Of a stretch of DNA of 64,000 bases, positions 1-64,000 are shown in pieces (positions within the stretch are counted from its first letter, which is position 1; each line of letters opens with the position of its first letter). The notes beneath the pieces were generated by a model that was given only the letters and a program-made list of their open reading frames with translations, was not told the origin of the DNA and searched no databases. The DNA comes from Rubrobacter taiwanensis (GTDB lineage Bacteria; Actinomycetota; Rubrobacteria; Rubrobacterales; Rubrobacteraceae). The stretch covers positions 1-64,000 of the forward strand of contig NZ_SKBU01000014.1 of the NCBI RefSeq assembly GCF_004337705.1, in the 5' to 3' direction. The translations under genes were made by a program, and so were the position numbers.

Positions 1-213
1 CCCCCCCGGCGTGAGCAATACCTCCCGCGCCAGCCCCGCCAGCCGCTCCCCGTCCCGCACATCCACCCCCGCCCTCAGCGCCGCCAGCGCAACCGCCCGG
101 TAAGTGGCCCCGGTGTCCAGATGCGAGATCCCGAGCTCGCGCGCCACCTCCCGCGCAACGGAGCTCTTGCCGCTGCCCGCAGGACCGTCTATGGCAACCC
201 TGATCCTACCCAT
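1..213 (-). CDS. cmk: Cytidylate kinase, N-terminal part (runs off the window)
   Basis: This is the first 71 codons of CMP/dCMP kinase, which phosphorylates CMP to CDP in the cytoplasm. The N-terminus reads [20 protein letters not shown], with the P-loop GPAGSGKS typical of cytidylate kinase, followed by [12 protein letters not shown], the family's substrate-binding LDTGA.YRA motif. It starts at an ATG at 213, and its 3' end lies outside the window. It follows aroA by 35 bp, matching the common order scpA-scpB-rluB-(aroA)-cmk. Assignment is secure although only the N-terminal third is present. Confidence 0.93.
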
Positions 214-224
214 CAGCTAGAGCA

Positions 225-230
225 AGTATA
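225..230 (-). promoter_or_regulatory. Possible -10 element upstream of cmk
   Basis: A TATACT hexamer lies in the 35-bp aroA-cmk gap, with no convincing -35 element 17 bp upstream. If used, transcription would begin near 218, about five bases before the cmk ATG, giving an almost leaderless message. The evidence is only the hexamer and its position. Confidence 0.3.
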
Positions 231-248
231 GCGGATGGACCGGCCACC

Positions 249-1577
249 TCACCGTAGCTCCCCCAGCCGCCTAAAGTAGCCGGGAAACGTCTTGGTCACA
301 CACCCCGGATCCCGGATGCATACGCCCGGCACCTTTAACCCCACCAGCGCAAACGCCATCGCCATCCGGTGATCATCATACGTCTCAACGATGGCCGGTC
401 GTACCCGCTTCGGTGGTATTATGCGTAAACTATCGCGAGTCTCCCGGACTCTGACGCCCAGGCGGGAGAGTTCTGTTGCGACGGCGGAGAGGCGGTCGGT
501 CTCTTGGTGGCGGGTATGTTCGACGTTCCGGATGGTGGTAGGTTCGGTAGCGAAGGGGGCTATGGCGGCGAGGGTCATCATGGTATCGGAGAAGGCGTTC
601 ATATCCACCTCGACGCCCCGGAGGGTGTGGGGGCCCCGGACCTCTATATGGTTGTCGTTTATCTTGATCTTGCAGCCCATCCTGTGCAGCACCTCAAGGA
701 AGCGGAGGTCGCCCTGGGCGGAGTGGCGGCCCAGGCCCGGCACTCGTACCCGGCCGCCGGTGAGGGCGGCTGCGGCGAAGAAGTAGGAGGCGGCTGAGGC
801 GTCGGGTTCGACGGGGTAGTCCTGCGGGGTGTAGCGGGCCGGGGAGATGTGGAAGATACGGGAGTCCGGGGAGGCCTCCACTTCCACGCCGAAGGCGCGC
901 ATGACCTCCAGCGTGATATCGACGTAGGGTTTGGAGACGAGTTCGCCGGTCGCCTCTATGCTGAGCGGGGCGGCGGCGTAGGGGGCGGAGATCAGGAGCC
1001 CGCTCAAAAACTGGCTGCTCTTCGCGCCGGAGATGGCGATACGGCCGCCGTGCAGGGTGCCGCCTCTGATGACGATGGGGAAGTGTCCCGGTTTTGAGGT
1101 GCATTCCACGCGGGTTCCGAGTCTGCGCAGGGCGTCTATTAGGTCTTCCATGGGGCGTTCGCGCATTCTGGGGGTTCCGTCCACGCGGTAGGGGCCGGCT
1201 CCGAGGGAGAGTGCGGGCGGCAGGAAGCGGGCTACCGTTCCGGCGTTGCCGACGTAGAGTTCGGCTGTGGGGGCCGGGATCTCACCGGCCCGGCCTTCGA
1301 CGCGGACCGTGCCGGAGGCGGGTTCAGCCCGCACATCGAAGCCCAGCCGTCTGAGGGCGTCCATGAGCCAGTAGGAGTCGTCGCTCATGAGGGCGTTACG
1401 CACGGTGGAGGTTCCCGTGGCCAGGGCTGCTATGAGGAGAGCCCGGTTGGTTACGCTCTTGGAGCCCGGCACCCGGATGGTGGCGTCGACGGGACGTTCG
1501 AGCGGCGGGATCTTTAGCTCCTCCGGGAAGGTGCCCCGGATGTCTTCGATGGTGAAGTCCGTACCGGGCACCTTCAA
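249..1577 (-). CDS. aroA: 3-phosphoshikimate 1-carboxyvinyltransferase (EPSP synthase)
   Basis: AroA condenses shikimate-3-phosphate with phosphoenolpyruvate in the sixth step of the chorismate pathway. The 442-residue protein has the family landmarks in order: VPGSKSVTNRA near residues 36-46, GNAGTVARFLPP near 110, and RHQETDRL near 355. The usual motif reads NAGTA.R, so the valine is a small deviation near the PEP site. The start at 1577 gives about 25 residues before the PGSKS region, slightly long, but it is supported by a 4-bp ATGA overlap with rluB. It is separated from aroC, aroK, aroB and aroQ elsewhere in this window. Confidence 0.96.
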   Translation of the reverse strand: MKVPGTDFTIEDIRGTFPEELKIPPLERPVDATIRVPGSKSVTNRALLIAALATGTSTVRNALMSDDSYWLMDALRRLGFDVRAEPASGTVRVEGRAGEIPAPTAELYVGNAGTVARFLPPALSLGAGPYRVDGTPRMRERPMEDLIDALRRLGTRVECTSKPGHFPIVIRGGTLHGGRIAISGAKSSQFLSGLLISAPYAAAPLSIEATGELVSKPYVDITLEVMRAFGVEVEASPDSRIFHISPARYTPQDYPVEPDASAASYFFAAAALTGGRVRVPGLGRHSAQGDLRFLEVLHRMGCKIKINDNHIEVRGPHTLRGVEVDMNAFSDTMMTLAAIAPFATEPTTIRNVEHTRHQETDRLSAVATELSRLGVRVRETRDSLRIIPPKRVRPAIVETYDDHRMAMAFALVGLKVPGVCIRDPGCVTKTFPGYFRRLGELR

Positions 1578-2269
1578 CGCAGCGCCTCCAGCTCTCCGGG
1601 GGTGAGCGGGCGGTATTCACCGGGCTTGAGGTTCCCCAGACGCACCGGTCCGACCCGGACGCGCTCGAGAGCGACGACCTGCAGGCCGACGGCGGCGCAG
1701 GCCCGGCGCACGATGCGGTTGCGGCCCTCGTGCGTGGTGAGGTGGAAGGTGGTGGCGCCGGGGGAGCGGCGCACGCGCGCAAGCCGCATGGGCCGGGTGG
1801 GACCGTCCTCGAGGTCCGGCCCGGCGGCGAGGGCGGCGAGTGCTTCGCGCGAGGCGTGGCCCGCCACGGTCACCCGGTACTCTTTCTCGATCTCGAAGGA
1901 GGGGTGGGAGATGCGGTTGGCGAACTCCCCGTCGTTCGTGAGCAACAGCAGGCCCGAGGTATCCCGATCCAGCCGTCCGACGTGCACCAGGCCGGGGACT
2001 TGCGGGATCAGGTCCCGCACCGTGGGCCGGCCCTGGGGATCGCTCAGGGCGGTGAGATATCCCGGGGGCTTGTGCAGCGCCAGGTAGGCGTGCTCGTGCG
2101 GCGGACGGACCGGCCGGCCGTCCAGGGTGACCTCGTCCCCCTCGGAGACGGTGGCACCGAGAGCGGCGATCTCCCCGTTCACGCGCACCCGGCCGGCGGA
2201 GATCAGGGCCTCCGCCTTGCGGCGCGAGGGTGCAACCCCGCTGCGGGCCAGGTACTTCTGCAGCCTCAT
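1574..2269 (-). CDS. rluB: Pseudouridine synthase of the RluB/RsuA family
   Basis: This rRNA-modifying enzyme has an N-terminal S4 RNA-binding domain (RLQKYLARSGVAPSRRKAE, residues 2-20) and a catalytic domain with GRLDRDTSGLLLLTNDG around residues 97-113, where the second Asp of LDRDTSG is the nucleophile in this family. At 231 residues it is normal for RluB/RsuA. It overlaps scpB and aroA by 4 bp each. The scpA-scpB-rluB order is conserved in many Gram-positive bacteria. Whether it acts on 23S or 16S rRNA cannot be settled here; the neighbourhood favours RluB. Confidence 0.93.
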   Translation of the reverse strand: MRLQKYLARSGVAPSRRKAEALISAGRVRVNGEIAALGATVSEGDEVTLDGRPVRPPHEHAYLALHKPPGYLTALSDPQGRPTVRDLIPQVPGLVHVGRLDRDTSGLLLLTNDGEFANRISHPSFEIEKEYRVTVAGHASREALAALAAGPDLEDGPTRPMRLARVRRSPGATTFHLTTHEGRNRIVRRACAAVGLQVVALERVRVGPVRLGNLKPGEYRPLTPGELEALR

Positions 2270-2835
2270 CCCGCCTCCCGGCCGCTGCGCACCACCCTCT
2301 CCCGCACCCGCTCCAGTTCCTCGGCGCTGACCAGTTCGTCCAGCGGCGGGAAGTCCTCCCGGCCTTCGGCTCCGGCCGCGGTGAGGAACTCCTCGGTCAC
2401 GTCCAGCAGCGCCGGCGAGCCGGGCGCCTCCTCGTCGCGGCCGACCTCCCGCAGCAGCTCCCGGTCCACAAGCGAGCGCACCACGGCGTCGGAGTTCACC
2501 CCGCGCACGGCCGAGATGCCACCGCGCGTGATCGGCCCCATGTAGAGCACCGTCGCCAGCACTTCGTAGGCCGCCGCCGAGAGCGGGGCCGGCCGCGCGA
2601 CCTCCCGGAAGCTCTCCACGTAGCGGGCGCAGGCGGGGTTCGTGGCCAGCTGGTAGCCGCCCGCCACGTGCCGCAGCACCACACCCGAGGACTCCGGGGA
2701 GTAGCGCCGGGCGAGCTCCTCTAGCGCCTCCCGGGTCTCGGGTTCGGGGAGATCCGCGGCGCGGCTCAGCGCGCGCAGGCTCACCGGACGCGGGCTCACG
2801 ATAAGGATGGCCTCGATGCGGGCGGCGGCGTTCAC
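2266..2835 (-). CDS. scpB: Segregation and condensation protein B
   Basis: ScpB is the winged-helix subunit of the SMC-ScpA-ScpB condensin that organises and segregates the chromosome. The 189-residue protein shows the family's two winged-helix modules: an opening IEAILIVSPRPVSLRALSR and a later YEVLATVLYMGPITRGGI with RGVNSDAVVRSLVDREL, the typical I.RG.NSD..V..L..R.L pattern. Start and stop overlap scpA and rluB by 4 bp, so the subunits are probably translationally coupled. Confidence 0.94.
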   Translation of the reverse strand: MNAAARIEAILIVSPRPVSLRALSRAADLPEPETREALEELARRYSPESSGVVLRHVAGGYQLATNPACARYVESFREVARPAPLSAAAYEVLATVLYMGPITRGGISAVRGVNSDAVVRSLVDRELLREVGRDEEAPGSPALLDVTEEFLTAAGAEGREDFPPLDELVSAEELERVRERVVRSGREAG

Positions 2836-3515
2836 GGTCGGGGTTCGAGGGTTATGGGTCCGAGGGGTTCGCTCTGGAGCAGGTTAAGTCTCCCTTCCGA
2901 GGAGAGCGAGAGCGCCGCGGCGAAGGCTACGGCCGTGCGCAGCCGGTCCATGCCGGAGACGATCTCGTCGAACGAGCGCGGGCCGCGGGTCAGGGCGGCC
3001 TCGATCAGGGCCGCAAGCTCCTGCACGGTGACGGTTATGGGGCCCAGGTGATGTGTCTGGGGTTCCGGGGCGCGGGAGAAGACCCGGCGGGCCGTCTCCA
3101 GCAGCCGCCCGCGGGAGATGGCGAGCCGCTCCCTGCGAGGAGGCAGGCTCACTGCCGAGGGGTGGTATCCGGCGTTGGCCTTAAAGCGGTCCGCCAGTCT
3201 CTCCGCAGCGCGCCGGATCTTCAGGTACTCCTTCAGGCGTCCGGCCAGCTCCTCGGGGCTCAGGAGGGGCGCCTCCTCCCCGGCTTCGGCGGGCTCCAGA
3301 AGCGGTGAGAGGAGGCGGCTCTTGAGCAGCACGAGCGCCGTGGCCGAATCCGCAAACTCCGTGTCGCGCTCCAGATCCGGGGCGAGATGCGTCGAGCGGT
3401 AGAGCTCGACCAGCCGCCTCAGCGGCACCTCGAAGACCTCCAGCTCCTCCCGCATGATGAGCTTCAGCAGCAGGTCGTAGGGCCCGGCGTAGACGTCCAG
3501 CTCCACGGTGAACAC
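2832..3515 (-). CDS. scpA: Segregation and condensation protein A
   Basis: ScpA is the kleisin subunit bridging SMC heads. I place the start at a GTG at 3515, giving MFTVELDVYAGPYDLLLKLI, close to the usual F.GPLDLLL.LI N-terminus; a GGAGG lies 12 bp upstream. The reading frame stays open further upstream, but that part is antisense to or out of frame with ald and has no ScpA character. The 227-residue product has the N-terminal SMC-neck-binding helices and a C-terminal winged helix (SFDEIVSGMDRLRTAVAFAAAL). It begins 4 bp after the upstream gene and overlaps scpB by 4 bp. Confidence 0.92.
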   Translation of the reverse strand: MFTVELDVYAGPYDLLLKLIMREELEVFEVPLRRLVELYRSTHLAPDLERDTEFADSATALVLLKSRLLSPLLEPAEAGEEAPLLSPEELAGRLKEYLKIRRAAERLADRFKANAGYHPSAVSLPPRRERLAISRGRLLETARRVFSRAPEPQTHHLGPITVTVQELAALIEAALTRGPRSFDEIVSGMDRLRTAVAFAAALSLSSEGRLNLLQSEPLGPITLEPRP

Positions 3516-3519
3516 GGGG

Positions 3520-4653
3520 TCAGCGAGCCTCCGCGTGCATCGGGAGTACCGATGAGAGCCGGTAGTGCTCGGCGCCGCAGGCCTCCGCCAGCGGCGGGCT
3601 GACCACGCGCCCCTCCACGATGGCGGCCCCGCGCCGGAGCCCCGCGTCGGAGTTGAGGGCTCCCACGAGGCCGCGGTCGGCGACCCCGAGCACGTAGGGC
3701 AGCAGGGCGTTAGAGAGCGCCTGTGTGGCGGTGATCGGGACGGTAGCCGGCACGTTTTTGACGCAGTAGTGTATGACGTCCTCCTCCACGAAGACCGGGT
3801 CGTCCAGCGTGGTCGGCCGCGAGGTCTCCACGCAGCCACCGTGATCGACGTCCACGTCCACGATCACGGCCCCGGAGCGCATCTCGCGCACGGTGTCCCG
3901 GTCCACGAGCGCCGGGGTGCGCGCCCCCACGACCAGCACCGCGCCGACCACGAGATCCGCGCCCAGCACCGCCTCCCGGATGCTCATGCCGCCCGCAACG
4001 AGCGTGCGGACCCCGCGCAGGCGCAGCCCCTCCAGCTGGCGCAGCCGGTCTATGTCCCGGTCCAGTACCGTAACGTCGGCCCCCAGCCCGCTGGCCACCC
4101 GGGCCGCACCGGTCCCCACTATCCCGGCCCCCAGCACCACGACCCGGCCCGGCTGCACGCCGGTCGATCCCCCGAGCAGGATGCCCCGCCCGCCGGAGGG
4201 CCGCTGCAGGTAGTGAGCCCCGATCTGGGGTACCAGCCGGCCGGCGATCTCGCTCATCGGGGTCAGCACCGGCAGACGCCCGCGGTCGTCCTGGATCATC
4301 TCCAGCGCGAAGGCGCGGCAGCGGGACTCGATCAGCGCCCGCACGAGGGACGGGTTCACCGCGAGCGAGAGGAAGCCGAAGAGGATCATGTCCTCCCGCA
4401 GGAGTCCGTGCTCTTCCGGCACCGGCCCGGAGACCTTGACCATGATCTCCGACTCGTTCCACACCGCGGCCGCATCCCCCAGAATCCGGGCTCCGGCGGC
4501 GGAGTATTCCTCGTCGGGGATCCCGGACTCCAGCCCAGCGCCCAGCTCAACGAGCACCTCGTGGCCGCGGCGCGTGATCTCGTACACCGCGCCCGGCGTC
4601 AGGGCCACGCGGCTCTCGGCGGGCGAGAGCTCTCTTACGACGCCGATCTTCAC
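3520..4653 (-). CDS. ald: Alanine dehydrogenase family protein with altered active site
   Basis: The 377-residue protein aligns along its length with NAD-dependent L-alanine dehydrogenase (alanine to pyruvate plus ammonia): KIGVVRELSPAESRVALTP at the N-terminus, the Rossmann motif VVVLGAGIVGTGAARVASG, and DVDVDHGGCVETSRPTT, which carries the expected catalytic Asp. Two key positions differ from the M. tuberculosis enzyme: its KVKEP (Lys75) is KVSGP here, and its LFTYLHLAA (His96) is LFGFLSLAV. Arg15 is kept. The NAD fold therefore seems intact, while the substrate site is changed. It sits between a DUF3866 gene (4-bp overlap) and scpA. It could be a divergent Ald or a relative acting on another amino acid. 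Confidence 0.85.
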   Translation of the reverse strand: MKIGVVRELSPAESRVALTPGAVYEITRRGHEVLVELGAGLESGIPDEEYSAAGARILGDAAAVWNESEIMVKVSGPVPEEHGLLREDMILFGFLSLAVNPSLVRALIESRCRAFALEMIQDDRGRLPVLTPMSEIAGRLVPQIGAHYLQRPSGGRGILLGGSTGVQPGRVVVLGAGIVGTGAARVASGLGADVTVLDRDIDRLRQLEGLRLRGVRTLVAGGMSIREAVLGADLVVGAVLVVGARTPALVDRDTVREMRSGAVIVDVDVDHGGCVETSRPTTLDDPVFVEEDVIHYCVKNVPATVPITATQALSNALLPYVLGVADRGLVGALNSDAGLRRGAAIVEGRVVSPPLAEACGAEHYRLSSVLPMHAEAR

Positions 4654-5666
4654 CGCGATTCACCCCCGAGCGCCAGCGCGACGGCGGCGGCAGCGGCGTC
4701 GAAGAAGACCGGATCTTCTCCGTATCCCCGTCCCATGCTCTTAAAGGTTAAACCGAACTTCTCCTCCAATCCACCGGCGCCGAACCCGACCCGCTCGTAG
4801 CGGTGCCGCTCCGGAAGACCCGATAGGTCCACCCCGTCCGCGCCCTGCGGAAGCGCGACCCGGCAGCCTCCCAGAGCGGCCCGAATCACGGTCCGCGTGT
4901 GGTGGCTCATCCCCCGGTGCCGCTCGCGGGGATCGGCGTGCGAGAGGCGCGGGGCCAGGACCGGGGTTGCGCCCAGAGCAGTGGCGGCGTTGAGCGCCAC
5001 CGCCGCGCTCATCCCCCCGTGTCCGTAGGCCGCGCCCGTGCCTACGACCCCCGGCCCGATACCGGCCAGGACCAGATCCGCCACACCCGCCGCGGCCAGC
5101 AGCCCGGCGTACACGTTCGGGGACTCCAGATCTCCTCCGAAGCAGTTGCCGCAGGAGACGACGGCGTGCAGGAGGTTCTTAGCCTTCAGAACGCGAACGG
5201 TCTCGCTGAAAGCCACGGGCAGGGCTCCCCCCTCCTGCCAGACGAAGGCGACCCTCTTCCCCGGGGCGAGCCCTCCGGCCGCAGCACAGGCCGGTGAGAG
5301 GTGCGAGTGCAGCGGCAGCACGACGACCGGCACCCCCCGCAGCGTGCCCGACATCCGCGCCGGCCGGGCCGGGAACTGGAGCGGCGTGTAGGGCAGCTTG
5401 GTGAAGTGATCGCGGTTTTCGGGAAGCTCGGAGCCGTCTCGCGGCAGGATGAGGGCCACCCCACCGGTCCCGAGCCCCATCTCCGGCCCGGCGGTGTTCG
5501 CCAGCACCGTCTCTCCGGGTTCCGGAGGGGGCCCCAACTCCCGGTAGGAGAGGCCCGGAACCTGCCGGCCGGCCAGGCTCCCCTCCAGAATCTCCAGCGT
5601 GAACGCGGCGGCCCCGGAGTGCTCGCCCTCCGCGCGCAGCACGCGCGCCCGGCGCAGCCCCGTCAC
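4650..5666 (-). CDS. DUF3866 family protein
   Basis: The 338-residue protein matches my recollection of DUF3866, a family of unknown function found mostly in actinobacteria. Glycine-rich segments such as VVSCGNCFGGDLESPNVYAG and GIGPGVVGTGAAYGHGGMSA recall a nucleotide or cofactor pocket, but no known catalytic motif is evident. There is no signal peptide or membrane segment. The GTG start at 5666 is chosen because it gives a 4-bp GTGA overlap with the upstream gene; the frame is open further upstream without family character. It also overlaps ald by 4 bp. The family name is from memory and function is unknown. Confidence 0.8.
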   Translation of the reverse strand: MTGLRRARVLRAEGEHSGAAAFTLEILEGSLAGRQVPGLSYRELGPPPEPGETVLANTAGPEMGLGTGGVALILPRDGSELPENRDHFTKLPYTPLQFPARPARMSGTLRGVPVVVLPLHSHLSPACAAAGGLAPGKRVAFVWQEGGALPVAFSETVRVLKAKNLLHAVVSCGNCFGGDLESPNVYAGLLAAAGVADLVLAGIGPGVVGTGAAYGHGGMSAAVALNAATALGATPVLAPRLSHADPRERHRGMSHHTRTVIRAALGGCRVALPQGADGVDLSGLPERHRYERVGFGAGGLEEKFGLTFKSMGRGYGEDPVFFDAAAAAVALALGGESR

Positions 5667-6162
5667 GGGACCTCCAGCCCGAGCTCGCGCGCGAGGCGCT
5701 CCTTTACGACCTCCTCCATGCCCCGGACGCCGAGCGCGACCTCCCCACCCCGGACGGTCTCCCACGAGGGGCCGAGCCGGACACGCAGCCCCAGCCCGCG
5801 CAGCAGGAGCGCGAGCTCCTCCAGCACCTCCCTCTGCGGTATCACGGGCGCTGCGCTGCGCGTGGCGCGCACCTCCAGAACCGCTCCGGAGAGCGCCGCG
5901 GCGCAGGAGATGCGCTCCAGAGCGCGCTCCGCCACCGCGGAGAGCCCGCCCTCCGAGAGGGCGCGCAGCTCGCCGGAGATCTCCAGAGTAGCGGGACCGA
6001 CCCTTCTCACCCCAAGACCGGCGGGCGGGGCGAGATCCGGCACGTCCCCGGCTCGGCGCCACTGCAGGCGGGCTGAGATCTGCACCGCACCGGCCGTGGA
6101 GGTCGCGACGAATCCGGCCGGCTCCGAGCGGAGGAGAGCCGCAGAGAGGGCCGTCCGGTGCA

Positions 6163-6163
<1 letters not shown>
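5663..6163 (-). CDS. Hypothetical protein, 166 residues
   Basis: I do not recognise this protein. It starts with an ATG at 6163 that shares one base with the pyrG stop codon (TAATG) and ends in a GTGA overlap with the DUF3866 gene, so it is well placed in the operon. It is rich in Ala, Arg, Leu and Glu and has no signal peptide, transmembrane segment, metal-binding cysteines or P-loop. The middle (LEISGELRALSEGGLSAVAE) and the C-terminus (GMEEVVKERLARELGLEVP) look helical. In mycobacteria a Nudix gene follows pyrG; this protein shows no Nudix box. Confidence 0.7.
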
Positions 6164-8571
<2,408 letters not shown>

Positions 8572-8578
<7 letters not shown>

Positions 8579-9252
8579 GGGATGCGGCTCCCCTGCAGGG
8601 CGCGCAGGACGTCGAGCCCCTGCCGGGCGCGGTGAGCGAAGCCGGAGGGGCCTCTGCCGGTGGGGCGGTGCGAGAGCGGGAGGGGTATCTCTAGGGGCTG
8701 GATCCCGGCGGCGAGGAGGTCCAGGGTCATGCCGACCTCGACCCCAAAGCCCGGAGCGAGTCCGGGGAGGAGGTCGAGCGCCCCGGCGAGCAGCGCCCGC
8801 TGGCCGGAGAGCGGCTCCCGCGGGGCGAAGCCGGTGCGGCGCGAGATCTCGCACCGGGCCAGCCTCTTCACCAGCCCGAAACCCGCCCCCTCCGCCGGCG
8901 GGAAGGCGGCCACGGCAACGGGAGCCCCATAGAGACCGTCCAGCAAGGGCCTCAGGCGGGCAGCAGAAGCCCCCAAATCGGCGTCGGCGAGCAGCACGGC
9001 GTCCGGGTTGTGACGGCGGGCGTGGACGATGCCGGAGAGGAGCGCACGGCCCTTGTCCCCCCGGCGACGCGGCGGTAGCCGGACGACCTCCGCGCCGAAC
9101 GCCGCAGCTACCTCGGATGTATTATCCATACTTCCGTCGTCTACGACCACGACATGCTGCACGGCGGGGAGGGTTACGAGGGCGCTCAGGGTCTCCGGCA
9201 GTCGGGGGGCTTCGTTACGGGCTGGAACCACTGCGACGGCGGGGGTGGTCAA
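8572..9252 (-). CDS. Family 2 glycosyltransferase
   Basis: The 226-residue protein has the GT-A fold signature: AVAVVPARNEAPRLPETL at the N-terminus, VVVVDDGSMDNTSEVA for nucleotide binding, and LLADADLGASAARL with the metal-binding DxD-like motif. It has no clear transmembrane helix, so it probably works at the inner face of the membrane with the adjacent MraY-like transferase. It starts with TTG at 9252, 3 bp after the mctB-like gene. Donor and acceptor are unknown; the neighbours suggest an envelope glycan. Confidence 0.85.
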
Positions 9253-9255
9253 TCT

Positions 9256-10104
9256 CTAGCTTGAGGGCTCGGGGAAGGCGCTAGAGGCGGTGGGTTTGAC
9301 TCCGTAGGAGCCTTCGGCGGCTCCGGAGGCCAGCAGGACGAGTGCGGCGCGGCCTGCCGGCATATCGGCGTTATCCACCGAGGAGATCCCGGCGCTCTGG
9401 TAGAGCGGGATCTCGGAGTTCGCGGCGAACGAGGATTCGGCCGCCACGACCCTGATTCCGGCGTCCTCCCAGGCGCCGAACATCTCCTCCTGGGCCGTGG
9501 CCAGGAAGTCCAGTGCGGGCTCGGCCGCCTCCGGGTCCACCGGCGCTCCGCCGCCGACGAAGACCACGACGTCCGGCAGGCCCTCCGGCCGCGGTCCGCC
9601 CGCGATGACATCCGCGACGTCTTCCAGGGCCCGGATCTCCAGTGTGGAGCCGGCTATCTCCAGTGCGGCGCGGGCGTAGGGCTCGAAGGAGGCGGCGGAG
9701 ATCTGCTCCCGATCGGGCGGTTCCAAGCGGATGACGGGTCCGAGGTCCGCTCCGGCGCTCTGGAGGGTCTCCTGGACCTGCCGGGAGACCTCCTCATCCG
9801 CGTAGGGACCCGCGACGACGGCCACATCCACCCCTTGCAGGCGGCCGGCGACGATCGTCTCCGCCATCCGGTGCGAGATCTCGTCCTGCGCCTCCAGCTG
9901 CGCCCGGAGGGTGGCGATCTCCTGGTCCTTCTCGGCTATGACCTCCTGCTGGTGGCTGAAGCGGTTCTCGATGTCCGCTATCTGCGCCCGGAGCTGCTGG
10001 TCGACCACGCCGCGGTCGGCTATGGCGGTGCCGAGCAGGACCCCTATCGCCAGGGCCAGAAACACGGATATGAGCGAGACGAGGTGGTAGCGGAGGTCCG
10101 GCAT
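9256..10104 (-). CDS. mctB: MctB/SteB-like copper-transporter family protein
   Basis: The 282-residue protein starts MPDLRYHLVSLISVFLALAI, one transmembrane helix of the MctB family (called SteB in corynebacteria), followed by a coiled coil at about residues 35-80 and a globular extracytoplasmic domain with VVVFVGGGAPVD. In M. tuberculosis the homologue sits between the SteA-like gene and pyrG and was linked to copper tolerance. In Corynebacterium SteA and SteB act in septation. The position directly after steA favours the septation role here. Confidence 0.86.
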   Translation of the reverse strand: MPDLRYHLVSLISVFLALAIGVLLGTAIADRGVVDQQLRAQIADIENRFSHQQEVIAEKDQEIATLRAQLEAQDEISHRMAETIVAGRLQGVDVAVVAGPYADEEVSRQVQETLQSAGADLGPVIRLEPPDREQISAASFEPYARAALEIAGSTLEIRALEDVADVIAGGPRPEGLPDVVVFVGGGAPVDPEAAEPALDFLATAQEEMFGAWEDAGIRVVAAESSFAANSEIPLYQSAGISSVDNADMPAGRAALVLLASGAAEGSYGVKPTASSAFPEPSS

Positions 10105-10108
10105 GATC

Positions 10109-11284
10109 TTAGATCCCCAGCACCAGACGCAATTTTATCGCCAGAAGACGGAAGATCTCGGCTATCGGTTCGGAGGCGTAGACGACCGCGGAGAGCGCGA
10201 CCAGCCCGGCCATCACGAGCGCGGCGAGCTGCCCGGAGGAGACCCGCGCCGGGTAGAGCTTGCTCACCCCCTTGGCGTCGACCAGCAGCGAGCCGACCTT
10301 CAGCCGGGTCAGGAAGGTGGAGGAGGCCCCTTTCCTGCCCTTGTCCAGAAACTCCACCAGCCCCACGTGCGTCCCCACCGCCACGATGAGCTCGGCTCCG
10401 CACTGTTCGGCGAGCATGATCGCGATATCCTCCGAGAGTCCGGGGGCCGCGAGCACCTCCGCTTCCTCGATGCCCGCCCGCTTCACCCGTTCCATCCCCG
10501 GCGCGGGGCCGCCCGGGTAGCCGTGCACCAGGACGCGGTCCGCGGCGCGCAGGGCCCTCTCGGAGACCGAATCCATGTCGCCGAAGACGAGGTGCGGCCT
10601 CCACCCGGCCTCCAGCACGGCGTCGGCTCCGCCGTCGACCCCGATGATGAACGGGCGCATGCCCCGGATGTACGGGCCCAGGGCCTGCAGGTCCTGCCGG
10701 TAGTCGTAGCCTCGGACCACAACGAGCACCTGGCGGTCCCGGATCTCGCCCGCCAGCTCGTCCGGAATCTCCAGCGAGGAGAACAGGATGTCCCGCTCCA
10801 GCCGCATGAACTCGACGGTGTTCCGGGCGAAGCTCTCCAGCGCCGCCCCAACCCGCTCCCGGCTCTCGCGGATGGCGCTCTCCGCCTTCCCGACGTCCAG
10901 GTGCTCCCCGGCGGCCACGAGCCGGCCGCCCAGATATACGGCGTCGCCGCGGACCTCGATCTCCTCTCCCGTCTTGATGCGCTCGAAGACCTTCGACCCC
11001 ACGCCGTCCAGCAGGTACACCCCGCCGCGAGCCAGTATCAAGGGGCCCAGATTGGGGTAGAGCCCCGTAGAGGAGCACGCAGCGTTAACCACCACCCGCA
11101 CCCCGGCGGCCACGAGCGATTCGGCCGTGACCCGATCCAGATTCTCGTGATGGATGACCGGGATGTCCTCCGGGGTGAGACGCGGCACGATCTCCTTGGT
11201 CTTCATCCCCAACACCGCCCGGCCGGTGAACCGGACCGGAACGCCCGCCGGTCGCCCGTTCTTCGTGAGGTCGATCCGCCTCAC
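10109..11284 (-). CDS. steA: SteA-like septation protein
   Basis: The 391-residue protein matches SteA: NAACSSTGLYPNLGPLILA in the N-terminal part, then a thiamin-pyrophosphokinase-like region (IGVDGGADAVLEAGWRPHLV followed by GDMDSVSE), and a C-terminal hydrophobic helix (SGQLAALVMAGLVALSAVV) that anchors it in the membrane. In Corynebacterium SteA and SteB influence septum formation and wall-drug sensitivity. It starts with GTG in a 4-bp overlap with recN and is 4 bp upstream of the mctB-like gene. The thiamin-like domain is a fold similarity, not proof of enzyme activity. Confidence 0.87.
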   Translation of the reverse strand: MRRIDLTKNGRPAGVPVRFTGRAVLGMKTKEIVPRLTPEDIPVIHHENLDRVTAESLVAAGVRVVVNAACSSTGLYPNLGPLILARGGVYLLDGVGSKVFERIKTGEEIEVRGDAVYLGGRLVAAGEHLDVGKAESAIRESRERVGAALESFARNTVEFMRLERDILFSSLEIPDELAGEIRDRQVLVVVRGYDYRQDLQALGPYIRGMRPFIIGVDGGADAVLEAGWRPHLVFGDMDSVSERALRAADRVLVHGYPGGPAPGMERVKRAGIEEAEVLAAPGLSEDIAIMLAEQCGAELIVAVGTHVGLVEFLDKGRKGASSTFLTRLKVGSLLVDAKGVSKLYPARVSSGQLAALVMAGLVALSAVVYASEPIAEIFRLLAIKLRLVLGI

Positions 11285-12933
11285 CGCTCCCCCACCAGAA
11301 GCTCCGAGGCGTGGGCCAGCGAGGCCTCGTCCACCCGCCCAGAGAGCATCCGGGCCAGCTCCCGCCGCCGCTCCCCGCCGGAGAGCCGGCGCGCCCGGGT
11401 CAGCGTGCGGCCGCCCTCCTCGAGCTTCTCGACCAGGATGTGATCCTCTGCCCGCGACGCTATCTGAGGCAGGTGCGTTATCGTGAGCACCTGATTGCGC
11501 CCGCTCAGCTCCTGCAGCTTCTCGCCCACGGCCGTCGCCGTCTCGCCCCCGATGCCCGCATCCACCTCGTCGAAGACGTACGTGGCCCCGCCATCCACCC
11601 GCGCCTGCGCCAGCCGAATCGCAAGCATGATCCTGGAGAGCTCGCCACCCGACGCATAACGGCGTACAGGTAGCTCCGGCTCTCCGGAGTTGGGCGAGAT
11701 CCCGAACTCCACCCGCTCCCGGCCGAGCGGCCCGGGCTCGACCTGGATCAACCGAGCTCTAAACCTCCCTTTCAGGTTCAGATCGCTCAGGTTCTCCATG
11801 ACTCTCGCGGTCAGTCTCTCGGAGGCCTCCCGGCGGCCGGCGCTCACCCTATCTGCCAGCTTCCGCAGGCGGGCTTCGCCGGCGGCGAGGCGTTCTTCCA
11901 GCTCGCCGACCCGTTCGGAGGAGCCCTCCAGCCGGGCCAGCCGCTCGCGGGCGCTGCGGGCGTAGGCCTCCACGTCGCCGTACTTGCGTTCGAGTTCGTG
12001 CAGCTCGGCGAGGCGGGCCTCTACCTCATCGAGGCGGGCGGGGTCGGCCTCCAGATCGTCCGTGTAGGCCTGCAGTTCGTAGAGAATATCCTGCAGTTCG
12101 GCGGAGGCTCCTTCCAGGCGCTCCACCAGCGGCGAGAGCGTCTCGTCGTAGCCGGCGGCCCGCCGCAGCTCCGAGCCCGCCGTCCCGACGGACTCCACCG
12201 CGCCGCCCTCCTCGGAGGAGAGGGCGGCGGAGGCTGAGGCCGCGGCCTGGAGCAGATCCGTGACGTTGCGCAGCCGGTCCCGCTCCCGGCGCAGGCTCTC
12301 CACCTCTTCCGAGGTGTAGCCGGTGCGTTGTAGCTCGTCGAGCTGATAGCGCAGGAAGTCAATCTCGCGCGCGCGGGCTTCGGAGGACTCCCGGATCTCC
12401 TGCAGCTCGCGCCGGTCGCGTTCCACGGCGGTCCAGAGCCGGGCGTGCTCTTCCAGGGCCCGGGCGGCATCCGGGGAGAGGAAACCGTCCAGGATCCCGA
12501 GCTGCGCCGCCGCCGTGGTAAGCTGCGCCTGCTCCCGCTGTCCGTGGTAGGAGACGAGCCGCTCGCCCAGCGCGGCGAGTGCGCGCACCGGCACGCTCAC
12601 CCCGTTCACGTAGCACCGCGAGCGGCCGTCTGCTGTGACCGTGCGCCGCAGGATCAGGCCGTCCTCCGCATCCACCTCCCCGGCCAGGTCCCCTAAAGCG
12701 GCGAGGATGTCGAGGCTCTCCGGCACGATGAAGCGGCCTTCGATGGTGGCCTGCGAGGCTCCGGAGCGCACGAACTCCGAGCGGGCGCGGCCGCCCAGGA
12801 GCATCTGCAGCGCGGTGGCCAGCAGCGTCTTGCCGGCCCCGGTCTCGCCGCTGATCACGTTCAGCCCGGGGCCGAACTCCACGACGGCCCGCTCTATGAG
12901 GGCAACGTTCTTAACCGAGATCTCAGCCAGCAC
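11281..12933 (-). CDS. recN: DNA repair protein RecN
   Basis: RecN is an SMC-like ATPase acting in double-strand break repair. The 550 residues have a Walker A motif (ISGETGAGKTLLATAL, near 28-43), long coiled-coil arms (residues 150-370), an ABC signature (RYASGGELSRIMLAI) and Walker B (TYVFDEVDAGIGG). It starts with GTG at 12933, overlapping nadK by 11 bp. The tlyA-nadK-recN-steA-mctB order is the one seen in mycobacteria. Confidence 0.96.
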   Translation of the reverse strand: MLAEISVKNVALIERAVVEFGPGLNVISGETGAGKTLLATALQMLLGGRARSEFVRSGASQATIEGRFIVPESLDILAALGDLAGEVDAEDGLILRRTVTADGRSRCYVNGVSVPVRALAALGERLVSYHGQREQAQLTTAAAQLGILDGFLSPDAARALEEHARLWTAVERDRRELQEIRESSEARAREIDFLRYQLDELQRTGYTSEEVESLRRERDRLRNVTDLLQAAASASAALSSEEGGAVESVGTAGSELRRAAGYDETLSPLVERLEGASAELQDILYELQAYTDDLEADPARLDEVEARLAELHELERKYGDVEAYARSARERLARLEGSSERVGELEERLAAGEARLRKLADRVSAGRREASERLTARVMENLSDLNLKGRFRARLIQVEPGPLGRERVEFGISPNSGEPELPVRRYASGGELSRIMLAIRLAQARVDGGATYVFDEVDAGIGGETATAVGEKLQELSGRNQVLTITHLPQIASRAEDHILVEKLEEGGRTLTRARRLSGGERRRELARMLSGRVDEASLAHASELLVGER

Positions 12934-13717
12934 CCAGAAAAGTCCTCCTCACGGCCTCCCACCAAGACCAGCCGTCGATCCGGGCTATCCTCAACTTCTC
13001 CTGCGAGAGTCTAACCCGCACGCTCTCCCCCGGCGTGATCCGCTGCGGCTCCTCGCCGTCGAGCGAGAGCAGCGCGTTCTTGTTCTCCAGAACCGTCAGC
13101 TCCGCCACGTCATCCTTACCCAGAACCAGCGGGCGGCTAAGCAGGGTGTGCGGGGCGATAGCGACCAGCACGTAGCATTCGGCGTTGCGGGAGACGATCG
13201 GTCCCCCGGCCGAGAGCGCGTAGGCGGTGGAGCCCAGAGCGGTGGCGGCCACGAAACCGTCGCACATGTACGACCCGATATCGTCGCCGCTCACCCTCAC
13301 CCCGACCGAGATGAGCCGGTGCGGCCTCTCCTTGACGAGCAGTGCGTCGTTGACCGCGTGGCGGGGCTCGGTGGCCCCGGTGCGGACCTCCAGCTTCCGG
13401 TACTCCTGAACGTACAGCTCGCCCTCCACGGCGCGCCGCACGCCCTCCTCCATCTCGTCCGGGCGCATCCCGGACATGAACCCGACCTTGCCCAGGTTCA
13501 CGCCCAGCAGCACGCTCTCCGGGTACATGCGGGAGGCCCGCAGCATCGTGCCGTCGCCGCCGAGCACGAAGATCAGCTCCGAGTGTGCCCCGCCGGCCGG
13601 GTTCCCCTGCACCACCTCCACGCCCCGGCGCTCCAGCTCCCGCACCAGGCGCTCCCGGGCCCCGGCGCTGACCTCGGGGCTGGGGTGCGCAACTATTCCC
13701 ACCCGCCGGACCTTCAC
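12923..13717 (-). CDS. nadK: NAD kinase
   Basis: NadK phosphorylates NAD to NADP. The 264-residue protein has the catalytic GGDGTMLRASR motif near residues 54-64, GVNLGKVGFMSG, and a C-terminal glycine-rich region (GDDIGSYMCDGFVAATALG, then STAYALSAGGP). It starts with GTG in a 4-bp overlap with tlyA and runs into recN. NADPH supply serves many neighbours, for example shikimate dehydrogenase and ProC. Confidence 0.95.
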   Translation of the reverse strand: MKVRRVGIVAHPSPEVSAGARERLVRELERRGVEVVQGNPAGGAHSELIFVLGGDGTMLRASRMYPESVLLGVNLGKVGFMSGMRPDEMEEGVRRAVEGELYVQEYRKLEVRTGATEPRHAVNDALLVKERPHRLISVGVRVSGDDIGSYMCDGFVAATALGSTAYALSAGGPIVSRNAECYVLVAIAPHTLLSRPLVLGKDDVAELTVLENKNALLSLDGEEPQRITPGESVRVRLSQEKLRIARIDGWSWWEAVRRTFLGAG

Positions 13718-14490
13718 GTCTCCACCGCCTCGCGGATCTCATCCTCCCTCAGGCCGGCCGGAGCACCTCGCAGCAGGTGCAGCGGGTACTCCCGGTTGCC
13801 GGAACGCCGCCCCGCCACCGCGGCCCGCATGACCCCGGCGGCTCCGAACCCCATCTTATCGAATTGGTCCACAACCTCAGATATTACCCGGAAGTGCACC
13901 TCAGGGTCGCGCACCACACCGCCGCGCCGCACCTCCTGCGGGCCGGCTTCGAACTGGGGCTTGACGAGCACCACCGCCTCCCGGATGGAAGGAGTGGTCT
14001 TCACCAGCCGCTCCAGCGCTACCGCGAGCGAGATGAAGGAGAGGTCGGCGACGAGCAGCTCCGGCGCCAACGGAAGCTCTCCTCCCGTCAGGTACCGCAC
14101 GTTCGTACGCTCCATGACCGTCACCCGGGGATCGTTCCTGAGCCGCCAGTCCAGCTGGCCGTAACCGACGTCCACCGCCACGACGCGCCGCGCCCCGCGC
14201 TGCAGGAGCACGTCCGTAAAACCGCCCGTGGAGGCTCCGGCATCCAGGCAATCCCTGCCGGTGACGGAGATCCCGAACCCCTCCAGCGCTCCGGCGAGCT
14301 TCTCCCCGGCCCGCGAGACATAGCGCCGGGGGGAGGTTACCCGGATCTCGGCCCCCGGGTCCACCGCGGCCCCGGCCCTGGTGGCCACCTCCTCTCCGAC
14401 GCGCACCGCCCCGGCCAGGATCAGGGCTCTGGCCCGGCTCCGGTTCTCCGCCAGTCCCCGCTCCACCAGAAGTGCGTCCAGCCGCCGCAC
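13714..14490 (-). CDS. tlyA: TlyA family rRNA 2'-O-methyltransferase
   Basis: This is a protein of 258 residues with an N-terminal S4 domain (RRLDALLVERGLAENRSRAR) and an FtsJ-like methyltransferase domain (CLDAGASTGGFTDVLL as the SAM-binding loop; VADLSFISL). Mycobacterial TlyA makes 2'-O-methylcytidine in 16S and 23S rRNA, which affects capreomycin sensitivity. The start is placed at GTG 14490, directly before the S4 domain; the open frame upstream is antisense to ispA. It begins 10 bp after the ispA stop and overlaps nadK by 4 bp. Confidence 0.92.
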   Translation of the reverse strand: MRRLDALLVERGLAENRSRARALILAGAVRVGEEVATRAGAAVDPGAEIRVTSPRRYVSRAGEKLAGALEGFGISVTGRDCLDAGASTGGFTDVLLQRGARRVVAVDVGYGQLDWRLRNDPRVTVMERTNVRYLTGGELPLAPELLVADLSFISLAVALERLVKTTPSIREAVVLVKPQFEAGPQEVRRGGVVRDPEVHFRVISEVVDQFDKMGFGAAGVMRAAVAGRRSGNREYPLHLLRGAPAGLREDEIREAVET

Positions 14491-14500
14491 GGCCGCCCGG

Positions 14501-15385
14501 CTAGTGCTCCCGGTGCCGGACGAAGAGGGCCAACTGCTCCAGCCCGGCGGTGTCGCCCTCGATCCTCCGCAGCGCCTCCACGGCCCGTGCGAGAGACTCG
14601 TCCGCGGCCCGGCGGGCCCCGTCCAGCCCGTAGACCCCGACGAAGGTGACCTTCCCCTGCTCGGCGTCGCTCCCGGCGCTCTTGCCGAGCCGCTCCGTGG
14701 TCGAGGTCGCATTCAGGATGTCGTCTACGATCTGGAAGCAGAACCCGAGCTCCCGGGCGTACTCCGAGATGTTCTCCTGCTCCTCGACGCTCGCCCCCGC
14801 CAGGATCGCGCCTATGCGGGCGGAGGATTTAATCAGCGCCCCGGTCTTAAAGGCGTGGATCATGTGCAGTGTCTCCGGGTCTCCCCCGCCGGTCCCGGTG
14901 TACATCATGTCCATCACCTGCCCGCCGACCATGCCGTTCACGCCGGTGGAGTCGGCCAGCTCCCGCACCACCTCCAGGATCTGCTCCGGGGTCCCATCCT
15001 GGTGCACGGTGATCAGGGTGAGCGCCTCCCCGAAGAAGGCGTCCCCGGCCAGAATGGCCAGCGCCTCCCCGAAGACCTTGTGGCAGGTCGGGCGGCCCCG
15101 GCGGAAGTCGTCGTCGTCCATGGCGGGCAGATCGTCGTGGATTAAGGAGTAGGTGTGGATCAGCTCCACGGCCGCCGCGGAGGGCAGCACGTGCGCCGGA
15201 TCGGCGCCGAAGACCCGCGCGGACTCCATGCAGATCGTGGGCCTGACCCGCTTGCCCCCGGCGAGCATGGAGTACCGCATGGCCTCCACCAGCCGCTTTA
15301 GCCGGGGGTCTTCGGAGAAGACGAGCCCCTGCAGGTACGCCTCCAGCCGCCGCCGGTGTCCCTCCCAGAGCCGCGCGCTATCCAT
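14501..15385 (-). CDS. ispA: Farnesyl diphosphate synthase (trans-polyprenyl synthase)
   Basis: This enzyme condenses isopentenyl and allylic diphosphates. Both aspartate-rich motifs are present in the 294-residue protein: DDLPAMDDDD in the first half and QIVDDILNAT in the second. The two-residue insertion in the first motif and an aromatic residue (Tyr of HTYSLIHDD) five positions before it are the type II bacterial FPP synthase pattern, so a C15 product is most likely. It overlaps nusB by 8 bp. The usual companions xseB and dxs are not adjacent. Confidence 0.92.
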   Translation of the reverse strand: MDSARLWEGHRRRLEAYLQGLVFSEDPRLKRLVEAMRYSMLAGGKRVRPTICMESARVFGADPAHVLPSAAAVELIHTYSLIHDDLPAMDDDDFRRGRPTCHKVFGEALAILAGDAFFGEALTLITVHQDGTPEQILEVVRELADSTGVNGMVGGQVMDMMYTGTGGGDPETLHMIHAFKTGALIKSSARIGAILAGASVEEQENISEYARELGFCFQIVDDILNATSTTERLGKSAGSDAEQGKVTFVGVYGLDGARRAADESLARAVEALRRIEGDTAGLEQLALFVRHREH

Positions 15386-15779
15386 GTATCAACAGCCGGT
15401 CGGCCGCCCCCCTCAGCACCCCGCTCACGAAGCTCGGCGCGTCCTCGCCGGAGAAACCCTTGGCCAGCTCCACCGCCTCGTTTATGGCCACATCGAGCGG
15501 CACGTCCTCCACGTGCAGGATCTCGTAGAGCGCCAGCCTGAGCACCGTGCGGTCCACGGCGCTCATCCGGTGCACCGGCCAGCCGATGGAGACCTCCGAG
15601 AGGATGCGGTCCAGCGCCTCCCGCTCGCCCATCACGCCTCTTATCACGCGGCGGGCGTACTCCTCAAGATCGCTCCGGTAGGCGAGCCACTTGCCCATCA
15701 GCGATTCGACCGGAGCCCCGGTGACGTCGCTCTGGTAGAGGATGAGGAACGCCTGCTTGCGGGCCCGCCGCCGGCTCAC
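15378..15779 (-). CDS. nusB: Transcription antitermination protein NusB
   Basis: NusB binds boxA RNA with NusE to promote antitermination on rRNA operons. The 133-residue all-helical protein starts [18 protein letters not shown], with the basic RNA-binding patch, and has VDRTVLRLALYEIL and DVAINEAVELAKGFSGEDAP, the classic NusB C-terminal motif. It overlaps asp23 by 4 bp and ispA by 8 bp. The order efp-asp23-nusB is common in Gram-positives. Confidence 0.95.
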   Translation of the reverse strand: MSRRRARKQAFLILYQSDVTGAPVESLMGKWLAYRSDLEEYARRVIRGVMGEREALDRILSEVSIGWPVHRMSAVDRTVLRLALYEILHVEDVPLDVAINEAVELAKGFSGEDAPSFVSGVLRGAADRLLIHG

Positions 15780-16117
15780 GCGACCACCTCCGCCACATGC
15801 ACGTCTACCCGTTCGACCTCGACGCCGGCCTGCTCCCGCAGAGCCCCGGCGACCCGGCGCTGAACCTGACGCGCCACCTCCGGGATGCTGCGGCCGTAAC
15901 GCACGGCTATTGTCACCTTCGGCGCCGCCCCGGCCTCCCGTTCCGGAAGCTCGACGCTCCCCACCAGCCGCCGGCGGGCGAGGATGCCGAGCTCGGAGTC
16001 CTCAACCTGGGAGGCCACGCCCTCCACCTCCCGGGCGGCGAGCGCGGCCAAAAGCCGGAGCGCCTCGTCTCCGATCCGGTACTCTATCCCGGCCGTGTCG
16101 CGCGGCTTTAGGTTCAT
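15776..16117 (-). CDS. Asp23/Gls24 family envelope stress protein
   Basis: The 113-residue protein belongs to the Asp23/Gls24 family ([58 protein letters not shown]). Family members in staphylococci and streptococci sit at the inner face of the membrane and respond to wall or alkaline stress. It overlaps efp and nusB by 4 bp each, a conserved placement. It has no membrane segment of its own. Confidence 0.9.
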
Positions 16118-16671
16118 ACCCGGGTCAGGTACTCGCGGGTGCGGGTGTCCACCCGTACCCTCTCTCCCTCGCTGATGAACAGCGGAACCTGGACGGTAAG
16201 TCCGGTCTCCAGCGTGGCCGGCTTGCTGCCGCCCTGAGCGGTATTGCCCCGGACGCCGGGATCGGTCCGCACGACCTCCAGGTCCACGTGCGCCGGAGGC
16301 TCGACGCTCACGATCTCCCCGTCGGCGAAGAGCAGGCTCACCTCACCACCCTCCACGATGAAGTCGGCGGCCTCGCCCACCACCTCCCTGGGGACCGGGA
16401 TCTGATCGTAGGTCTCCGAATCCATGAAGTACATTAGATCCCCGTCACCGTAGAGAAACTGCATGGGCCGCGACTCGGTGCGGATGTTCTCCACCTTCTC
16501 CCCGGCCCGGAAGGTCTTCTCGATCACCGCCCCGGTGTCCATGTTCCGCAGCCGGGTGCGCACGAAAGCGCCGCCCTTGCCGGGCTTGACGTGCTGGAAG
16601 TACAGTATGATGAATCGTTTGCCATCGACCCTGATGGCCATGCCGTTCTTGAACTGGTTCGTGGATATCAC
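16114..16671 (-). CDS. efp: Translation elongation factor P
   Basis: EF-P relieves ribosome stalling at polyproline stretches. The 185 residues form the three-domain EF-P fold: the N-terminal KOW-like domain with [10 protein letters not shown], whose Lys32 is at the tip that enters the peptidyl-transferase centre, then an OB domain ([17 protein letters not shown]) and a C-terminal OB domain ([19 protein letters not shown]). It starts at GTG 16671, 62 bp after aroQ. Proline-rich proteins in the window, such as the PilP-like one, are plausible clients. Confidence 0.96.
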
Positions 16672-16733
16672 GCTCTCGCGTCTCCCGATCTCTCATCAGC
16701 AGCTGGCAAGCATCGTCTTCGACCTCGCCAATA

Positions 16734-17171
16734 TTAACGCAAATCCCACCGGCTTCCAAAGAGCACGTACCGGGCCGCAACCCGGTATCCGAACGGCCCC
16801 ATCCCGGCCACCACGGCGTCCACGGCCGGCGAGATTACCGACCTCCTGCGCCACTCTTCCCGCCGGTAGACGTTGGAGAGGTGCACCTCGACCCTGGGTA
16901 TGGAGAGTATCTCCAGGGCGTCGTGTATGGCGTAGGAGTAGTGAGTCCAGGCCCCCGGGTTGAGTATGAGGCCGGCGGCGTCTGCCGCGGCGTGTATCCT
17001 GCGCACGAACTCCCCCTCTAGGTCCGTCTGGAAGAACTCCCACTCCACATCGGGAAACTCGGAGCGCAGGCCGTCCTCGATCTCCTTCAGGGTGGTCCCG
17101 CCGTAGATCTCGGGCCGCCGGTCGCCCAGCAGCCCCAAATTCACCCCGTTTAACACCACGACCCGGCTCAC
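16734..17171 (-). CDS. aroQ: Type II 3-dehydroquinate dehydratase
   Basis: AroQ dehydrates 3-dehydroquinate to 3-dehydroshikimate. The 145-residue protein has the type II signatures: LNGVNLGLLGDRRPEIYGG with the catalytic Tyr, LILNPGAWTHYSYAIHDAL, and VEVHLSNVYRREEWR with the active-site His. It overlaps the end of aroB by 4 bp and closes the aroC-aroK-aroB-aroQ block. Confidence 0.96.
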   Translation of the reverse strand: MSRVVVLNGVNLGLLGDRRPEIYGGTTLKEIEDGLRSEFPDVEWEFFQTDLEGEFVRRIHAAADAAGLILNPGAWTHYSYAIHDALEILSIPRVEVHLSNVYRREEWRRRSVISPAVDAVVAGMGPFGYRVAARYVLFGSRWDLR

Positions 17172-18232
17172 AGCGACCCGATCACCTCTACCACCTCCGC
17201 ATCCTCCACCCTCTGGTCCCAGACCGGCTCGCCCACACCTTTGAGCAGCACGAAGCGGTGCTCGCCGCTCCGGCGCTTCTTGTCCCGCTTCATCGCCTCC
17301 AGGACGGGTGCGGGCTCCACCTCCGGCGGCCGGGTGGGCAGAGCGGCGGCCTCTAGAAGCCTCCGGTGCTCACCCCGCAGATCCGTCCCGAACCTCCGGC
17401 GCGAGAGCTCAGCCTCGGCCAGCATCCCGACCGCCACGGCCTCCCCGTGCAAAATCCGGTAGCTAGCGGCGGCCTCCAGCGCGTGACCGACGGTGTGGCC
17501 GTAGTTCAGGATCGCGCGCAACCCCTCCTCCCGCTCATCGCGCTCCACCACCGATGCCTTAAAGCGCACGGAGTGCAGGATGAGGGTCTCGAGCGCCGCC
17601 GCCTCCCGCCCCCGCGCCTGCGGGAGGAGTTCCAGGTCCCGGTAGAACCCTCCGCCGCAGAGCAGCCCCATCTTTACCACCTCCGCGAGCCCGCAGGAGA
17701 GCTCGCGGTCCGAGAGGGTCTCCAGCCAGCCCACCTCGGCGATAACCGCCCGCGGCTGCAGGAAGCCGCCGACGAGGTTCTTCCCCTCCGGCAGGTCCAC
17801 CCCCACCTTCCCGCCCACGGAGCTGTCCACCATCGCCAGCAGGGAGGTCGGCAGCTGCACGAGCGAGATGCCGCGCATGTAGGTGTGAGCTATAAACCCG
17901 CCGAGATCTCCTACGACCCCGCCCCCGAGCGCGAAGAGCGTCCCGTCGCGCCCGAGCCCCGTCAGCGCCAGACGCCGCACCACAGCCCCATAGGACGAGA
18001 GGCTCTTGGAGCGTTCGCCGGGCGGCACCTCGATCGTATCCACCACCCGCCAGCCGGCGCCTTCCAGCTCCCCGGCCAGCCTCCCGGCGTGCAGCGGCCC
18101 GACGTTCGAGTCGGTTAGGATGACGCCGGTTGCGGGCTCGAGCGCCTCCGAGACCAGCTCCCCGATGTCCAGCTCCCTACCGACGACGACACGGTAGGGC
18201 GCGCCGGCGGTGACCGTCACTCCCTCAGCCAA
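17168..18232 (-). CDS. aroB: 3-dehydroquinate synthase
   Basis: AroB cyclises DAHP to 3-dehydroquinate, using NAD and a divalent metal. Family landmarks in the 354 residues are VPPGERSKS, LFALGGGVVGDLGGFIA, LPTSLLAMVDSSVGGKVGVD, and AILNYGHTVGHALEA with a metal-binding His. It overlaps aroK by 16 bp and aroQ by 4 bp. Confidence 0.97.
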   Translation of the reverse strand: MAEGVTVTAGAPYRVVVGRELDIGELVSEALEPATGVILTDSNVGPLHAGRLAGELEGAGWRVVDTIEVPPGERSKSLSSYGAVVRRLALTGLGRDGTLFALGGGVVGDLGGFIAHTYMRGISLVQLPTSLLAMVDSSVGGKVGVDLPEGKNLVGGFLQPRAVIAEVGWLETLSDRELSCGLAEVVKMGLLCGGGFYRDLELLPQARGREAAALETLILHSVRFKASVVERDEREEGLRAILNYGHTVGHALEAAASYRILHGEAVAVGMLAEAELSRRRFGTDLRGEHRRLLEAAALPTRPPEVEPAPVLEAMKRDKKRRSGEHRFVLLKGVGEPVWDQRVEDAEVVEVIGSL

Positions 18233-18714
18233 GCCACGATCTCCCGCGCCACGTCTTCCGGCGGGCGCTCGTAGACCTCGACCTGCAGCGCAGCGACCTC
18301 CAGATAGTACGGCAGCCGCTCCGAGTAGCGCCGGGAGAACTCCTCGTAGTCCTCGCCGCGCAGCGGCCGGTCGGTGCCGCGCGTGCGGCGCCAGAGGATC
18401 TCGGTGTCCTCCCAGAGGAAGACGGTGTTCACCTGCGAGAGGAGGCTCCGGTTGCGCGGCTCCTCCACCACCCCGCCCCCGCAGGCGACGACCCGCTCGC
18501 CCCCCAGCATCTTCCCGAGCGCCTCGCTCTCCAGCCGCCGGAAGGCCCGCTCGCCCAGAGAGTCGAAGATCTCGGTGATGGAGAGCCCGGCCCGCTCGGC
18601 GACGACCTCATCCAGATCCACGAACTCCCAGCCGACCTGCCGGGCCACGATCCGGCCGACGGTGCTCTTGCCGCTCCCCATGTACCCGACTATGGCCAGC
18701 GGCCCGCTCTTCAT
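18217..18714 (-). CDS. aroK: Shikimate kinase
   Basis: AroK phosphorylates shikimate. The 165-residue P-loop kinase has GYMGSGKSTVGRIVARQ at residues 10-26, the shikimate-binding FVDLDEVVAERAGLSITEIF, ACGGGVVEEPRN, and a lid region with RPLRGEDYEE. It sits between aroC and aroB, overlapping both. The aroK-aroB pair next to pil genes recalls the pilMNOPQ-aroKB arrangement of diderm bacteria. Confidence 0.96.
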   Translation of the reverse strand: MKSGPLAIVGYMGSGKSTVGRIVARQVGWEFVDLDEVVAERAGLSITEIFDSLGERAFRRLESEALGKMLGGERVVACGGGVVEEPRNRSLLSQVNTVFLWEDTEILWRRTRGTDRPLRGEDYEEFSRRYSERLPYYLEVAALQVEVYERPPEDVAREIVAWLRE

Positions 18715-19859
18715 CTCCCGATCCGCCCCAGGTACGCCTCATACGAGGCCCGGATGTCCGTCATGTTGTCTTGCCCGAACTTCTCCAGGAAGGCCTCGGC
18801 CAGCACGACGGCTACCATAGCCTCCCCGATAACGGCCGCCGCCGGGACGGCGCAGCTGTCCGCCCGCTCCCGGAAGGCGCGGGCCGGCTCCATCGCGGAG
18901 AGGTCCACGGTGCGCAGGGCCCTGGCTATGGTGGAGATCGGCTTCATCGCGGCCGAGATCACGACCGGCTCGCCGTTGGTCATGCCGCCCTCCAGCCCGC
19001 CGAGGCGGTTGCTGGCCCGCGCGAGCCGTCCGTCCTCCAGCAGGATCTCGTCCTGCACCTCGCTGGAGCGGCGGGCGGCGAGCCCGAACCCGAGCCCGAA
19101 GTCCACGCCCTTGATGGCGTTGATGGACATCACGGCCGCCGCGAGCCGCGCATCCAGCTTGTCCCGCCAGTCCACGTACGAGCCGAGCCCCGGGGGACAC
19201 CCCTCCGCCACGACGACGAACTCGCCGCCGAGCGCGTCCCGGGCGTAGCGGGCGGCGTCGATCTCGGCCTTCATCCGCTCCGTGATCTCCGGGTCGGGAC
19301 AGCGCACCTCCGAGGCGTCGGCCTTCGCCGCGTCGCGGACGGCCAGCTCCCTGGGGTAGGCGACGCCCCCAATGCGGTAGACGGCACTGTGGACGGTGAT
19401 CCCGAACTCCCCGAGCAGCTTGCGGGCCACCGCCCCCGCGGCAACCCGCGCCGTGGTCTCGCGGGCGCTGGAGCGCTCCAGAACGTTGCGCAAATCGTCG
19501 TGGGCGTACTTCTGCATCCCGGCCAGGTCGGCGTGTCCGGGCCGGGGGAGCGTGATCTTCTCCGGCGGCCTCTCCACCGGAGCCGGGTTCATCCGCTCCT
19601 CCCAGTTGGCGTAGTCCCGGTTGCGGACGAGCATGGCCACCGGGGAGCCCAGAGTGTAGCCGTGCCGTACCCCGCCCAGAAACTCTACCCGGTCTTGCTC
19701 GATCTTCTGCCGGCCGCCCCGGCCGTAGCCCCGCTGCCGCCGGGCCAGATCCCTGTCTATGTCTTCCGCGAGCAGCCCGAGCCCGGCCGGCACGCCGTGC
19801 ACTATCGCGACCTCGGCCGGGCCGTGCGACTCGCCCGCCGTCGAGAATCCGAACTTCAT
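18711..19859 (-). CDS. aroC: Chorismate synthase
   Basis: AroC makes chorismate from EPSP and needs reduced FMN. The 382-residue protein begins MKFGFSTAGESHG, the family's N-terminal signature, and contains GKLD-type and SARETTARVAAGAVARK motifs and SAMEPARAFRERADSCAVP. The ATG at 19859 overlaps the stop of the PilP-like gene by 4 bp; the frame is open upstream, but that part has no AroC character. Confidence 0.97.
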   Translation of the reverse strand: MKFGFSTAGESHGPAEVAIVHGVPAGLGLLAEDIDRDLARRQRGYGRGGRQKIEQDRVEFLGGVRHGYTLGSPVAMLVRNRDYANWEERMNPAPVERPPEKITLPRPGHADLAGMQKYAHDDLRNVLERSSARETTARVAAGAVARKLLGEFGITVHSAVYRIGGVAYPRELAVRDAAKADASEVRCPDPEITERMKAEIDAARYARDALGGEFVVVAEGCPPGLGSYVDWRDKLDARLAAAVMSINAIKGVDFGLGFGLAARRSSEVQDEILLEDGRLARASNRLGGLEGGMTNGEPVVISAAMKPISTIARALRTVDLSAMEPARAFRERADSCAVPAAAVIGEAMVAVVLAEAFLEKFGQDNMTDIRASYEAYLGRIGR

Positions 19860-20488
19860 CGCTCTCCATCCGAGAAAGTGAATACAACGGTGCGGTCTCC
19901 CCGAGACAGTACCACCACCCTCTCCGCCGTGTCCACCCCGACGACCCGCGCCCCGAACAAACGGGACCCGGCGCCGATCCTCTCCCCGTTCACCTCGACC
20001 CACGACTCGCCGCCGCTGCCGCCGAAGACCACCCGCGAACCCCGGAAGAGGGCCTCCGCATGCTCAAGCGAGTCCGGCGGGGGCAGCGTCCCACCGCTGT
20101 CGTAGAGCCGGTCGTCAGGGACGGGCGGAGCCGGCGGGGGGGTGGCCGGACCGGGCGCGGGTGGAGCGGCAGGATCGGGAGTTGGAGCGGAGCCGAGAGG
20201 ATCGCCGTCATCCTCCGGGACCTCCGGAGGGGCAGTCTCTTCCGGAGGGGCACTCTCTTCCTGCGCGAGCGGTATGAGCTGCCGGAACGGGTCCTTGGCC
20301 TCGTATCTGGAGTAGTCGCGGACGCGCCGGATCTCCACCTCCGGCTCCGGGGCCTGCTGCCGGGGGGCCGGGGAAACCTGCGCCGGAGGGTCCGCCTCCG
20401 GCGGCCGGATCAGAAAGCCGGCGGCGGCCCAGGCCACGACGACCAGGATCAGCAGGGCCGCGACGGGCTGCAGAGCTCTAAGGAGCAT
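19856..20488 (-). CDS. PilP-like type IV pilus inner-membrane protein
   Basis: The 210-residue protein has one N-terminal transmembrane helix (ALQPVAALLILVVVAWAAAG), an EAKDPFRQLIP segment like the DPF motif of PilP/GspC proteins, a long Pro/Ala/Glu-rich linker, and a C-terminal beta domain (SWVEVNGERIGAGSRLFGAR) resembling the PilP homology region. It follows pilM-pilN-pilO, the place of pilP in diderm pilus operons. The ATG at 20488 has GAGGAG four bases upstream; a longer open frame is less likely because it would overlap pilO heavily. In diderms PilP contacts the secretin PilQ, but no pilQ follows here. Confidence 0.72.
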   Translation of the reverse strand: MLLRALQPVAALLILVVVAWAAAGFLIRPPEADPPAQVSPAPRQQAPEPEVEIRRVRDYSRYEAKDPFRQLIPLAQEESAPPEETAPPEVPEDDGDPLGSAPTPDPAAPPAPGPATPPPAPPVPDDRLYDSGGTLPPPDSLEHAEALFRGSRVVFGGSGGESWVEVNGERIGAGSRLFGARVVGVDTAERVVVLSRGDRTVVFTFSDGER

Positions 20489-21119
20489 CGGTCTCCTCCT
20501 CAGCGGGCGGTTCGGGCGCCGGCGTCTCCTCTCCGGGGCGGGCGGCGGGCTGGACGTAGATCTCGGCATTCACCTCCACCGTAAGCAGGCGTTCGGCCGC
20601 AGGAACGGCGGCATACTGTTCGGCGGCCGGGTCCGCCGGAGCGTAGCGCAGCTCCCTGACGGTAACCAGCCGGCTGAGGTTCCGGAGCCGGAAGAGGAAG
20701 TCCTGCATCTGTTCGTAGGTTCCCTCGAAAGACATCTCCACCGGTATTCTAGAATAGTTGACCCCTTCGGCGGAGAAGACCTCCGGGTCCCCGGGGGCCA
20801 CCGAGAGCTGCAGCACGCCCGCCGCCTGAGCGACCTCCTCTATCTGCACCAGCAGGGTCGGCATCTCATCCTGCTCCGGCACCCGGCGGGAGAGCTCCAG
20901 CAGCCGGCGCTCTATCTGCGGAGCGTTCTCCCGCACGGCCTCCAGCTCCGCAACCTCGGCGTTCAGGCTCTGCAGCCGGGCCTCTCTGCCCTCCCGTTCG
21001 GCGCGGACGGTCTCGAGCTCGGAGAGCAACGGGGAGAGCAGCACGAACCAGAAGGCCACGGCCACCAGCACCAGTCCCAGGATTCCGAGCGCGAGCACGT
21101 TGCGGGTGCGGGAGTCCAC
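20478..21119 (-). CDS. pilO: Type IV pilus assembly protein PilO
   Basis: The 213-residue protein has a short cytoplasmic tail, one transmembrane helix (VLALGILGLVLVAVAFWFVL, residues 8-27), a coiled coil to about residue 80, and a ferredoxin-like domain (IPVEMSFEGTYEQMQDFLFR) typical of PilO. PilO pairs with PilN to form the alignment subcomplex of the type IV pilus. The C-terminus is Pro/Glu rich. It is 3 bp from pilN and overlaps the PilP-like gene by 11 bp. Confidence 0.86.
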   Translation of the reverse strand: MDSRTRNVLALGILGLVLVAVAFWFVLLSPLLSELETVRAEREGREARLQSLNAEVAELEAVRENAPQIERRLLELSRRVPEQDEMPTLLVQIEEVAQAAGVLQLSVAPGDPEVFSAEGVNYSRIPVEMSFEGTYEQMQDFLFRLRNLSRLVTVRELRYAPADPAAEQYAAVPAAERLLTVEVNAEIYVQPAARPGEETPAPEPPAEEETDAP

Positions 21120-21122
21120 TGC

Positions 21123-21785
21123 CTAAGGCTCCTCCGGCTCGACTCCCAGCGGCACCCTCTCCCCGTCTTCCCCGACGACGGTGATAAGCTCGGAGGAGAC
21201 CTCGAAGGCTATGGCCGGCTCCACATAGGTCTCGCGGTCCAGTTCCGCGCTCACCAACCGGCTGTTCGCCAGGTAGGGCAGGCCGTTCATCCGCACTATG
21301 AAGTCCGCCACGTTCTGGTACTCGGGCAGCGTTATGCCGGTGAACGTCACGGCGCCCGGGGGCTCCAGGATCTGGCCGGCGGGGGCCTGCAGGTTCACCG
21401 GCGAAGCCTGCGCGGTCAGGCCGTTGAGGGCCGCGCTCTGGGGTATGGCGAAGGCGAGCCCCTGCAAGAACTCGTCCCACGGAAACCGGGTACGCCAGAC
21501 ACCGTCGGCGACCTGCTCCTTGGCCGCCAGCCGCTCCTGCAGGTCGCGGTAGGGCTCGAGCTCGGCCAGCCGGCGCTCCTGGCGGGCTATGTCCTGGTCA
21601 AGGCGCATAACGGCCTCCCGTTCGCCTGCGAGCCTGAGAAGGAAGAAGAGGTAGAGGGCGACCATGCAGATGAGCATCAACACCCCGGCGATGAGCAGCA
21701 GCTCCACCGGGCGGCCCCGGAGGGCCGGAGGAGCGCCGGCCAGCCTCCCGCGCTCCTCCGGCGGCAGAAGGTTTATGCGCCTCAT
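21123..21785 (-). CDS. pilN: Type IV pilus assembly protein PilN
   Basis: The 220 residues begin MRRINLLPPEERGR, the INLLP motif by which PilN's cytoplasmic tail docks into PilM. A transmembrane helix (LLLIAGVLMLICMVALYLFF) follows at about 30-50, then a coiled coil and a periplasmic-type alpha/beta domain (VTFTGITLPEYQNVADFIVR). It overlaps pilM by 4 bp. Confidence 0.9.
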   Translation of the reverse strand: MRRINLLPPEERGRLAGAPPALRGRPVELLLIAGVLMLICMVALYLFFLLRLAGEREAVMRLDQDIARQERRLAELEPYRDLQERLAAKEQVADGVWRTRFPWDEFLQGLAFAIPQSAALNGLTAQASPVNLQAPAGQILEPPGAVTFTGITLPEYQNVADFIVRMNGLPYLANSRLVSAELDRETYVEPAIAFEVSSELITVVGEDGERVPLGVEPEEP

Positions 21786-22852
21786 GCTTCCTCAAACGCA
21801 AGGCCCATCGCCACCGACAACACCGGCTCCATAGCGCGCAGATCCTCGTCGGAGACGTTGGACCCGTTCTGCTCGATCTTCTCCAGAGGCCTTCCCCTGT
21901 GAACCGGAATGCCGAGAACCCCCTCCAGATATCTCTCGAAGCCCGGTATCATGGACCCCTCGCCCGAGACGAAACCCCGATCTACTTCGCTGGCGAAGGG
22001 CTGCTGGTTATGATAATCGATCGAGCGCCGCACGTCTTCGGCGAGGAGCTGCACGGCCTCCTCAAGCCCCTCCCGCACCCCGCGCCGGCCGGCGGGCTGC
22101 TCCGTGGTCTCTTCCGGATCTCCCGCCAGGTCGAGGTCGAAGACGCGCTCCTCGGCCTCTTCGGCGGAGATGCCGGCAGCCTCCGCGGCCGCCGCGAGGA
22201 ATGACTCAGCGCCGCCGGGGATGAAGCGGGTCACGGTAGGCGCAGCGCCCTGGGAGATAACCAGGCTCGTGGTCTCGGCCGAGACATCCAGGAGCAGCGT
22301 GGCGCCCTCGTCGTCGAAGAGGCTCGGTGGCAGCATCGAGCGCAGCAGGCAGAGCGACTTGACATCCACCCCCGCGGGCCGCAGACCGGCGGCCCTGACC
22401 GCCGAGCTGAAGGCGCTCACCATCTCCCGGTGCGCAGCGACGAGCAGGATGCGGTCCAGCTCCTCATCCGGGGACGGGCCGAGCACCACGTAGTCCAGAA
22501 CGGTCTCGTCTACCGGCATGGGTATATGGTCCTGAGCCTCGAAGCGGATCGCACCCTGCAGGTCCTTCTCCTCCATGCGGGGGAGGTTGATGAGCCGCAC
22601 CACCACCCGGTTGTTCGCAACCCCCAGGTAGACGCTCCTGCTCCCGAAGGAGTGGGTCCCCCAGAACTCCCTCAGCTCCGAGGCCAGCAGCTCCGCGTCC
22701 GCAACCTCGCCCCCGGCGATGGCCTCCCGGGGCAACCGGCGATACCCGACGTGATGCAGCGTGTAAGCCCCGCGCCCCTGCGAGACCTCCACGGCCTTGA
22801 GCGAACCGTGGTCTATGTCCAGCCCGATGCTCCGGGATCTGAAGAGCCTCAA
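21782..22852 (-). CDS. pilM: Type IV pilus assembly protein PilM
   Basis: PilM is an actin/FtsA-like cytoplasmic ATPase-fold protein that links PilN to the pilus motor. The 356 residues show GLDIDHGSLKAVEVSQGRG at the N-terminus (phosphate 1 loop), EAQDHIPMPVDETVLDYVVL, LLLDVSAETTSLVISQG (phosphate 2 loop) and a C-terminal GLAFEEA. It overlaps pilD and pilN by 4 bp each. Confidence 0.92.
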   Translation of the reverse strand: MRLFRSRSIGLDIDHGSLKAVEVSQGRGAYTLHHVGYRRLPREAIAGGEVADAELLASELREFWGTHSFGSRSVYLGVANNRVVVRLINLPRMEEKDLQGAIRFEAQDHIPMPVDETVLDYVVLGPSPDEELDRILLVAAHREMVSAFSSAVRAAGLRPAGVDVKSLCLLRSMLPPSLFDDEGATLLLDVSAETTSLVISQGAAPTVTRFIPGGAESFLAAAAEAAGISAEEAEERVFDLDLAGDPEETTEQPAGRRGVREGLEEAVQLLAEDVRRSIDYHNQQPFASEVDRGFVSGEGSMIPGFERYLEGVLGIPVHRGRPLEKIEQNGSNVSDEDLRAMEPVLSVAMGLAFEEA

Positions 22853-23604
22853 CTCCCGCCTCCCCAGAGCGAGTCAATGTAGGCGGCCCAGATCTCCTCC
22901 CCCGCGAAGAGCGTTACGATCGCTCCCAGCGCCATGAACACCCCGAACGGGAGCGGGGTTCTGCGGCCGGCCCGCCCGAGAGCCATGAGCACCCCGCCGG
23001 AGATGGCGCCGGCCAGCGCGGCCAGGAACAGAGCCAGGAAGGCGTAGAGGCCGAGGAAGGCCCCGAGCAGGGCCGCGAACTTCACATCCCCCATCCCCAT
23101 GCCGGCCGGGTAGGCCACCGCGAGCGCCAGCAGCGCACCGGAAGCCGCCCCCGCCCCCGCGGGATAGACCCACCAGCCCCCGGGATCGGCCAGCAGCGAG
23201 AGCGCGAGCCCGAGCGCCGCACCGGGCAGCGTAAGGGCATTGGGGAGCAGCTTGTGCTCCAGATCTATGCCGGCCAGCGCCACGAGCAGCAGGATGAAGA
23301 CGAGAGCCCGCAGCAGCTCCGGCCCGAAACCGAAACGGAGCACCGCCAGCAGAAAGAGAACCGCGGTCAGCAGCTCGACCACCGGATAGCGGAGCGATAT
23401 GCCCGCCCCGCAGTGCCTGCACCTGCCCTTCAGGATCAGGTACGAGATGAGCGGAACGTTGTCCGCCGCAGAGATGGGATGCCGACACGCCGGACAGCGG
23501 GATGCGGGGAGAACGAGGGACTCTCCCCGGGGCAGGCGATGGATGACCACGTTCAGGAAGCTGCCCAGGATCAGCCCGACCGCCGCCGCTGCCGCAGCGA
23601 GCAC
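22849..23604 (-). CDS. pilD: Prepilin peptidase
   Basis: PilD cleaves and usually N-methylates type IV prepilins. The 251-residue polytopic membrane protein has GSFLNVVIHRLPRGES, a zinc-binding pair of CPAC and CRHC motifs in the first loop, and the two catalytic aspartates in GIDLEHKLLPNALTLPG and GMGMGDVKFAALLG. The tetracysteine domain indicates the bifunctional peptidase/methyltransferase form. No pilin gene is in the window, so substrates lie elsewhere. Confidence 0.94.
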   Translation of the reverse strand: MLAAAAAAVGLILGSFLNVVIHRLPRGESLVLPASRCPACRHPISAADNVPLISYLILKGRCRHCGAGISLRYPVVELLTAVLFLLAVLRFGFGPELLRALVFILLLVALAGIDLEHKLLPNALTLPGAALGLALSLLADPGGWWVYPAGAGAASGALLALAVAYPAGMGMGDVKFAALLGAFLGLYAFLALFLAALAGAISGGVLMALGRAGRRTPLPFGVFMALGAIVTLFAGEEIWAAYIDSLWGGGS

Positions 23605-24218
23605 TACTCTCCTTCTCCGACTATGTTGGTGAGCGGTGGCACTCGCAGATCGTCCCGCACCTCGGCCTTGCGGCCGACGGTGGAGTTCGCCCCCAGATGC
23701 ACCCGCGCCCCGACGTGCGACCGCACCCCGACCACCGCCCCGCCCGAGACCCAGGCCCCGGCCCCCACGACCGAATCCCGCTCCACAACCGCTCCCGGTC
23801 CCACGTGGCAGTGGCTGCCGAGCGCCGCGTCCGTATGTACCACGGCGCCCGCACAGATCACCGCGCCGTCCCCGACGGCCGCCTCGAGCGAAACGTGCGC
23901 CGCGGGATGTACCGCGCTTACGAACCGGGCCCCCGCCCCACGCAGCGAGTTGGCCACCCGCATCCGGGCCCGATTCTCCGTTATGGCCACCACGACGTAG
24001 AGCTCCTCAACCGAGAGCATGCTCTTGAGCATCCCCACATCCCCGAGAACCGGGACGCCCTTTATCTCCTCCGGAAGCACCGCATGCGCATCGTCGTAGA
24101 AGCCGACGACCAACTCCCGGTAGCCGCAGGCAGTCAGGATGTCGAGAACGACACGCCCGTAGCCCCCGGCCCCGACTATGACTATCCTGACACCGGCCTC
24201 CCGTTCTATCTCCTGCAC
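23604..24218 (-). CDS. NeuD/PglD-like protein with left-handed beta-helix, catalytic His apparently missing
   Basis: The 204-residue protein has an N-terminal Rossmann-like sugar-nucleotide domain (RIVIVGAGGYGRVVLDIL) and a C-terminal run of hexapeptide repeats (AHVSLEAAVGDGAVICAGAV onward), the layout of NeuD/PglD acyltransferases that modify amino sugars of glycans. The family's catalytic motif around HDC with a following HI.PG is replaced here by VVERDSVVGAGAWVSGG, so acetyl transfer by the usual mechanism is doubtful. The GTG start at 24218 is the only start codon available and lies inside a hairpin. It abuts pilD, which hints at pilin glycan modification, but that is inference. Confidence 0.72.
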   Translation of the reverse strand: MQEIEREAGVRIVIVGAGGYGRVVLDILTACGYRELVVGFYDDAHAVLPEEIKGVPVLGDVGMLKSMLSVEELYVVVAITENRARMRVANSLRGAGARFVSAVHPAAHVSLEAAVGDGAVICAGAVVHTDAALGSHCHVGPGAVVERDSVVGAGAWVSGGAVVGVRSHVGARVHLGANSTVGRKAEVRDDLRVPPLTNIVGEGE

Positions 24219-24235
24219 CTGAGCTTCAGGTGCAG
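24213..24235 (-). promoter_or_regulatory. Perfect 10-bp inverted repeat over the start codon of the NeuD-like gene
   Basis: CTGCACCTGA at 24213-24222 and TCAGGTGCAG at 24226-24235 are exact reverse complements separated by three bases. On the message the GTG start codon (24218-24216) is in the descending arm, and no Shine-Dalgarno sequence is visible upstream. The hairpin could restrict translation, or the DNA palindrome could bind a regulator. Confidence 0.5.
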
Positions 24236-24302
24236 CGTATCTTGCTCCCCGCTCCGCGATGTGAGACCTCCAGAAGATCCCGCGCCCTTCCTATAGCGGA
24301 GA

Positions 24303-24329
24303 ATTCTAGCACCCCCGCATATCCGGCAA
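24303..24329 (-). promoter_or_regulatory. Probable promoter of the neuD-pil-aro operon
   Basis: In the 161-bp gap between fmt and the NeuD-like gene there is an extended -10 element, TGCTAGAAT, with TAGAAT at 24303-24308, and a TTGCCG at 24324-24329, 15 bp away (TTTGCC gives 16). This gives a leader of about 75 bases. The gap is AT-richer than its surroundings and I see no gene or terminator in it. Confidence 0.5.
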
Positions 24330-24379
24330 AACAGCAACCACATGTACTGTATATGAACTTAAGGTACACAACGGATTGG

Positions 24380-25303
24380 CTACGCGTGCACCTGGAAGGC
24401 TCCCTCCAGGGGGTTACCGCGCAGGAGGTCGGCCGCCGGGAGGGGTCTCTTCCCTGGCAGTTGGAGCTTCAGGAGCTCTACCGCTCCCCGACCGCAGCCG
24501 ACGAAGATGCGGCCGTTCCGGGTCTGGATCTCTCCGGTCGAGAGGCGGGGCGGGTCATCCGGCAGCCGGGAGCGGTAGAGCTTGACGGGTCCCCGGTAGC
24601 GGGGGTGGAAGGCGCGGGCTCCGATATGCGGGGCCAGTGCCCGGATATGGTCGTGGACGCGGGTTGCGGGGAGCCTCCAGTCCACCGCGAGGTCTTCGGG
24701 GGTGAGTCGGGCGGCGTAGGTCGCCTGCAAGTGGTCCTGGGGCGTGAGCTGCAGCTCGCCTTTCTGCAGGAGATCGAGCACCTCCACGATGGCCTCCGAT
24801 CCCAGTCGTGCGAGGCGTTCGGACAGCTCGCCGCCGGTCATATCCGGTGGGATCTCGAGCTCTCTTCTGAGCGCCACATCCCCGGTGTCCAGCCCCTCGT
24901 CCATGCGGATTATGGTCACGCCGCTCTTCCGCTCTCCGGCCATGATCGCGCGCTCTATGGGGGCGGCTCCCCGGTAGCGGGGCAGGAGCGAGGCGTGGAC
25001 GTTCCAGGCTCCGAGCCGGGCGGCGTAGAGGGTATCGGGGTGCAGGATCTGGCCGTAGGCTGCGACGACCAGCGCGTCACACGCCGCTATCTCGTCCCGG
25101 ACCTCCGAGATGCGCTCCGGCTGGCGCAGGGGCAGCCCGAGCTCGCGGGCGAGGGAGGCCACCGGGGGAGGCCGAAGCCTCCGCCCCCGGCCGCGGCGGG
25201 CGTCGGGCTGGGAGATGACGAACTTCACGTTGTGATCCGAGCCTGCCAGCCCGCGGAGTATGGTGGCGGCGAACTCCGGAGTGCCGGCGAAGGCTAGGTG
25301 CAA
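24380..25303 (-). CDS. fmt: Methionyl-tRNA formyltransferase
   Basis: Fmt formylates initiator Met-tRNA. The 307-residue protein begins MHLAFAGTPEFAATILRGL and has the family motifs NVHASLLPRYRGAAP, IIRMDEGLDTGDV and a C-terminal OB-like domain. I chose TTG at 25303, which starts right at the conserved FAGTPEF; an in-frame ATG at 25339 would add 12 residues and overlap def. It follows def by 2 bp, the usual def-fmt pair. Confidence 0.94.
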   Translation of the reverse strand: MHLAFAGTPEFAATILRGLAGSDHNVKFVISQPDARRGRGRRLRPPPVASLARELGLPLRQPERISEVRDEIAACDALVVAAYGQILHPDTLYAARLGAWNVHASLLPRYRGAAPIERAIMAGERKSGVTIIRMDEGLDTGDVALRRELEIPPDMTGGELSERLARLGSEAIVEVLDLLQKGELQLTPQDHLQATYAARLTPEDLAVDWRLPATRVHDHIRALAPHIGARAFHPRYRGPVKLYRSRLPDDPPRLSTGEIQTRNGRIFVGCGRGAVELLKLQLPGKRPLPAADLLRGNPLEGAFQVHA

Positions 25304-25305
25304 GG

Positions 25306-25806
25306 CTACCGCCGGGCGGCCATCTGCCGCTCGCGCCATGCCCGCAGCGCGGCCTTGCGGGACTCGCGGTCGGTACGGTCCAGGATCAGGACGCCGTCGA
25401 GGTGATCGATCTCGTGCTGGAACACCCGGGCCAGCACGCCTTCGGCGTCGAGGGTCACGGGTTCGCCCTTGAGGTTCCGGCCCGAGAGCACCACCCGGCC
25501 GGCCCGCTCCACCTCAACCTGAATGCCGGGGATCGAGAGGCATCCTTCGGAGTCCTTCACCGTCTCCCCGCTCAGCTCCTCTATCTCGGGGTTGACGATC
25601 ACGAACTCCTCGTCCTCCCCCAGCGCGGCCACGAAGATGCGCCTAAGATAGCCGACCTGATTGGCGGCCAGCCCCACCCCTTCGGCCCGGCGCATCGTCC
25701 TGAGCATCTCCTGCGCCAGGCGCTCCAGCGACTCATCGAAGCTCTCAACCGGGGTAGCCTGCGACTTGAGTACCGGATCGCCGAACTTCCGGATCTCGAG
25801 CGTCAT
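25306..25806 (-). CDS. def: Peptide deformylase
   Basis: Def removes the formyl group from nascent proteins. All three metal-site motifs are in the 166-residue protein: GVGLAANQVG, EGCLSIPG with the metal-ligand Cys, and QHEIDHLDG with two His ligands and the catalytic Glu. It lies between priA (2 bp) and fmt. Confidence 0.96.
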   Translation of the reverse strand: MTLEIRKFGDPVLKSQATPVESFDESLERLAQEMLRTMRRAEGVGLAANQVGYLRRIFVAALGEDEEFVIVNPEIEELSGETVKDSEGCLSIPGIQVEVERAGRVVLSGRNLKGEPVTLDAEGVLARVFQHEIDHLDGVLILDRTDRESRKAALRAWRERQMAARR

Positions 25807-25808
25807 CT

Positions 25809-28004
25809 CTACACCTCCTCCGGGTCTATATCAACCTGCACGCGCACACCCCGGACCCTTGAAGCGCCGCGCGCGGCCCTTCTGGCGGCCGCCGCGACCG
25901 ATTCCCGGTCCCGCGCCCGCAGGATCGCCTGCCAGCGGGAACCATTCTCCAGCGGGATGGGACCGAGCAGATCCACCCCGGGATCCGGCCGCGTAGATTC
26001 TACCGCATGCAGAACCCCGGACTCGCTCCCCTCCAGTGTGAGCACGGCCAGGTGCGAGTACGGCGGGTATCCCGCCGCGCGTCGCCGGGACAGCTCGGCG
26101 CGGGCGAAGCCCTCGTAGTCCCGCCGCAGCGCCGCCCGCAGGGCGTAGTGCTCAGGATCCCGCGTCTGCACCGCGAGACGGCTCCGGGCCCTCTCCACCG
26201 CCGTAAAGAGGATGCGGAACCCTTTCTCAACCGCCCGGAACCCGCCGGCCTGCAACAGCGAGTCTGCATCGGGGACGGCGATCAGATCCCACTCGCATTC
26301 CAGGATCTTGCGCGCCGTGCCTACCACCGCGGGAGCTTCCAGGTCTTCGCTCAGCTCCGCCGTGTGGAGACCGATGCCGGTCCCCAGGCGTCTCTTTAGC
26401 CCCTCCCGGACCCGCTCTACGGTGAGACCGGTGAAGCTCAACCGCCCCGAACCGCACGATTCACACGCCTCCGGTGCCGGGCGCTCGCTGCCGCACCCGC
26501 CGCAGACCAGCATCCGGGTCCGCCGGTGGAAGCGCTCCGGCAGATCGCAGCGGAGGCAGGTAGCCACGGCACCGCAACCGTTGCACCTCACCACCGTCGC
26601 GTACCCCAGACGGTTGACGAGCACCCCCGCCCGGCCGCCGTACCTGATGCAGCACCGGATCTCGTCCAGCAGATGGGCGCTCAGGGCGACGCCACTCCCC
26701 CGCAGGTCCACGAGCCTGATCCCCGGACGCCCCGGGAGCTCCCGCGGCGGGAGCTCCCTCAACCCCGCCGCCCGGAGCTCCAGCGACGGGGCCGGGGAGA
26801 GGAAGAGAAGCTCCATACACTCCAGACGCTGCCGCTCCAGTACCGCGTCCCGCGTGTGAAAGGCGGCGTTCTCGTACTCCAGCGCCGGCGCGGAGCGGTG
26901 GGATTCGTTCGGTTCGTCCACGACCACCGCCACCCCCGGCCGTGCCAGCGGCAGCAGCACCGCAGGGCGCGTCCCCACGACCACGTCCACCCCACCGCGC
27001 TTTGCGGCCTCGTACACCTCCGCCCGCTCGGCCCCCGCGCCCCCGTGGTATGCGGCTATCCTGACACCCCGGGGCAGGCGCTCCACCAGTGCCCGCCGCA
27101 CCTCCTCGAGCATCCTCGCCTCCGGAAGGAGGATCAAGGCCTGCTCCCCCCGCCCGACGGCGCGCAGCGCGGCCGCCGCCGCGGCTCCGGCCTGCTCCCG
27201 GAGCGGCAGCCGCCACACCAGAGCTCCGCCGCCCGAGAGTGCTTCCAGCTCCGGGTAAGCGGCGGCGAGGCTTCCGCGCGAGCCGCCCCCTTCCGCGCCG
27301 TGTATATAGGATCGCTCCACCCGCCGCCACAGGCGGATCAGGCCGCGCTCCGCCAGTCGCGGCAGCGCGGCGCGGGAGGCACCTGCTCCGCTCAGCAGGG
27401 CGCGGACGGGGGCCTCCCCGCCGAGCTCCTTCAGGGTCTCGAGCAGCTGCCGCTGGCGGGGTGCGCGGTCGAGCTCACCATCAGCGGCATCCCGCAAGAG
27501 GGTGGCCCACTCAGCGGCCGGGGGATGCGGGGGTACCGGATCCAGCTCCACCCTCCCGGCGGCCTCGGCCAGCTTCAGGCCCTCGCCGCCGAGCTCGCGC
27601 CGCAGGACGCCGCGGGAGACGCGGGAGCCGGGACGCCAGCTCCAGCCGGGAGCGGGGTCGAGCACGCGGTAGGCGTCCCGCAGGCCAGGCGGCAGGGCTA
27701 GACGCAAGACCGCCGGCAGCGGCGCGGAGCAGGAGTCCGAGATCCGGCGGCAGAGCTCTAGAAGCTCCGGGCCGATGGAGAGCCGGTCTATGACCCGCCG
27801 GATCTCCTGCAGGGGCCTCTCTCCGGAGGGCTCCTCTCCGACGACGATGCCGAGGCGGGAGTAGCCCGAGAGCGGAGCAGCCACGGCAGCCCCCGGGCCG
27901 ACGGCAGGGACCAGAGCATCCGGCACGCTGTAGCTGAGAGGCGGCAGAGCCCGGGTGGGGATCAGGAGGCAGACCCGCACCCGGTGCGGCAGAGATCCGG
28001 ACAA
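25809..28004 (-). CDS. priA: PriA-like primosomal protein N', helicase motifs degenerate
   Basis: The 731-residue protein has PriA layout: an N-terminal DNA-binding domain (PLSYSVPDALVPAVGPGAAV), a helicase-like core with VDVVVGTRPAVLLPLARPG, and a zinc module with eight cysteines (CNGC, CLRC, CGGC and CESC). The Walker A GxGKT is missing: the region reads LVWRLPLREQAGAAAAA. The DEAH box is DEPNES, and the later ATP motif is VGTARKILECEWDL. Such loss is known for actinobacterial PriA. It probably acts as a structural replication-restart or fork protein rather than a helicase. Confidence 0.9.
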   Translation of the reverse strand: MSGSLPHRVRVCLLIPTRALPPLSYSVPDALVPAVGPGAAVAAPLSGYSRLGIVVGEEPSGERPLQEIRRVIDRLSIGPELLELCRRISDSCSAPLPAVLRLALPPGLRDAYRVLDPAPGWSWRPGSRVSRGVLRRELGGEGLKLAEAAGRVELDPVPPHPPAAEWATLLRDAADGELDRAPRQRQLLETLKELGGEAPVRALLSGAGASRAALPRLAERGLIRLWRRVERSYIHGAEGGGSRGSLAAAYPELEALSGGGALVWRLPLREQAGAAAAAALRAVGRGEQALILLPEARMLEEVRRALVERLPRGVRIAAYHGGAGAERAEVYEAAKRGGVDVVVGTRPAVLLPLARPGVAVVVDEPNESHRSAPALEYENAAFHTRDAVLERQRLECMELLFLSPAPSLELRAAGLRELPPRELPGRPGIRLVDLRGSGVALSAHLLDEIRCCIRYGGRAGVLVNRLGYATVVRCNGCGAVATCLRCDLPERFHRRTRMLVCGGCGSERPAPEACESCGSGRLSFTGLTVERVREGLKRRLGTGIGLHTAELSEDLEAPAVVGTARKILECEWDLIAVPDADSLLQAGGFRAVEKGFRILFTAVERARSRLAVQTRDPEHYALRAALRRDYEGFARAELSRRRAAGYPPYSHLAVLTLEGSESGVLHAVESTRPDPGVDLLGPIPLENGSRWQAILRARDRESVAAAARRAARGASRVRGVRVQVDIDPEEV

Positions 28005-28010
28005 CTCCGG

Positions 28011-29246
28011 CTACAGGCCGGCGGCCCGGCGCAGCTCGTCCGCCCGGGAAGTCTCCTCCCAGGTAAAGTCCGGTTCGCGGCGCCCGAAGTGCCCGTAGGC
28101 AGCGGTGCTCGCAAAGATCGGGCGCCGCAGGCTCAGATCCCGGATTATCGCTCCCGGCCTGAGGTCGAAGTGCTCCTGAATCAGCTCGCTCAGCGTGGAG
28201 CCGGCGAGCCGGGAGGTGCCGAAAGTCTCGACCATCACGCTTACCGGACGCGCGACCCCGATGGCGTAGGCGAGCTGGATCAAGCACCGCCGCGCCAGCC
28301 CGGCTGCCACCACGTTCTTGGCCACCCAGCGCGCAGCGTAGGCTCCGGAGCGGTCCACCTTGGTGGCGTCCTTGCCGGAGAAGGCGCCGCCGCCGTGAGG
28401 GACGGCGCCGCCGTAGGTGTCGACGATGATCTTGCGCCCGGTGAGCCCCGTGTCGGCCTGAGGACCGCCGGTGACGAAGCGCCCCGTGGGGTTGATCATG
28501 ACCTCGGTGGCCTTCCCGTCGAAGAGGTGCTCCGGGATCACGGGCCGGATTACGGCCTCCAGGATATCCCCCTCGATGCTCTTCTCCGCACCGTCCCGGT
28601 GCTGGGCGGAGACCAGCACCTTCTCCACCCGGACCGGACGCCCCCCCTCGTAGCGCACCGTCACCTGGCTCTTCCCGTCCGGCCGCAGATAGTCGAGTAT
28701 GCCCCGCTTGCGCACCTCGGCCAGCCGGCGGGTCAGGGCGTGGGCCAGCGTGATCGGCAGCGGCATCAGCTCCTCGGTCTCGTCGCAGGCGTAGCCGAAC
28801 ATCATCCCCTGATCTCCGGCCCCGATCTCATCCAGATCCTGCCCGCGGCGCGCCTCCAGCGCCACGTCCACGCCCTGCGCTATGTCCTGCGACTGGGGAT
28901 CTATGGTCACGATGATGCCGCAGGTCTCGGCATCGAAGCCGTACTTGGCGCGGGTGTAGCCGATCTCGGCGATCTTCTCCCGCACCACCTTGGGAATGTC
29001 TATGTAGGTGTCGGTCGTGATCTCCCCGGCCACGATCACCAGTCCGGTGGTCACCATGGTCTCGCATGCCACCCGGCTCATGGGATCGTCACGCAGGGCG
29101 GCGTCCAGGATCGTGTCCGAGATCTGGTCGGCCACCTTGTCCGGGTGGCCCTCGGTTACGGACTCTGAGGTGAAGGGATAGGAGCTCCCGGAGCACGTCT
29201 CAGACCCCTGATGCACGGCCGGGCTCTTGAGGATCCTCTCCGTCAT
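28011..29246 (-). CDS. metK: S-adenosylmethionine synthase
   Basis: MetK makes SAM from methionine and ATP. The 411-residue protein contains [32 protein letters not shown] (ATP-binding motif GAGDQG), [18 protein letters not shown] and a C-terminal [15 protein letters not shown]. About 20 residues precede the conserved N-terminus, more than usual. Its start shares a base with the coaBC stop. There is no room for a SAM riboswitch. Confidence 0.97.
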
Positions 29247-30340
29247 TACGTCTGTCCCTTCCTGTTCAACTCCGAGATCAGAACGTCCAGGATGACGCGG
29301 GCGATCTCCCGCTTCGAGGCCCGCCCCACCCGGCGTTCCTCACCGCGGCTCACGATGCAGACCTCGTTCTCATCCGACCCGAACCCGATCTCCGGCCGGG
29401 AGATGTCGTTGCCGACGATGATGTCGGCTCCCTTGCGTTCCAGCTTCTCCCGCGCGTCGGGCAAAGGGTCGCCGAACGCTGCTGCGAATCCTATCATAAA
29501 GAGGTGCGGGAAAGACTCCCGCACCCGAGCGAGTATGTCAGGGGTGGATCTGAACTCTACCTTGAGCCCTTCGCGCCGCCGCACCTTGCCCCTCCCGGGT
29601 GCGGCGGGGGTGAAGTCCGAGACGGCAGCGGCCATGATGAGCGCGTCGGCCTCCGCCACGGCCCCCAGCACCGCCCTCTCCATCTCGGCGACGGTCTCTA
29701 CCGGTATCCACTCCACGCCCGGCTCGGGTGTGCCGAGGTTCGCGGCCACCACCGATACGTCCGCGCCGCGCGCCAGCGCTTCCCGCGCCACCGCGAGCCC
29801 CATCTTCCCCGAGGAACGGTTTCCGATGAAGCGCACCGCGTCCAGCGGCTCCCGGGTACCGCCGGCCGTGACCACGATGCGCCGCCCGGCGAGCTCTCCC
29901 CCGAGGGAACGGAACAGCGCGGCAGCTATCCCGCCCGGCGGCGCCATGCGCCCGCCTTCCGGCTCCAGCACCCGGCAGCCGGATTCGCGGACGCGCCGGA
30001 TGTTCCGGCGCACCGCCGGGTGCGCCAGCGTGCCCGCATCCATCTCCAGCGCGACGACGCAACCCCGTCTCCCAGAAAGGGCCTTCTCGAACGTCGGAGC
30101 ATCCGCAACCCCCCAGGCCAGCCGGGAGAGGACGTCCGGCCCTGCCGGAGCGAACGCTACGGCGTCCGGATCCTCCGGCGGACCGGAGAGAGGAACGCCG
30201 GCGGCCGCAAAGGCCGCCGGCCCCACGAACCTCTCCGCCCCCGGGGCGAGCAGCGGCTTTACGCCGTAACCCGCCTCCGTTAGGAGCCGTGCAAGGGCCG
30301 GGCCCCGGAGCGCGCCCATCCCCGGCCCGACCGAGAGCAA
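29246..30340 (-). CDS. coaBC: Bifunctional CoaBC with intact CoaB but degenerate CoaC domain
   Basis: CoaBC normally couples 4'-phosphopantothenate to cysteine (CoaB) and decarboxylates the product (CoaC). The C-terminal CoaB half is well kept: [39 protein letters not shown] and GNDIS. The N-terminal CoaC half is not: the FMN-binding GGIAAYK segment reads [10 protein letters not shown], the catalytic His motif is absent, the PAMN motif is LEMD, and the active-site Cys of LACG is missing. TTG 30340 is used as start; an upstream CTG cannot be excluded. It lies between rpoZ and metK, a conserved order. Confidence 0.86.
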
Positions 30341-30357
30341 TATGGTGAGAGCGTCCC

Positions 30358-30678
30358 TCAGGCCGCCCCGTGAGACTCTTCGGGCGAGGTCTCCTCTTCA
30401 GTGTCCGGCGACTCCGCCAGACCGGTGGAGTCCACTTCCTCCTCGGCGAAGCTGACCTTGAGCCTTCCGGCCCGCAGCTCCTCGATCGCAATGGTCAGGG
30501 GGTGCTGGGAGCTCGGATGCACCTGCGGCCCCGGGATACCGAGGCTCTCTCCGATGCCCAGCGTGGCGGTGTACTCGTTGATCTGGCGCGCGCGCCGGGC
30601 CGCCGCCATGACGAGCCCGTAGCGGGAGTCCACCCGGCCACCCTCCAGCAGCTCGTCTATCTTAAGCTCGTTCAGCAT
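30358..30678 (-). CDS. rpoZ: RNA polymerase omega subunit
   Basis: Omega helps RNA polymerase assembly. The 106-residue protein has KIDELLEGGRVDSRYGLVMA and AAARRARQINEYT, the family's RY.LV..AA.RARQ.N motif, and an acidic C-terminal tail. The ATG at 30678 is preferred over an upstream GTG because GGAGGT precedes it by seven bases; it overlaps gmk by 17 bp. mihF-gmk-rpoZ-coaBC is the standard actinobacterial order. Confidence 0.93.
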   Translation of the reverse strand: MLNELKIDELLEGGRVDSRYGLVMAAARRARQINEYTATLGIGESLGIPGPQVHPSSQHPLTIAIEELRAGRLKVSFAEEEVDSTGLAESPDTEEETSPEESHGAA

Positions 30679-31258
30679 CTCTTCTACCTCCTTCACAGGG
30701 GCTCCGGATTATCTGCCGCATAAGTTTAATCATTGCCGTCCGGGATTTCTCCAGCTCGTCGTTTACGATCTCATAGTCGAACTCGTCGCGGGCCGCCACC
30801 TCATTCCGGGCCGCCTCCAGACGCCGCTCCAGCGCCTCTGAAGTCTCGGTCGCCCGTCCCTCCAGCCGGCGGCGATTCTCCTCCAGCGACGGAGCCCGGA
30901 CGAAGATCATGACCGCATCCGGCCGCCGCCGCCGAACCTGCCGGGCCCCCTGCAGCTCGATCTCCAGGATCACGGAGAGCCCGGCATCCAGAAGCTCATC
31001 CACCTTCTTCTCGGGCGTGCCGTAGAGGTTTCCGGAGTACTCGGCCCACTCCAGAAAGCGTCCCTCCCGAATCCACGCCTCGAACTCTTCGCGCGAGAGG
31101 AAGATGTAGTCCCGGCCATCCACCTCTCCGGGCCGCGGCGGGCGGGTGGTGGCGGAGACCGAATACGCCAGCTCCGGTACGGCCTCGAGAGCGGCCCGGA
31201 TAAGAGTTCCCTTCCCGGCCCCGGAGGGCCCGGAGACCACGATCAGTCTTCCGCGCAA
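30662..31258 (-). CDS. gmk: Guanylate kinase
   Basis: Gmk converts GMP to GDP. The 198-residue P-loop kinase has VVSGPSGAGKGTLIRAA at residues 6-22, SVSATTRPPRPGEVDGRDY for GMP binding, and LEIELQGARQVRRRRPDAV. It overlaps mihF by 16 bp and rpoZ by 17 bp. Confidence 0.96.
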   Translation of the reverse strand: MRGRLIVVSGPSGAGKGTLIRAALEAVPELAYSVSATTRPPRPGEVDGRDYIFLSREEFEAWIREGRFLEWAEYSGNLYGTPEKKVDELLDAGLSVILEIELQGARQVRRRRPDAVMIFVRAPSLEENRRRLEGRATETSEALERRLEAARNEVAARDEFDYEIVNDELEKSRTAMIKLMRQIIRSPCEGGRRDAERA

Positions 31259-31566
31259 CCCAGAACCTTGATCAGCCGGTCCCGCTGTCCGTAGGTGAGG
31301 CCCACGAGCGTCTTGGAGCGGCTTATCCCGGACTCCCTGAAGATCCGGTTCACCTTCACCTTGCCCACGCCGCGCATGGCGAGCAGCATCTCCTCGACCT
31401 TGGCCCCCCTCAGCTCGGGCGGGGGATCCATGAGCAGGTCGTAGATGCTGATGCGCCCCTCCTTGAGGTCCCGCTTGGCGGCGGCCCGGGCGAAACGCAC
31501 CCGGTTTGCCTTCTCCAAGGCCGAGAGGCGCTCTTCGGATGTCCTTTCAGGAACCCTCCTCAACAT
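31243..31566 (-). CDS. mihF: Actinobacterial integration host factor
   Basis: mIHF is a small nucleoid-associated DNA-binding protein, essential in mycobacteria. The 107 residues contain LSALEKANRVRFARAAAKRD and a helix-two-turns-helix segment, MRGVGKVKVNRIFRESGISR, matching the G.GKVRA..IM...GI.. motif of the family, and GQRDRLIKVLG. The start is the ATG at 31566, flanked by in-frame TTG codons; no Shine-Dalgarno site is visible, and a promoter lies about ten bases upstream. Confidence 0.92.
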   Translation of the reverse strand: MLRRVPERTSEERLSALEKANRVRFARAAAKRDLKEGRISIYDLLMDPPPELRGAKVEEMLLAMRGVGKVKVNRIFRESGISRSKTLVGLTYGQRDRLIKVLGCAED

Positions 31567-31575
31567 CAACTGCAG

Positions 31576-31584
31576 AGTATACCA
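31576..31584 (-). promoter_or_regulatory. Extended -10 promoter for mihF-gmk-rpoZ and following genes
   Basis: TGGTATACT (TATACT at 31576-31581 with an upstream TG) lies between the pyrD stop and mihF. There is no clear -35, which extended -10 promoters can lack. Initiation would fall near 31570, at or within a few bases of the mihF start, predicting a leaderless or nearly leaderless message. Confidence 0.5.
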
Positions 31585-32454
31585 TCAGTGCGCCGCCCCG
31601 ATGAGGTCCCGGGCGTCCAGACCCGTCTCTCTCAGATAACCGGAGAACTCTCGCAGTATCTCCCGCGGATCCCGTACGAAGCCGGCAGACCCTATCTGCA
31701 CCGCCGTGGCCCCCGCCAGCATGAACTCGGCCACGTCGGTCCCGGTGGCCACACCTCCGCACCCGAGGATCGGTATCCCGACCGCGCGAAAGGCCTCGTA
31801 GACGGCCCGCAGCGCCACGGGCTTGATGGCGGGGCCTGAGAGGCCGCCGCGCAGCCGCACCTCTCGCCGACGGGCGTCCACCGCCAGCGCCGGCAGGGTG
31901 TTGATGAGCGTCACCGCCGCAGCCCCGGCACGTTCGGCGGCCTGCGCGCCCTCCACGGCCCCCTCGCTGGCAAGCTTGGCGAGAACGGGCTTCCCCCCCG
32001 CCGCCTCGACCGCCGCGGCCACTACCTCCTCCACACTCGCCGGCACGGCGCAGAAGTAGAGCCCGCCGCGCTCCACGTTGGGACAGGAGAGATTGAGCTC
32101 TATCGCCCGGACCCGGTCGTCGGCGGCCAGCCGCCCGCAGAGAAGCGAGTAGTCGCCGGCCGTCTCCCCCGCCACGGAGACGAAGAGCGGAACACCCGTG
32201 TCAAAGGCATCGAGCTCCTCCATGAACCGCTCGACGCCCGGGTTCTGCAGGCCGATGGAGTTGATCATTCCGGCCGGTGTCTCCGCAAGACGGGGCGGCG
32301 GGTTCCCAGTCCGCGGTTGCGGCGTCACGGTCTTGGGCAACACCGCACCGTATACTCCCTCCGAGGCCTGGACGGCCTCCTTACCATGCGTGCCGGCGGC
32401 CGGAACGAGCGGCGTATGCAGCCGGAGGCCGCACAGCTCCACGTTCAGATCCAC
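31585..32454 (-). CDS. pyrD: Dihydroorotate dehydrogenase, class 1B catalytic subunit
   Basis: PyrD oxidises dihydroorotate to orotate with FMN. In the 289-residue protein are LCGLRLHTPLVPAAGT, AIELNLSCPNVERGG with the class 1 catalytic Cys, TLINTLPALAVD, GGLSGPAIKPVALR and ILGCGGVATGTDV for FMN phosphate. The GTG at 32454 follows GGGAG by five bases and overlaps pyrK by 10 bp. The adjacent pyrK makes this the heterotetrameric class 1B form. Confidence 0.95.
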   Translation of the reverse strand: MDLNVELCGLRLHTPLVPAAGTHGKEAVQASEGVYGAVLPKTVTPQPRTGNPPPRLAETPAGMINSIGLQNPGVERFMEELDAFDTGVPLFVSVAGETAGDYSLLCGRLAADDRVRAIELNLSCPNVERGGLYFCAVPASVEEVVAAAVEAAGGKPVLAKLASEGAVEGAQAAERAGAAAVTLINTLPALAVDARRREVRLRGGLSGPAIKPVALRAVYEAFRAVGIPILGCGGVATGTDVAEFMLAGATAVQIGSAGFVRDPREILREFSGYLRETGLDARDLIGAAH

Positions 32455-33113
32455 GCCAGCTCCCGCGCTTCGAAGACGGGCCCCTCCACGCACGCCCGGG
32501 CGTAACCGCCCCCGGCGAGCGGGACGGCACATCCGTAACAGGACCCCTCGCCACACGCCATCATCTCCTCGACGGCGACCTGGCAAGGGATGCCGGGCGG
32601 CACCGCTCCCGGACCGCTGGCGTAGACGGCGGCGTAGCCGCTCAGATCGCCGAAATCGTCCACCACCCGGGCGCCGGGGAAGTCGCGGAGAATGGGGACC
32701 TGAGCCGCGGCGAGCTGCAGGAAGATGTCGTGGTCCACCCCCCGCTCCTGCAGCCGGCGGTAAAGCAGCCTGAGCGGCGCCACCTTCCCTTCCCGGGCGA
32801 TCAGGGCCACGCGCCCGGCCGGGACGTCCGGCCGGTACCCCCGGCCGTGCGGGGCACTGACCTCGATCTCCTCCGAGGAGGCTATCAGGCGGGTCCCCCG
32901 GCCGCGGACCTCCAGCAGAACGCTCATTACTCCACCCCGGAGATCGTACACCGAGAAGGGCCGGGCCAGGAACGGGTCGAAAGATGTCCGCTGCGAGGCG
33001 GCCCGGATCAGGACGAACTGCCCGGGCTCCACATCCCCCTCCCAGGGATAGCGCAGCACGCGGTAAGATCCCAGCCGCTCCCGGCTCTCGACCCTGACCC
33101 GGTGGAACCTCAC
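32445..33113 (-). CDS. pyrK: Dihydroorotate dehydrogenase electron-transfer subunit
   Basis: PyrK passes electrons from PyrD to NAD through FAD and a 2Fe-2S cluster. The 222 residues show the FAD motif [10 protein letters not shown] and the C-terminal cluster motif CGEGSCYGC, then a fourth Cys in RACVEGP. The NAD-binding GGGxGxxP loop is not conserved: the segment reads [14 protein letters not shown]. The acceptor may therefore not be NAD, or it is bound differently. The GTG at 33113 overlaps the carB stop by 4 bp. Confidence 0.9.
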
Positions 33114-36100
33114 GTCGCGGGAGCGATGAGCCGCTGTAGCGCCCGCACTTCGGCGATCCCGCCACGAATCATGGACTCCACCCCCTGTACCGCGGCCGAG
33201 GCCGCGGCCAGGGTGGTAATGCAGGGCACACCGTACAGGAGCGCCTTGCGCCGGATCAGATACCCGTCCGAACGCTCCCGCGCCCCGCGCCCCCAGGGAG
33301 TGTTGATGATCAGATCCACCTCCCCGCGCTCGATAAGCGTGAGCACATCGTCCCCGAGCTCCCCGATCTTCGGCACCACCGCCACCGGCAGACCGTTGTT
33401 CCGGAGCACCTCGGCCGTGCCCTCGCTGGCCGAGATCTCGAATCCCAGATCCGCGAACGCCCGCGCGATGAGGACCGCCGAGCGCTTGTCCCGGTCGTTG
33501 ACCGAGATGTACGCCCGCCCCCCCGTCGGAAGCGGCACGCCGGCCGCAGCGAGCGCCTTGGCGAACGCCCCCCCGAAAGACCTGTCTATGCCCATCACCT
33601 CCCCGGTGGAGCGCATCTCGGGTCCGAGCAGCGGGTCCACGTCCGCAAACCGGTCGAACGGGAAGACCGGAGCCTTCACGCTGAAGTGACCATTGTAGCT
33701 CGGCTTTAGGTTCATATCTCTGAGCTTCTCGCCGACCAGCACACGGGTCGCCACCCTGGCCAGCGGAACCCCGGTCGCCTTGGAGATGAACGGCACCGTG
33801 CGCGAGGCACGCGGATTGCACTCGATCACCATCACCCGGTCTCCGCGCACCACATACTGCACGTTCATCAGCCCGACCACCCCCATGGCCCGCGCCAGCT
33901 GCCGGGTGTAGTCCTCAATACGCCGCAGCAGGGGACGGGTGATCGTGATCGGCGGCGTTACGCACGAGGAGTCGCCGGAATGTACCCCCGCCTCCTCAAT
34001 GTGCTCCATGATCCCCCCGATGTACACGTCCTCGCCGTCGGAGACAGCATCTACGTCTACCTCGACGTAATCCTCCATGAACTTGTCTATGAGGATGGGG
34101 TGCTCCGGGCTCGTACTCACACTCTCTGTGAGGTAGAGGTCGAGCGCTTCGCGGGTGTAGACGATCTCCATCCTGCGCCCGCCCAGCACGTAAGAGGGCC
34201 GGACGACCACCGGGTATCCGATCTCCTCGGCCACGCTCCGGGCCTCTTCGGCGCTCATCGCGGCTCCCCAGCGCGGATGGGGGATGCCCAGCTCTCTGAG
34301 CAGGCAGGCGAAGCGGGAGCGGTCCTCGGCCAGGTCTATGGCGTCGGGCGAGGTTCCCAAGACCCTGAACCCGGCCTGTTCCAGCTCCCGCGCCAGCTTG
34401 AGCGGGCTCTGGCCGCCGAACTGCAGGACCACCCCCTCGGGCCGCTCCCGGCGCAGCACCTCCAGCACGTGCTCGGCGGTCAGCGGCTCGAAGTAGAGCC
34501 GGGTGGAGGTGTCGTAGTCGGTAGAGACGGTCTCGGGGTTGGAGTTGATCATGACCGCATCGAAGCCGCACTCGATGAGCTCCTGACTGGCATGCACGCA
34601 GGCGTAGTCGAACTCTATGCCTTGCCCGATCCGGTTCGGACCGCTCCCGAGCACGACCACCGAAGGGTTCTCGCCGCGCGCCACCTCGTCCTCGGCCTCG
34701 TAGCTGGAGTAGTAGTATGGGGTCTCGGCCGGAAACTCTCCGGCACAGGTGTCCACCGCCTTGTAGGTCGGGCGAATGCCCAACGCATGCCGCACCCCGC
34801 GCACCACCTCCGTGGAGTAACCGGTTGCCGCCCCCACGAGCTCGTCAGGCAACCCCAGCCGCTTGGCCTCGCGCAGCTCCTCGACCCCCAGAACCTCCGG
34901 CAGCGACTGCTCGGCGGCCACCACACGGGCCATCGAGGCCACGAAGAACGGGTCTATGCGGGTCCGGTCCGCTATCTCCTGCACGGTCATCCCGGCCCGC
35001 AGCGCGTCGAAGATGGCGAAGATGCGGTACGGATTCGGCCCCTCCAGCGAGGGCTTGATGTCCTTCCGGTCCAGCTCCAGCGAGGAGATGGCCTTGAGCA
35101 GACTCTCCGTGAACGTCCGGCCGATCGCCATCACCTCACCCACCGACTGCATCTTGGTGGTCAGACTCGGCTGCGCCCCCGGAAACTTCTCGAACGCAAA
35201 GCGCGGAATCTTGGTCACCACGTAGTCCAGCGCCGGCTCGAAAGAGGCCGGCGTCGCCCGCGTTATGTCGTTCGGAATCTCGTCCAGCGTGTACCCGGCC
35301 GCCAGCTTGGCCGCTATCTTGGCGATCGGGAACCCCGTAGCCTTGCTCGCCAGCGCACTCGAACGGCTCACCCGCGGGTTCATCTCGATCACATAGTAGT
35401 CGTCACCGTGCGGATCTACCGCAAACTGGATGTTCGATCCCCCCGTCGATACCCCGATCTCACGTATTATGCGTATTGCTGCACTACGCAGGGCCTGGTA
35501 CTGGCGATCGGAGAGGGTTTGGGCCGGGGCGACGGTGATGGAATCGCCGGTATGCACGCCCATCGGGTCCACGTTTTCGATCGAGCAGATTATGACCACG
35601 TTATCTGCGAGGTCGCGCATGACCTCCAGCTCGAATTCCTTCCACCCGACGACCGAGCGTTCCACGAGCACGCTGCGCACCGGGGAGGCGTCCAGGCCCT
35701 CGTTGATGGAGCGGCGCAGTTCTTCGGGGTTGCGAGCTATGGAGCCGCCCTTACCTCCGAGGGTGAAGCTCGGCCGGATGATGAGCGGGAAGCCGATCCG
35801 TTCGGCCAGTTCCTCGGCCTCCTCCACCCGGTGCACGACGCGGCTCTCCGGGATCTTGAGCCCTATCTTCTCCATGGAGCGCCGGAAGAGCTCGCGGTCT
35901 TCGGCCTTGCGGATCGAGTCCACCGAGGCTCCGAGCAGCTCGACGGCGTGTGCTTCGAGCACGCCGCGCTCCTGCAGCTCCACTGCGAGGTTAAGGGCCG
36001 TCTGGCCGCCGAGGGTCGGCAGCAGGGCGTCCGGGCGTTCGCGGCGGATGATCTCGGTCACGCTCTCGGCGGTGAGCGGCTCGATATAGGTGGCGTCCGC

Positions 36101-36280
36101 GATCTCCGGGTCGGTCATGATGGTGGCCGGGTTGGAGTTGACGAGGATTATGCGGTAGCCGTCCTCGCGCAGGGCCCGGCACGCCTGCGTGCCGGAGTAG
36201 TCGAACTCGGCCGCCTGTCCGATGACTATGGGGCCGGAGCCGATGACGAGAATGCTGGAGATATCGTCCCGCCGGGGCAA
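33110..36280 (-). CDS. carB: Carbamoyl phosphate synthase large subunit
   Basis: CarB makes carbamoyl phosphate from bicarbonate, ammonia and two ATP. The 1056-residue protein is a tandem of two ATP-grasp synthetase halves ([20 protein letters not shown] at the start and [19 protein letters not shown] in the second half), an oligomerisation domain between them, and a C-terminal MGS-like allosteric domain. It starts at TTG 36280, one base after the carA stop; upstream open frame lacks CarB character. Confidence 0.96.
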
Positions 36281-36281
36281 G

Positions 36282-37388
36282 CTAGACCACCGCCTTTCGC
36301 GAGACCCGCTCGGCGAACTCGTCGAAGAGGTAGCCTGAGTCGCGCGGTCCGGGACTGGACTCCGGGTGGTACTGCACGCTCCAGGCGTCGAGTTTCGGGG
36401 CGGCGATCCCCTCCACCGTACCGTCATAGAGGTTGCGGTGGGTCAGCTCCACGCCCTCCGGCAGCGAGGCTTCGCGCACGGCGAAGCCGTGGTTCTGGCT
36501 GGTGATCTCGATCCTGCCGGTCTTCAGGTTGCGAACCGGGTGGTTGGCACCGTGGTGTCCGAAGGGCATCTTGTACGTCTCGCAGCCCAGGGCCAGACCC
36601 AGGAGCTGGTGCCCCAGGCAGATGCCGAACGTCGGGATCCTCCCCAGCACGCCCTGCAGGCTCTTCACCGCCCGTTCCAGCGCCGCCGGGTCGCCCGGCC
36701 CGTTGGAGAGGAAGAGTCCGGCGGGCCTCTCCTCCAGTATGTCCTCCGCACTCATTGAGCCAGGGACGGCGAGCACGGAGATACCGCGACTGCGCAGCTC
36801 CCGGTAGATGGACCCCTTCACCCCGTAGTCCAGCGCGACCACCCGGCAGTGCTCTTCGCCGAAGGCCGAAAGCAGCGTGGGTTCTGTTATCTGGGAGCTG
36901 CCCGAGGCGAGGTCCTGCCCTACCATCTCGGGGTGCGAGAGCACCCTTCTGAGAAGGGCGCCGGTATCGGTCTCCGTGGTGGAGATGATGCCGCGCATCG
37001 CGCCCTTGTCGCGCAGGTGCCGGGTGAGGGCGCGGGTGTCTATCCCCTCGACCCCGATCACGCCCTCCTCCTCCAGCAACCGTGCCAGGGACTTCTCGCT
37101 CGCCCAGTTGCTCGGGTAGGGAGTGTACTCCCGCACCAGGACCCCGGCGGCCTGGACCCGGGAGGACTCCTCATCGCCGGGAATGACGCCGTAGTTACCG
37201 ATCAGGGGGTAGGTGAAGGTCACGATCTGGCCCCGGTAGGAGGGATCCGTCAGCGTCTCCTGGTAGCCGACCATGCTGGTGGTGAACACCACCTCGCCCA
37301 GTGCCTCGCCCTCGCCGGCGAAGGTCCAGCCGTCGAAGCGGGTCCCGTCTTCCAGAACCACCGCTGCCCGCCGGCGCTCAAAGTCCAA
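36282..37388 (-). CDS. carA: Carbamoyl phosphate synthase small subunit
   Basis: CarA is the glutaminase subunit delivering ammonia to CarB. The 368-residue protein has [20 protein letters not shown] at the N-terminus and a class I amidotransferase domain with [15 protein letters not shown] (catalytic Cys) and [12 protein letters not shown] (His-Glu). I choose TTG 37388, with GGGAG six bases upstream; in-frame ATG 37409 and GTG 37421 are alternatives. It overlaps pyrC by 11 bp. Confidence 0.95.
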
Positions 37389-38663
37389 GCTTCGCTCCCA
37401 TACGGTCATGTACCATCTCACCCCCCACGAAAGTACCCGTTATGCGGCCGGTCAGCCTCCGGCCGAGATACGGCGTGTTCCGCGACCGGCTCAGGAGCTC
37501 GCCGGGCCTGACCTCCCACTCTTCGGAGAGATCCACCAGAACGAGGTCCGCCGGAGCCCCGGGCTCTATCCGCCCCTGCTCTCCGATCCAGCGCCCCGGG
37601 GCACAGCTCATCGCCTGCACGAGCCGCGCGAGCGGGAGCCGGCCTTCGAGCACCAGTTCCGTGTAGAGCGCTGCGAAGGCCGTCTCATGTCCCAGAAAGC
37701 CGGGTGAGGCCTCCTGCAGCGGCAGCTCCTTCTCTTCCGGAGCGTGCGGAGCGTGGTCGGTGGCGACGAAGTCGAGGGTGCCGTCCGCCAGCGCCTCCCC
37801 CACTAACAGCCGGTCTTCCTCCGGCCGCAGCGGCGGGTTCACCCGGTACATACCGTCCAGGGTGCCGACGAGCTCGTCGGTGAGCGTGAGATGGTGCGGC
37901 GTGGTGTCGCCCGTTATGTTGGGGTTGCGGTCCTTGAACCATCCCACCAGCGCGGCGGAGAGGGCCGTGCTAACGTGCGTTATGTGTACCCGGGCTCCGG
38001 TCTCGGCGGCGAGCACGAGCGCGGTTGCCGTCGCTACGTCCTCGGCGCTCGCCGGCGAGCCCGGAACGCCCGCCAGAGCCGCAACCGCTCCGTCGTGCAC
38101 CGCACCGGTGGCCAGCGTGTGATCCTCGCAGTGCAGGATGACCGGCAGCCCCGCCGATCGGGCGTAGAGCATCCCGTTCCTGAGCACCCCGGCGGAGGCC
38201 GTACCGAGCCCGTCGTCGGAGACGGCGAAGGCTCCGGCCTCTCTGAGCAGCTGCATCTCGGTCAGGCGCTCGCCCCTGAGTCCCTCGTGCAGCGCGGCGG
38301 CCACGTAGGCCCGCACGCGCGACTCCCGTTCCACCCGGCGCAGAAGTCCGGAGACGAGGGCCGGGCTGTCGATTACGGGCTCGGTATTCGGCATCATTAC
38401 GACGGAGGTGAAACCTCCGGCAGCGGCGGCCGCCGAGCCGCTCTCGATGGTCTCCTCGTCCTCCCGCCCCGGCGTGCGCCAGTGGGCGTGCACGTCCACG
38501 AACCCGGGGAAGAGGTGCAGCCCGGCAGCATCCAGCTCGCGGACGCCGGAGAGGCCGGGCCCCACCTCGGAGATCCTGCCGCCGGTGACGCGCACGTCCA
38601 GCTCGCCGTCCAGTCCGGTGGCCGGGTCGAGGACGCGCGCACCGCGGATGACGAACTCGCCGC

Positions 38664-38667
<4 letters not shown>
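37378..38667 (-). CDS. pyrC: Dihydroorotase
   Basis: PyrC cyclises carbamoyl aspartate to dihydroorotate. The 429-residue amidohydrolase has [10 protein letters not shown] (metal-binding HxH; usual form HLREPG), [26 protein letters not shown] and FVATDHAPH with the catalytic Asp. This is the bacterial class I type. The TTG at 38667 overlaps the pyrB stop by 4 bp and has GAGG seven bases upstream. Confidence 0.95.
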
Positions 38668-40152
<1,485 letters not shown>

Positions 40153-40175
40153 TTAAAGGTTGCCACGTCGGCAGG

Positions 40176-40204
40176 ATATTAACCGAGCGGGAAGTTCTCG
40201 TCAA
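40176..40204 (-). promoter_or_regulatory. Promoter of the pyr operon
   Basis: TTGACG at 40199-40204 and TAATAT at 40176-40181 are 17 bp apart and straddle the end of rluD. Transcription would start near 40169, giving a leader of about 47 bases that contains the PyrR-binding loop. This is among the best consensus promoters in the window. Confidence 0.7.
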
Positions 40205-41072
40205 GCTCCAGGGCCGCCTCGCGCAGATCCCGCGGCACGGGAGACCGGAAGCGCAGCTCCCCGCCGCTGACGGGGTGGCGCAGCCCTAGCTCCGAGGCGT
40301 GCAGCCAGACCCGGCGTCCGGGCACGGGCCTTCCGTAGAGCGGATCGGCGTAGACGGGATGCCCTATCGCGGAGAGGTGCACCCGGATCTGGTGCGTCCG
40401 GCCCGTCTCTAGCCGCACCCGCAAAAGGGTGTGCCGCTTCGAGCGGTAGGCGACCTCGAAGTGCGTCACTGCGGGCTGCCCGATACCGCAGGCCATCCTC
40501 ACCGGGTTCTCCGGGTCGCGCCCCACAGGAGAGTCGATGGTCCCGGTCTCCGGCAGCCCGCTCCCGACCACGAGCGCGAGATAGATCCTCTCCACCTCCC
40601 GCCCCTTCATCATCTGCACGAGCCGGGCGTGCGCCTCCCCGCTTCTTGCCAGCACCAGCAGCCCGGAGGTATCCCGGTCCAGGCGGTGCACCACGCCGGG
40701 CCGGTCCGGGTCGTCACCGCCGGTGATGCCACGCCCAAGCAGGGCGTTCACCAGCGTGCCGGACCGGTTGCCCGCCCCGGGATGCACCACCAGCCCGGCT
40801 GGCTTGTCCACGACGATGATGTGCTCGTCCTCGTAAACGACGGGAACGGGGATCTCCTCCGGCTCCGGTCCCTCCCGCTCTGCGGGGATGCGGACCGAGA
40901 TCTCCTCCCCGCCCTTCAGCCGGAACGCGGGAGGCTCCCGCCGCCCGTCCACCAGAACGTGCCCCTCCCGGATGAGCCGCTGAACCTCCGACCGGCTGAT
41001 CCCCTCCAGCCGGCTGCTCACGCACCGGTCCAGGCGTTCTCCGGCGGTGGACTCCAGGCGCAGCTCTTCCAC
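40179..41072 (-). CDS. rluD: Pseudouridine synthase, RluA/RluD family
   Basis: The 297-residue enzyme has an N-terminal S4 domain (GERLDRCVSSRLEGISRSEV), then VDKPAGLVVHPGAGN and VVHRLDRDTSGLLVLAR with the catalytic Asp of HRLDRDTSG, and GRTHQIRVHLSAIGHPV. Family members modify uridines in 23S rRNA helix 69 or elsewhere. lspA, which commonly precedes rluD, is absent; a YggU-like gene is there instead. Confidence 0.94.
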   Translation of the reverse strand: MEELRLESTAGERLDRCVSSRLEGISRSEVQRLIREGHVLVDGRREPPAFRLKGGEEISVRIPAEREGPEPEEIPVPVVYEDEHIIVVDKPAGLVVHPGAGNRSGTLVNALLGRGITGGDDPDRPGVVHRLDRDTSGLLVLARSGEAHARLVQMMKGREVERIYLALVVGSGLPETGTIDSPVGRDPENPVRMACGIGQPAVTHFEVAYRSKRHTLLRVRLETGRTHQIRVHLSAIGHPVYADPLYGRPVPGRRVWLHASELGLRHPVSGGELRFRSPVPRDLREAALELDENFPLG

Positions 41073-41368
41073 TAAGGGCCGAGCGCCTCCCGTACGGCCC
41101 GCGCGCCGATGCCCCGGATCGCCACCTGCTTCGAGCGCCCCGAACCTCCGCGCACGATCTCCACCCGGGAGACCGGCACGCCCGCAGAGCGCGCCAGGAA
41201 GCGCCGGATCTCATCGTTCGCCCGGCCGCCCACCGGCGGAGCGGCGACCGAGAGCTTCAGGGCATCCCCACCGTAGAGTCCCTTCACCTCGGTCCTCTTC
41301 GCTCCCGGCGAGACCCGGAGGTTGATCCGGACGCCATCCCCCTCCTCGATGATGAAGCTACCGGGCAC
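41072..41368 (-). CDS. DUF167 (YggU) family protein
   Basis: The 98-residue protein belongs to the YggU/DUF167 family: INLRVSPGAKRTEVKGLYGG, LKLSVAAPPVGGRANDEIRR and a C-terminal IVRGGSGRSKQVAIRG, matching V.PGA....V......LKV...APPV.GKAN..L. Function is unknown. Its stop shares a base with the rluD start and its start overlaps the end of divIVA by 11 bp. Confidence 0.9.
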   Translation of the reverse strand: MPGSFIIEEGDGVRINLRVSPGAKRTEVKGLYGGDALKLSVAAPPVGGRANDEIRRFLARSAGVPVSRVEIVRGGSGRSKQVAIRGIGARAVREALGP

Positions 41369-42251
41369 GCCGCCGCAGAAAACGCCCCGCCCGGGCCCGG
41401 CGGGAATCCTCCGCTTCGTCGCGGGGCCGCTCCTCGACGGGCTTACGCCCGAGGTCGCCGGTGTCGTCCTGCTCCTCGGGGTCCTCAGGGACCGCCGCGA
41501 TCGGCTCCTCCTCGCGCTCCACCTCCCCGGCCGCCTGCTCGGAGGGCGAATCTGAGTTCCCGGAGGCGACGAACCCCCTCTCGGCGCTCGAGGGCTCCAC
41601 CTCCGGCTCTTCGGCCTCGGGACTCTCTGCTACCGGCGGCTCCTGCTCGCGCTCGGTCTTCTTACCGGCATCCTCATCCAGTATGGACGGCGGCCCCTCC
41701 TCCCGCTGGAGCTCCAGCCGGCGGTTCTCGGCAGCCTGCCGGGCGGCGGCGATGGACTCGGTATCCAGCCGCTCGTTCAGGGAGCGCTCGATCTCTTTAG
41801 CCGACGCGATGTCCATGTTGTCCATGACCGCCAGATAGCTCTTCAAAAGCTGGCGGAAGTCCGCGGCGAAGCTCTGCCGCGCCTTGCGCAGCGCCTCATA
41901 GGACTCCTGAATCCTCTCCACCCGCGCGGAGGACTCGGCCAGAATCTGGTGCGCCCGCGCCTTCGCCTCCTGAACGGTCAGCTCGGCCTCCTTGCTGGCC
42001 GCGCGGCGCAGATCCTCGGCCGATTGCTGGGCGTGCACCAGGGCCTCCCGGATCGAGCCCTCTAGCTGCTCGAACTGCTCCAGGCGGCCCCGCAGCGAGT
42101 CCAGCTCCTCGCGCATGCGCGAGTTCTCGGCGTAGACGCGCTCGAACTCGTCGGCCACCTCGTCCAGGAAGTCATCCACCTGGTTGGCATCGTAGCCGCG
42201 CATCGCCCGGCCGAACTCTTTGCGGCGAACGTCTATCGGTGTAATTCTCAT
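41358..42251 (-). CDS. divIVA: DivIVA (Wag31-like) polar growth/division protein
   Basis: The 297-residue protein begins RITPIDVRRKEFGRAMRGYD followed by ANQVDDFLDEV, the membrane-curvature-binding DivIVA domain, then a long coiled coil (residues 30-190) and an acidic Glu/Pro-rich tail (about 195-280) ending in an Arg-rich patch. In actinobacteria DivIVA marks poles and septa. Its place after sepF-proC-yggT is standard for Gram-positives. Confidence 0.94.
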   Translation of the reverse strand: MRITPIDVRRKEFGRAMRGYDANQVDDFLDEVADEFERVYAENSRMREELDSLRGRLEQFEQLEGSIREALVHAQQSAEDLRRAASKEAELTVQEAKARAHQILAESSARVERIQESYEALRKARQSFAADFRQLLKSYLAVMDNMDIASAKEIERSLNERLDTESIAAARQAAENRRLELQREEGPPSILDEDAGKKTEREQEPPVAESPEAEEPEVEPSSAERGFVASGNSDSPSEQAAGEVEREEEPIAAVPEDPEEQDDTGDLGRKPVEERPRDEAEDSRRARAGRFLRRRAR

Positions 42252-42258
42252 CTCTCTA

Positions 42259-42576
42259 TCACCCCGTGACAGGTCGTACGAAGTTCTCGATTATTATCAG
42301 CAGCAGCCGCCGGGCTATGAACAGCCCGATCAGCGCGATAATCGGCGAGAGGTCCAGGGCGATGCCGCCTATCCTGAGCGGAGGCAGCCGCTCCCGCAGC
42401 GGCATCATTATCGGGTTGACCACGTTGTGCACGATGTCGTAGACCCGCTGCAAGAGCTCGTTGGACGGGTAGCGCCCGAACCAGCCGAAGAGTATCCACA
42501 CGATGATGAAACCGAGCAGGATGTAGTACGCGTAGTTGACCACGTTCGCCAGGAGCTCCGCGATGCTGAAGGTCAC
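42259..42576 (-). CDS. YggT family membrane protein
   Basis: The 105-residue protein has hydrophobic segments at both ends (YAYYILLGFIIVWILFGWFG; LSPIIALIGLFIARRLLLII) and the family motif VNPIMMPLRERLPPLRIGGI. YggT proteins are linked to division sites and osmotic response, but the mechanism is unknown. It overlaps proC by 4 bp. Confidence 0.92.
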   Translation of the reverse strand: MTFSIAELLANVVNYAYYILLGFIIVWILFGWFGRYPSNELLQRVYDIVHNVVNPIMMPLRERLPPLRIGGIALDLSPIIALIGLFIARRLLLIIIENFVRPVTG

Positions 42577-43361
42577 TCGGCCAGCCTCCTCGCCCGCTCG
42601 GTCGCCGCACCTATGCCGTCGTAGATGGCGGCCACAAACCCGCTCTTCTCCATGGCGGCGAACGCAGCCGCCGTGGTACCGCCCGGCGTCATCACCTCGT
42701 CCCGCACCTGATGCGGGCTCTTCTCCTTGAGCAGCACGGCCGTGCCCTGCACCGTCTGGCTCACCAGCCGCCGGGCTATGTCGCGCGGGATGCCCTCCCG
42801 CACCCCGGCCTGGATCAGAGCGTCGGCGAAGAGCGCCACGTACGCCGGCCCGGAGCCGTGCAGCGCCGTGGCCGCATCGAACAGACGCTCGGGCAGCTCG
42901 ATCACATCCCCCACCGACTCGAAGATGCGCATCACATCCGGCAGCACGGCGCGGCCGGATGGATTAGCCGTGATTACAGCCGACCCGAGACCGATGGCCG
43001 CACACACGTTCGGCATCACACGCACCACCGGGGTCCCGTTCGGCAGCCGGCGCGAGATGTCCTCTATCGTAACCCCGGCGGCCACGCTGACCGCCGCCCG
43101 ACCATCGGCGTGGAAGGCGGAGTAGACCTCGCTCAGCACCACCGGCACATCCCAGGGCTTGACGGCGATGATCACGATCTCACTCCGCTCCGCCAGCTCG
43201 TCGTTGGAGGTGGTGGTGAAGACCCCGTATCTCTCAGCGAAGCGCGCCAGGCGGTCCCGGTGTACGTCGCTTACCCCCAGGTCGTACTCACCGCCCTCCG
43301 CCAGCCGCGAGAGGAGCGATCCTCCGATCTTACCGGCCCCGATGATGCCTACAGACTTCAA
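42573..43361 (-). CDS. proC: Pyrroline-5-carboxylate reductase
   Basis: ProC performs the last step of proline synthesis with NAD(P)H. The 262-residue protein has the Rossmann motif GIIGAGKIGGSLLSRL, VIIAVKPWDVPVVL, VRVMPNVCAAIGLGSAV, and GSGPAYVALFADALI followed by MTPGGTTAAAFAAME. It is embedded between division genes, as often in Gram-positives. Confidence 0.96.
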   Translation of the reverse strand: MKSVGIIGAGKIGGSLLSRLAEGGEYDLGVSDVHRDRLARFAERYGVFTTTSNDELAERSEIVIIAVKPWDVPVVLSEVYSAFHADGRAAVSVAAGVTIEDISRRLPNGTPVVRVMPNVCAAIGLGSAVITANPSGRAVLPDVMRIFESVGDVIELPERLFDAATALHGSGPAYVALFADALIQAGVREGIPRDIARRLVSQTVQGTAVLLKEKSPHQVRDEVMTPGGTTAAAFAAMEKSGFVAAIYDGIGAATERARRLAE

Positions 43362-43369
43362 CTCCCTCC

Positions 43370-43942
43370 TCAGAGCTGATTGAAGAAGCCGCGCTCCGCC
43401 AGCCGCTTGCGCTCCTCGGCGCTCACCTCCACGTTGCGCGGGGTCAGCAGGAAGACCCGACTGGCCACGGTCTGAATCTGACCGTCCAGAGCATAGGTGA
43501 GCCCGGCGCAGAAATCCACCATGCGGCGGCTGAGGTCCTGATCTACATGCTGAAGGTTAAGAATCACCGGCTGCTGACGTTTGAAGCGGTCGGCCAACGC
43601 CTGAGCATCGTTGAAGGTGGAGGGAGCCACGACGCTTACCCGGGTAGAGGGCCGCGGGTCGGGCACCGGGCGCAGATGCCCGCCGGAGTTGTAGCGCTCC
43701 CGGTTGGAGGCCTCGCCGCCGAAGAGGTCCCCAAGCGAGGTTCCGAAAGCGGAAGAGCGCTCTACACGCCCCAGCCGGCGCACCGCCGGAGAGGGCTCCG
43801 CCTCCCGAGACTCCTCTTCGTAGCGACGGTCCTTGTAGCGGCGCTTGCCGTCGTACTCCTCCTCGTCGTAGTACTCGTACTCTTCGTCCACACCGAAGCC
43901 GAACCAGGCCGCAACCCGCTCCATCTGATCCCTAAGTCCCAT
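43370..43942 (-). CDS. sepF: Cell division protein SepF
   Basis: SepF anchors FtsZ to the membrane. The 190-residue protein has an N-terminal amphipathic helix (GLRDQMERVAAWFGFG), an acidic/basic low-complexity linker, and the C-terminal SepF domain (QPVILNLQHVDQDLSRRMVD followed by FCAGLTYALDGQI and VFLLTPRNVEV). It occurs here together with ftsA, the alternative anchor. Confidence 0.95.
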   Translation of the reverse strand: MGLRDQMERVAAWFGFGVDEEYEYYDEEEYDGKRRYKDRRYEEESREAEPSPAVRRLGRVERSSAFGTSLGDLFGGEASNRERYNSGGHLRPVPDPRPSTRVSVVAPSTFNDAQALADRFKRQQPVILNLQHVDQDLSRRMVDFCAGLTYALDGQIQTVASRVFLLTPRNVEVSAEERKRLAERGFFNQL

Positions 43943-44660
43943 CCTGCCTCCTCACGGGCTCCGATCCACCCCCCTCTTCTATCAACGCCCGTCCTACCCT
44001 CACGATGGTGGCGCCTTCTTCGACCGCAACGAGGTAATCGTTGCTCATGCCCATGGATAGCTCCGAGAGATCAAGATCGGGGCTCCACCGTCCCGTAAGC
44101 CTATCACGAATCGCTCTGAGTTTCGCGAAAACATAGCGCACATCCTCCGGGTCTTCAACCAGCGGCGCAAGCGTCATGAAACCCCGAACCCGCACACGCC
44201 CGCCGGTCGCGGCCGCCCGCTCCAGCAGCGGCTCTATCTCCCCTTCCCCCACCCCGTATTTGGACTCCTCCCCGCTCACGTTCACCTGGATCAATATATC
44301 TATTCCCCGTTCCGGCGCGCGCTTCTCCAGCTCCCGGATCAACCGCTCCGAATCCACCGAGTGTATGAGACTCACCCGTCCGACCACTTCCCGGGCCTTC
44401 CTGCGCTGCAGATGCCCGATGAAGTGCCACTCGAAGGCCTCTCCGAAGACCTCCTGTTTGGCGATGAGCTCGGCCGAACGGTTCTCCCCGAGCAGCCTGA
44501 CCCCAACCCGGGAGAGCAGCGCTATCTGCTCTATGGAGTAGTACTTGCTGGCCACCAGGATTCTCACATCCTCCGGCCGCCGGCCGGCCCGCCGCGCAGC
44601 CTCTGCGATGCCGCTCTCCACGGCCTCCAGATTAGCCCGGATGTCAGCGAGCTCCACCAT
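43932..44660 (-). CDS. yggS: YggS family pyridoxal phosphate homeostasis protein
   Basis: The 242-residue TIM-barrel protein contains ILVASKYYSIEQIALLSRVG (PLP Lys in the ASK motif), LGENRSAELIAKQEVF, EWHFIGHLQRRKAREV, QVNVSGEESKYGV and LSMGMSNDYLVAVEEGATIVR. YggS keeps free PLP low and has no known enzymatic reaction. It sits between pgeF (adjacent) and sepF (11-bp overlap), a widely conserved order. Confidence 0.95.
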   Translation of the reverse strand: MVELADIRANLEAVESGIAEAARRAGRRPEDVRILVASKYYSIEQIALLSRVGVRLLGENRSAELIAKQEVFGEAFEWHFIGHLQRRKAREVVGRVSLIHSVDSERLIRELEKRAPERGIDILIQVNVSGEESKYGVGEGEIEPLLERAAATGGRVRVRGFMTLAPLVEDPEDVRYVFAKLRAIRDRLTGRWSPDLDLSELSMGMSNDYLVAVEEGATIVRVGRALIEEGGGSEPVRRQDGT

Positions 44661-45392
44661 CTATCTTAGAGCCGCCACCGCCAGCATCCTCCCGGTCCTC
44701 GGCTTCTGCACCCGGTGCGAGAAGAAGAGATCCCCCCTACACCCCGTGCAGAGCCCCACATCATATATATTCTCCACCCCGGCACCCCGCAGGCTGCTCT
44801 CCACCGCCGCCGGCAGGGAGAGACGCCGCCCCCTGACCACGTCGCCGAACTTCTCGCCGAACTTCCCGGCCACCTCTTCGGAGACCTCGTAACAGCACTC
44901 CCGGATACAGGGGCCTATGTACGCAGACACCGCTTCCGGATCGCCCATCCACCCGGCGGCGCGGGCGGCTATCTCCGCGTAAGTCCCCCGCCAGCCGGAG
45001 TGCACTACCCCCAACACCCCGTTTCCGACGAGCACGAGCGGCAGGCAATCGGCGACGCTGACCGCGAGCGGGAGCCCCGGCGACCGGGTCACCAGCGCAT
45101 CGGCCTCCCCGGCGAACCCCGGCTCCACCACGCACACCACCCCGTCCCCGTGCACCTGGCGAACCCAGGCCGCCTCCCTCCCACCGAGCACCCGACGAAC
45201 GCGGGAGAGGTTCTCCAGCACCGCCGCCCGATCGTCCCCAACCGAAACGGAGACGTTCAGGCTGTCGAAAGGCGGACGGGAGACGCCTCCCCGCCGGGTG
45301 AAGAAGTAGATGGAGGCGTTAATGGGACCGGGGTCCGGAGAGATCCAGACCACACCCCCAGCCCTCCGTTCCTTCCACGCAACGATCTGCAC
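44661..45392 (-). CDS. pgeF: PgeF (YfiH, multicopper polyphenol oxidoreductase family)
   Basis: The 243-residue protein carries AVSVADCLPLVLV, GVVHSGWRGTYAEI, IGPCIRECCYEVSEEV and CRGDLFFSHR, the Cys/His zinc-binding motifs of PgeF/YfiH. Homologues act as purine nucleoside phosphorylase/adenosine deaminase or as peptidoglycan editing factors that remove serine-containing stem peptides. The position after ftsZ supports the editing role. Confidence 0.93.
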   Translation of the reverse strand: MQIVAWKERRAGGVVWISPDPGPINASIYFFTRRGGVSRPPFDSLNVSVSVGDDRAAVLENLSRVRRVLGGREAAWVRQVHGDGVVCVVEPGFAGEADALVTRSPGLPLAVSVADCLPLVLVGNGVLGVVHSGWRGTYAEIAARAAGWMGDPEAVSAYIGPCIRECCYEVSEEVAGKFGEKFGDVVRGRRLSLPAAVESSLRGAGVENIYDVGLCTGCRGDLFFSHRVQKPRTGRMLAVAALR

Positions 45393-45413
45393 CGGCGCGC
45401 CCGGAGAGGGAGA

Positions 45414-46478
45414 CTACCGGCGGCGCAGGAAGGCCGGTATCTCCAGGTCATCGGCCGGCTGCTGCTCCGGCTGCCGTACCGGCTCCTCCTCGGGCTGCGG
45501 CATCGGACGCTGTACCCGCTGCTGCGTCGCTATGCGCTGGTCGAACCCGGTCGCGATGACCGTAACGCTCACCTTGTCGCCGTGCGACTCGTCTATGACC
45601 GCACCGAAGATGATGTTGGCGTCCTGATGAGCGGCCTGCTGCACGATGTCCGCAGCCTCGCTCGCCTCGAAGAGACCGAGATCCGTGCCACCCGTGATGT
45701 TCAGGATTATGCCGGTCGCACCCTCTATGCTGGCCTCCAGCAGCGGGCTGGAGATGGCCTGGCGGGCAGCCTCCTCCGCCCGGTTCTCACTGCTGGACTC
45801 GCCGATGCCCATGAGCGCCGAACCGGAGTTCTGCATTATCGTGCGGATGTCCGCGAAGTCCAGGTTGATAAGCCCGGGCTCGGTGATGAGATCCGTGATC
45901 CCCTGCACACCCTTGCGCAGCACGTCATCCGCCATCCCGAAGGCGTCCGAGAGCGAGGTGCGCTTCTCGGCTACCTGCAGCAGCCGGTCGTTCGGGATCA
46001 CGATCAGCGCATCCACGTTCTCCTTGAGGCGCTTGATGCCTTCCTCGGCATAGGTGGCCCGGCGCCGCCCCTCGAATGAGAACGGGCGGGTGACAACACC
46101 AACCGTAAGCGCCCCCAACTCGCGCGCGATCTTGGCCACCACCGGAGCCGCCCCGGTCCCCGTGCCACCGCCCTTGCCGGCCGTCACGAAGACCATGTCC
46201 GCCCCCCGGAGAGCCTCCTCTATCTCGCCCTTGCTCTCCTCAGCGGCCTCCGTGCCGATCTTGGGGTCCGCACCGGCCCCAAGCCCCCGGGTTATCTTCT
46301 CGCCGATCGCTATCTTTAAGTCCGCATCACAGGTCTGTAACGCCTGAGCATCGGTGTTGATGGCTATGAACTCCACACCCTGCAAACCGGAGTTGATCAT
46401 CCGGTTCACCGCGTTCGTCCCACCACCACCAATGCCAACAACCTTGATAACCGCAAGATAACTAGTCGCCGAGTCCAA
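45414..46478 (-). CDS. ftsZ: Cell division protein FtsZ
   Basis: FtsZ polymerises into the Z ring. The 354 residues have [16 protein letters not shown], the tubulin signature [15 protein letters not shown] near 103-117, [15 protein letters not shown], a variable Gln/Pro-rich linker, and the conserved C-terminal peptide [10 protein letters not shown] that binds FtsA and SepF. The TTG at 46478 follows AAGG by six bases; it is 20 bp from ftsA. Confidence 0.98.
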
Positions 46479-46498
46479 TTTCTACCTTACCCTTCGTC

Positions 46499-47734
46499 CT
46501 AACGCCTTCTCTCCAGACCCATCTTCGACCGCCCGCCTCCAAACCAACTCTTGATGGCCGCCACTATGCTACCAAAAGTTGTGGCGCTTGCACCTTTATG
46601 CTGTGGTTTAAGGTTACTGCTTTTGGCCGCGAAGTATAGCAGACCTACAGCCGTCGAGTACTGAGGCTCCTGTAGAGGTTTAATTCGTCCCCGAACCCGG
46701 CGGGGAGCGGCGAGTCTGGCTCGCAGGTCCAGGATATCCTCGGTCAGTTCGGTCATGCCGTCGAGCAGGGAGCCGCCGCCGGTGAGGACCGCACCGCCGG
46801 TGAGGAAGTTCCGGACGCGGGCTTTGTCCAGCGAGTCGCGTGCCATCTCGAGTATCTCGCGGCCCCGGTACTCCAGGATCTGGCTCAGAAAGTGGGCGTT
46901 GTAGTGGCGGTCTTTGGCCTTGACGGCGGCGAAGGTGTCCACGGTGGTGGAGAGCACGGTTCCGTAGCGGATCTTGAGTCTTTCGGCGATCTCGAAGGGC
47001 ACCTTGAGGCCGAAGGCGGCATCTGAGGAGAGGCTCTGTCCCCCGAGCGGGAGCACGGCCGTATGGGTGAGGGCTCCGCGCCAGAAGACGGCTATATCCG
47101 TCGTGCCGCCCCCGATATCCAGCAGGGCCACGCCCATGTCGCGTTCGGCCTCGGTGAGGCAGGATTCGCTGGCGGCCAGCGGCTCCAGCACGACCTCCGA
47201 GACGCGTACGCCGCAGTCCTCGACGGCCCACAGCAGGTTCTGGATGCTCTGGACCGAGCCGCTGATCACGTGCGCCCGCAGCGTAACCCGGCGGGCCGCC
47301 AGCCCCAGCGGCTGGCGGATGCCTTCCTCGCCATCCAGGGTGTAGCTGCGGGGGACGATGTGTATGACCTGCTCGTCCGGTCCCAGCTCTACGGCGTGCA
47401 GCGCCTCGTTCTCCAGCCGCCGGAGGAAGCGCGGCGTTACAACCTTGTTGCGCCCCCGGTTCAGGAGCGTCACCTCGGTGTTGAAGGAGTTGATGTGCCC
47501 CCCGGCGATACCGACCGTCGCCGACCCCGGCTTCACGCCGGAGCTCTCTATCGCCTCCCAGATGGACTCGCTGGCGGCCTGCCGATCCACCACGATCCCC
47601 CGACGCAACCCCCGGCTGGAAGCCTCGCCCAGGTCCGTAACCTCGGCGATGCGACGCCGGGGCTCGACCCGGCCCGCGAGGGCCACGATCTTGGTCGTCC
47701 CCACGTCTATGCCGAAGTGTTGCGACTGCCGCAT
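46499..47734 (-). CDS. ftsA: Cell division protein FtsA
   Basis: FtsA is an actin-fold ATPase that tethers FtsZ to the membrane and triggers constriction. The 411-residue protein has GIDVGTTKIVALAGRV (phosphate 1), VALLDIGGGTTDIAVFWRG (phosphate 2), a 1C domain (IPRSYTLDG region) and AVLTGGGSLLDGMTEL. The C-terminus GSIVAAIKSWFGG is an amphipathic membrane-targeting helix, arguing for FtsA rather than MreB or DnaK. Most actinobacteria lack ftsA. Confidence 0.94.
   Translation of the reverse strand: MRQSQHFGIDVGTTKIVALAGRVEPRRRIAEVTDLGEASSRGLRRGIVVDRQAASESIWEAIESSGVKPGSATVGIAGGHINSFNTEVTLLNRGRNKVVTPRFLRRLENEALHAVELGPDEQVIHIVPRSYTLDGEEGIRQPLGLAARRVTLRAHVISGSVQSIQNLLWAVEDCGVRVSEVVLEPLAASESCLTEAERDMGVALLDIGGGTTDIAVFWRGALTHTAVLPLGGQSLSSDAAFGLKVPFEIAERLKIRYGTVLSTTVDTFAAVKAKDRHYNAHFLSQILEYRGREILEMARDSLDKARVRNFLTGGAVLTGGGSLLDGMTELTEDILDLRARLAAPRRVRGRIKPLQEPQYSTAVGLLYFAAKSSNLKPQHKGASATTFGSIVAAIKSWFGGGRSKMGLERRR
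46633..46641 (-). promoter_or_regulatory. Possible extended -10 promoter for ftsZ inside ftsA
   Basis: TGCTATACT lies within the 3' part of ftsA, about 155 bases upstream of ftsZ. There is no good -35, and the bases also encode a Leu-Leu-Tyr stretch, so it may be chance. Separate ftsZ promoters inside ftsA are known in other bacteria. Confidence 0.25.
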
Positions 47735-47744
47735 CGGGAACCCT

Positions 47745-48419
47745 CTATTCCTCCCGCGCTCCGTCCAGACCTACGATCACCCGCCCGGGAGACCGCAGAT
47801 CGAAATACTCCGCCCCGGGATATGAAGCCATGATCTCCCGCAGCGCCGCGACCTGCTCCTCACTCACCCCGCCGGAGAGTACCGCCCGCTGACCACTCCC
47901 CAGCGAGACGAACACGCCCCCCGCTCCCGCCGACTCCACCGCACGTATCCTCACGCCCCCCTCTTCCAAAACCCCGACTACCCCCAGGATCTCCTCCACC
48001 TGCCAGCGCTCCAGCCGAAGCTCCGGAAGCCGCGCGCCACCCGCCCCCGGCAGCTCGACCCCGTCCGCCGAGTAGAACCTCTCCCGGCCCTCTACCACGG
48101 CTCGCAGGATGGCGGTTCTTTCTTCAACCTCAACCGTAACTATACTGGAATCCCAGTTCTTACTCACCCTTGCACTGTAAACCCATGGATCAGACTCCAC
48201 CCGACGCTCCAGGGCTCCGGTGTTCAGAGTGAGGAGGCTCGCGCGTTCTCCCACAAGCTCTTTCACCCGGGATTCGGGCAGCATGCGGGCGCCCTCGAGG
48301 CGCACCTCGCTCACCGGGAAGACCAGGTACGAGAGAGTAAATACCAGCAGGGTTGTGAGGGCGGCGACGAGGGCAGAGAGGGTGAGGGCGCCGAGCGTTC
48401 TGCGCGCCGCGCGCCTCAC
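47745..48419 (-). CDS. ftsQ: Cell division protein FtsQ
   Basis: The 224-residue protein has a basic cytoplasmic N-terminus, one transmembrane helix (LSALVAALTTLLVFTLSYLV, residues 13-32), a POTRA domain (VSEVRLEGARMLPESRVKEL) and the FtsQ beta domain (VTVEVEERTAILRAVVEG). FtsQ bridges FtsL/DivIC to late divisome proteins. It overlaps murC by 4 bp; murB and ddl, common in this slot, are missing. Confidence 0.92.
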   Translation of the reverse strand: MRRAARRTLGALTLSALVAALTTLLVFTLSYLVFPVSEVRLEGARMLPESRVKELVGERASLLTLNTGALERRVESDPWVYSARVSKNWDSSIVTVEVEERTAILRAVVEGRERFYSADGVELPGAGGARLPELRLERWQVEEILGVVGVLEEGGVRIRAVESAGAGGVFVSLGSGQRAVLSGGVSEEQVAALREIMASYPGAEYFDLRSPGRVIVGLDGAREE

Positions 48420-49762
48420 TGCGGCAGGATTTCCAGCAGTTCTTCGCCGACCCGGCTTATATCTCCGGCTCCGAGGGTGAGCACCATGTCTTTCGGCCGG
48501 GAGATGGTTTTAAGCACCTTGGGTATGGCGTGGGTCTCGGGGACGTAGTAGACCTCCGGCGGTCTCTTTGCGGACTCGCAGATAGCGTCCACGATCAGCT
48601 TCCCGCTCACGCCGGGCAGGGGTGGTTCACCGGAGCCGTAGACATCGGTTACCAGCACGGCGTCCGCCCGAAAGAAGGATTCTCCGAACTCCCGGTACAG
48701 GGCGCGGGTACGCGTGTACCGGTGAGGCTGGAAGACCGCCACTACGCGGCCTTCGGTCGTGGACCGCGCCACCTCGAGCGTCATCCGGAGCTCGGTGGGG
48801 TGGTGAGCGTAGTCGTCCACCACCTTGACCTCCGACCTCTCCCCCTTGAGCTGGAAGCGGCGGCGGACGCCGCTGAAGCTCCGCATGTGCTGTGCGGCCT
48901 CGTAGGCGTCGTAGCCGAGCCAGCGGGCTATGCCGATTGCCGCCAGCGAGTTGAGCATGTTGTGCCGCCCGAAGACCCCGAGCGTCACCGCGCCCCGCCT
49001 CCGGCCGCTCTCGTAGAGGATGTAGGAGTTGTGGGAGGTGGGTTCGGCCCGCAGGTCTCCGCCTTCTATCCCGTAGGTGGAGACTGGGCAGGCCGCGCGT
49101 CTGGCCAGCTTCAGGCACCGGGGGTCGTCGGCGCAGACGACCAGGTGCCCGTGCTCCGGGATGGACTCCACAAACTCGCCGAAGGTCTCCATGACATCCT
49201 CCAGAGAGGTGTAGAAGTCCGGATGATCGAACTCCACGTTCGTAACGACGGCCGCCTCGGGCCTCAGCAGCAGGATGGTCCTGTCGCTCTCATCGGCCTC
49301 GGCGACGACGAGCTCCGATCTGCCGACGACGGCGTTGCTGCCGATATCGTTGAGCTGCCCGCCGATGAGCGCCGTGGGGTCTTCGCCCAGCGCGCGCAGC
49401 AGGTGGTTGGTCATGCTGGTAGTCGTGGTCTTTCCGTGCGTCCCCGCGATGGCTATCCCCCGACCGGCGTTGAGGATCTCGGCCAGCACGCCGGCCCGCC
49501 GGATGACGGGAATGTTCCGGCGACGGGCCTCCAGGAGTTCCGGGTTCGTGGGCGGGATGGCGGTGGAGATGACGACCCGGTCGGCGTCCCCGACGTTCCC
49601 GTCGGCGTGCCCGATATAGATTCTCAGGCCCAGCTCCTCCAGCTGCCGGGTGTAGTAAGACTCCTTGAGGTCGGAGCCGGTCACCTCATGCCCCCGGGTG
49701 TACAGAACCTTGGCTATCCCGCTCATCCCGGCCCCGCCGATACCGATCATGTGCACCTTCAT
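48416..49762 (-). CDS. murC: UDP-N-acetylmuramate-L-alanine ligase
   Basis: MurC adds the first amino acid to UDP-MurNAc. The 448-residue ligase shows MIGIGGAGMSGIAKVLYTRG, the ATP loop GTHGKTTTTSM, EADESDRTILLLRPEAAVVT, VVDDYAHHPTELRMTL and VAVFQPHRYTRTRAL. It is 16 bp from murG. Confidence 0.97.
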   Translation of the reverse strand: MKVHMIGIGGAGMSGIAKVLYTRGHEVTGSDLKESYYTRQLEELGLRIYIGHADGNVGDADRVVISTAIPPTNPELLEARRRNIPVIRRAGVLAEILNAGRGIAIAGTHGKTTTTSMTNHLLRALGEDPTALIGGQLNDIGSNAVVGRSELVVAEADESDRTILLLRPEAAVVTNVEFDHPDFYTSLEDVMETFGEFVESIPEHGHLVVCADDPRCLKLARRAACPVSTYGIEGGDLRAEPTSHNSYILYESGRRRGAVTLGVFGRHNMLNSLAAIGIARWLGYDAYEAAQHMRSFSGVRRRFQLKGERSEVKVVDDYAHHPTELRMTLEVARSTTEGRVVAVFQPHRYTRTRALYREFGESFFRADAVLVTDVYGSGEPPLPGVSGKLIVDAICESAKRPPEVYYVPETHAIPKVLKTISRPKDMVLTLGAGDISRVGEELLEILPQ

Positions 49763-49778
49763 CCAGCCCGCTCCTTCC

Positions 49779-50849
49779 TCACCACTGCCGCAGGAGCCTC
49801 TCCGCCACTGCGGCGGCGGCTCCGGGAGTTGCCAAATCGCGTATTCTACTCTCCAGCTCGCGCCTCCTCGAATCGTCCGCGAGCAGGCGCTCCACCCGCT
49901 CCCGCAACGCGTCCCCGGTCACCTCGGAATCCGGCAGAAGCTCGGCGGCTCTCCGGTCGGTGAAGTACCGGGCGTTCCTGAGCTGATGATCTCCGGCGGC
50001 GTGCGGGAAGGGGACCAGGATCGCCGCTCTCCCCGCCGCGGCGAGGTCGAAGAGCGAACCGGCTCCGGCCCGGCTGACCACGACCTCGGCCGCTCCGAGG
50101 GCCCACCAGATCTCATCGTCGTAGGCCACGATCCGGTGCCGGGGGTTGCGAGGCTTCAGGCGGGGATAGTCCCGGCGGCCGGATATGTGGAGTACGGAGT
50201 AGGACGTCTCGCCCGCAAAAGCCTCGACCGCCGCGAGGTTCAGCCGGAGCGCCCCGCCGCTGCCGCCGTAGAGCAGTACCACCGGGGGTTTCAGCTCCAG
50301 TCGCCGGAGCGCCTCCTCCCGCCTTATCCGGAAGAACTCCGGCCGGGTCGGCATCCCCACCTGCACTGCACCGGGAAGGTACCCGGCCGCCTCAGGGAAG
50401 GTGATAAACACCTCCCGGGTAAAGCGCGCCGCCAGGCGGTTGACCTTACCGGGCACAGAGTTCTGCTCGTGCAGGAAGGTGGGAACCCCAAGCGTCCAGG
50501 CCGCCACGACCGCCGGCGCGCTGGCGTAACCCCCGACCCCCAGCAGAGCGCGGGGTCCGAAGTCCCGGATCACATCCCGGAATCTCATGCAGGCCCGCAT
50601 GAAGAGCGCTCCGGCGCGTGCCGCGCCGAGGGGACCGCCCGAGAGCCCCCTGAGGGGCAGAGCGTGCAGCCGGTAGCCCGCAGCCGGGACGAGGTCGGCC
50701 TCGATCCCGGAGGAGGCCCCCAGAAACTCGACATCGACACCCCGGCTCCTCAGCTCATCCGCGACGCACAGCGCGGGGATCGCGTGCCCCCCGGTGCCGC
50801 CGCCGGCTATCATTATTTTTCTGAGGCTTTGCTTCTCTCGCTCGCTCAC
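49779..50849 (-). CDS. murG: MurG, lipid II-forming GlcNAc transferase
   Basis: MurG transfers GlcNAc to lipid I at the inner membrane face. The 356-residue GT-B protein has IAGGGTGGHAIPALCVADEL, GVGGYASAPAVVAAW, FLHEQNSVPGKVNRLAARF and VVSRAGAGSLFDLAAAGRAA. The GTG at 50849 has GGAGG three bases upstream; an ATG at 50813 right before AGGGTGG is an alternative. The first gives a 95-bp overlap with ftsW, the second 59 bp. Confidence 0.96.
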   Translation of the reverse strand: MSEREKQSLRKIMIAGGGTGGHAIPALCVADELRSRGVDVEFLGASSGIEADLVPAAGYRLHALPLRGLSGGPLGAARAGALFMRACMRFRDVIRDFGPRALLGVGGYASAPAVVAAWTLGVPTFLHEQNSVPGKVNRLAARFTREVFITFPEAAGYLPGAVQVGMPTRPEFFRIRREEALRRLELKPPVVLLYGGSGGALRLNLAAVEAFAGETSYSVLHISGRRDYPRLKPRNPRHRIVAYDDEIWWALGAAEVVVSRAGAGSLFDLAAAGRAAILVPFPHAAGDHQLRNARYFTDRRAAELLPDSEVTGDALRERVERLLADDSRRRELESRIRDLATPGAAAAVAERLLRQW

Positions 50850-51894
50850 TGTCCTCCGATATCCGGTAGAGGATCCCGACCGCCGCGAAGCTGACGATTA
50901 TGCTGGATCCCCCGTAGCTCACGAACGGCAGGGTCATCCCGGCGAGCGGCACCACACTCATCGCCGCTCCGATGTTCGAGAACGCCTGCACGGCCAGCAT
51001 GGCCGTCAGGCCACCCGCGATGCACCGCCCGAAGGTGGTTGAGGCCCCGAGGGCTATCCGGATGCCGGCAAGGGTCAGGAAGAGGAACGCCGCTATAACC
51101 ACGATCATGCCCAGCAGTCCCAGCTCCTCCCCGATGAGGGCGAAGATCATGTCCGTATGCACCTCGGGGATGAAGGCGCTCCGGTCGGATGATCCCACCC
51201 CGGTTCCGAAGATGCTCCCCATCCCGATGGCCAGCATGGACTGCACCACCTGGTAACCGGGGCCGTCCGCCAGCTCCCAGGGGTTCAGGAACGCCATAAA
51301 GCGCTCCCGGCGGTAGGGCTCCAGCAGCATCACGACGACCGCCAGCGCTGCCGACGCACCGCCGAAGACCACAAGATCCCGCGTGCGCAGCTCCGAGGCC
51401 CACAGCGCGCCGGCGGCCCCGGCCAGCATGACGACCGAGGTTCCGAAATCTGGCTCGATGACCACCAGCCCGATCAGCAGCCCCACGGCCGCCAGCGGCC
51501 CGGCCGGCACCCCGGAGCCGGGAGGCCGGCGCGAAACCGCCGCGCTCAGCACGATGACGACCGCCAGCTTGGCGAGCTCTGCGGGCTGGAGGCTGATCGG
51601 CCCGAAGTCGAACCAGCGCCGGGCTCCACCCACATCCGTCCCTAGCCCCGGCACCAGCACGAGCACCAGCAGTACTGCAGAGGCCCCGTAGAGCCAGGGG
51701 GCCAGCCTCCGCCAGGCGGTGTACCGAACCCGGGTCGCGGCCCAGAGCACCGCCAGCCCCAGCGCCACGTGCAGCCCCCGGGTTACGAGGTAGTGAGCCC
51801 CGTAGTCCCTGACGGTGGCCGAATAGACCATAACCGTACCGAGCAGCGCGAGCCCTGAAGATACGAAGAGGAGATTCGCCCGCAGCGCGCTCAC
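50755..51894 (-). CDS. ftsW: FtsW, septal peptidoglycan polymerase (SEDS family)
   Basis: FtsW is the glycosyltransferase partner of FtsI. The 379-residue polytopic protein has GARRWFDFGPISLQPAELAK, VIEPDFGTSVVMLAG, PEVHTDMIFALIGEELGLLG and LPFVSYGGSSIIVSFAAVGI. The C-terminal tail is hydrophilic and Arg-rich. The GTG at 51894 overlaps the murD stop by 4 bp; the frame is open further upstream but is out of frame with murD and lacks FtsW character. Confidence 0.95.
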   Translation of the reverse strand: MSALRANLLFVSSGLALLGTVMVYSATVRDYGAHYLVTRGLHVALGLAVLWAATRVRYTAWRRLAPWLYGASAVLLVLVLVPGLGTDVGGARRWFDFGPISLQPAELAKLAVVIVLSAAVSRRPPGSGVPAGPLAAVGLLIGLVVIEPDFGTSVVMLAGAAGALWASELRTRDLVVFGGASAALAVVVMLLEPYRRERFMAFLNPWELADGPGYQVVQSMLAIGMGSIFGTGVGSSDRSAFIPEVHTDMIFALIGEELGLLGMIVVIAAFLFLTLAGIRIALGASTTFGRCIAGGLTAMLAVQAFSNIGAAMSVVPLAGMTLPFVSYGGSSIIVSFAAVGILYRISEDSERAREAKPQKNNDSRRRHRGARDPRAVRRG

Positions 51895-53207
51895 GTCCCG
51901 CCTCCCCGCACCAGCCCGGCGAACCTCTCCCCTCGCTCGGCATAGCCCGAGAACTCGTCGAAGCTCGCGCACCCCGGCGAGAGGAGCACCACATCCCCAG
52001 GACGCGCCGCCCGCCGCGCAGACTCGACCGCCGCCGCCAGACCCCCGGCCCGAACCACCGGCGCCCTCACCGCCCTGCCCTCCAGGTATTCGGCTATGCG
52101 CGGGCCGGCCTCTCCGTAGCAGATGACGGCCCGGCAGCGCCCGAGCCTGGGAACGACCTCCCCGAAGTCCGTGTGCTTCTCGGAACCGCCGAGAATGAGT
52201 ACTACCGGATCGTCGAAGCTCTCCAGCGCAGCCGCCACCGCCGCCGGATTGGTGGCCTTGGAGTCGTCCACGTACCGTACCCCGCCCAGCTCCGCAACGA
52301 GCGCCAGCCGGTGTGGCCTCGGAGAGTAGCTCCGCAACCCCTCGCGAACGTCCTCCAGACCAGCTCCCAACTCCCGGGCCGCAGCCGCCGCGAACAGAGC
52401 GTTCTCGTAGTTGTGCACCCCGGCGAACGAGAGCTCCTCCACGCCAACCAGCCGCTCGCCGCCGAGCATCAAAGCCCCGTCCCAAACGCCGGTCTCCCCC
52501 TCCCCGATCACTAACGTCCGGGCCACAAACCCGCCGGCAGCCTCCCAGCCGACCGGATCCCGGCGACTCACCAGCGCCAGATCCCCGGGCCCCTGCCCCT
52601 CGAAGATGCGCAGCTTGTCCCGCCGGTACTCCTCAAAAGAAGAGTGCCAGTTCAGATGATCCGGCCTCACGTTCAAAAGCGCGGCCACCCGGAACCCCGG
52701 CTCTGGCAGATGGTGCAGCTGAAACGAGGAAACCTCCAAGACCAGAACCTCCGCCCGCTCCACCTCCCCCAAACACCCGGTCAGCGCTCGCCACGAGTTT
52801 CCCGCGACCACATGCTCCACGCCCGAGGCCTCGAGTATCTTGCGTATCATGTCCACGACGGTGGTCTTGCCGTTGGTGCCGGTTACGGCCACCACCGGCA
52901 GCCCGGCGGGCAGCAGCTTCAGGCCCAGGGCGGCCTCGGAGAGGATGGGGATACCGGCGGCCCCGGCGGCCTTCAGGAGGGGGTCTTGTGGCGGCACGCC
53001 GGGGCTGGTGACCACAAGGTCCACGCCGCGTTGCAGGATCTCCGGTCCGGCTCCCAGGACGGTCTCGACCCCCAGTTCGGCGGATGTGGAGCGGAGCTGC
53101 TCCGTATCCGCAGCGTCGGCTGCGAGCACGCTCTCGCCGCGGGCCGCAAGAGCTCGCGCGGCGGCTCTGCCCGACTCCCCCAAGCCGTATACGAGCGTGC
53201 GGGGCAT
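51891..53207 (-). CDS. murD: UDP-N-acetylmuramoylalanine-D-glutamate ligase
   Basis: MurD adds D-glutamate. The 438-residue protein begins with YGLGESGRAAARALAARGES, has the ATP loop VTGTNGKTTVVDMIRKIL, LEVSSFQLHHLP, LNVRPDHLNWH and VRYVDDSKATNPAAVAAAL, all standard for MurD. It is 4 bp after mraY. Confidence 0.97.
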   Translation of the reverse strand: MPRTLVYGLGESGRAAARALAARGESVLAADAADTEQLRSTSAELGVETVLGAGPEILQRGVDLVVTSPGVPPQDPLLKAAGAAGIPILSEAALGLKLLPAGLPVVAVTGTNGKTTVVDMIRKILEASGVEHVVAGNSWRALTGCLGEVERAEVLVLEVSSFQLHHLPEPGFRVAALLNVRPDHLNWHSSFEEYRRDKLRIFEGQGPGDLALVSRRDPVGWEAAGGFVARTLVIGEGETGVWDGALMLGGERLVGVEELSFAGVHNYENALFAAAAARELGAGLEDVREGLRSYSPRPHRLALVAELGGVRYVDDSKATNPAAVAAALESFDDPVVLILGGSEKHTDFGEVVPRLGRCRAVICYGEAGPRIAEYLEGRAVRAPVVRAGGLAAAVESARRAARPGDVVLLSPGCASFDEFSGYAERGERFAGLVRGGGT

Positions 53208-53211
53208 GAGC

Positions 53212-54210
53212 CTAGAACGGCCCCCGGTTGTAGAGGGTGAGGTAGTAGAGGGCGAAGCCGACCCCGGCGAAGGCGGCCTGGATGATCCAGAACCGCACCA
53301 CCACCTTGGACTCCTCCCACCCCAGAAGCTCGAAGTGGTGGTGGATCGGGGTCATCTTGAAGACTCGCTTGCCGGTGAGCTTGAAGACGACGACCTGGAT
53401 CATCACGGAGAGCGTCTCGATCACGAAGAGCCCGCCGATGACCGGCAGGAGTAGCTCGGTCTTCGTGAGCACCGCAGCAGCGGCCAGAATGCCCCCGATG
53501 GCCAGCGAACCGGTATCGCCCATGAATATCTGGGCCGGATGCGCGTTGAACCAGAGAAATCCCACGAGCGCTCCGACCATCGCACCACAGATGATCGCCA
53601 GATCGTACTGGCGCTCCATGAACGCGATGGCGGTGTAGACCGCCAGGGCTATGGCTCCGGCTCCGGCGGCCAGCCCATCCAGACCGTCCGTCAGGTTTAC
53701 GGCGTTCGTCGTCCCCACGATAACCAGCAGCATGAGAACTATAAAGAGCGCCACACCCGCAAGCCCCGGCCCCAGCACCAGGTTGAGGTCGAGCCCCGGA
53801 ACCACAACGTTCTGCGTCACCCCCACATACCGCAGCGCCAGCACCACGGCCAGCACCACGGCCAGCGCCAGCAGCCCCGCCTTCCACCGGGCGCTCAACC
53901 CCTCGCTCCGCTTGCGGGAGATCTTCTGCCAGTCATCGTAGAGCCCGATGCTCGCCACCGTGACCATTATCACGAGCGCCGTCAACGTAGCCACGTTAGG
54001 CCGCGCAACCACCACCAGCGCCGCCACCACCCCGGCCAGCATCACCACCCCACCCATCGTGGGCGTGCCGGCCTTGATCAGATGCGTCTGAGGCCCCTCC
54101 TCGCGTACGAACTGTCCGAACTTGCGGCTCTGCACGAACTCTATGAATTTGGACCCGAGGCTCAGAGTTACGATGAACGCCACGGCCGCCGCCAGAAAGA
54201 CGCTAAACAA
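53212..54210 (-). CDS. mraY: Phospho-MurNAc-pentapeptide transferase
   Basis: MraY makes lipid I on undecaprenyl phosphate. The 332-residue polytopic protein has AGTPTMGGVVMLAGV, GLYDDWQKISRKRSEG, NAVNLTDGLDGLAAGAG, IFMGDTGSLAIGGILAA and MTPIHHHFELLGWEESKVVV. All catalytic aspartates are present, in contrast to the divergent homologue at 7790-8578. It overlaps murF by 8 bp. Confidence 0.98.
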   Translation of the reverse strand: MFSVFLAAAVAFIVTLSLGSKFIEFVQSRKFGQFVREEGPQTHLIKAGTPTMGGVVMLAGVVAALVVVARPNVATLTALVIMVTVASIGLYDDWQKISRKRSEGLSARWKAGLLALAVVLAVVLALRYVGVTQNVVVPGLDLNLVLGPGLAGVALFIVLMLLVIVGTTNAVNLTDGLDGLAAGAGAIALAVYTAIAFMERQYDLAIICGAMVGALVGFLWFNAHPAQIFMGDTGSLAIGGILAAAAVLTKTELLLPVIGGLFVIETLSVMIQVVVFKLTGKRVFKMTPIHHHFELLGWEESKVVVRFWIIQAAFAGVGFALYYLTLYNRGPF

Positions 54211-55567
54211 GACCGAGAATCTCCCTCAATCTCCGAGACACCCGCTCCAGCCCGACACCTCTCGAACCCTTGATGACAACGTAATCTCCCGGGCGCAGAT
54301 GTTCTACCAGAGCTTCACTCGCGGCCCGGGCATCGGGGAAGCAGACCGACGGACCGGAGAACCCCTCGACATACCAGCGGGCCTCCTCGCCCACGGCCAC
54401 CAGCAGGTCCACGCCGACCTTTTGAGCCAGCTCTCCGGCCTCGCGATGGTAGTCCCGGGACCGGGAACCGAGCTCGAACATCCCCCCGAGTACGGCGACG
54501 AACCGCCCGCCGTGCCGCTTCGACTGCGAGGCTCCGTAGCGCAACACCGCTGCTACGGCGGCCGGAGAGGCGTTGTAGGAATCGTCGTAGACGGAGATGC
54601 CGTCCTTGAGCCGGTACAGCTCGCCCCGCAGGCCCGTGCGGCGCAGCCTCTGGACGCCGCGCGCACAGTCCTCAGGGGTCAGTCCCAGCGCCAGCGCGCC
54701 GCCGAACGCGGCGAGCAGCGGCTGCACCAGATGCGTGCCGTAAACCGAGGCATTCACCCGCGCGGAGCCTCGGGGAGACTCCAGCCGGAAGGAGAGTCCC
54801 TCCCCGGTCTCCTCGACCTCCGAAGCATGCAGGTCGGCGGCCGGATCGGAGCCGAAGGTGATGCGCTTGAGGTTCCGTCCCTTCCCGGTGGCGGCCGGCG
54901 GCGCTCCCAGTGGAGCCACCAGCGTCCCCCCCTCCGGAAGCGCCATCGCCAGCTCGCCCTTGGTCCGCACCAGACCCTCAAAGCTCCCGAAAGACTCCAG
55001 ATGCACCGGGGAGATGGCGGTGAGCACCCCGATCTCGGGCGGAGCGATCCCGCACAGGCGTTCTATATCTCCCGGGTGCGTGGCGCCCATCTCCAGTACC
55101 AGAACCTCGACCCGATCATCGACGGCGAGAATAGTCAAAGGCAGCCCGATCTCGTTATTGAAGTTCCCCGCCGTCGCCGCCACCTTCACCCCGGCCTCCC
55201 GCAAGACCGCCGCCAGCGCATCCTTGGTCGTGGTCTTTCCGACCGTGCCCGTTATCCCCACGACCCGGGCACCCAGACGCGGCAGCTCCCAGCGAGCCAG
55301 CTCCTGCAGGGCCGCCAGCGGCTCCCCAACCACTATCGTGGGTACCGGCAAAGGCTCGGTAGCCACGGCGGCAACGGCCCCCTTCGCAATCGCATCCGGC
55401 GCAAAGTCCCGCCCAGATACCCGCTCTCCCTCCAGAGCGAAAAATAGCTCGCCTCCTCGCACCTGCCGCGAGTCCACGGTGGCCCCCATCACCCTCTTCT
55501 CCGCGGAGCCGCCGACCAGCGTCCCGCCCACTATCTTTGCCACCTCACGCAGAGCTACAGGTATCAA
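54203..55567 (-). CDS. murF: UDP-MurNAc-tripeptide D-alanyl-D-alanine ligase
   Basis: MurF adds D-Ala-D-Ala. The 454-residue ligase contains VDSRQVRGGELFFALEGERV, VVGITGTVGKTTTKDALAAV, TAGNFNNEIGLPLTIL, VLEMGATHPGDIERL and VYDDSYNASPAAVAAVLR, typical of MurF rather than MurE. It directly follows ftsI with no intergenic base, so murE is not in its usual slot. Confidence 0.97.
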   Translation of the reverse strand: MIPVALREVAKIVGGTLVGGSAEKRVMGATVDSRQVRGGELFFALEGERVSGRDFAPDAIAKGAVAAVATEPLPVPTIVVGEPLAALQELARWELPRLGARVVGITGTVGKTTTKDALAAVLREAGVKVAATAGNFNNEIGLPLTILAVDDRVEVLVLEMGATHPGDIERLCGIAPPEIGVLTAISPVHLESFGSFEGLVRTKGELAMALPEGGTLVAPLGAPPAATGKGRNLKRITFGSDPAADLHASEVEETGEGLSFRLESPRGSARVNASVYGTHLVQPLLAAFGGALALGLTPEDCARGVQRLRRTGLRGELYRLKDGISVYDDSYNASPAAVAAVLRYGASQSKRHGGRFVAVLGGMFELGSRSRDYHREAGELAQKVGVDLLVAVGEEARWYVEGFSGPSVCFPDARAASEALVEHLRPGDYVVIKGSRGVGLERVSRRLREILGLV

Positions 55568-57286
55568 TCAGTCAACCTCCTGCACGGCTTCAGGTTCACG
55601 ATCGGGAACGACGTTGAAGTACCGTAGAGTGTAGCTCATGACCCGCTGGAAGGCTGGTGCTGCGACTCGTTCGCCCCAGATGGATCTCTGCGGCTCATCC
55701 ACGACGATGAGCGTGAGGTACTCGGGGTCCGAAGCGGGTGCGAACCCGACGAACGAGCTCACATACTCGTCTCCGTAGGTACCCAGTTCGGGGTCCACCT
55801 TCTGAGCGGTACCGGTCTTGCCGGCTACGGAGTAGCCCGGGATCCGGGCTCTGTGTCCGGTACCGGCCTCGACGACATCCTGCAGCATCCCGCGTAATAT
55901 AGCCGAGGTCTCCTCGCTTATCACGCGTTCTCCGGGGGCCGCACCACCCTCTGCCACATGAGGCGTCACCGAGACCCCACCATTGGCGATGGCAGCGTAT
56001 CCGGCCGCCAGCTGAAGGGGGGTTACGGTCAGGCCCTGTCCGATGGGGATGTTGCCTATGGAGGAGCCGCTCCACTCCTCGAGGGGAGGCACGTTGCCGG
56101 CATCCTCGCCCCACAGGTCCACCCCGGTCGGACTTCCGAAACCGAACCGGGTGATGTAATCGTACAACAGCTCCTCCCCGAGCCGCTGGGCGATCTGGAT
56201 CGTCCCGACGTTGCTGGAGCGCTGCAGTATCTCGCCCGGGGTCATCCGCTCCGGATCGTGCGGTTCGGAGTCGTGCACGACGCGATCGGCTACCTCGATC
56301 CTGTCGGGCACGAGGAAGACGTCGTCCTCCCGCACCACGTTCGCTTCCAGGGCGGCCGCCAGCACGAACGCCTTGAAGGTGGAACCCGGCTCGTAGGGGT
56401 CGGTCAGCACCCGGTTGCGCTGCAGTGCGGGATCCGCTGCGGAAAACTCGTTGTTGTCGTAGTCCGGCACGTTCGCAAGCGCGACGATCTCACCATTCTC
56501 GACCCGCATCACGATGCCGAGGGCGCTTCGCGCCTCGTACTCCTCCATCGCCCGCTCCAGCGAGCTCTCAAGCTCCTGCTGCACGGCGGCGTTCAGGGTA
56601 AGCCGCACGTCCTCCCGGCGGAGCCGCTCGTCGTAGCGAGCCTCCACGCCCCCGTAAGCGCGGCCGTAGTCCCCCAGATACCCCACGAGCTGGCTGGCGA
56701 GATCCCCGTCCGGATAGACCCGCCGGTAGCCCGGCTCCAGCGTAATACCGGGAATGAGCAGCTCCTGCACCCGGCCGGCCAGCGCGGGGTCCAGATCTTC
56801 GGCCACCACGCTGTAGCCCCGGAGGCGGCCGCGATCGTCCCTGGCCGTAAGCCGCTGCAGGATCTCATCCTCTCTCAGCCCGGTCGCCGGCCCGATGACG
56901 CGGGCCAGCTGGCGGGCGGCCCGTTCCGGCTCCGGTATCTGGTACGGCGTCGCGATCACGGAGACAGCATCCACGCTCATCGCCAGCGGCCGCCCGTCGG
57001 CGCTCCAGATGGTCCCCCGGCGCTCCGTTCCGGCCGCGGGCTCGGGGTTCTGGCTCGCCGCGAACGCCTGCAGGCGCTCGCCGTCAACGACGCTCAGCTG
57101 GAAGGCCCGGCCCACCAGAACCAGCCCGACGATCAGAACCGCCGCGACGACCGTGAACAGCCTCCTGCGACCGGTCTGCCGGGATGCGGGAGCGGCGCGG
57201 AGGCGGGCCCGCCTCCGCGCCGCGGGCCGCCGCCCCGCGAGATATACCACCGACCGCCGGCGGCGCTCCGCCCTCTTCCTACTCAA
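55568..57286 (-). CDS. ftsI: FtsI-type penicillin-binding protein (septal transpeptidase)
   Basis: The 572-residue class B PBP has a basic N-terminus, one transmembrane helix (LFTVVAAVLIVGLVLVGRAF, about 42-61), a dimerisation domain, and transpeptidase motifs YEPGSTFKAFVL (SxxK), RSSNVGTIQIA (SxN) and VAGKTGTAQKV (KTG). It carries no C-terminal PASTA domain. It overlaps ftsL by 8 bp. It crosslinks septal wall with FtsW. Confidence 0.95.
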   Translation of the reverse strand: MSRKRAERRRRSVVYLAGRRPAARRRARLRAAPASRQTGRRRLFTVVAAVLIVGLVLVGRAFQLSVVDGERLQAFAASQNPEPAAGTERRGTIWSADGRPLAMSVDAVSVIATPYQIPEPERAARQLARVIGPATGLREDEILQRLTARDDRGRLRGYSVVAEDLDPALAGRVQELLIPGITLEPGYRRVYPDGDLASQLVGYLGDYGRAYGGVEARYDERLRREDVRLTLNAAVQQELESSLERAMEEYEARSALGIVMRVENGEIVALANVPDYDNNEFSAADPALQRNRVLTDPYEPGSTFKAFVLAAALEANVVREDDVFLVPDRIEVADRVVHDSEPHDPERMTPGEILQRSSNVGTIQIAQRLGEELLYDYITRFGFGSPTGVDLWGEDAGNVPPLEEWSGSSIGNIPIGQGLTVTPLQLAAGYAAIANGGVSVTPHVAEGGAAPGERVISEETSAILRGMLQDVVEAGTGHRARIPGYSVAGKTGTAQKVDPELGTYGDEYVSSFVGFAPASDPEYLTLIVVDEPQRSIWGERVAAPAFQRVMSYTLRYFNVVPDREPEAVQEVD

Positions 57287-57656
57287 CCGCGCCCCCCTCG
57301 AAGACCTCCACGCTCCCAGAGCCCGGCTGCCGCATCCCCATGCTCCGGGCGCCGTCCATGACCCGCTCCGGCCGGGACAGCTCTGCGGCCTGAACTTTCA
57401 GCTCCCGGTTCTGCATCTCTACCTGCTCCACCTGCCGCTGCAGATCCATCACCCGCTCCTCAAACTGACCGGCGAGGGAGTTCAGGTAGATCCCCCCCAT
57501 CATAAGCAGCGCGGGAACCACCACGAGCGTCAGGAAGGTCCGCCTGCGCCGGGCCGCCCCCCTCTTTGAGGGCCGCCCGCGGGGCCGGGGAGCGGGAGCC
57601 CGGCGATCCCCGGGCTTTGCCAGCGGACGCCGCCGGTAGTTATGGGCGGCCATCAA
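57279..57656 (-). CDS. ftsL: FtsL-like septum protein
   Basis: The 125-residue bitopic protein has a strongly basic proline-rich tail (about 40 residues), one transmembrane helix (FLTLVVVPALLMMGGIYLNS) and a leucine-zipper-like coiled coil (VMDLQRQVEQVEMQNRELKV) followed by a short conserved-looking MDGARSMGMRQP. Sequence similarity in this family is low; the call rests on topology and on position between rsmH and ftsI. Confidence 0.83.
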   Translation of the reverse strand: MMAAHNYRRRPLAKPGDRRAPAPRPRGRPSKRGAARRRRTFLTLVVVPALLMMGGIYLNSLAGQFEERVMDLQRQVEQVEMQNRELKVQAAELSRPERVMDGARSMGMRQPGSGSVEVFEGGAVE

Positions 57657-58573
57657 GGCTCCCCTCCAACGCGGAACGCCACTCTCAGGCGGGCCGGAGC
57701 GCTACGGGGATTCTCCTCCACCTCCCGGGCGGACGGACGCAGAACTGGTCCCCGGCGAAAAGCGGGCTCTGCCCCGCAGACGCAGACCGGCAGATCCGGC
57801 GGGCATACGCACCCTCGCGAACGCCCGGCGATAAACCTCTTTACCAGCCGATCCTCCCCACTATGAAAAGTGAGGGCGACCAGTCGCCCTCCGGGTTTCA
57901 GTATCTCCTCTGCGGCCGGCAACGCCCGCTCAAGCCCGCCCAGCTCGTCGTTGACGTAGATGCGAATCGCCTGAAAGACCCGTTTGGCGGGATTCCCACC
58001 CCGCTCAACCCACCCAAGCGCCGCCCGGACGGCTTCTAAAAGATCCATCGTACTCCTGAGCGGCCGCCGCGCCACGATCTCCCGCGCAACCCGGCCGGCC
58101 CGCGGAACGTCCCCGTACTCGGCGAGTACGCGCCGGATCTCCCGCACCTCTGCCCGGTTCAGGAACTCGGCGGCGGAGATGCCCCGGCCAGGGTCCATCC
58201 GCATGTCCAGCTCGCCAGCGCGCACGTAGCTGAACCCGCGGCGCACATCCTCTATCTGATAGCCGGAGAGCCCGAGATCGAAGAAGACAGCATCAACCCT
58301 CTCACCAGCCTCCGCCATCGCCCCCAGAACCTCGTCGAACGGCCCGAACCGGAACTCGAAGCGAGGATCCTCCCCCTCCAGAACCCGGGCCCGCTCCCGG
58401 GCCTCAGGATCTCGGTCTATGCCAATCACCCGTCCCCCGGGCCCCAGCTCAGAGAGGATGCGGCGGGTATGCCCCCCGCCACCGAAGGTGGCGTCGACCA
58501 CCCGCTCCCCGCCGCCGAGAGCCAGAGCCTCGATCACCTCCTCCAGCATCACCGGTACGTGACCGAGAGCCAT
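57653..58573 (-). CDS. rsmH: 16S rRNA m4C1402 methyltransferase
   Basis: RsmH (MraW) N4-methylates C1402 of 16S rRNA. The 306-residue protein starts MALGHVPVMLEEVIEAL and has VVDATFGGGGHTRRIL for SAM binding, VDAVFFDLGLSGYQIED, GELDMRMDPGRGISAAEFLN, and LVALTFHSGEDRLVKRFI. The ATG at 58573 shares its A with the mraZ stop; upstream open frame lies within mraZ. Confidence 0.96.
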   Translation of the reverse strand: MALGHVPVMLEEVIEALALGGGERVVDATFGGGGHTRRILSELGPGGRVIGIDRDPEARERARVLEGEDPRFEFRFGPFDEVLGAMAEAGERVDAVFFDLGLSGYQIEDVRRGFSYVRAGELDMRMDPGRGISAAEFLNRAEVREIRRVLAEYGDVPRAGRVAREIVARRPLRSTMDLLEAVRAALGWVERGGNPAKRVFQAIRIYVNDELGGLERALPAAEEILKPGGRLVALTFHSGEDRLVKRFIAGRSRGCVCPPDLPVCVCGAEPAFRRGPVLRPSAREVEENPRSAPARLRVAFRVGGEP

Positions 58574-59028
58574 CACCGCCCCTCCTCCCGCCCGGCGAAC
58601 TCCTCGATGATCTCCGCGAACGACTCGTCGGCACCGGCGAGATAGCTGTTCCACTCGTCCGTGTCCCAGATCTCCAACCGGTCGTCAACCCCGGCTATCG
58701 TTACGTCCTTCCTCAAACCCGCATACCGCGCGAGCTTCGCCGGGATGAGCACCCGCCCCTGACGATCCAGAGTCGCCTCGAAAGCCATGGAGAAGAACAT
58801 GCGGGAGAGCTGGCGTCCCTTGGCCGATAGATCAGCCTGAGCCTTGATGTTCGCCTTGAACGCCGCCCACTCCTCCGGAGGAAACGCAAAGAGACACCTG
58901 TCCACACCCTTGGTGATTACTATCCCCCCCTCGAAGTAAGGCCTCAGCCGAGACGGGAGAGTCAAACGCCCCTTCTCGTCCAGACTGTGCTCGTATTCAC
59001 CGAGAAGGGCCAGGGTTCTTCCTCCCAC
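58573..59028 (-). CDS. mraZ: Transcriptional regulator MraZ
   Basis: MraZ is an AbrB-like DNA-binding ring that regulates the dcw operon. The 151-residue protein has the two tandem motifs LGEYEHSLDEKGRLTLPSRL and FEATLDRQGRVLIPAKLARY; the D.KGR and D.QGR loops contact DNA. The GTG at 59028 has GGAG four bases upstream. A start at a later CTG would give a more typical N-terminus, so the first five residues are less certain. Confidence 0.95.
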   Translation of the reverse strand: MGGRTLALLGEYEHSLDEKGRLTLPSRLRPYFEGGIVITKGVDRCLFAFPPEEWAAFKANIKAQADLSAKGRQLSRMFFSMAFEATLDRQGRVLIPAKLARYAGLRKDVTIAGVDDRLEIWDTDEWNSYLAGADESFAEIIEEFAGREEGR

Positions 59029-59048
59029 TACTCTCCACTTTGACCCAC
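59024..59048 (-). promoter_or_regulatory. MraZ-box operator: three GTGG(G/A) repeats at 10-bp spacing
   Basis: On the minus strand GTGGG (59044-59048), GTGGA (59034-59038) and GTGGG (59024-59028) are spaced exactly 10 bp apart. This matches the known MraZ operator of TGGGN-type repeats separated by 5 bp. The last repeat includes the GTG start codon of mraZ, so binding would sit just downstream of the likely transcription start and over the translation start region. Confidence 0.7.
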
Positions 59049-59058
59049 TACGCTGAGA

Positions 59059-59087
59059 ATTCTTGCACAGCGGGTCGTTTTAAGCAA
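59059..59087 (-). promoter_or_regulatory. Possible promoter of the dcw operon
   Basis: TTGCTT at 59082-59087 and AAGAAT at 59059-59064 are separated by 17 bp, placing transcription start near 59052, directly before the MraZ boxes. The -10 match is moderate, so another promoter in this AT-richer stretch is possible. Confidence 0.4.
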
Positions 59088-59101
59088 TTTTGCAGCAAAA
59101 T
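59087..59101. repeat. 15-bp palindrome upstream of the dcw promoter
   Basis: ATTTTGC at 59087-59093 and GCAAAAT at 59095-59101 are perfect reverse complements around one base. The palindrome abuts the proposed -35 element of mraZ and is unusually AT-rich for this genome. It could be a regulator site. Confidence 0.4.
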
Positions 59102-59343
59102 CAGGCCCCAAATACCGTTTTCAACCCCTTTATTCCCCCTCCCCAGGGACTAGGACTCCCTCTGAAGATCTCGGAGCATTGCTGTGAGACGGAGTGGAAT
59201 CTGCGGTTCTCAACGCTATATGTTGTGTTTATCTCCGGGTGTTGTGGAATTTATTGAGAGCCGAAAAATTTTCCGGGTTCTGCCGGGGAGGTGCGGGGGC
59301 GTGGGGTTTGATCCGCCCCTCCGGGTGGGGTTCGGGAGGTTTG
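59102..59343. other. Rest of the mraZ-tRNA intergenic region, no gene seen
   Basis: Together with the preceding regulatory elements this is the only stretch over 300 bases without a gene (59029-59343). It is less GC-rich than its surroundings. A plus-strand frame at 59184-59384 runs into the tRNA and looks spurious. I see weak imperfect inverted repeats (for example around 59261-59277) but no clear terminator for the tRNA transcript. Confidence 0.5.
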
Positions 59344-59417
59344 TGGGCCCACCAGGACTCGAACCTGGGACCGTCCGATTATGAGTCGGATGCTCTGACC
59401 AACTGAGCTATGGGCCC
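59344..59417 (-). tRNA. tRNA with CAU anticodon, probably tRNA-Ile2 (elongator Met possible)
   Basis: The 74-base cloverleaf has acceptor stem GGGCCCA/TGGGCCC, D arm GCTC..GAGC, anticodon stem TCCGA/TCGGA with loop CTCATAA, T arm CCAGG/CCTGG with TTCGAGT, and discriminator A. CCA is not encoded. It is not an initiator: position 1 pairs with 72 and the stem lacks three G-C pairs. The C4-G69 and C5-G68 pairs are determinants for lysidine synthase in E. coli, favouring Ile2. Confidence 0.88.
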
Positions 59418-59427
59418 TGGCCTAGAG

Positions 59428-59500
<73 letters not shown>

Positions 59501-59514
59501 ATGCCCGGACGCAG

Positions 59515-59543
59515 ATTATACGCTCTGAGTCCGGGGGCTTCAA
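59515..59543 (-). promoter_or_regulatory. Promoter of the two tRNA genes
   Basis: TTGAAG at 59538-59543 and a perfect TATAAT at 59515-59520 are 17 bp apart, ahead of tRNA-Asn. The -35 overlaps the dnaG stop codon. It is the closest match to a housekeeping promoter in the window. Confidence 0.72.
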
Positions 59544-61279
59544 GGCGCTGAGACCTCTTCGGAGCTTATGGCGGACTTGAGGATCCGTATCTCGTGATGC
59601 AGGCTCAGTTTTTCGTCCAGGTCTCCGGTGCGGCGTTTGGCACGCTCGCGGGAGAGGGTGCGCAGGCGGAGCCAGGCGGCCCGGATGATTGGGGGAGTAG
59701 CTTCGGTCTGCCGGCTTTGAAGCGTCAGTGCGCTCACCAGGTCCAGGTACGGTCGGGCTCTTTCGCTCGCGAGGAGGGCGTCGAGCTCGCTGCCGGCGTT
59801 CTCTCTCAAGAGTTCGAAGAGCTCCGCTCGCGCTCTGTCGGAGAAATCCCGGGGCTCTGGCTTCACCGGCTCGGGCAGCCCCGGGACCTCTACCCCCTTC
59901 CGGAGGAACTCCGCCGTGTCCGCCGGGGAAGTCAGGATCAGGGCCAGAACCTCCAGTTCCGCCTCTTTTGCGGGATCGTAGTCCCCGGTCTGCCGGAAGC
60001 GGCGCTCTCCTCGGGTTCCGGGCGCCAGCAGATGAGCGAATGATCTCGCATCCACGCCGAGAGACTCCGAAGCCAGCCGGACGGCCTCCCGGCGCAGGAC
60101 GGGATCTTCTATCTCCCGGATCATGCCCTCCAGCTCCGGGCGAGCCCGGGCCCGGTCGACGGCCTCCGCCCCTCGGGCACGCTCCGCAATGCGCCGGATG
60201 CCGTACTCCAGCACCGGAAGTGCCTCCTCGAGCAGCCCTCGAAACTCCTCCGCCGAATGCCTCAACAGCCAGTCCGCCGGGTCCTGTTCCAACCGTAACA
60301 CCCGGAGATCCAGCCTCATCGAAGCCGCCGCCCCGGCAGCGCGCCGGATCGCCTCCTCCCCAGCCTCATCCGGGTCGAAGAGGAGATATATCCTCTCCGC
60401 ATATCCGCTAAGCCGCTTCAGATGATCCCCCGTGATCGACGTGCCCAGCGTGGCCACCGCATTCCTTAGCCCACACTGATGCAGCATGAGTACATCCGTA
60501 TACCCCTCCACTACTATAGCTATACCCCCCCTCCGTATATGATCGGCTGCCTGAGGGAGGCCGTAGAGCAGGTAGCGTTTGTTGAAGAGGGGGGTTTCCG
60601 GGGAGTTGAGATACTTAGGTTTGGCGTCGCCGAGAGTTCGGGCTCCGAAGCCGATCACGCGTCCCCGGTGGTCTGCGATGGGGAAGGTTATTCGCTCGAA
60701 GAATCTGTCGCGGCCGCTTGTGGAGAGGAGTCCTGCATCGTCCAGGGCTTCGCGGGTTATGTTCAGCCGGCCTGCTATCCGGACGAAGCCTGCGGGCGGG
60801 GCGTATCCGATCTTGAACGTCTCGAGGGTTTGCCGGTTAAATCCGCGCTCTGCGAGGTACCTGCGGGCGGGAGCGGCGCGGGTGGATTCCCTCAGGCATT
60901 TGTGGTAGTAAGCCGCTGCGGCCGCGAGGGCCCGGTACGCCGCGCGGCGGCGCGCGAGGGCTCGGGCTTCGCCGGGCGACCGTTGCACGTACTGCAGGTC
61001 CACTCCGAAGCGTTCGGCCAGATAGCCGATGGCTTCGGTGAAGGAGAATCCTTTCAGCCGGCTGACGAGCTCGATCGCATCTCCTCCGGCGCCGCATCCG
61101 AAGCAGTAGTAGAGTCCCTTATCCGGAGAGACGCTAAAGGATGGGGTCTTCTCCTGATGGAAGGGGCAGAGACCCGTGTACTCGCTCCCCTGACGGCGCA
61201 GTGCGGTAAACTCGGAGGCGACCTCCACGATGTCTGCCGCCTCCCGGACTTCTTCGATGCTCTGCGGGGATATCTTCAA
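59540..61279 (-). CDS. dnaG: DNA primase
   Basis: DnaG makes RNA primers for replication. The protein has an N-terminal zinc domain (GLCPFHQEKTPSF, then YYCFGCGAGGDAIE), an RNA polymerase/toprim core (IAIVVEGYTDVLMLHQCG; YLLFDPDEAGEEAIRRAAG) and a C-terminal helicase-binding region. I use TTG 61279, which gives MKISPQSIEEVREAADIV, the usual distance to the zinc domain; a GTG at 61306 nine codons earlier is an alternative. rpoD is not adjacent. Confidence 0.95.
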   Translation of the reverse strand: MKISPQSIEEVREAADIVEVASEFTALRRQGSEYTGLCPFHQEKTPSFSVSPDKGLYYCFGCGAGGDAIELVSRLKGFSFTEAIGYLAERFGVDLQYVQRSPGEARALARRRAAYRALAAAAAYYHKCLRESTRAAPARRYLAERGFNRQTLETFKIGYAPPAGFVRIAGRLNITREALDDAGLLSTSGRDRFFERITFPIADHRGRVIGFGARTLGDAKPKYLNSPETPLFNKRYLLYGLPQAADHIRRGGIAIVVEGYTDVLMLHQCGLRNAVATLGTSITGDHLKRLSGYAERIYLLFDPDEAGEEAIRRAAGAAASMRLDLRVLRLEQDPADWLLRHSAEEFRGLLEEALPVLEYGIRRIAERARGAEAVDRARARPELEGMIREIEDPVLRREAVRLASESLGVDARSFAHLLAPGTRGERRFRQTGDYDPAKEAELEVLALILTSPADTAEFLRKGVEVPGLPEPVKPEPRDFSDRARAELFELLRENAGSELDALLASERARPYLDLVSALTLQSRQTEATPPIIRAAWLRLRTLSRERAKRRTGDLDEKLSLHHEIRILKSAISSEEVSAP

Positions 61280-61318
61280 GGTGTTCCGAGCCCCCTCTCT
61301 CCGCACACGCTGCCAGAG

Positions 61319-61347
61319 ACTCTACAGCGGCCGGCGGGATTTGGCAA
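61319..61347 (-). promoter_or_regulatory. Possible promoter of dnaG
   Basis: TTGCCA at 61342-61347 and TAGAGT at 61319-61324 are 17 bp apart in the 77-bp gap between dgt and dnaG. Transcription would start near 61312. Both hexamers are reasonable but not strong. Confidence 0.42.
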
Positions 61348-61356
61348 TGTGTCCCC

Positions 61357-62307
61357 TCAGCGGGAGATTATGTCGCTCTGCGGCATGAAGAGTCGCCTGA
61401 AGGTGGCCAGAGCGTAGCGGTCGGTCATGCCGGCCACGAAGTCCACGGTCTCGGTCACGGGATCGGGGTCGGTGGAGGGGCGCTCTTCCGGGTGCTCCAG
61501 AAAGTACTGAAAGAGGGTTCTAACCACTCCGGCGGCCTTATCGTCCTGCCGGGAGAGCGGGTTGCGGTAGACGTTCTCAAAGAGCCAGCCCCTCAACTCC
61601 AGCAGGGTTTCGTGGATGGGATCTGAGAGGGCGATCTCCCCGCGTTTCTCGGAGGTCGAGATCATGTCCCGCACCAGCGTATCTATCCGGCGGCTGGCGC
61701 GGTCTCCGAGTATCCGCGCGGTCTTCTCCGGGAGTTGATCTGCTGATACGATCCCGGCCCTCATCGCATCGTCTATGTCGTGGTTGACGTAGGCTATTCT
61801 GTCCGCGATGCGAACGATCCGGCCCTCGTAGGTCTCAGGGTGGCCCCGGCCGGTATGGTGGAGTATCCCATCCCGGACTTCCAGCGTAAGGTTCAGCCCC
61901 CGGCCGCCCTTCTCCAGCACATCCACGACGCGTAGCGAGTGCTCGTTGTGGCGGAAGTCACGCCCGTGCTCCCGGAGAACCTTGCTCAGGGCCTCTTCAC
62001 CCGTGTGTCCGAAGGGTGTGTGCCCCAGGTCGTGACCCAGCGCTATCGCTTCGGTGAGGTCTTCGTTGAGTCCGAGAGAGCGGGCGATGGTGCGTGAGAT
62101 CTGCATCATCTCCAGGGTGTGTGTCAGCCGGGTCCGGAAGTGGTCCCCGTCCGGGGCTATAAACACCTGCGTCTTGTGCATGAGCCGGCGGAAGGCCTTG
62201 GCATGGATTATCCGGTCGCGGTCGCGCTGGAACTCGTTCCTCAAACCGTCGGGCGGTTCCGGACGCAGCCTCCCGGCACTCTCCACGCAAGCCCGGCCGG
62301 ACCTCAC
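61357..62307 (-). CDS. dgt: Deoxyguanosinetriphosphate triphosphohydrolase family protein
   Basis: The 316-residue HD-domain protein contains RLTHTLEMMQISRTIARSLG (metal His), IALGHDLGHTPFGHTGEEAL (HD motif), RHNEHSLRVVDVLE and EGRIVRIADRIAYVNHDIDD. Such enzymes hydrolyse dNTPs to deoxynucleosides and triphosphate. The GTG at 62307 has GGAGG seven bases upstream. The dgt-dnaG pair is common in actinobacteria. Confidence 0.94.
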   Translation of the reverse strand: MRSGRACVESAGRLRPEPPDGLRNEFQRDRDRIIHAKAFRRLMHKTQVFIAPDGDHFRTRLTHTLEMMQISRTIARSLGLNEDLTEAIALGHDLGHTPFGHTGEEALSKVLREHGRDFRHNEHSLRVVDVLEKGGRGLNLTLEVRDGILHHTGRGHPETYEGRIVRIADRIAYVNHDIDDAMRAGIVSADQLPEKTARILGDRASRRIDTLVRDMISTSEKRGEIALSDPIHETLLELRGWLFENVYRNPLSRQDDKAAGVVRTLFQYFLEHPEERPSTDPDPVTETVDFVAGMTDRYALATFRRLFMPQSDIISR

Positions 62308-62319
62308 CCCGGATCCTCC

Positions 62320-63054
62320 CTAGCCCGTCATCCGCTGCGCTACCGTACCGGCGGGAGCGTGCGCCAACGCATGTTCCTGCACCACCCGCCGCGCACTCTC
62401 TATGAGACCGAACTCCAGCCGGGCCTCGGCCACCGGACGCCGCATCAGGCCCATCAGGGCCTCCCTCAGGCCCGGCGGTACGGGGAAAGCTCCGCCCGGG
62501 ACGGTCTGGCACTCACTACAGAGCATGCCCCCCGCCTCCGGAGCGAAGCGCACGCCCGGCAGCCCTTCCGCAAACCCCCTCCGGCAGCTGACGCAGCGCC
62601 CCAGCTCCGGAGCGTAGCCGGCGAGCGCGGAGAGCTTCATCACGAAGGCCACCTCGACCGCCGCGTACTCTCCGGTCCGCCCCTCCAAAGCCTCCAACCC
62701 CCTGAAAAGCAGGTTGAAGACCCGCCGGTCGGCCTCATCCCCACCGCAGAACGCCCGCACGGCCCGGACCATGCCCCCGGCCGCCTCCAGGCGCCGCAGA
62801 TCCTCCCTGACCCTCCGGAAGCTCCTCAAGACCTCTGCCTGAGTCACCGTGTCCAGGGTGCGCCCCTCATAGGCGACGAACTCCACGCACGAGAGAGGCT
62901 CCATCCGGGCCCCGAACCGGGAACCGACGCGCCTCACCCCCTTTACTATTGCGGAGATCAGCCCCCGGTCCAGAGTGTAGATATCCGTTATCCGATCGGC
63001 CTCGCCGTAGCGAATCGAGCGCAGGACTATGCCCCTACTCTTGTAGACCGCCAT
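62320..63054 (-). CDS. recO: DNA repair protein RecO
   Basis: RecO loads RecA together with RecR. The 244-residue protein has an N-terminal OB fold (MAVYKSRGIVLRSIRYGEAD; GLISAIVKGVRRVGSRFG) and a zinc-binding CVSC..CSEC motif near residues 155-185. The ATG at 63054 has AGGAGG six bases upstream and overlaps deoC by 20 bp, so it is preferred over the longer frame. Confidence 0.95.
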   Translation of the reverse strand: MAVYKSRGIVLRSIRYGEADRITDIYTLDRGLISAIVKGVRRVGSRFGARMEPLSCVEFVAYEGRTLDTVTQAEVLRSFRRVREDLRRLEAAGGMVRAVRAFCGGDEADRRVFNLLFRGLEALEGRTGEYAAVEVAFVMKLSALAGYAPELGRCVSCRRGFAEGLPGVRFAPEAGGMLCSECQTVPGGAFPVPPGLREALMGLMRRPVAEARLEFGLIESARRVVQEHALAHAPAGTVAQRMTG

Positions 63055-63742
63055 TCTCGGCCTCCTGCATGATGGCCACGCTCCTGCTGGCCCCGATTCT
63101 AGAGGCTCCGGCATCCAGCATGGCGAGCGCGTCCTCCAGAGTGCCGATCCCGCCGGACGCCTTGATCGCCAGCGCGTCCGGAGCCTCCTCTCTCAGGAGC
63201 GCAACGTCCTCGGCGGTAGCCCCTGCCGGACCGAAGCCCGTCGAGGTCTTGATGAAGTCCGCCCCGCTGTCGGCCACCATCTGAACCGCCAGCCGCTTCA
63301 TCTCGTTCGTGAGGTAGGCCGTCTCCACGATCACCTTCACTATGATATCGCCCAGCCCGTTGCTTATGGCAAGCGCACTCACCTCCTGAATCAGGCTGGT
63401 GAGCTCGTCCGCCACGTAAGAGAAATCGCCGGACAGAAAGCGGGAGATGTTCATCACCACATCCAGCTCCGAAGCCCCCGCCGCGACCGCCTCCCTCACC
63501 GCCGCCACCTTGACGCCCGTGACGTCGTTTCCGAACGGGAAGGAGACTACCGTGCACACCTTAACATCCACCCCGCGCAGCTCCTCCGCAGCCAGCCGCA
63601 CGTAGCAGGGAGGAACGCATACCGAAGCGAAATGATAGTGGCTGGCCTCCTCGCACAGGCGGCGAATGTCCCCCTCAGAGGCGTCGGGCTTCAGGAGCGT
63701 GTGATCCACCATCTTCGCAAACTCCCGAACCCTTAGCGCCAT
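63035..63742 (-). CDS. deoC: Deoxyribose-phosphate aldolase
   Basis: DeoC cleaves deoxyribose 5-phosphate to acetaldehyde and glyceraldehyde 3-phosphate. The 235-residue TIM barrel has the Schiff-base Lys in ADFIKTSTGFGPAG, the second active-site Lys in IIVKVIVETAYLT, and DHTLLKPDASEGDIRRLCEE at the start. It lies between era and recO. Confidence 0.96.
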   Translation of the reverse strand: MALRVREFAKMVDHTLLKPDASEGDIRRLCEEASHYHFASVCVPPCYVRLAAEELRGVDVKVCTVVSFPFGNDVTGVKVAAVREAVAAGASELDVVMNISRFLSGDFSYVADELTSLIQEVSALAISNGLGDIIVKVIVETAYLTNEMKRLAVQMVADSGADFIKTSTGFGPAGATAEDVALLREEAPDALAIKASGGIGTLEDALAMLDAGASRIGASRSVAIMQEAENGGLQE

Positions 63743-63784
63743 CTCTCCACCGCCTCCTCCAGCAACGCCACAGAACCCGCCGCC

Positions 63785-63790
63785 ATTATA
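63785..63790 (-). promoter_or_regulatory. Probable -10 of a deoC promoter
   Basis: A perfect TATAAT overlaps the era stop codon, 43 bases before the deoC ATG. The -35 region is poor (AAATTT at 17 bp) and is covered by a 14-bp palindrome at 63803-63816, which may be an operator. The message would have a leader of about 35 bases with GGAGG-like sequence. Confidence 0.42.
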
Positions 63791-64000
63791 AACCCAGACG
63801 TTCGAGAAATTTCTCGTCCCGCCGCCACCTGGGCGTCACTTTGACGGTGAGGTTTAAGTATATCCTCGTCCCGAGCAGGCGCTCGACCTCTTTCCGGGCT
63901 TGGGTACCGATGGTTTTGATGGTGCGGCCGTCTTTACCGAGCACTATCATGCGCTGGGTCGGGCGTTCCACATGGATGATGGCGTAGATGACCGTCACCT
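63786..64000 (-). CDS. era: GTPase Era, C-terminal KH domain (runs off the window)
   Basis: Only the last 71 codons are present; the 5' end is outside the window. The sequence VIYAIIHVERPTQRMIVLG followed by KDGRTIKTIGTQARKEVERL and LNLTVKVTPRWRRDEKFLER is the C-terminal KH domain of Era, which binds the 3' end of 16S rRNA during 30S assembly. The GKDG corresponds to the GxxG loop. era-recO proximity is common. Confidence 0.9.
   Translation of the reverse strand, partial: VTVIYAIIHVERPTQRMIVLGKDGRTIKTIGTQARKEVERLLGTRIYLNLTVKVTPRWRRDEKFLERLGL
63803..63816. repeat. 14-bp perfect palindrome at the -35 region of deoC
   Basis: CGAGAAATTTCTCG reads the same on both strands. It falls in the last codons of era and over the -35 position of the proposed deoC promoter. 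It may be a repressor site or a by-product of the coding sequence. Confidence 0.35.

Follow-up and report, generated by a model that had tools for sequence, protein, structure and literature searches.

Gene content of the pil-aro string

The window, a 64,000-nucleotide stretch of the Rubrobacter taiwanensis genome, contained a string of overlapping minus-strand genes in the order neuD-pilD-pilM-pilN-pilO-pilP-aroC-aroK-aroB-aroQ, followed by efp. The prepilin peptidase gene pilD (22849..23604; PF06750, 1.8e-36; PF01478, 5.4e-16) is overlapped by pilM (21782..22852), which starts with TTG and encodes the cytoplasmic actin-like pilus assembly protein (TIGR01175, 182 bits; cut-off 133). The inner-membrane assembly proteins are encoded by pilN (21123..21785), which overlaps pilM through an ATGA and was assigned from its position between pilM and pilO and a weak match below the cut-off (PF05137, 0.004), and by pilO (20478..21119; PF04350, 8.1e-19). 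A divergent pilP of 210 aa (19856..20488), identified with a profile of deep-branching proteins from the same slot, overlaps both of its neighbours. Its likely start (ATG, 20488) lies inside the end of pilO and its stop forms an ATGA with the start of aroC (ATG, 19859), the 4-bp overlap already reported in the first-pass annotation. The shikimate genes comprise aroC (chorismate synthase, 18711..19859; PF01264, 1.9e-116), aroK (shikimate kinase, 18217..18714; PF01202, 2.7e-38), aroB (3-dehydroquinate synthase, 17168..18232; PF01761 and PF24621) and aroQ (type II 3-dehydroquinase, 16734..17171; PF01220, 2.2e-47). The gene for elongation factor P, efp (16114..16671; TIGR00038, 3.5e-75), is a conserved neighbour of the string and occupied the same place in most relatives.

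The order given by the first-pass annotation, pilD-pilMNO-pilP-like-aro, was recovered with every named gene on the minus strand, the family match of pilN being weak. Its range for the pil and aro genes (16734-24218) held except for the first gene (23604..24218), which encodes a NeuD/PglD-type acetyltransferase (PF17836, 5.4e-18; TIGR03570, 140 bits) and is not a pilus gene. Within the family this type of gene is a regular neighbour of pilD, and it also lies between fmt and pilD or pilM.

The search for pilB, pilC, pilT and pilins elsewhere in the genome, as proposed in the first-pass annotation, recovered all of them on a contig other than that of the pil-aro string; six prepilin-like genes are present in the genome. 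The monoderm type IVa pilus set is complete (PilB, PilC, PilT, PilD, PilM, PilN, PilO and pilins), with secretin and outer-membrane machinery absent. A WhiG-type sigma gene was located inside the pilB-pilin cluster (contig C6), and no WhiG-type site (≤2 mismatches) was detected upstream of the window operon. The type IV pili of Rubrobacter previously placed under a WhiG-RsiG switch (PMC8325347) probably belong to the same family; the main text of that study makes no mention of pilM or of aro linkage.

A divergent PilP homologue between pilO and aroC

The window PilP ORF gave no Pfam match at E ≤ 1. The profile of deep-branching slot proteins scored it at 24.8 bits (genome-wide E 2.1e-5); the highest comparison scores were 10.9 among the window's 552 other ORFs and 6.5 among 2000 shuffled sequences. 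The protein consists of an N-terminal membrane anchor (20408..20476, minus strand, read from the sequence, with a matching helix predicted in relative L092), a KDPFRQL motif (residues 65-71; 20276..20296, minus strand), a linker and a predicted C-terminal beta domain (19877..20032, minus strand). The motif corresponds to RDPFxP in diderms; its F68 was invariant in 48 homologues and E. coli HofP carries the same motif as RDPFKPP. A transmembrane segment takes the place of a lipobox, which was absent from the window protein and present in similar form in some relatives (e.g. L066, L146, L152). We therefore refer to a divergent PilP homologue and not to a canonical PilP lipoprotein.

The C-terminal domain was predicted by AlphaFold2 to adopt a six-strand homology-region (HR) fold, with a pLDDT of about 91 over the six strands from an input alignment that presupposes the PilP relationship. 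The best PDB match in Foldseek was the HR domain of GspB (4wfw; probability 0.91, but E 0.39). An HMM built on the HR domains of other classes gave a non-significant 1.0 bit and scored higher on shuffled sequences, so homology of this C-terminus is carried by structure and position; the shared fold is a prediction that is not evident from sequence similarity alone. The structural comparison with PilP and GspC, suggested in the first-pass annotation, gave a clear answer in the deep-branching slot protein of relative L092 (pLDDT 97) and the marginal GspB match above in the window itself. Among the best PDB matches of L092 were the HR domain of GspC (TM 0.82 by target length, probability 1.00), PilP as solved from three species, and also PulC and GspB. 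The Pfam model of PilP, PF04351, matched a further relative (L098) at 1e-4, spanning both the motif and the HR domain.

Profile matches, together with the fold predicted in relatives, identify the product of the pilO-aroC slot as a divergent PilP homologue. That an unrelated membrane protein occupies this slot and resembles PilP by chance would fit the missing Pfam assignment: the gathering cut-off of PF04351 was reached in 0/60 genomes (best member 22.7 bits; cut-off 25.6), and PDB sequence profile searches returned marginal PilP and GspC matches only. We consider this highly improbable in view of a profile score that neither shuffles nor other ORFs came near, the DPF motif common to HofP, the agreement of the relative's HR fold with PilP and GspC structures, and the fixed position.

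Distribution of PilP and absence of a secretin

A scan of our genome collection for such loci, conducted within the Actinomycetota, revealed pilMNO and aroC in line in 108 loci, 71 of them named GTDB loci (including Aquicultor, Coriobacteriia, Anaerosomatales, Geothermincola and Solincola). The gap was <1.3 kb in 99/108, a scored slot protein was present in 107/108, and none contained a secretin. Recurrence of this order in >100 independent loci excludes chance and rules out contamination or misassembly as its source. It also revises the initial description of pil genes fused into an aro operon: no fusion took place in the R. taiwanensis lineage, the arrangement being the common state of early-branching Actinomycetota. 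The HR domain was recognised in 93/112 slot proteins in the absence of a secretin, and these proteins displayed a conserved GD and hydrophobic strand pattern. Retention of this domain through most of a secretin-free phylum is hard to explain if secretin binding is its sole role.

No secretin domain (PF00263) was detected in the whole R. taiwanensis genome (3,035,128 bp, 57 contigs, 99.69% complete) or in 40 relatives. The lack of pilQ noted at the locus in the first-pass annotation accordingly extends to the entire genome, leaving the PilP-like protein, as that annotation had it, without its known partner. Across the phylum, a secretin was absent from 294/296 genomes. Both matches (L016 and L017) sit on short contigs and are probably foreign. 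The L016 contig carries pilQ-aroK-aroB, and its AroB was 64% identical to that of Acinetobacter versus 42-49% to those of Actinomycetota, which makes a proteobacterial contaminant likely. An N-domain protein as a hidden HR partner was also rejected, as PF03958 matched only these two genomes and marginal candidates. Omp85 was found in 0/296 genomes, whilst positive controls were detected. Given a slot protein in 107/108 loci, the HR fold predicted in L092 and the lack of both secretin and Omp85, PilP occurs across early-branching Actinomycetota and is retained there without a secretin.

Fine-scale variation was apparent within the family. A profile of PilPs from outside the family detected the slot gene in family genomes (E 1e-5 to 6e-11), with matches restricted to the N-terminal part. 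In family members with a readable slot gene the beta domain was missing and PilP stopped after the linker. The R. taiwanensis lineage branches as the sister of 33 members of the family (bootstrap 94) and keeps a C-terminal domain, modelled with six strands, that those with a readable slot gene are without. On the best reading, the putative secretin-binding domain was lost once, after the window lineage had split off.

Origin and role of a PilP without a secretin

Sequences from other phyla were compared for E. coli, Acinetobacter and one unannotated Aeromonas record. The gammaproteobacterial orders hofMNOPQ-aroK-aroB (E. coli) and pilMNOPQ-aroK-aroB (Acinetobacter) share with the window pilM-N-O-P followed by shikimate genes, and their PilP has the same succession of N-terminal anchor, DPF motif, linker and C-terminal HR domain (predicted in the window). 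In contrast, the window lacks pilQ, has aroC before aroK-aroB, aroQ after them and pilD in front, and belongs to a monoderm. Thermus PilMNOWQ, likened here by its description, also has, after pilO, a Gly/Pro-rich linker protein whose C-terminus forms an HR-like domain (PMC13039148), but there pilQ comes next and the organism is a diderm. Monoderm type IVa pili of Streptococcus sanguinis and Clostridium resemble the R. taiwanensis set in PilM-N-O, PilB, PilC, PilT, PilD, pilins and the lack of a secretin; however, they are reported to lack PilP (PMC6916266), which the actinomycetotal cluster keeps.

PilD and PilM-N-O-P, encoded here alongside aroC-K-B-Q, probably make up the inner-membrane half of a machine for type IVa pili. 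PilP would serve as the partner of PilN-PilO, pilQ would have been lost early, and the HR domain would have been lost later in relatives. PilB, PilC, PilT and the pilins, encoded elsewhere, would build the pilus itself. PilP would be anchored in the membrane with its N-terminal DPF segment binding and stabilising the PilN-PilO heterodimer, as diderm PilP does (PMC6916266, PMC3441751), and its flexible linker would reach into the cell wall, where the secretin to dock on is missing. Under this scheme, the pilMNOPQ-aro cluster would have lost pilQ together with the outer membrane ahead of the divergence of the early-branching Actinomycetota. Long after that, the rest of the family would have dropped the C-terminal domain once, keeping the anchor, DPF motif and linker. 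S. sanguinis, where PilP is reported absent and pili assemble without it (PMC6916266), counts against this explanation.

The PilM, PilO, AroC and AroB trees were congruent, as expected from the joint inheritance suggested in the first-pass annotation. Its proposal of an ancestral pil-aro arrangement from which the secretin was deleted is borne out as far as an ancient order equal to the diderm order minus pilQ; the deletion itself, that is, loss of the secretin rather than its gain in diderms, is likely, though the trees here are unrooted. If the cluster was instead ancestrally secretin-free, PilP would first have served PilN-PilO, and pilQ would have entered later, in diderms, behind pilP and ahead of the aro genes. 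This would agree with the pilQ-less order as the common state of the phylum and with the dispute over a monoderm or diderm last bacterial ancestor (PMC8871954). We think it unlikely: every HR domain studied in detail is a secretin binder (PMC9239104, PMC3441751), surveys have inferred that monoderms lost their secretins repeatedly (PMC6668835), and in diderm Firmicutes, whose clusters are similar in other respects, PilQ is present (PMC5007114).

A further possibility, which adds to the PilN-PilO role and does not exclude it, is that in monoderm Actinomycetota the HR domain has a secretin-independent partner, such as peptidoglycan or a wall protein, making PilP an adaptor through which the pilus machine is fixed in the cell wall. 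Such a partner would preserve the domain, consistent with its frequent recognition among the slot proteins despite the missing secretin and with their conserved strand pattern; Rubrobacter-like relatives would have dropped it after altered wall attachment, leaving the window lineage as the last sampled in the family with an HR domain. Related diderm GspB has a peptidoglycan-binding C-terminal extension beside its HR domain (PMC9239104), but it is this extension, not the HR domain, that contacts peptidoglycan, and no candidate partner was found. We offer the wall adaptor tentatively, as somewhat doubtful.

In the literature PilP is stated to be absent from monoderms, and their pili serve as a simple assembly model on the premise that it is missing for want of a secretin (PMC6916266). 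Here, PilP is present, though unannotated, across much of a secretin-free phylum and must therefore have a secretin-independent task. The family represents a natural experiment, with one lineage possessing and about thirty lacking the putative secretin-binding domain, and the conserved pil-aro linkage with its empty pilQ slot bears on how monoderms came to be without an outer membrane, whether by loss or from the start.

The pil-aro string and the rest of the pilus machine

On the minus strand of the window, neuD (24218-23604), pilD (23604-22849), pilM (22852-21782), pilN (21785-21123) and pilO (21119-20478) are followed by an unannotated gene, here termed X (20488-19856), and then by aroC (19859-18711), aroK (18714-18217), aroB (18232-17168) and aroQ (17171-16734). 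From neuD through aroQ, neighbouring genes overlap or almost abut, and one ATGA forms both the end of X and the start of aroC. The string is preceded by priA-def-fmt and followed by efp, an Asp23-type gene, nusB and ispA. Gene calls thus confirmed the pil-aro order without pilQ, and the X/aroC overlap, described in the first-pass annotation.

Further pilus genes lie on contig C6 (74-88 kb), which carries pilB (with an MshEN domain), pilT, pilC and prepilin-like genes. Genes for a WhiG-type sigma factor, a sensor kinase and a response regulator are located there too. Two additional prepilin-like genes were located on contig C9. The C6 gene set is similar to that of the type IV pili that the WhiG-RsiG switch controls in Rubrobacter (PMC8325347). 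The C6 cluster also holds a further T2SSE-type ATPase gene (L013:8698-9957, plus strand, 419 aa), divergent from pilT-pilC. WhiG-type promoter-like sites with one mismatch occur in or near this cluster (L013:13615 and L014:585, both minus strand); none was detected ahead of the window's pil-aro string.

No secretin domain was detected in the window's genome (3.04 Mb, 99.69% complete), using a search that was positive in six control genomes. Secretins were likewise absent from close genomes (0/41) and found in only 2/296 genomes of the phylum, both probably as foreign DNA. One is the end of a short contig carrying pilQ-aroK-aroB (L016, G225 contig C11), considered probably foreign because its AroB is 64% identical to Acinetobacter versus 42-49% to Actinomycetota. 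The other (L017, G200 contig C128) lies on a short contig of a genome with 5% contamination. Outer-membrane machinery was lacking as well, Omp85 being found in 0/296 phylum genomes, with seven positive controls.

A PilP homologue between pilO and aroC

No Pfam family matched X at E 1. Proteins encoded in this slot all have a transmembrane segment or lipobox at the N-terminus and a [DN][PI]F motif (compare RDPFKPP in E. coli HofP), whose phenylalanine is invariant in 48 members and which is followed by a low-complexity linker. Outside the family (probably Rubrobacteraceae), they add a C-terminal domain, close to whose end a YGD is conserved. A PilP profile built from non-family members only scored X at 24.8 bits, whereas the top score was 10.9 among the 552 other ORFs of the window and 6.5 among 2000 shuffles. 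The same profile recovered the slot gene across many genomes of the family (E 1e-5 to 6e-11), the matches spanning positions about 20-130 of 200, i.e. the stretch ahead of the beta domain. The Aquicultor-type relative L092 was predicted to have a membrane helix joined by a disordered linker to a beta domain (pLDDT 97). Its top PDB match was the homology region (HR) of GspC bound to GspD (3oss; TM 0.82 by target length), closely followed by PilP structures of three species, PulC HR and GspB. The shared motifs, profile scores and predicted L092 fold therefore identify X as a PilP homologue. One slot protein matched PF04351 at 1e-4, across motif and domain; annotation misses this PilP because no member reaches the cut-off. 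Monoderms have been stated to be without PilP (PMC6916266), no report of PilP in Actinomycetota was found in the open-access literature, and the PilP of early-branching Actinomycetota has so far gone unrecognised.

PilM was found in 209/396 phylum genomes sampled. We examined 40 loci plus 80 named ones obtained by scanning GTDB species, among them Aquicultor, Coriobacteriia, Anaerosomatales, Geothermincola and Solincola. Counting the window, 108 loci had pilO and aroC in line downstream of pilM, with a pilO-aroC gap below 1.3 kb in all but nine and no secretin-like ORF in any. A slot protein was scored in 107/108, the exception being L064, where the aroC ORF had been called too long. Among the nine wide-gap loci, the automatic ORF pick was wrong in two or three (L069, L081), where a PilP-like ORF is nonetheless visible beside pilO. 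A frequent order was pilB-pilT-pilC-pilD-pilM-pilN-pilO-X-aroC-aroK-aroB-aroQ-efp. The same order occurs in the diderms used for reference, E. coli (hofMNOPQ-aroK-aroB) and Acinetobacter (pilMNOPQ-aroK-aroB), with pilQ or its counterpart filling the gap. The arrangement without pilQ is thus the common state of early-branching Actinomycetota rather than a local oddity, a larger pattern than first described.

Two loci differed in layout. The Miltoncostaea oceani plasmid (L187, 8947-10982) carries an isolated pilM-pilO pair with no pilus ATPase or aro genes near, and L079 (G263 contig C26) has two adjoining pilM-pilO pairs, one only in line with aro genes.

Proposed loss of the secretin and probable loss of the C-terminal domain

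The PilM, PilO, AroC and AroB trees were congruent (Mantel r 0.57-0.80 versus a maximum of 0.13 in 500 permutations) and each recovered the family. As judged from these trees, the agreement shows a shared vertical history, a result that unlinked vertical inheritance would give equally. The first-pass reading, an ancestral pil-aro cluster from which the secretin was deleted, holds for the order, which matches that of diderms minus pilQ; the deletion itself is plausible, and the present data do not root it. Secretin loss is reported to have occurred several times (PMC6668835), and a similar cluster in Firmicutes has been described both with and without pilQ (PMC5007114).

In roughly thirty family relatives with a readable slot gene, the protein stops after the low-complexity linker, in most cases with a short tail of the LF(D/N/E)SGG type, leaving no space for a domain ahead of aroC. 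X has the same tail (LYDSGGTLPPP), then about 70 more residues, for which six strands were predicted (pLDDT about 91), following one another as they should in an HR domain; among 350,542 PDB chains, the HR domain of GspB matched best (prob 0.91, E 0.39). An HR domain at the C-terminus of X is therefore probable rather than proven, since an HR sequence HMM did not recognise it and the alignment used for prediction presumed the relation. In the concatenated tree (PilM, PilO, AroC, AroB, AroK), the window branched as the sister of all 33 remaining members of the family (bootstrap 94). A single domain loss after the window's lineage branched off explains this distribution, given that outgroups carry the domain. 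If the tail of X is no HR domain, the loss would be older and the window would have acquired an unrelated tail.

Acidic repeats resembling thrombospondin type 3 (DSDGDGLTDRRE...DPxNPDTDGDGIPDG; L052, L054, L062, L170, L171, L173-L175) occur in the PilP linker of some family members and probably bind calcium.

PilP without a secretin

Diderm PilP binds both PilN-PilO and PilQ N0, the former probably with the unstructured region at its N-terminus and the latter with its C-terminal domain (PMC3441751), and it has a stabilising effect on PilN-PilO (PMC6916266). The anchor and DPF segment are retained in all slot proteins and the secretin-binding module is missing in the family relatives, a pattern that fits a putative core role for PilP at PilN-PilO. 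The HR module is nevertheless kept across most of this secretin-free phylum, which speaks for a possible second partner.
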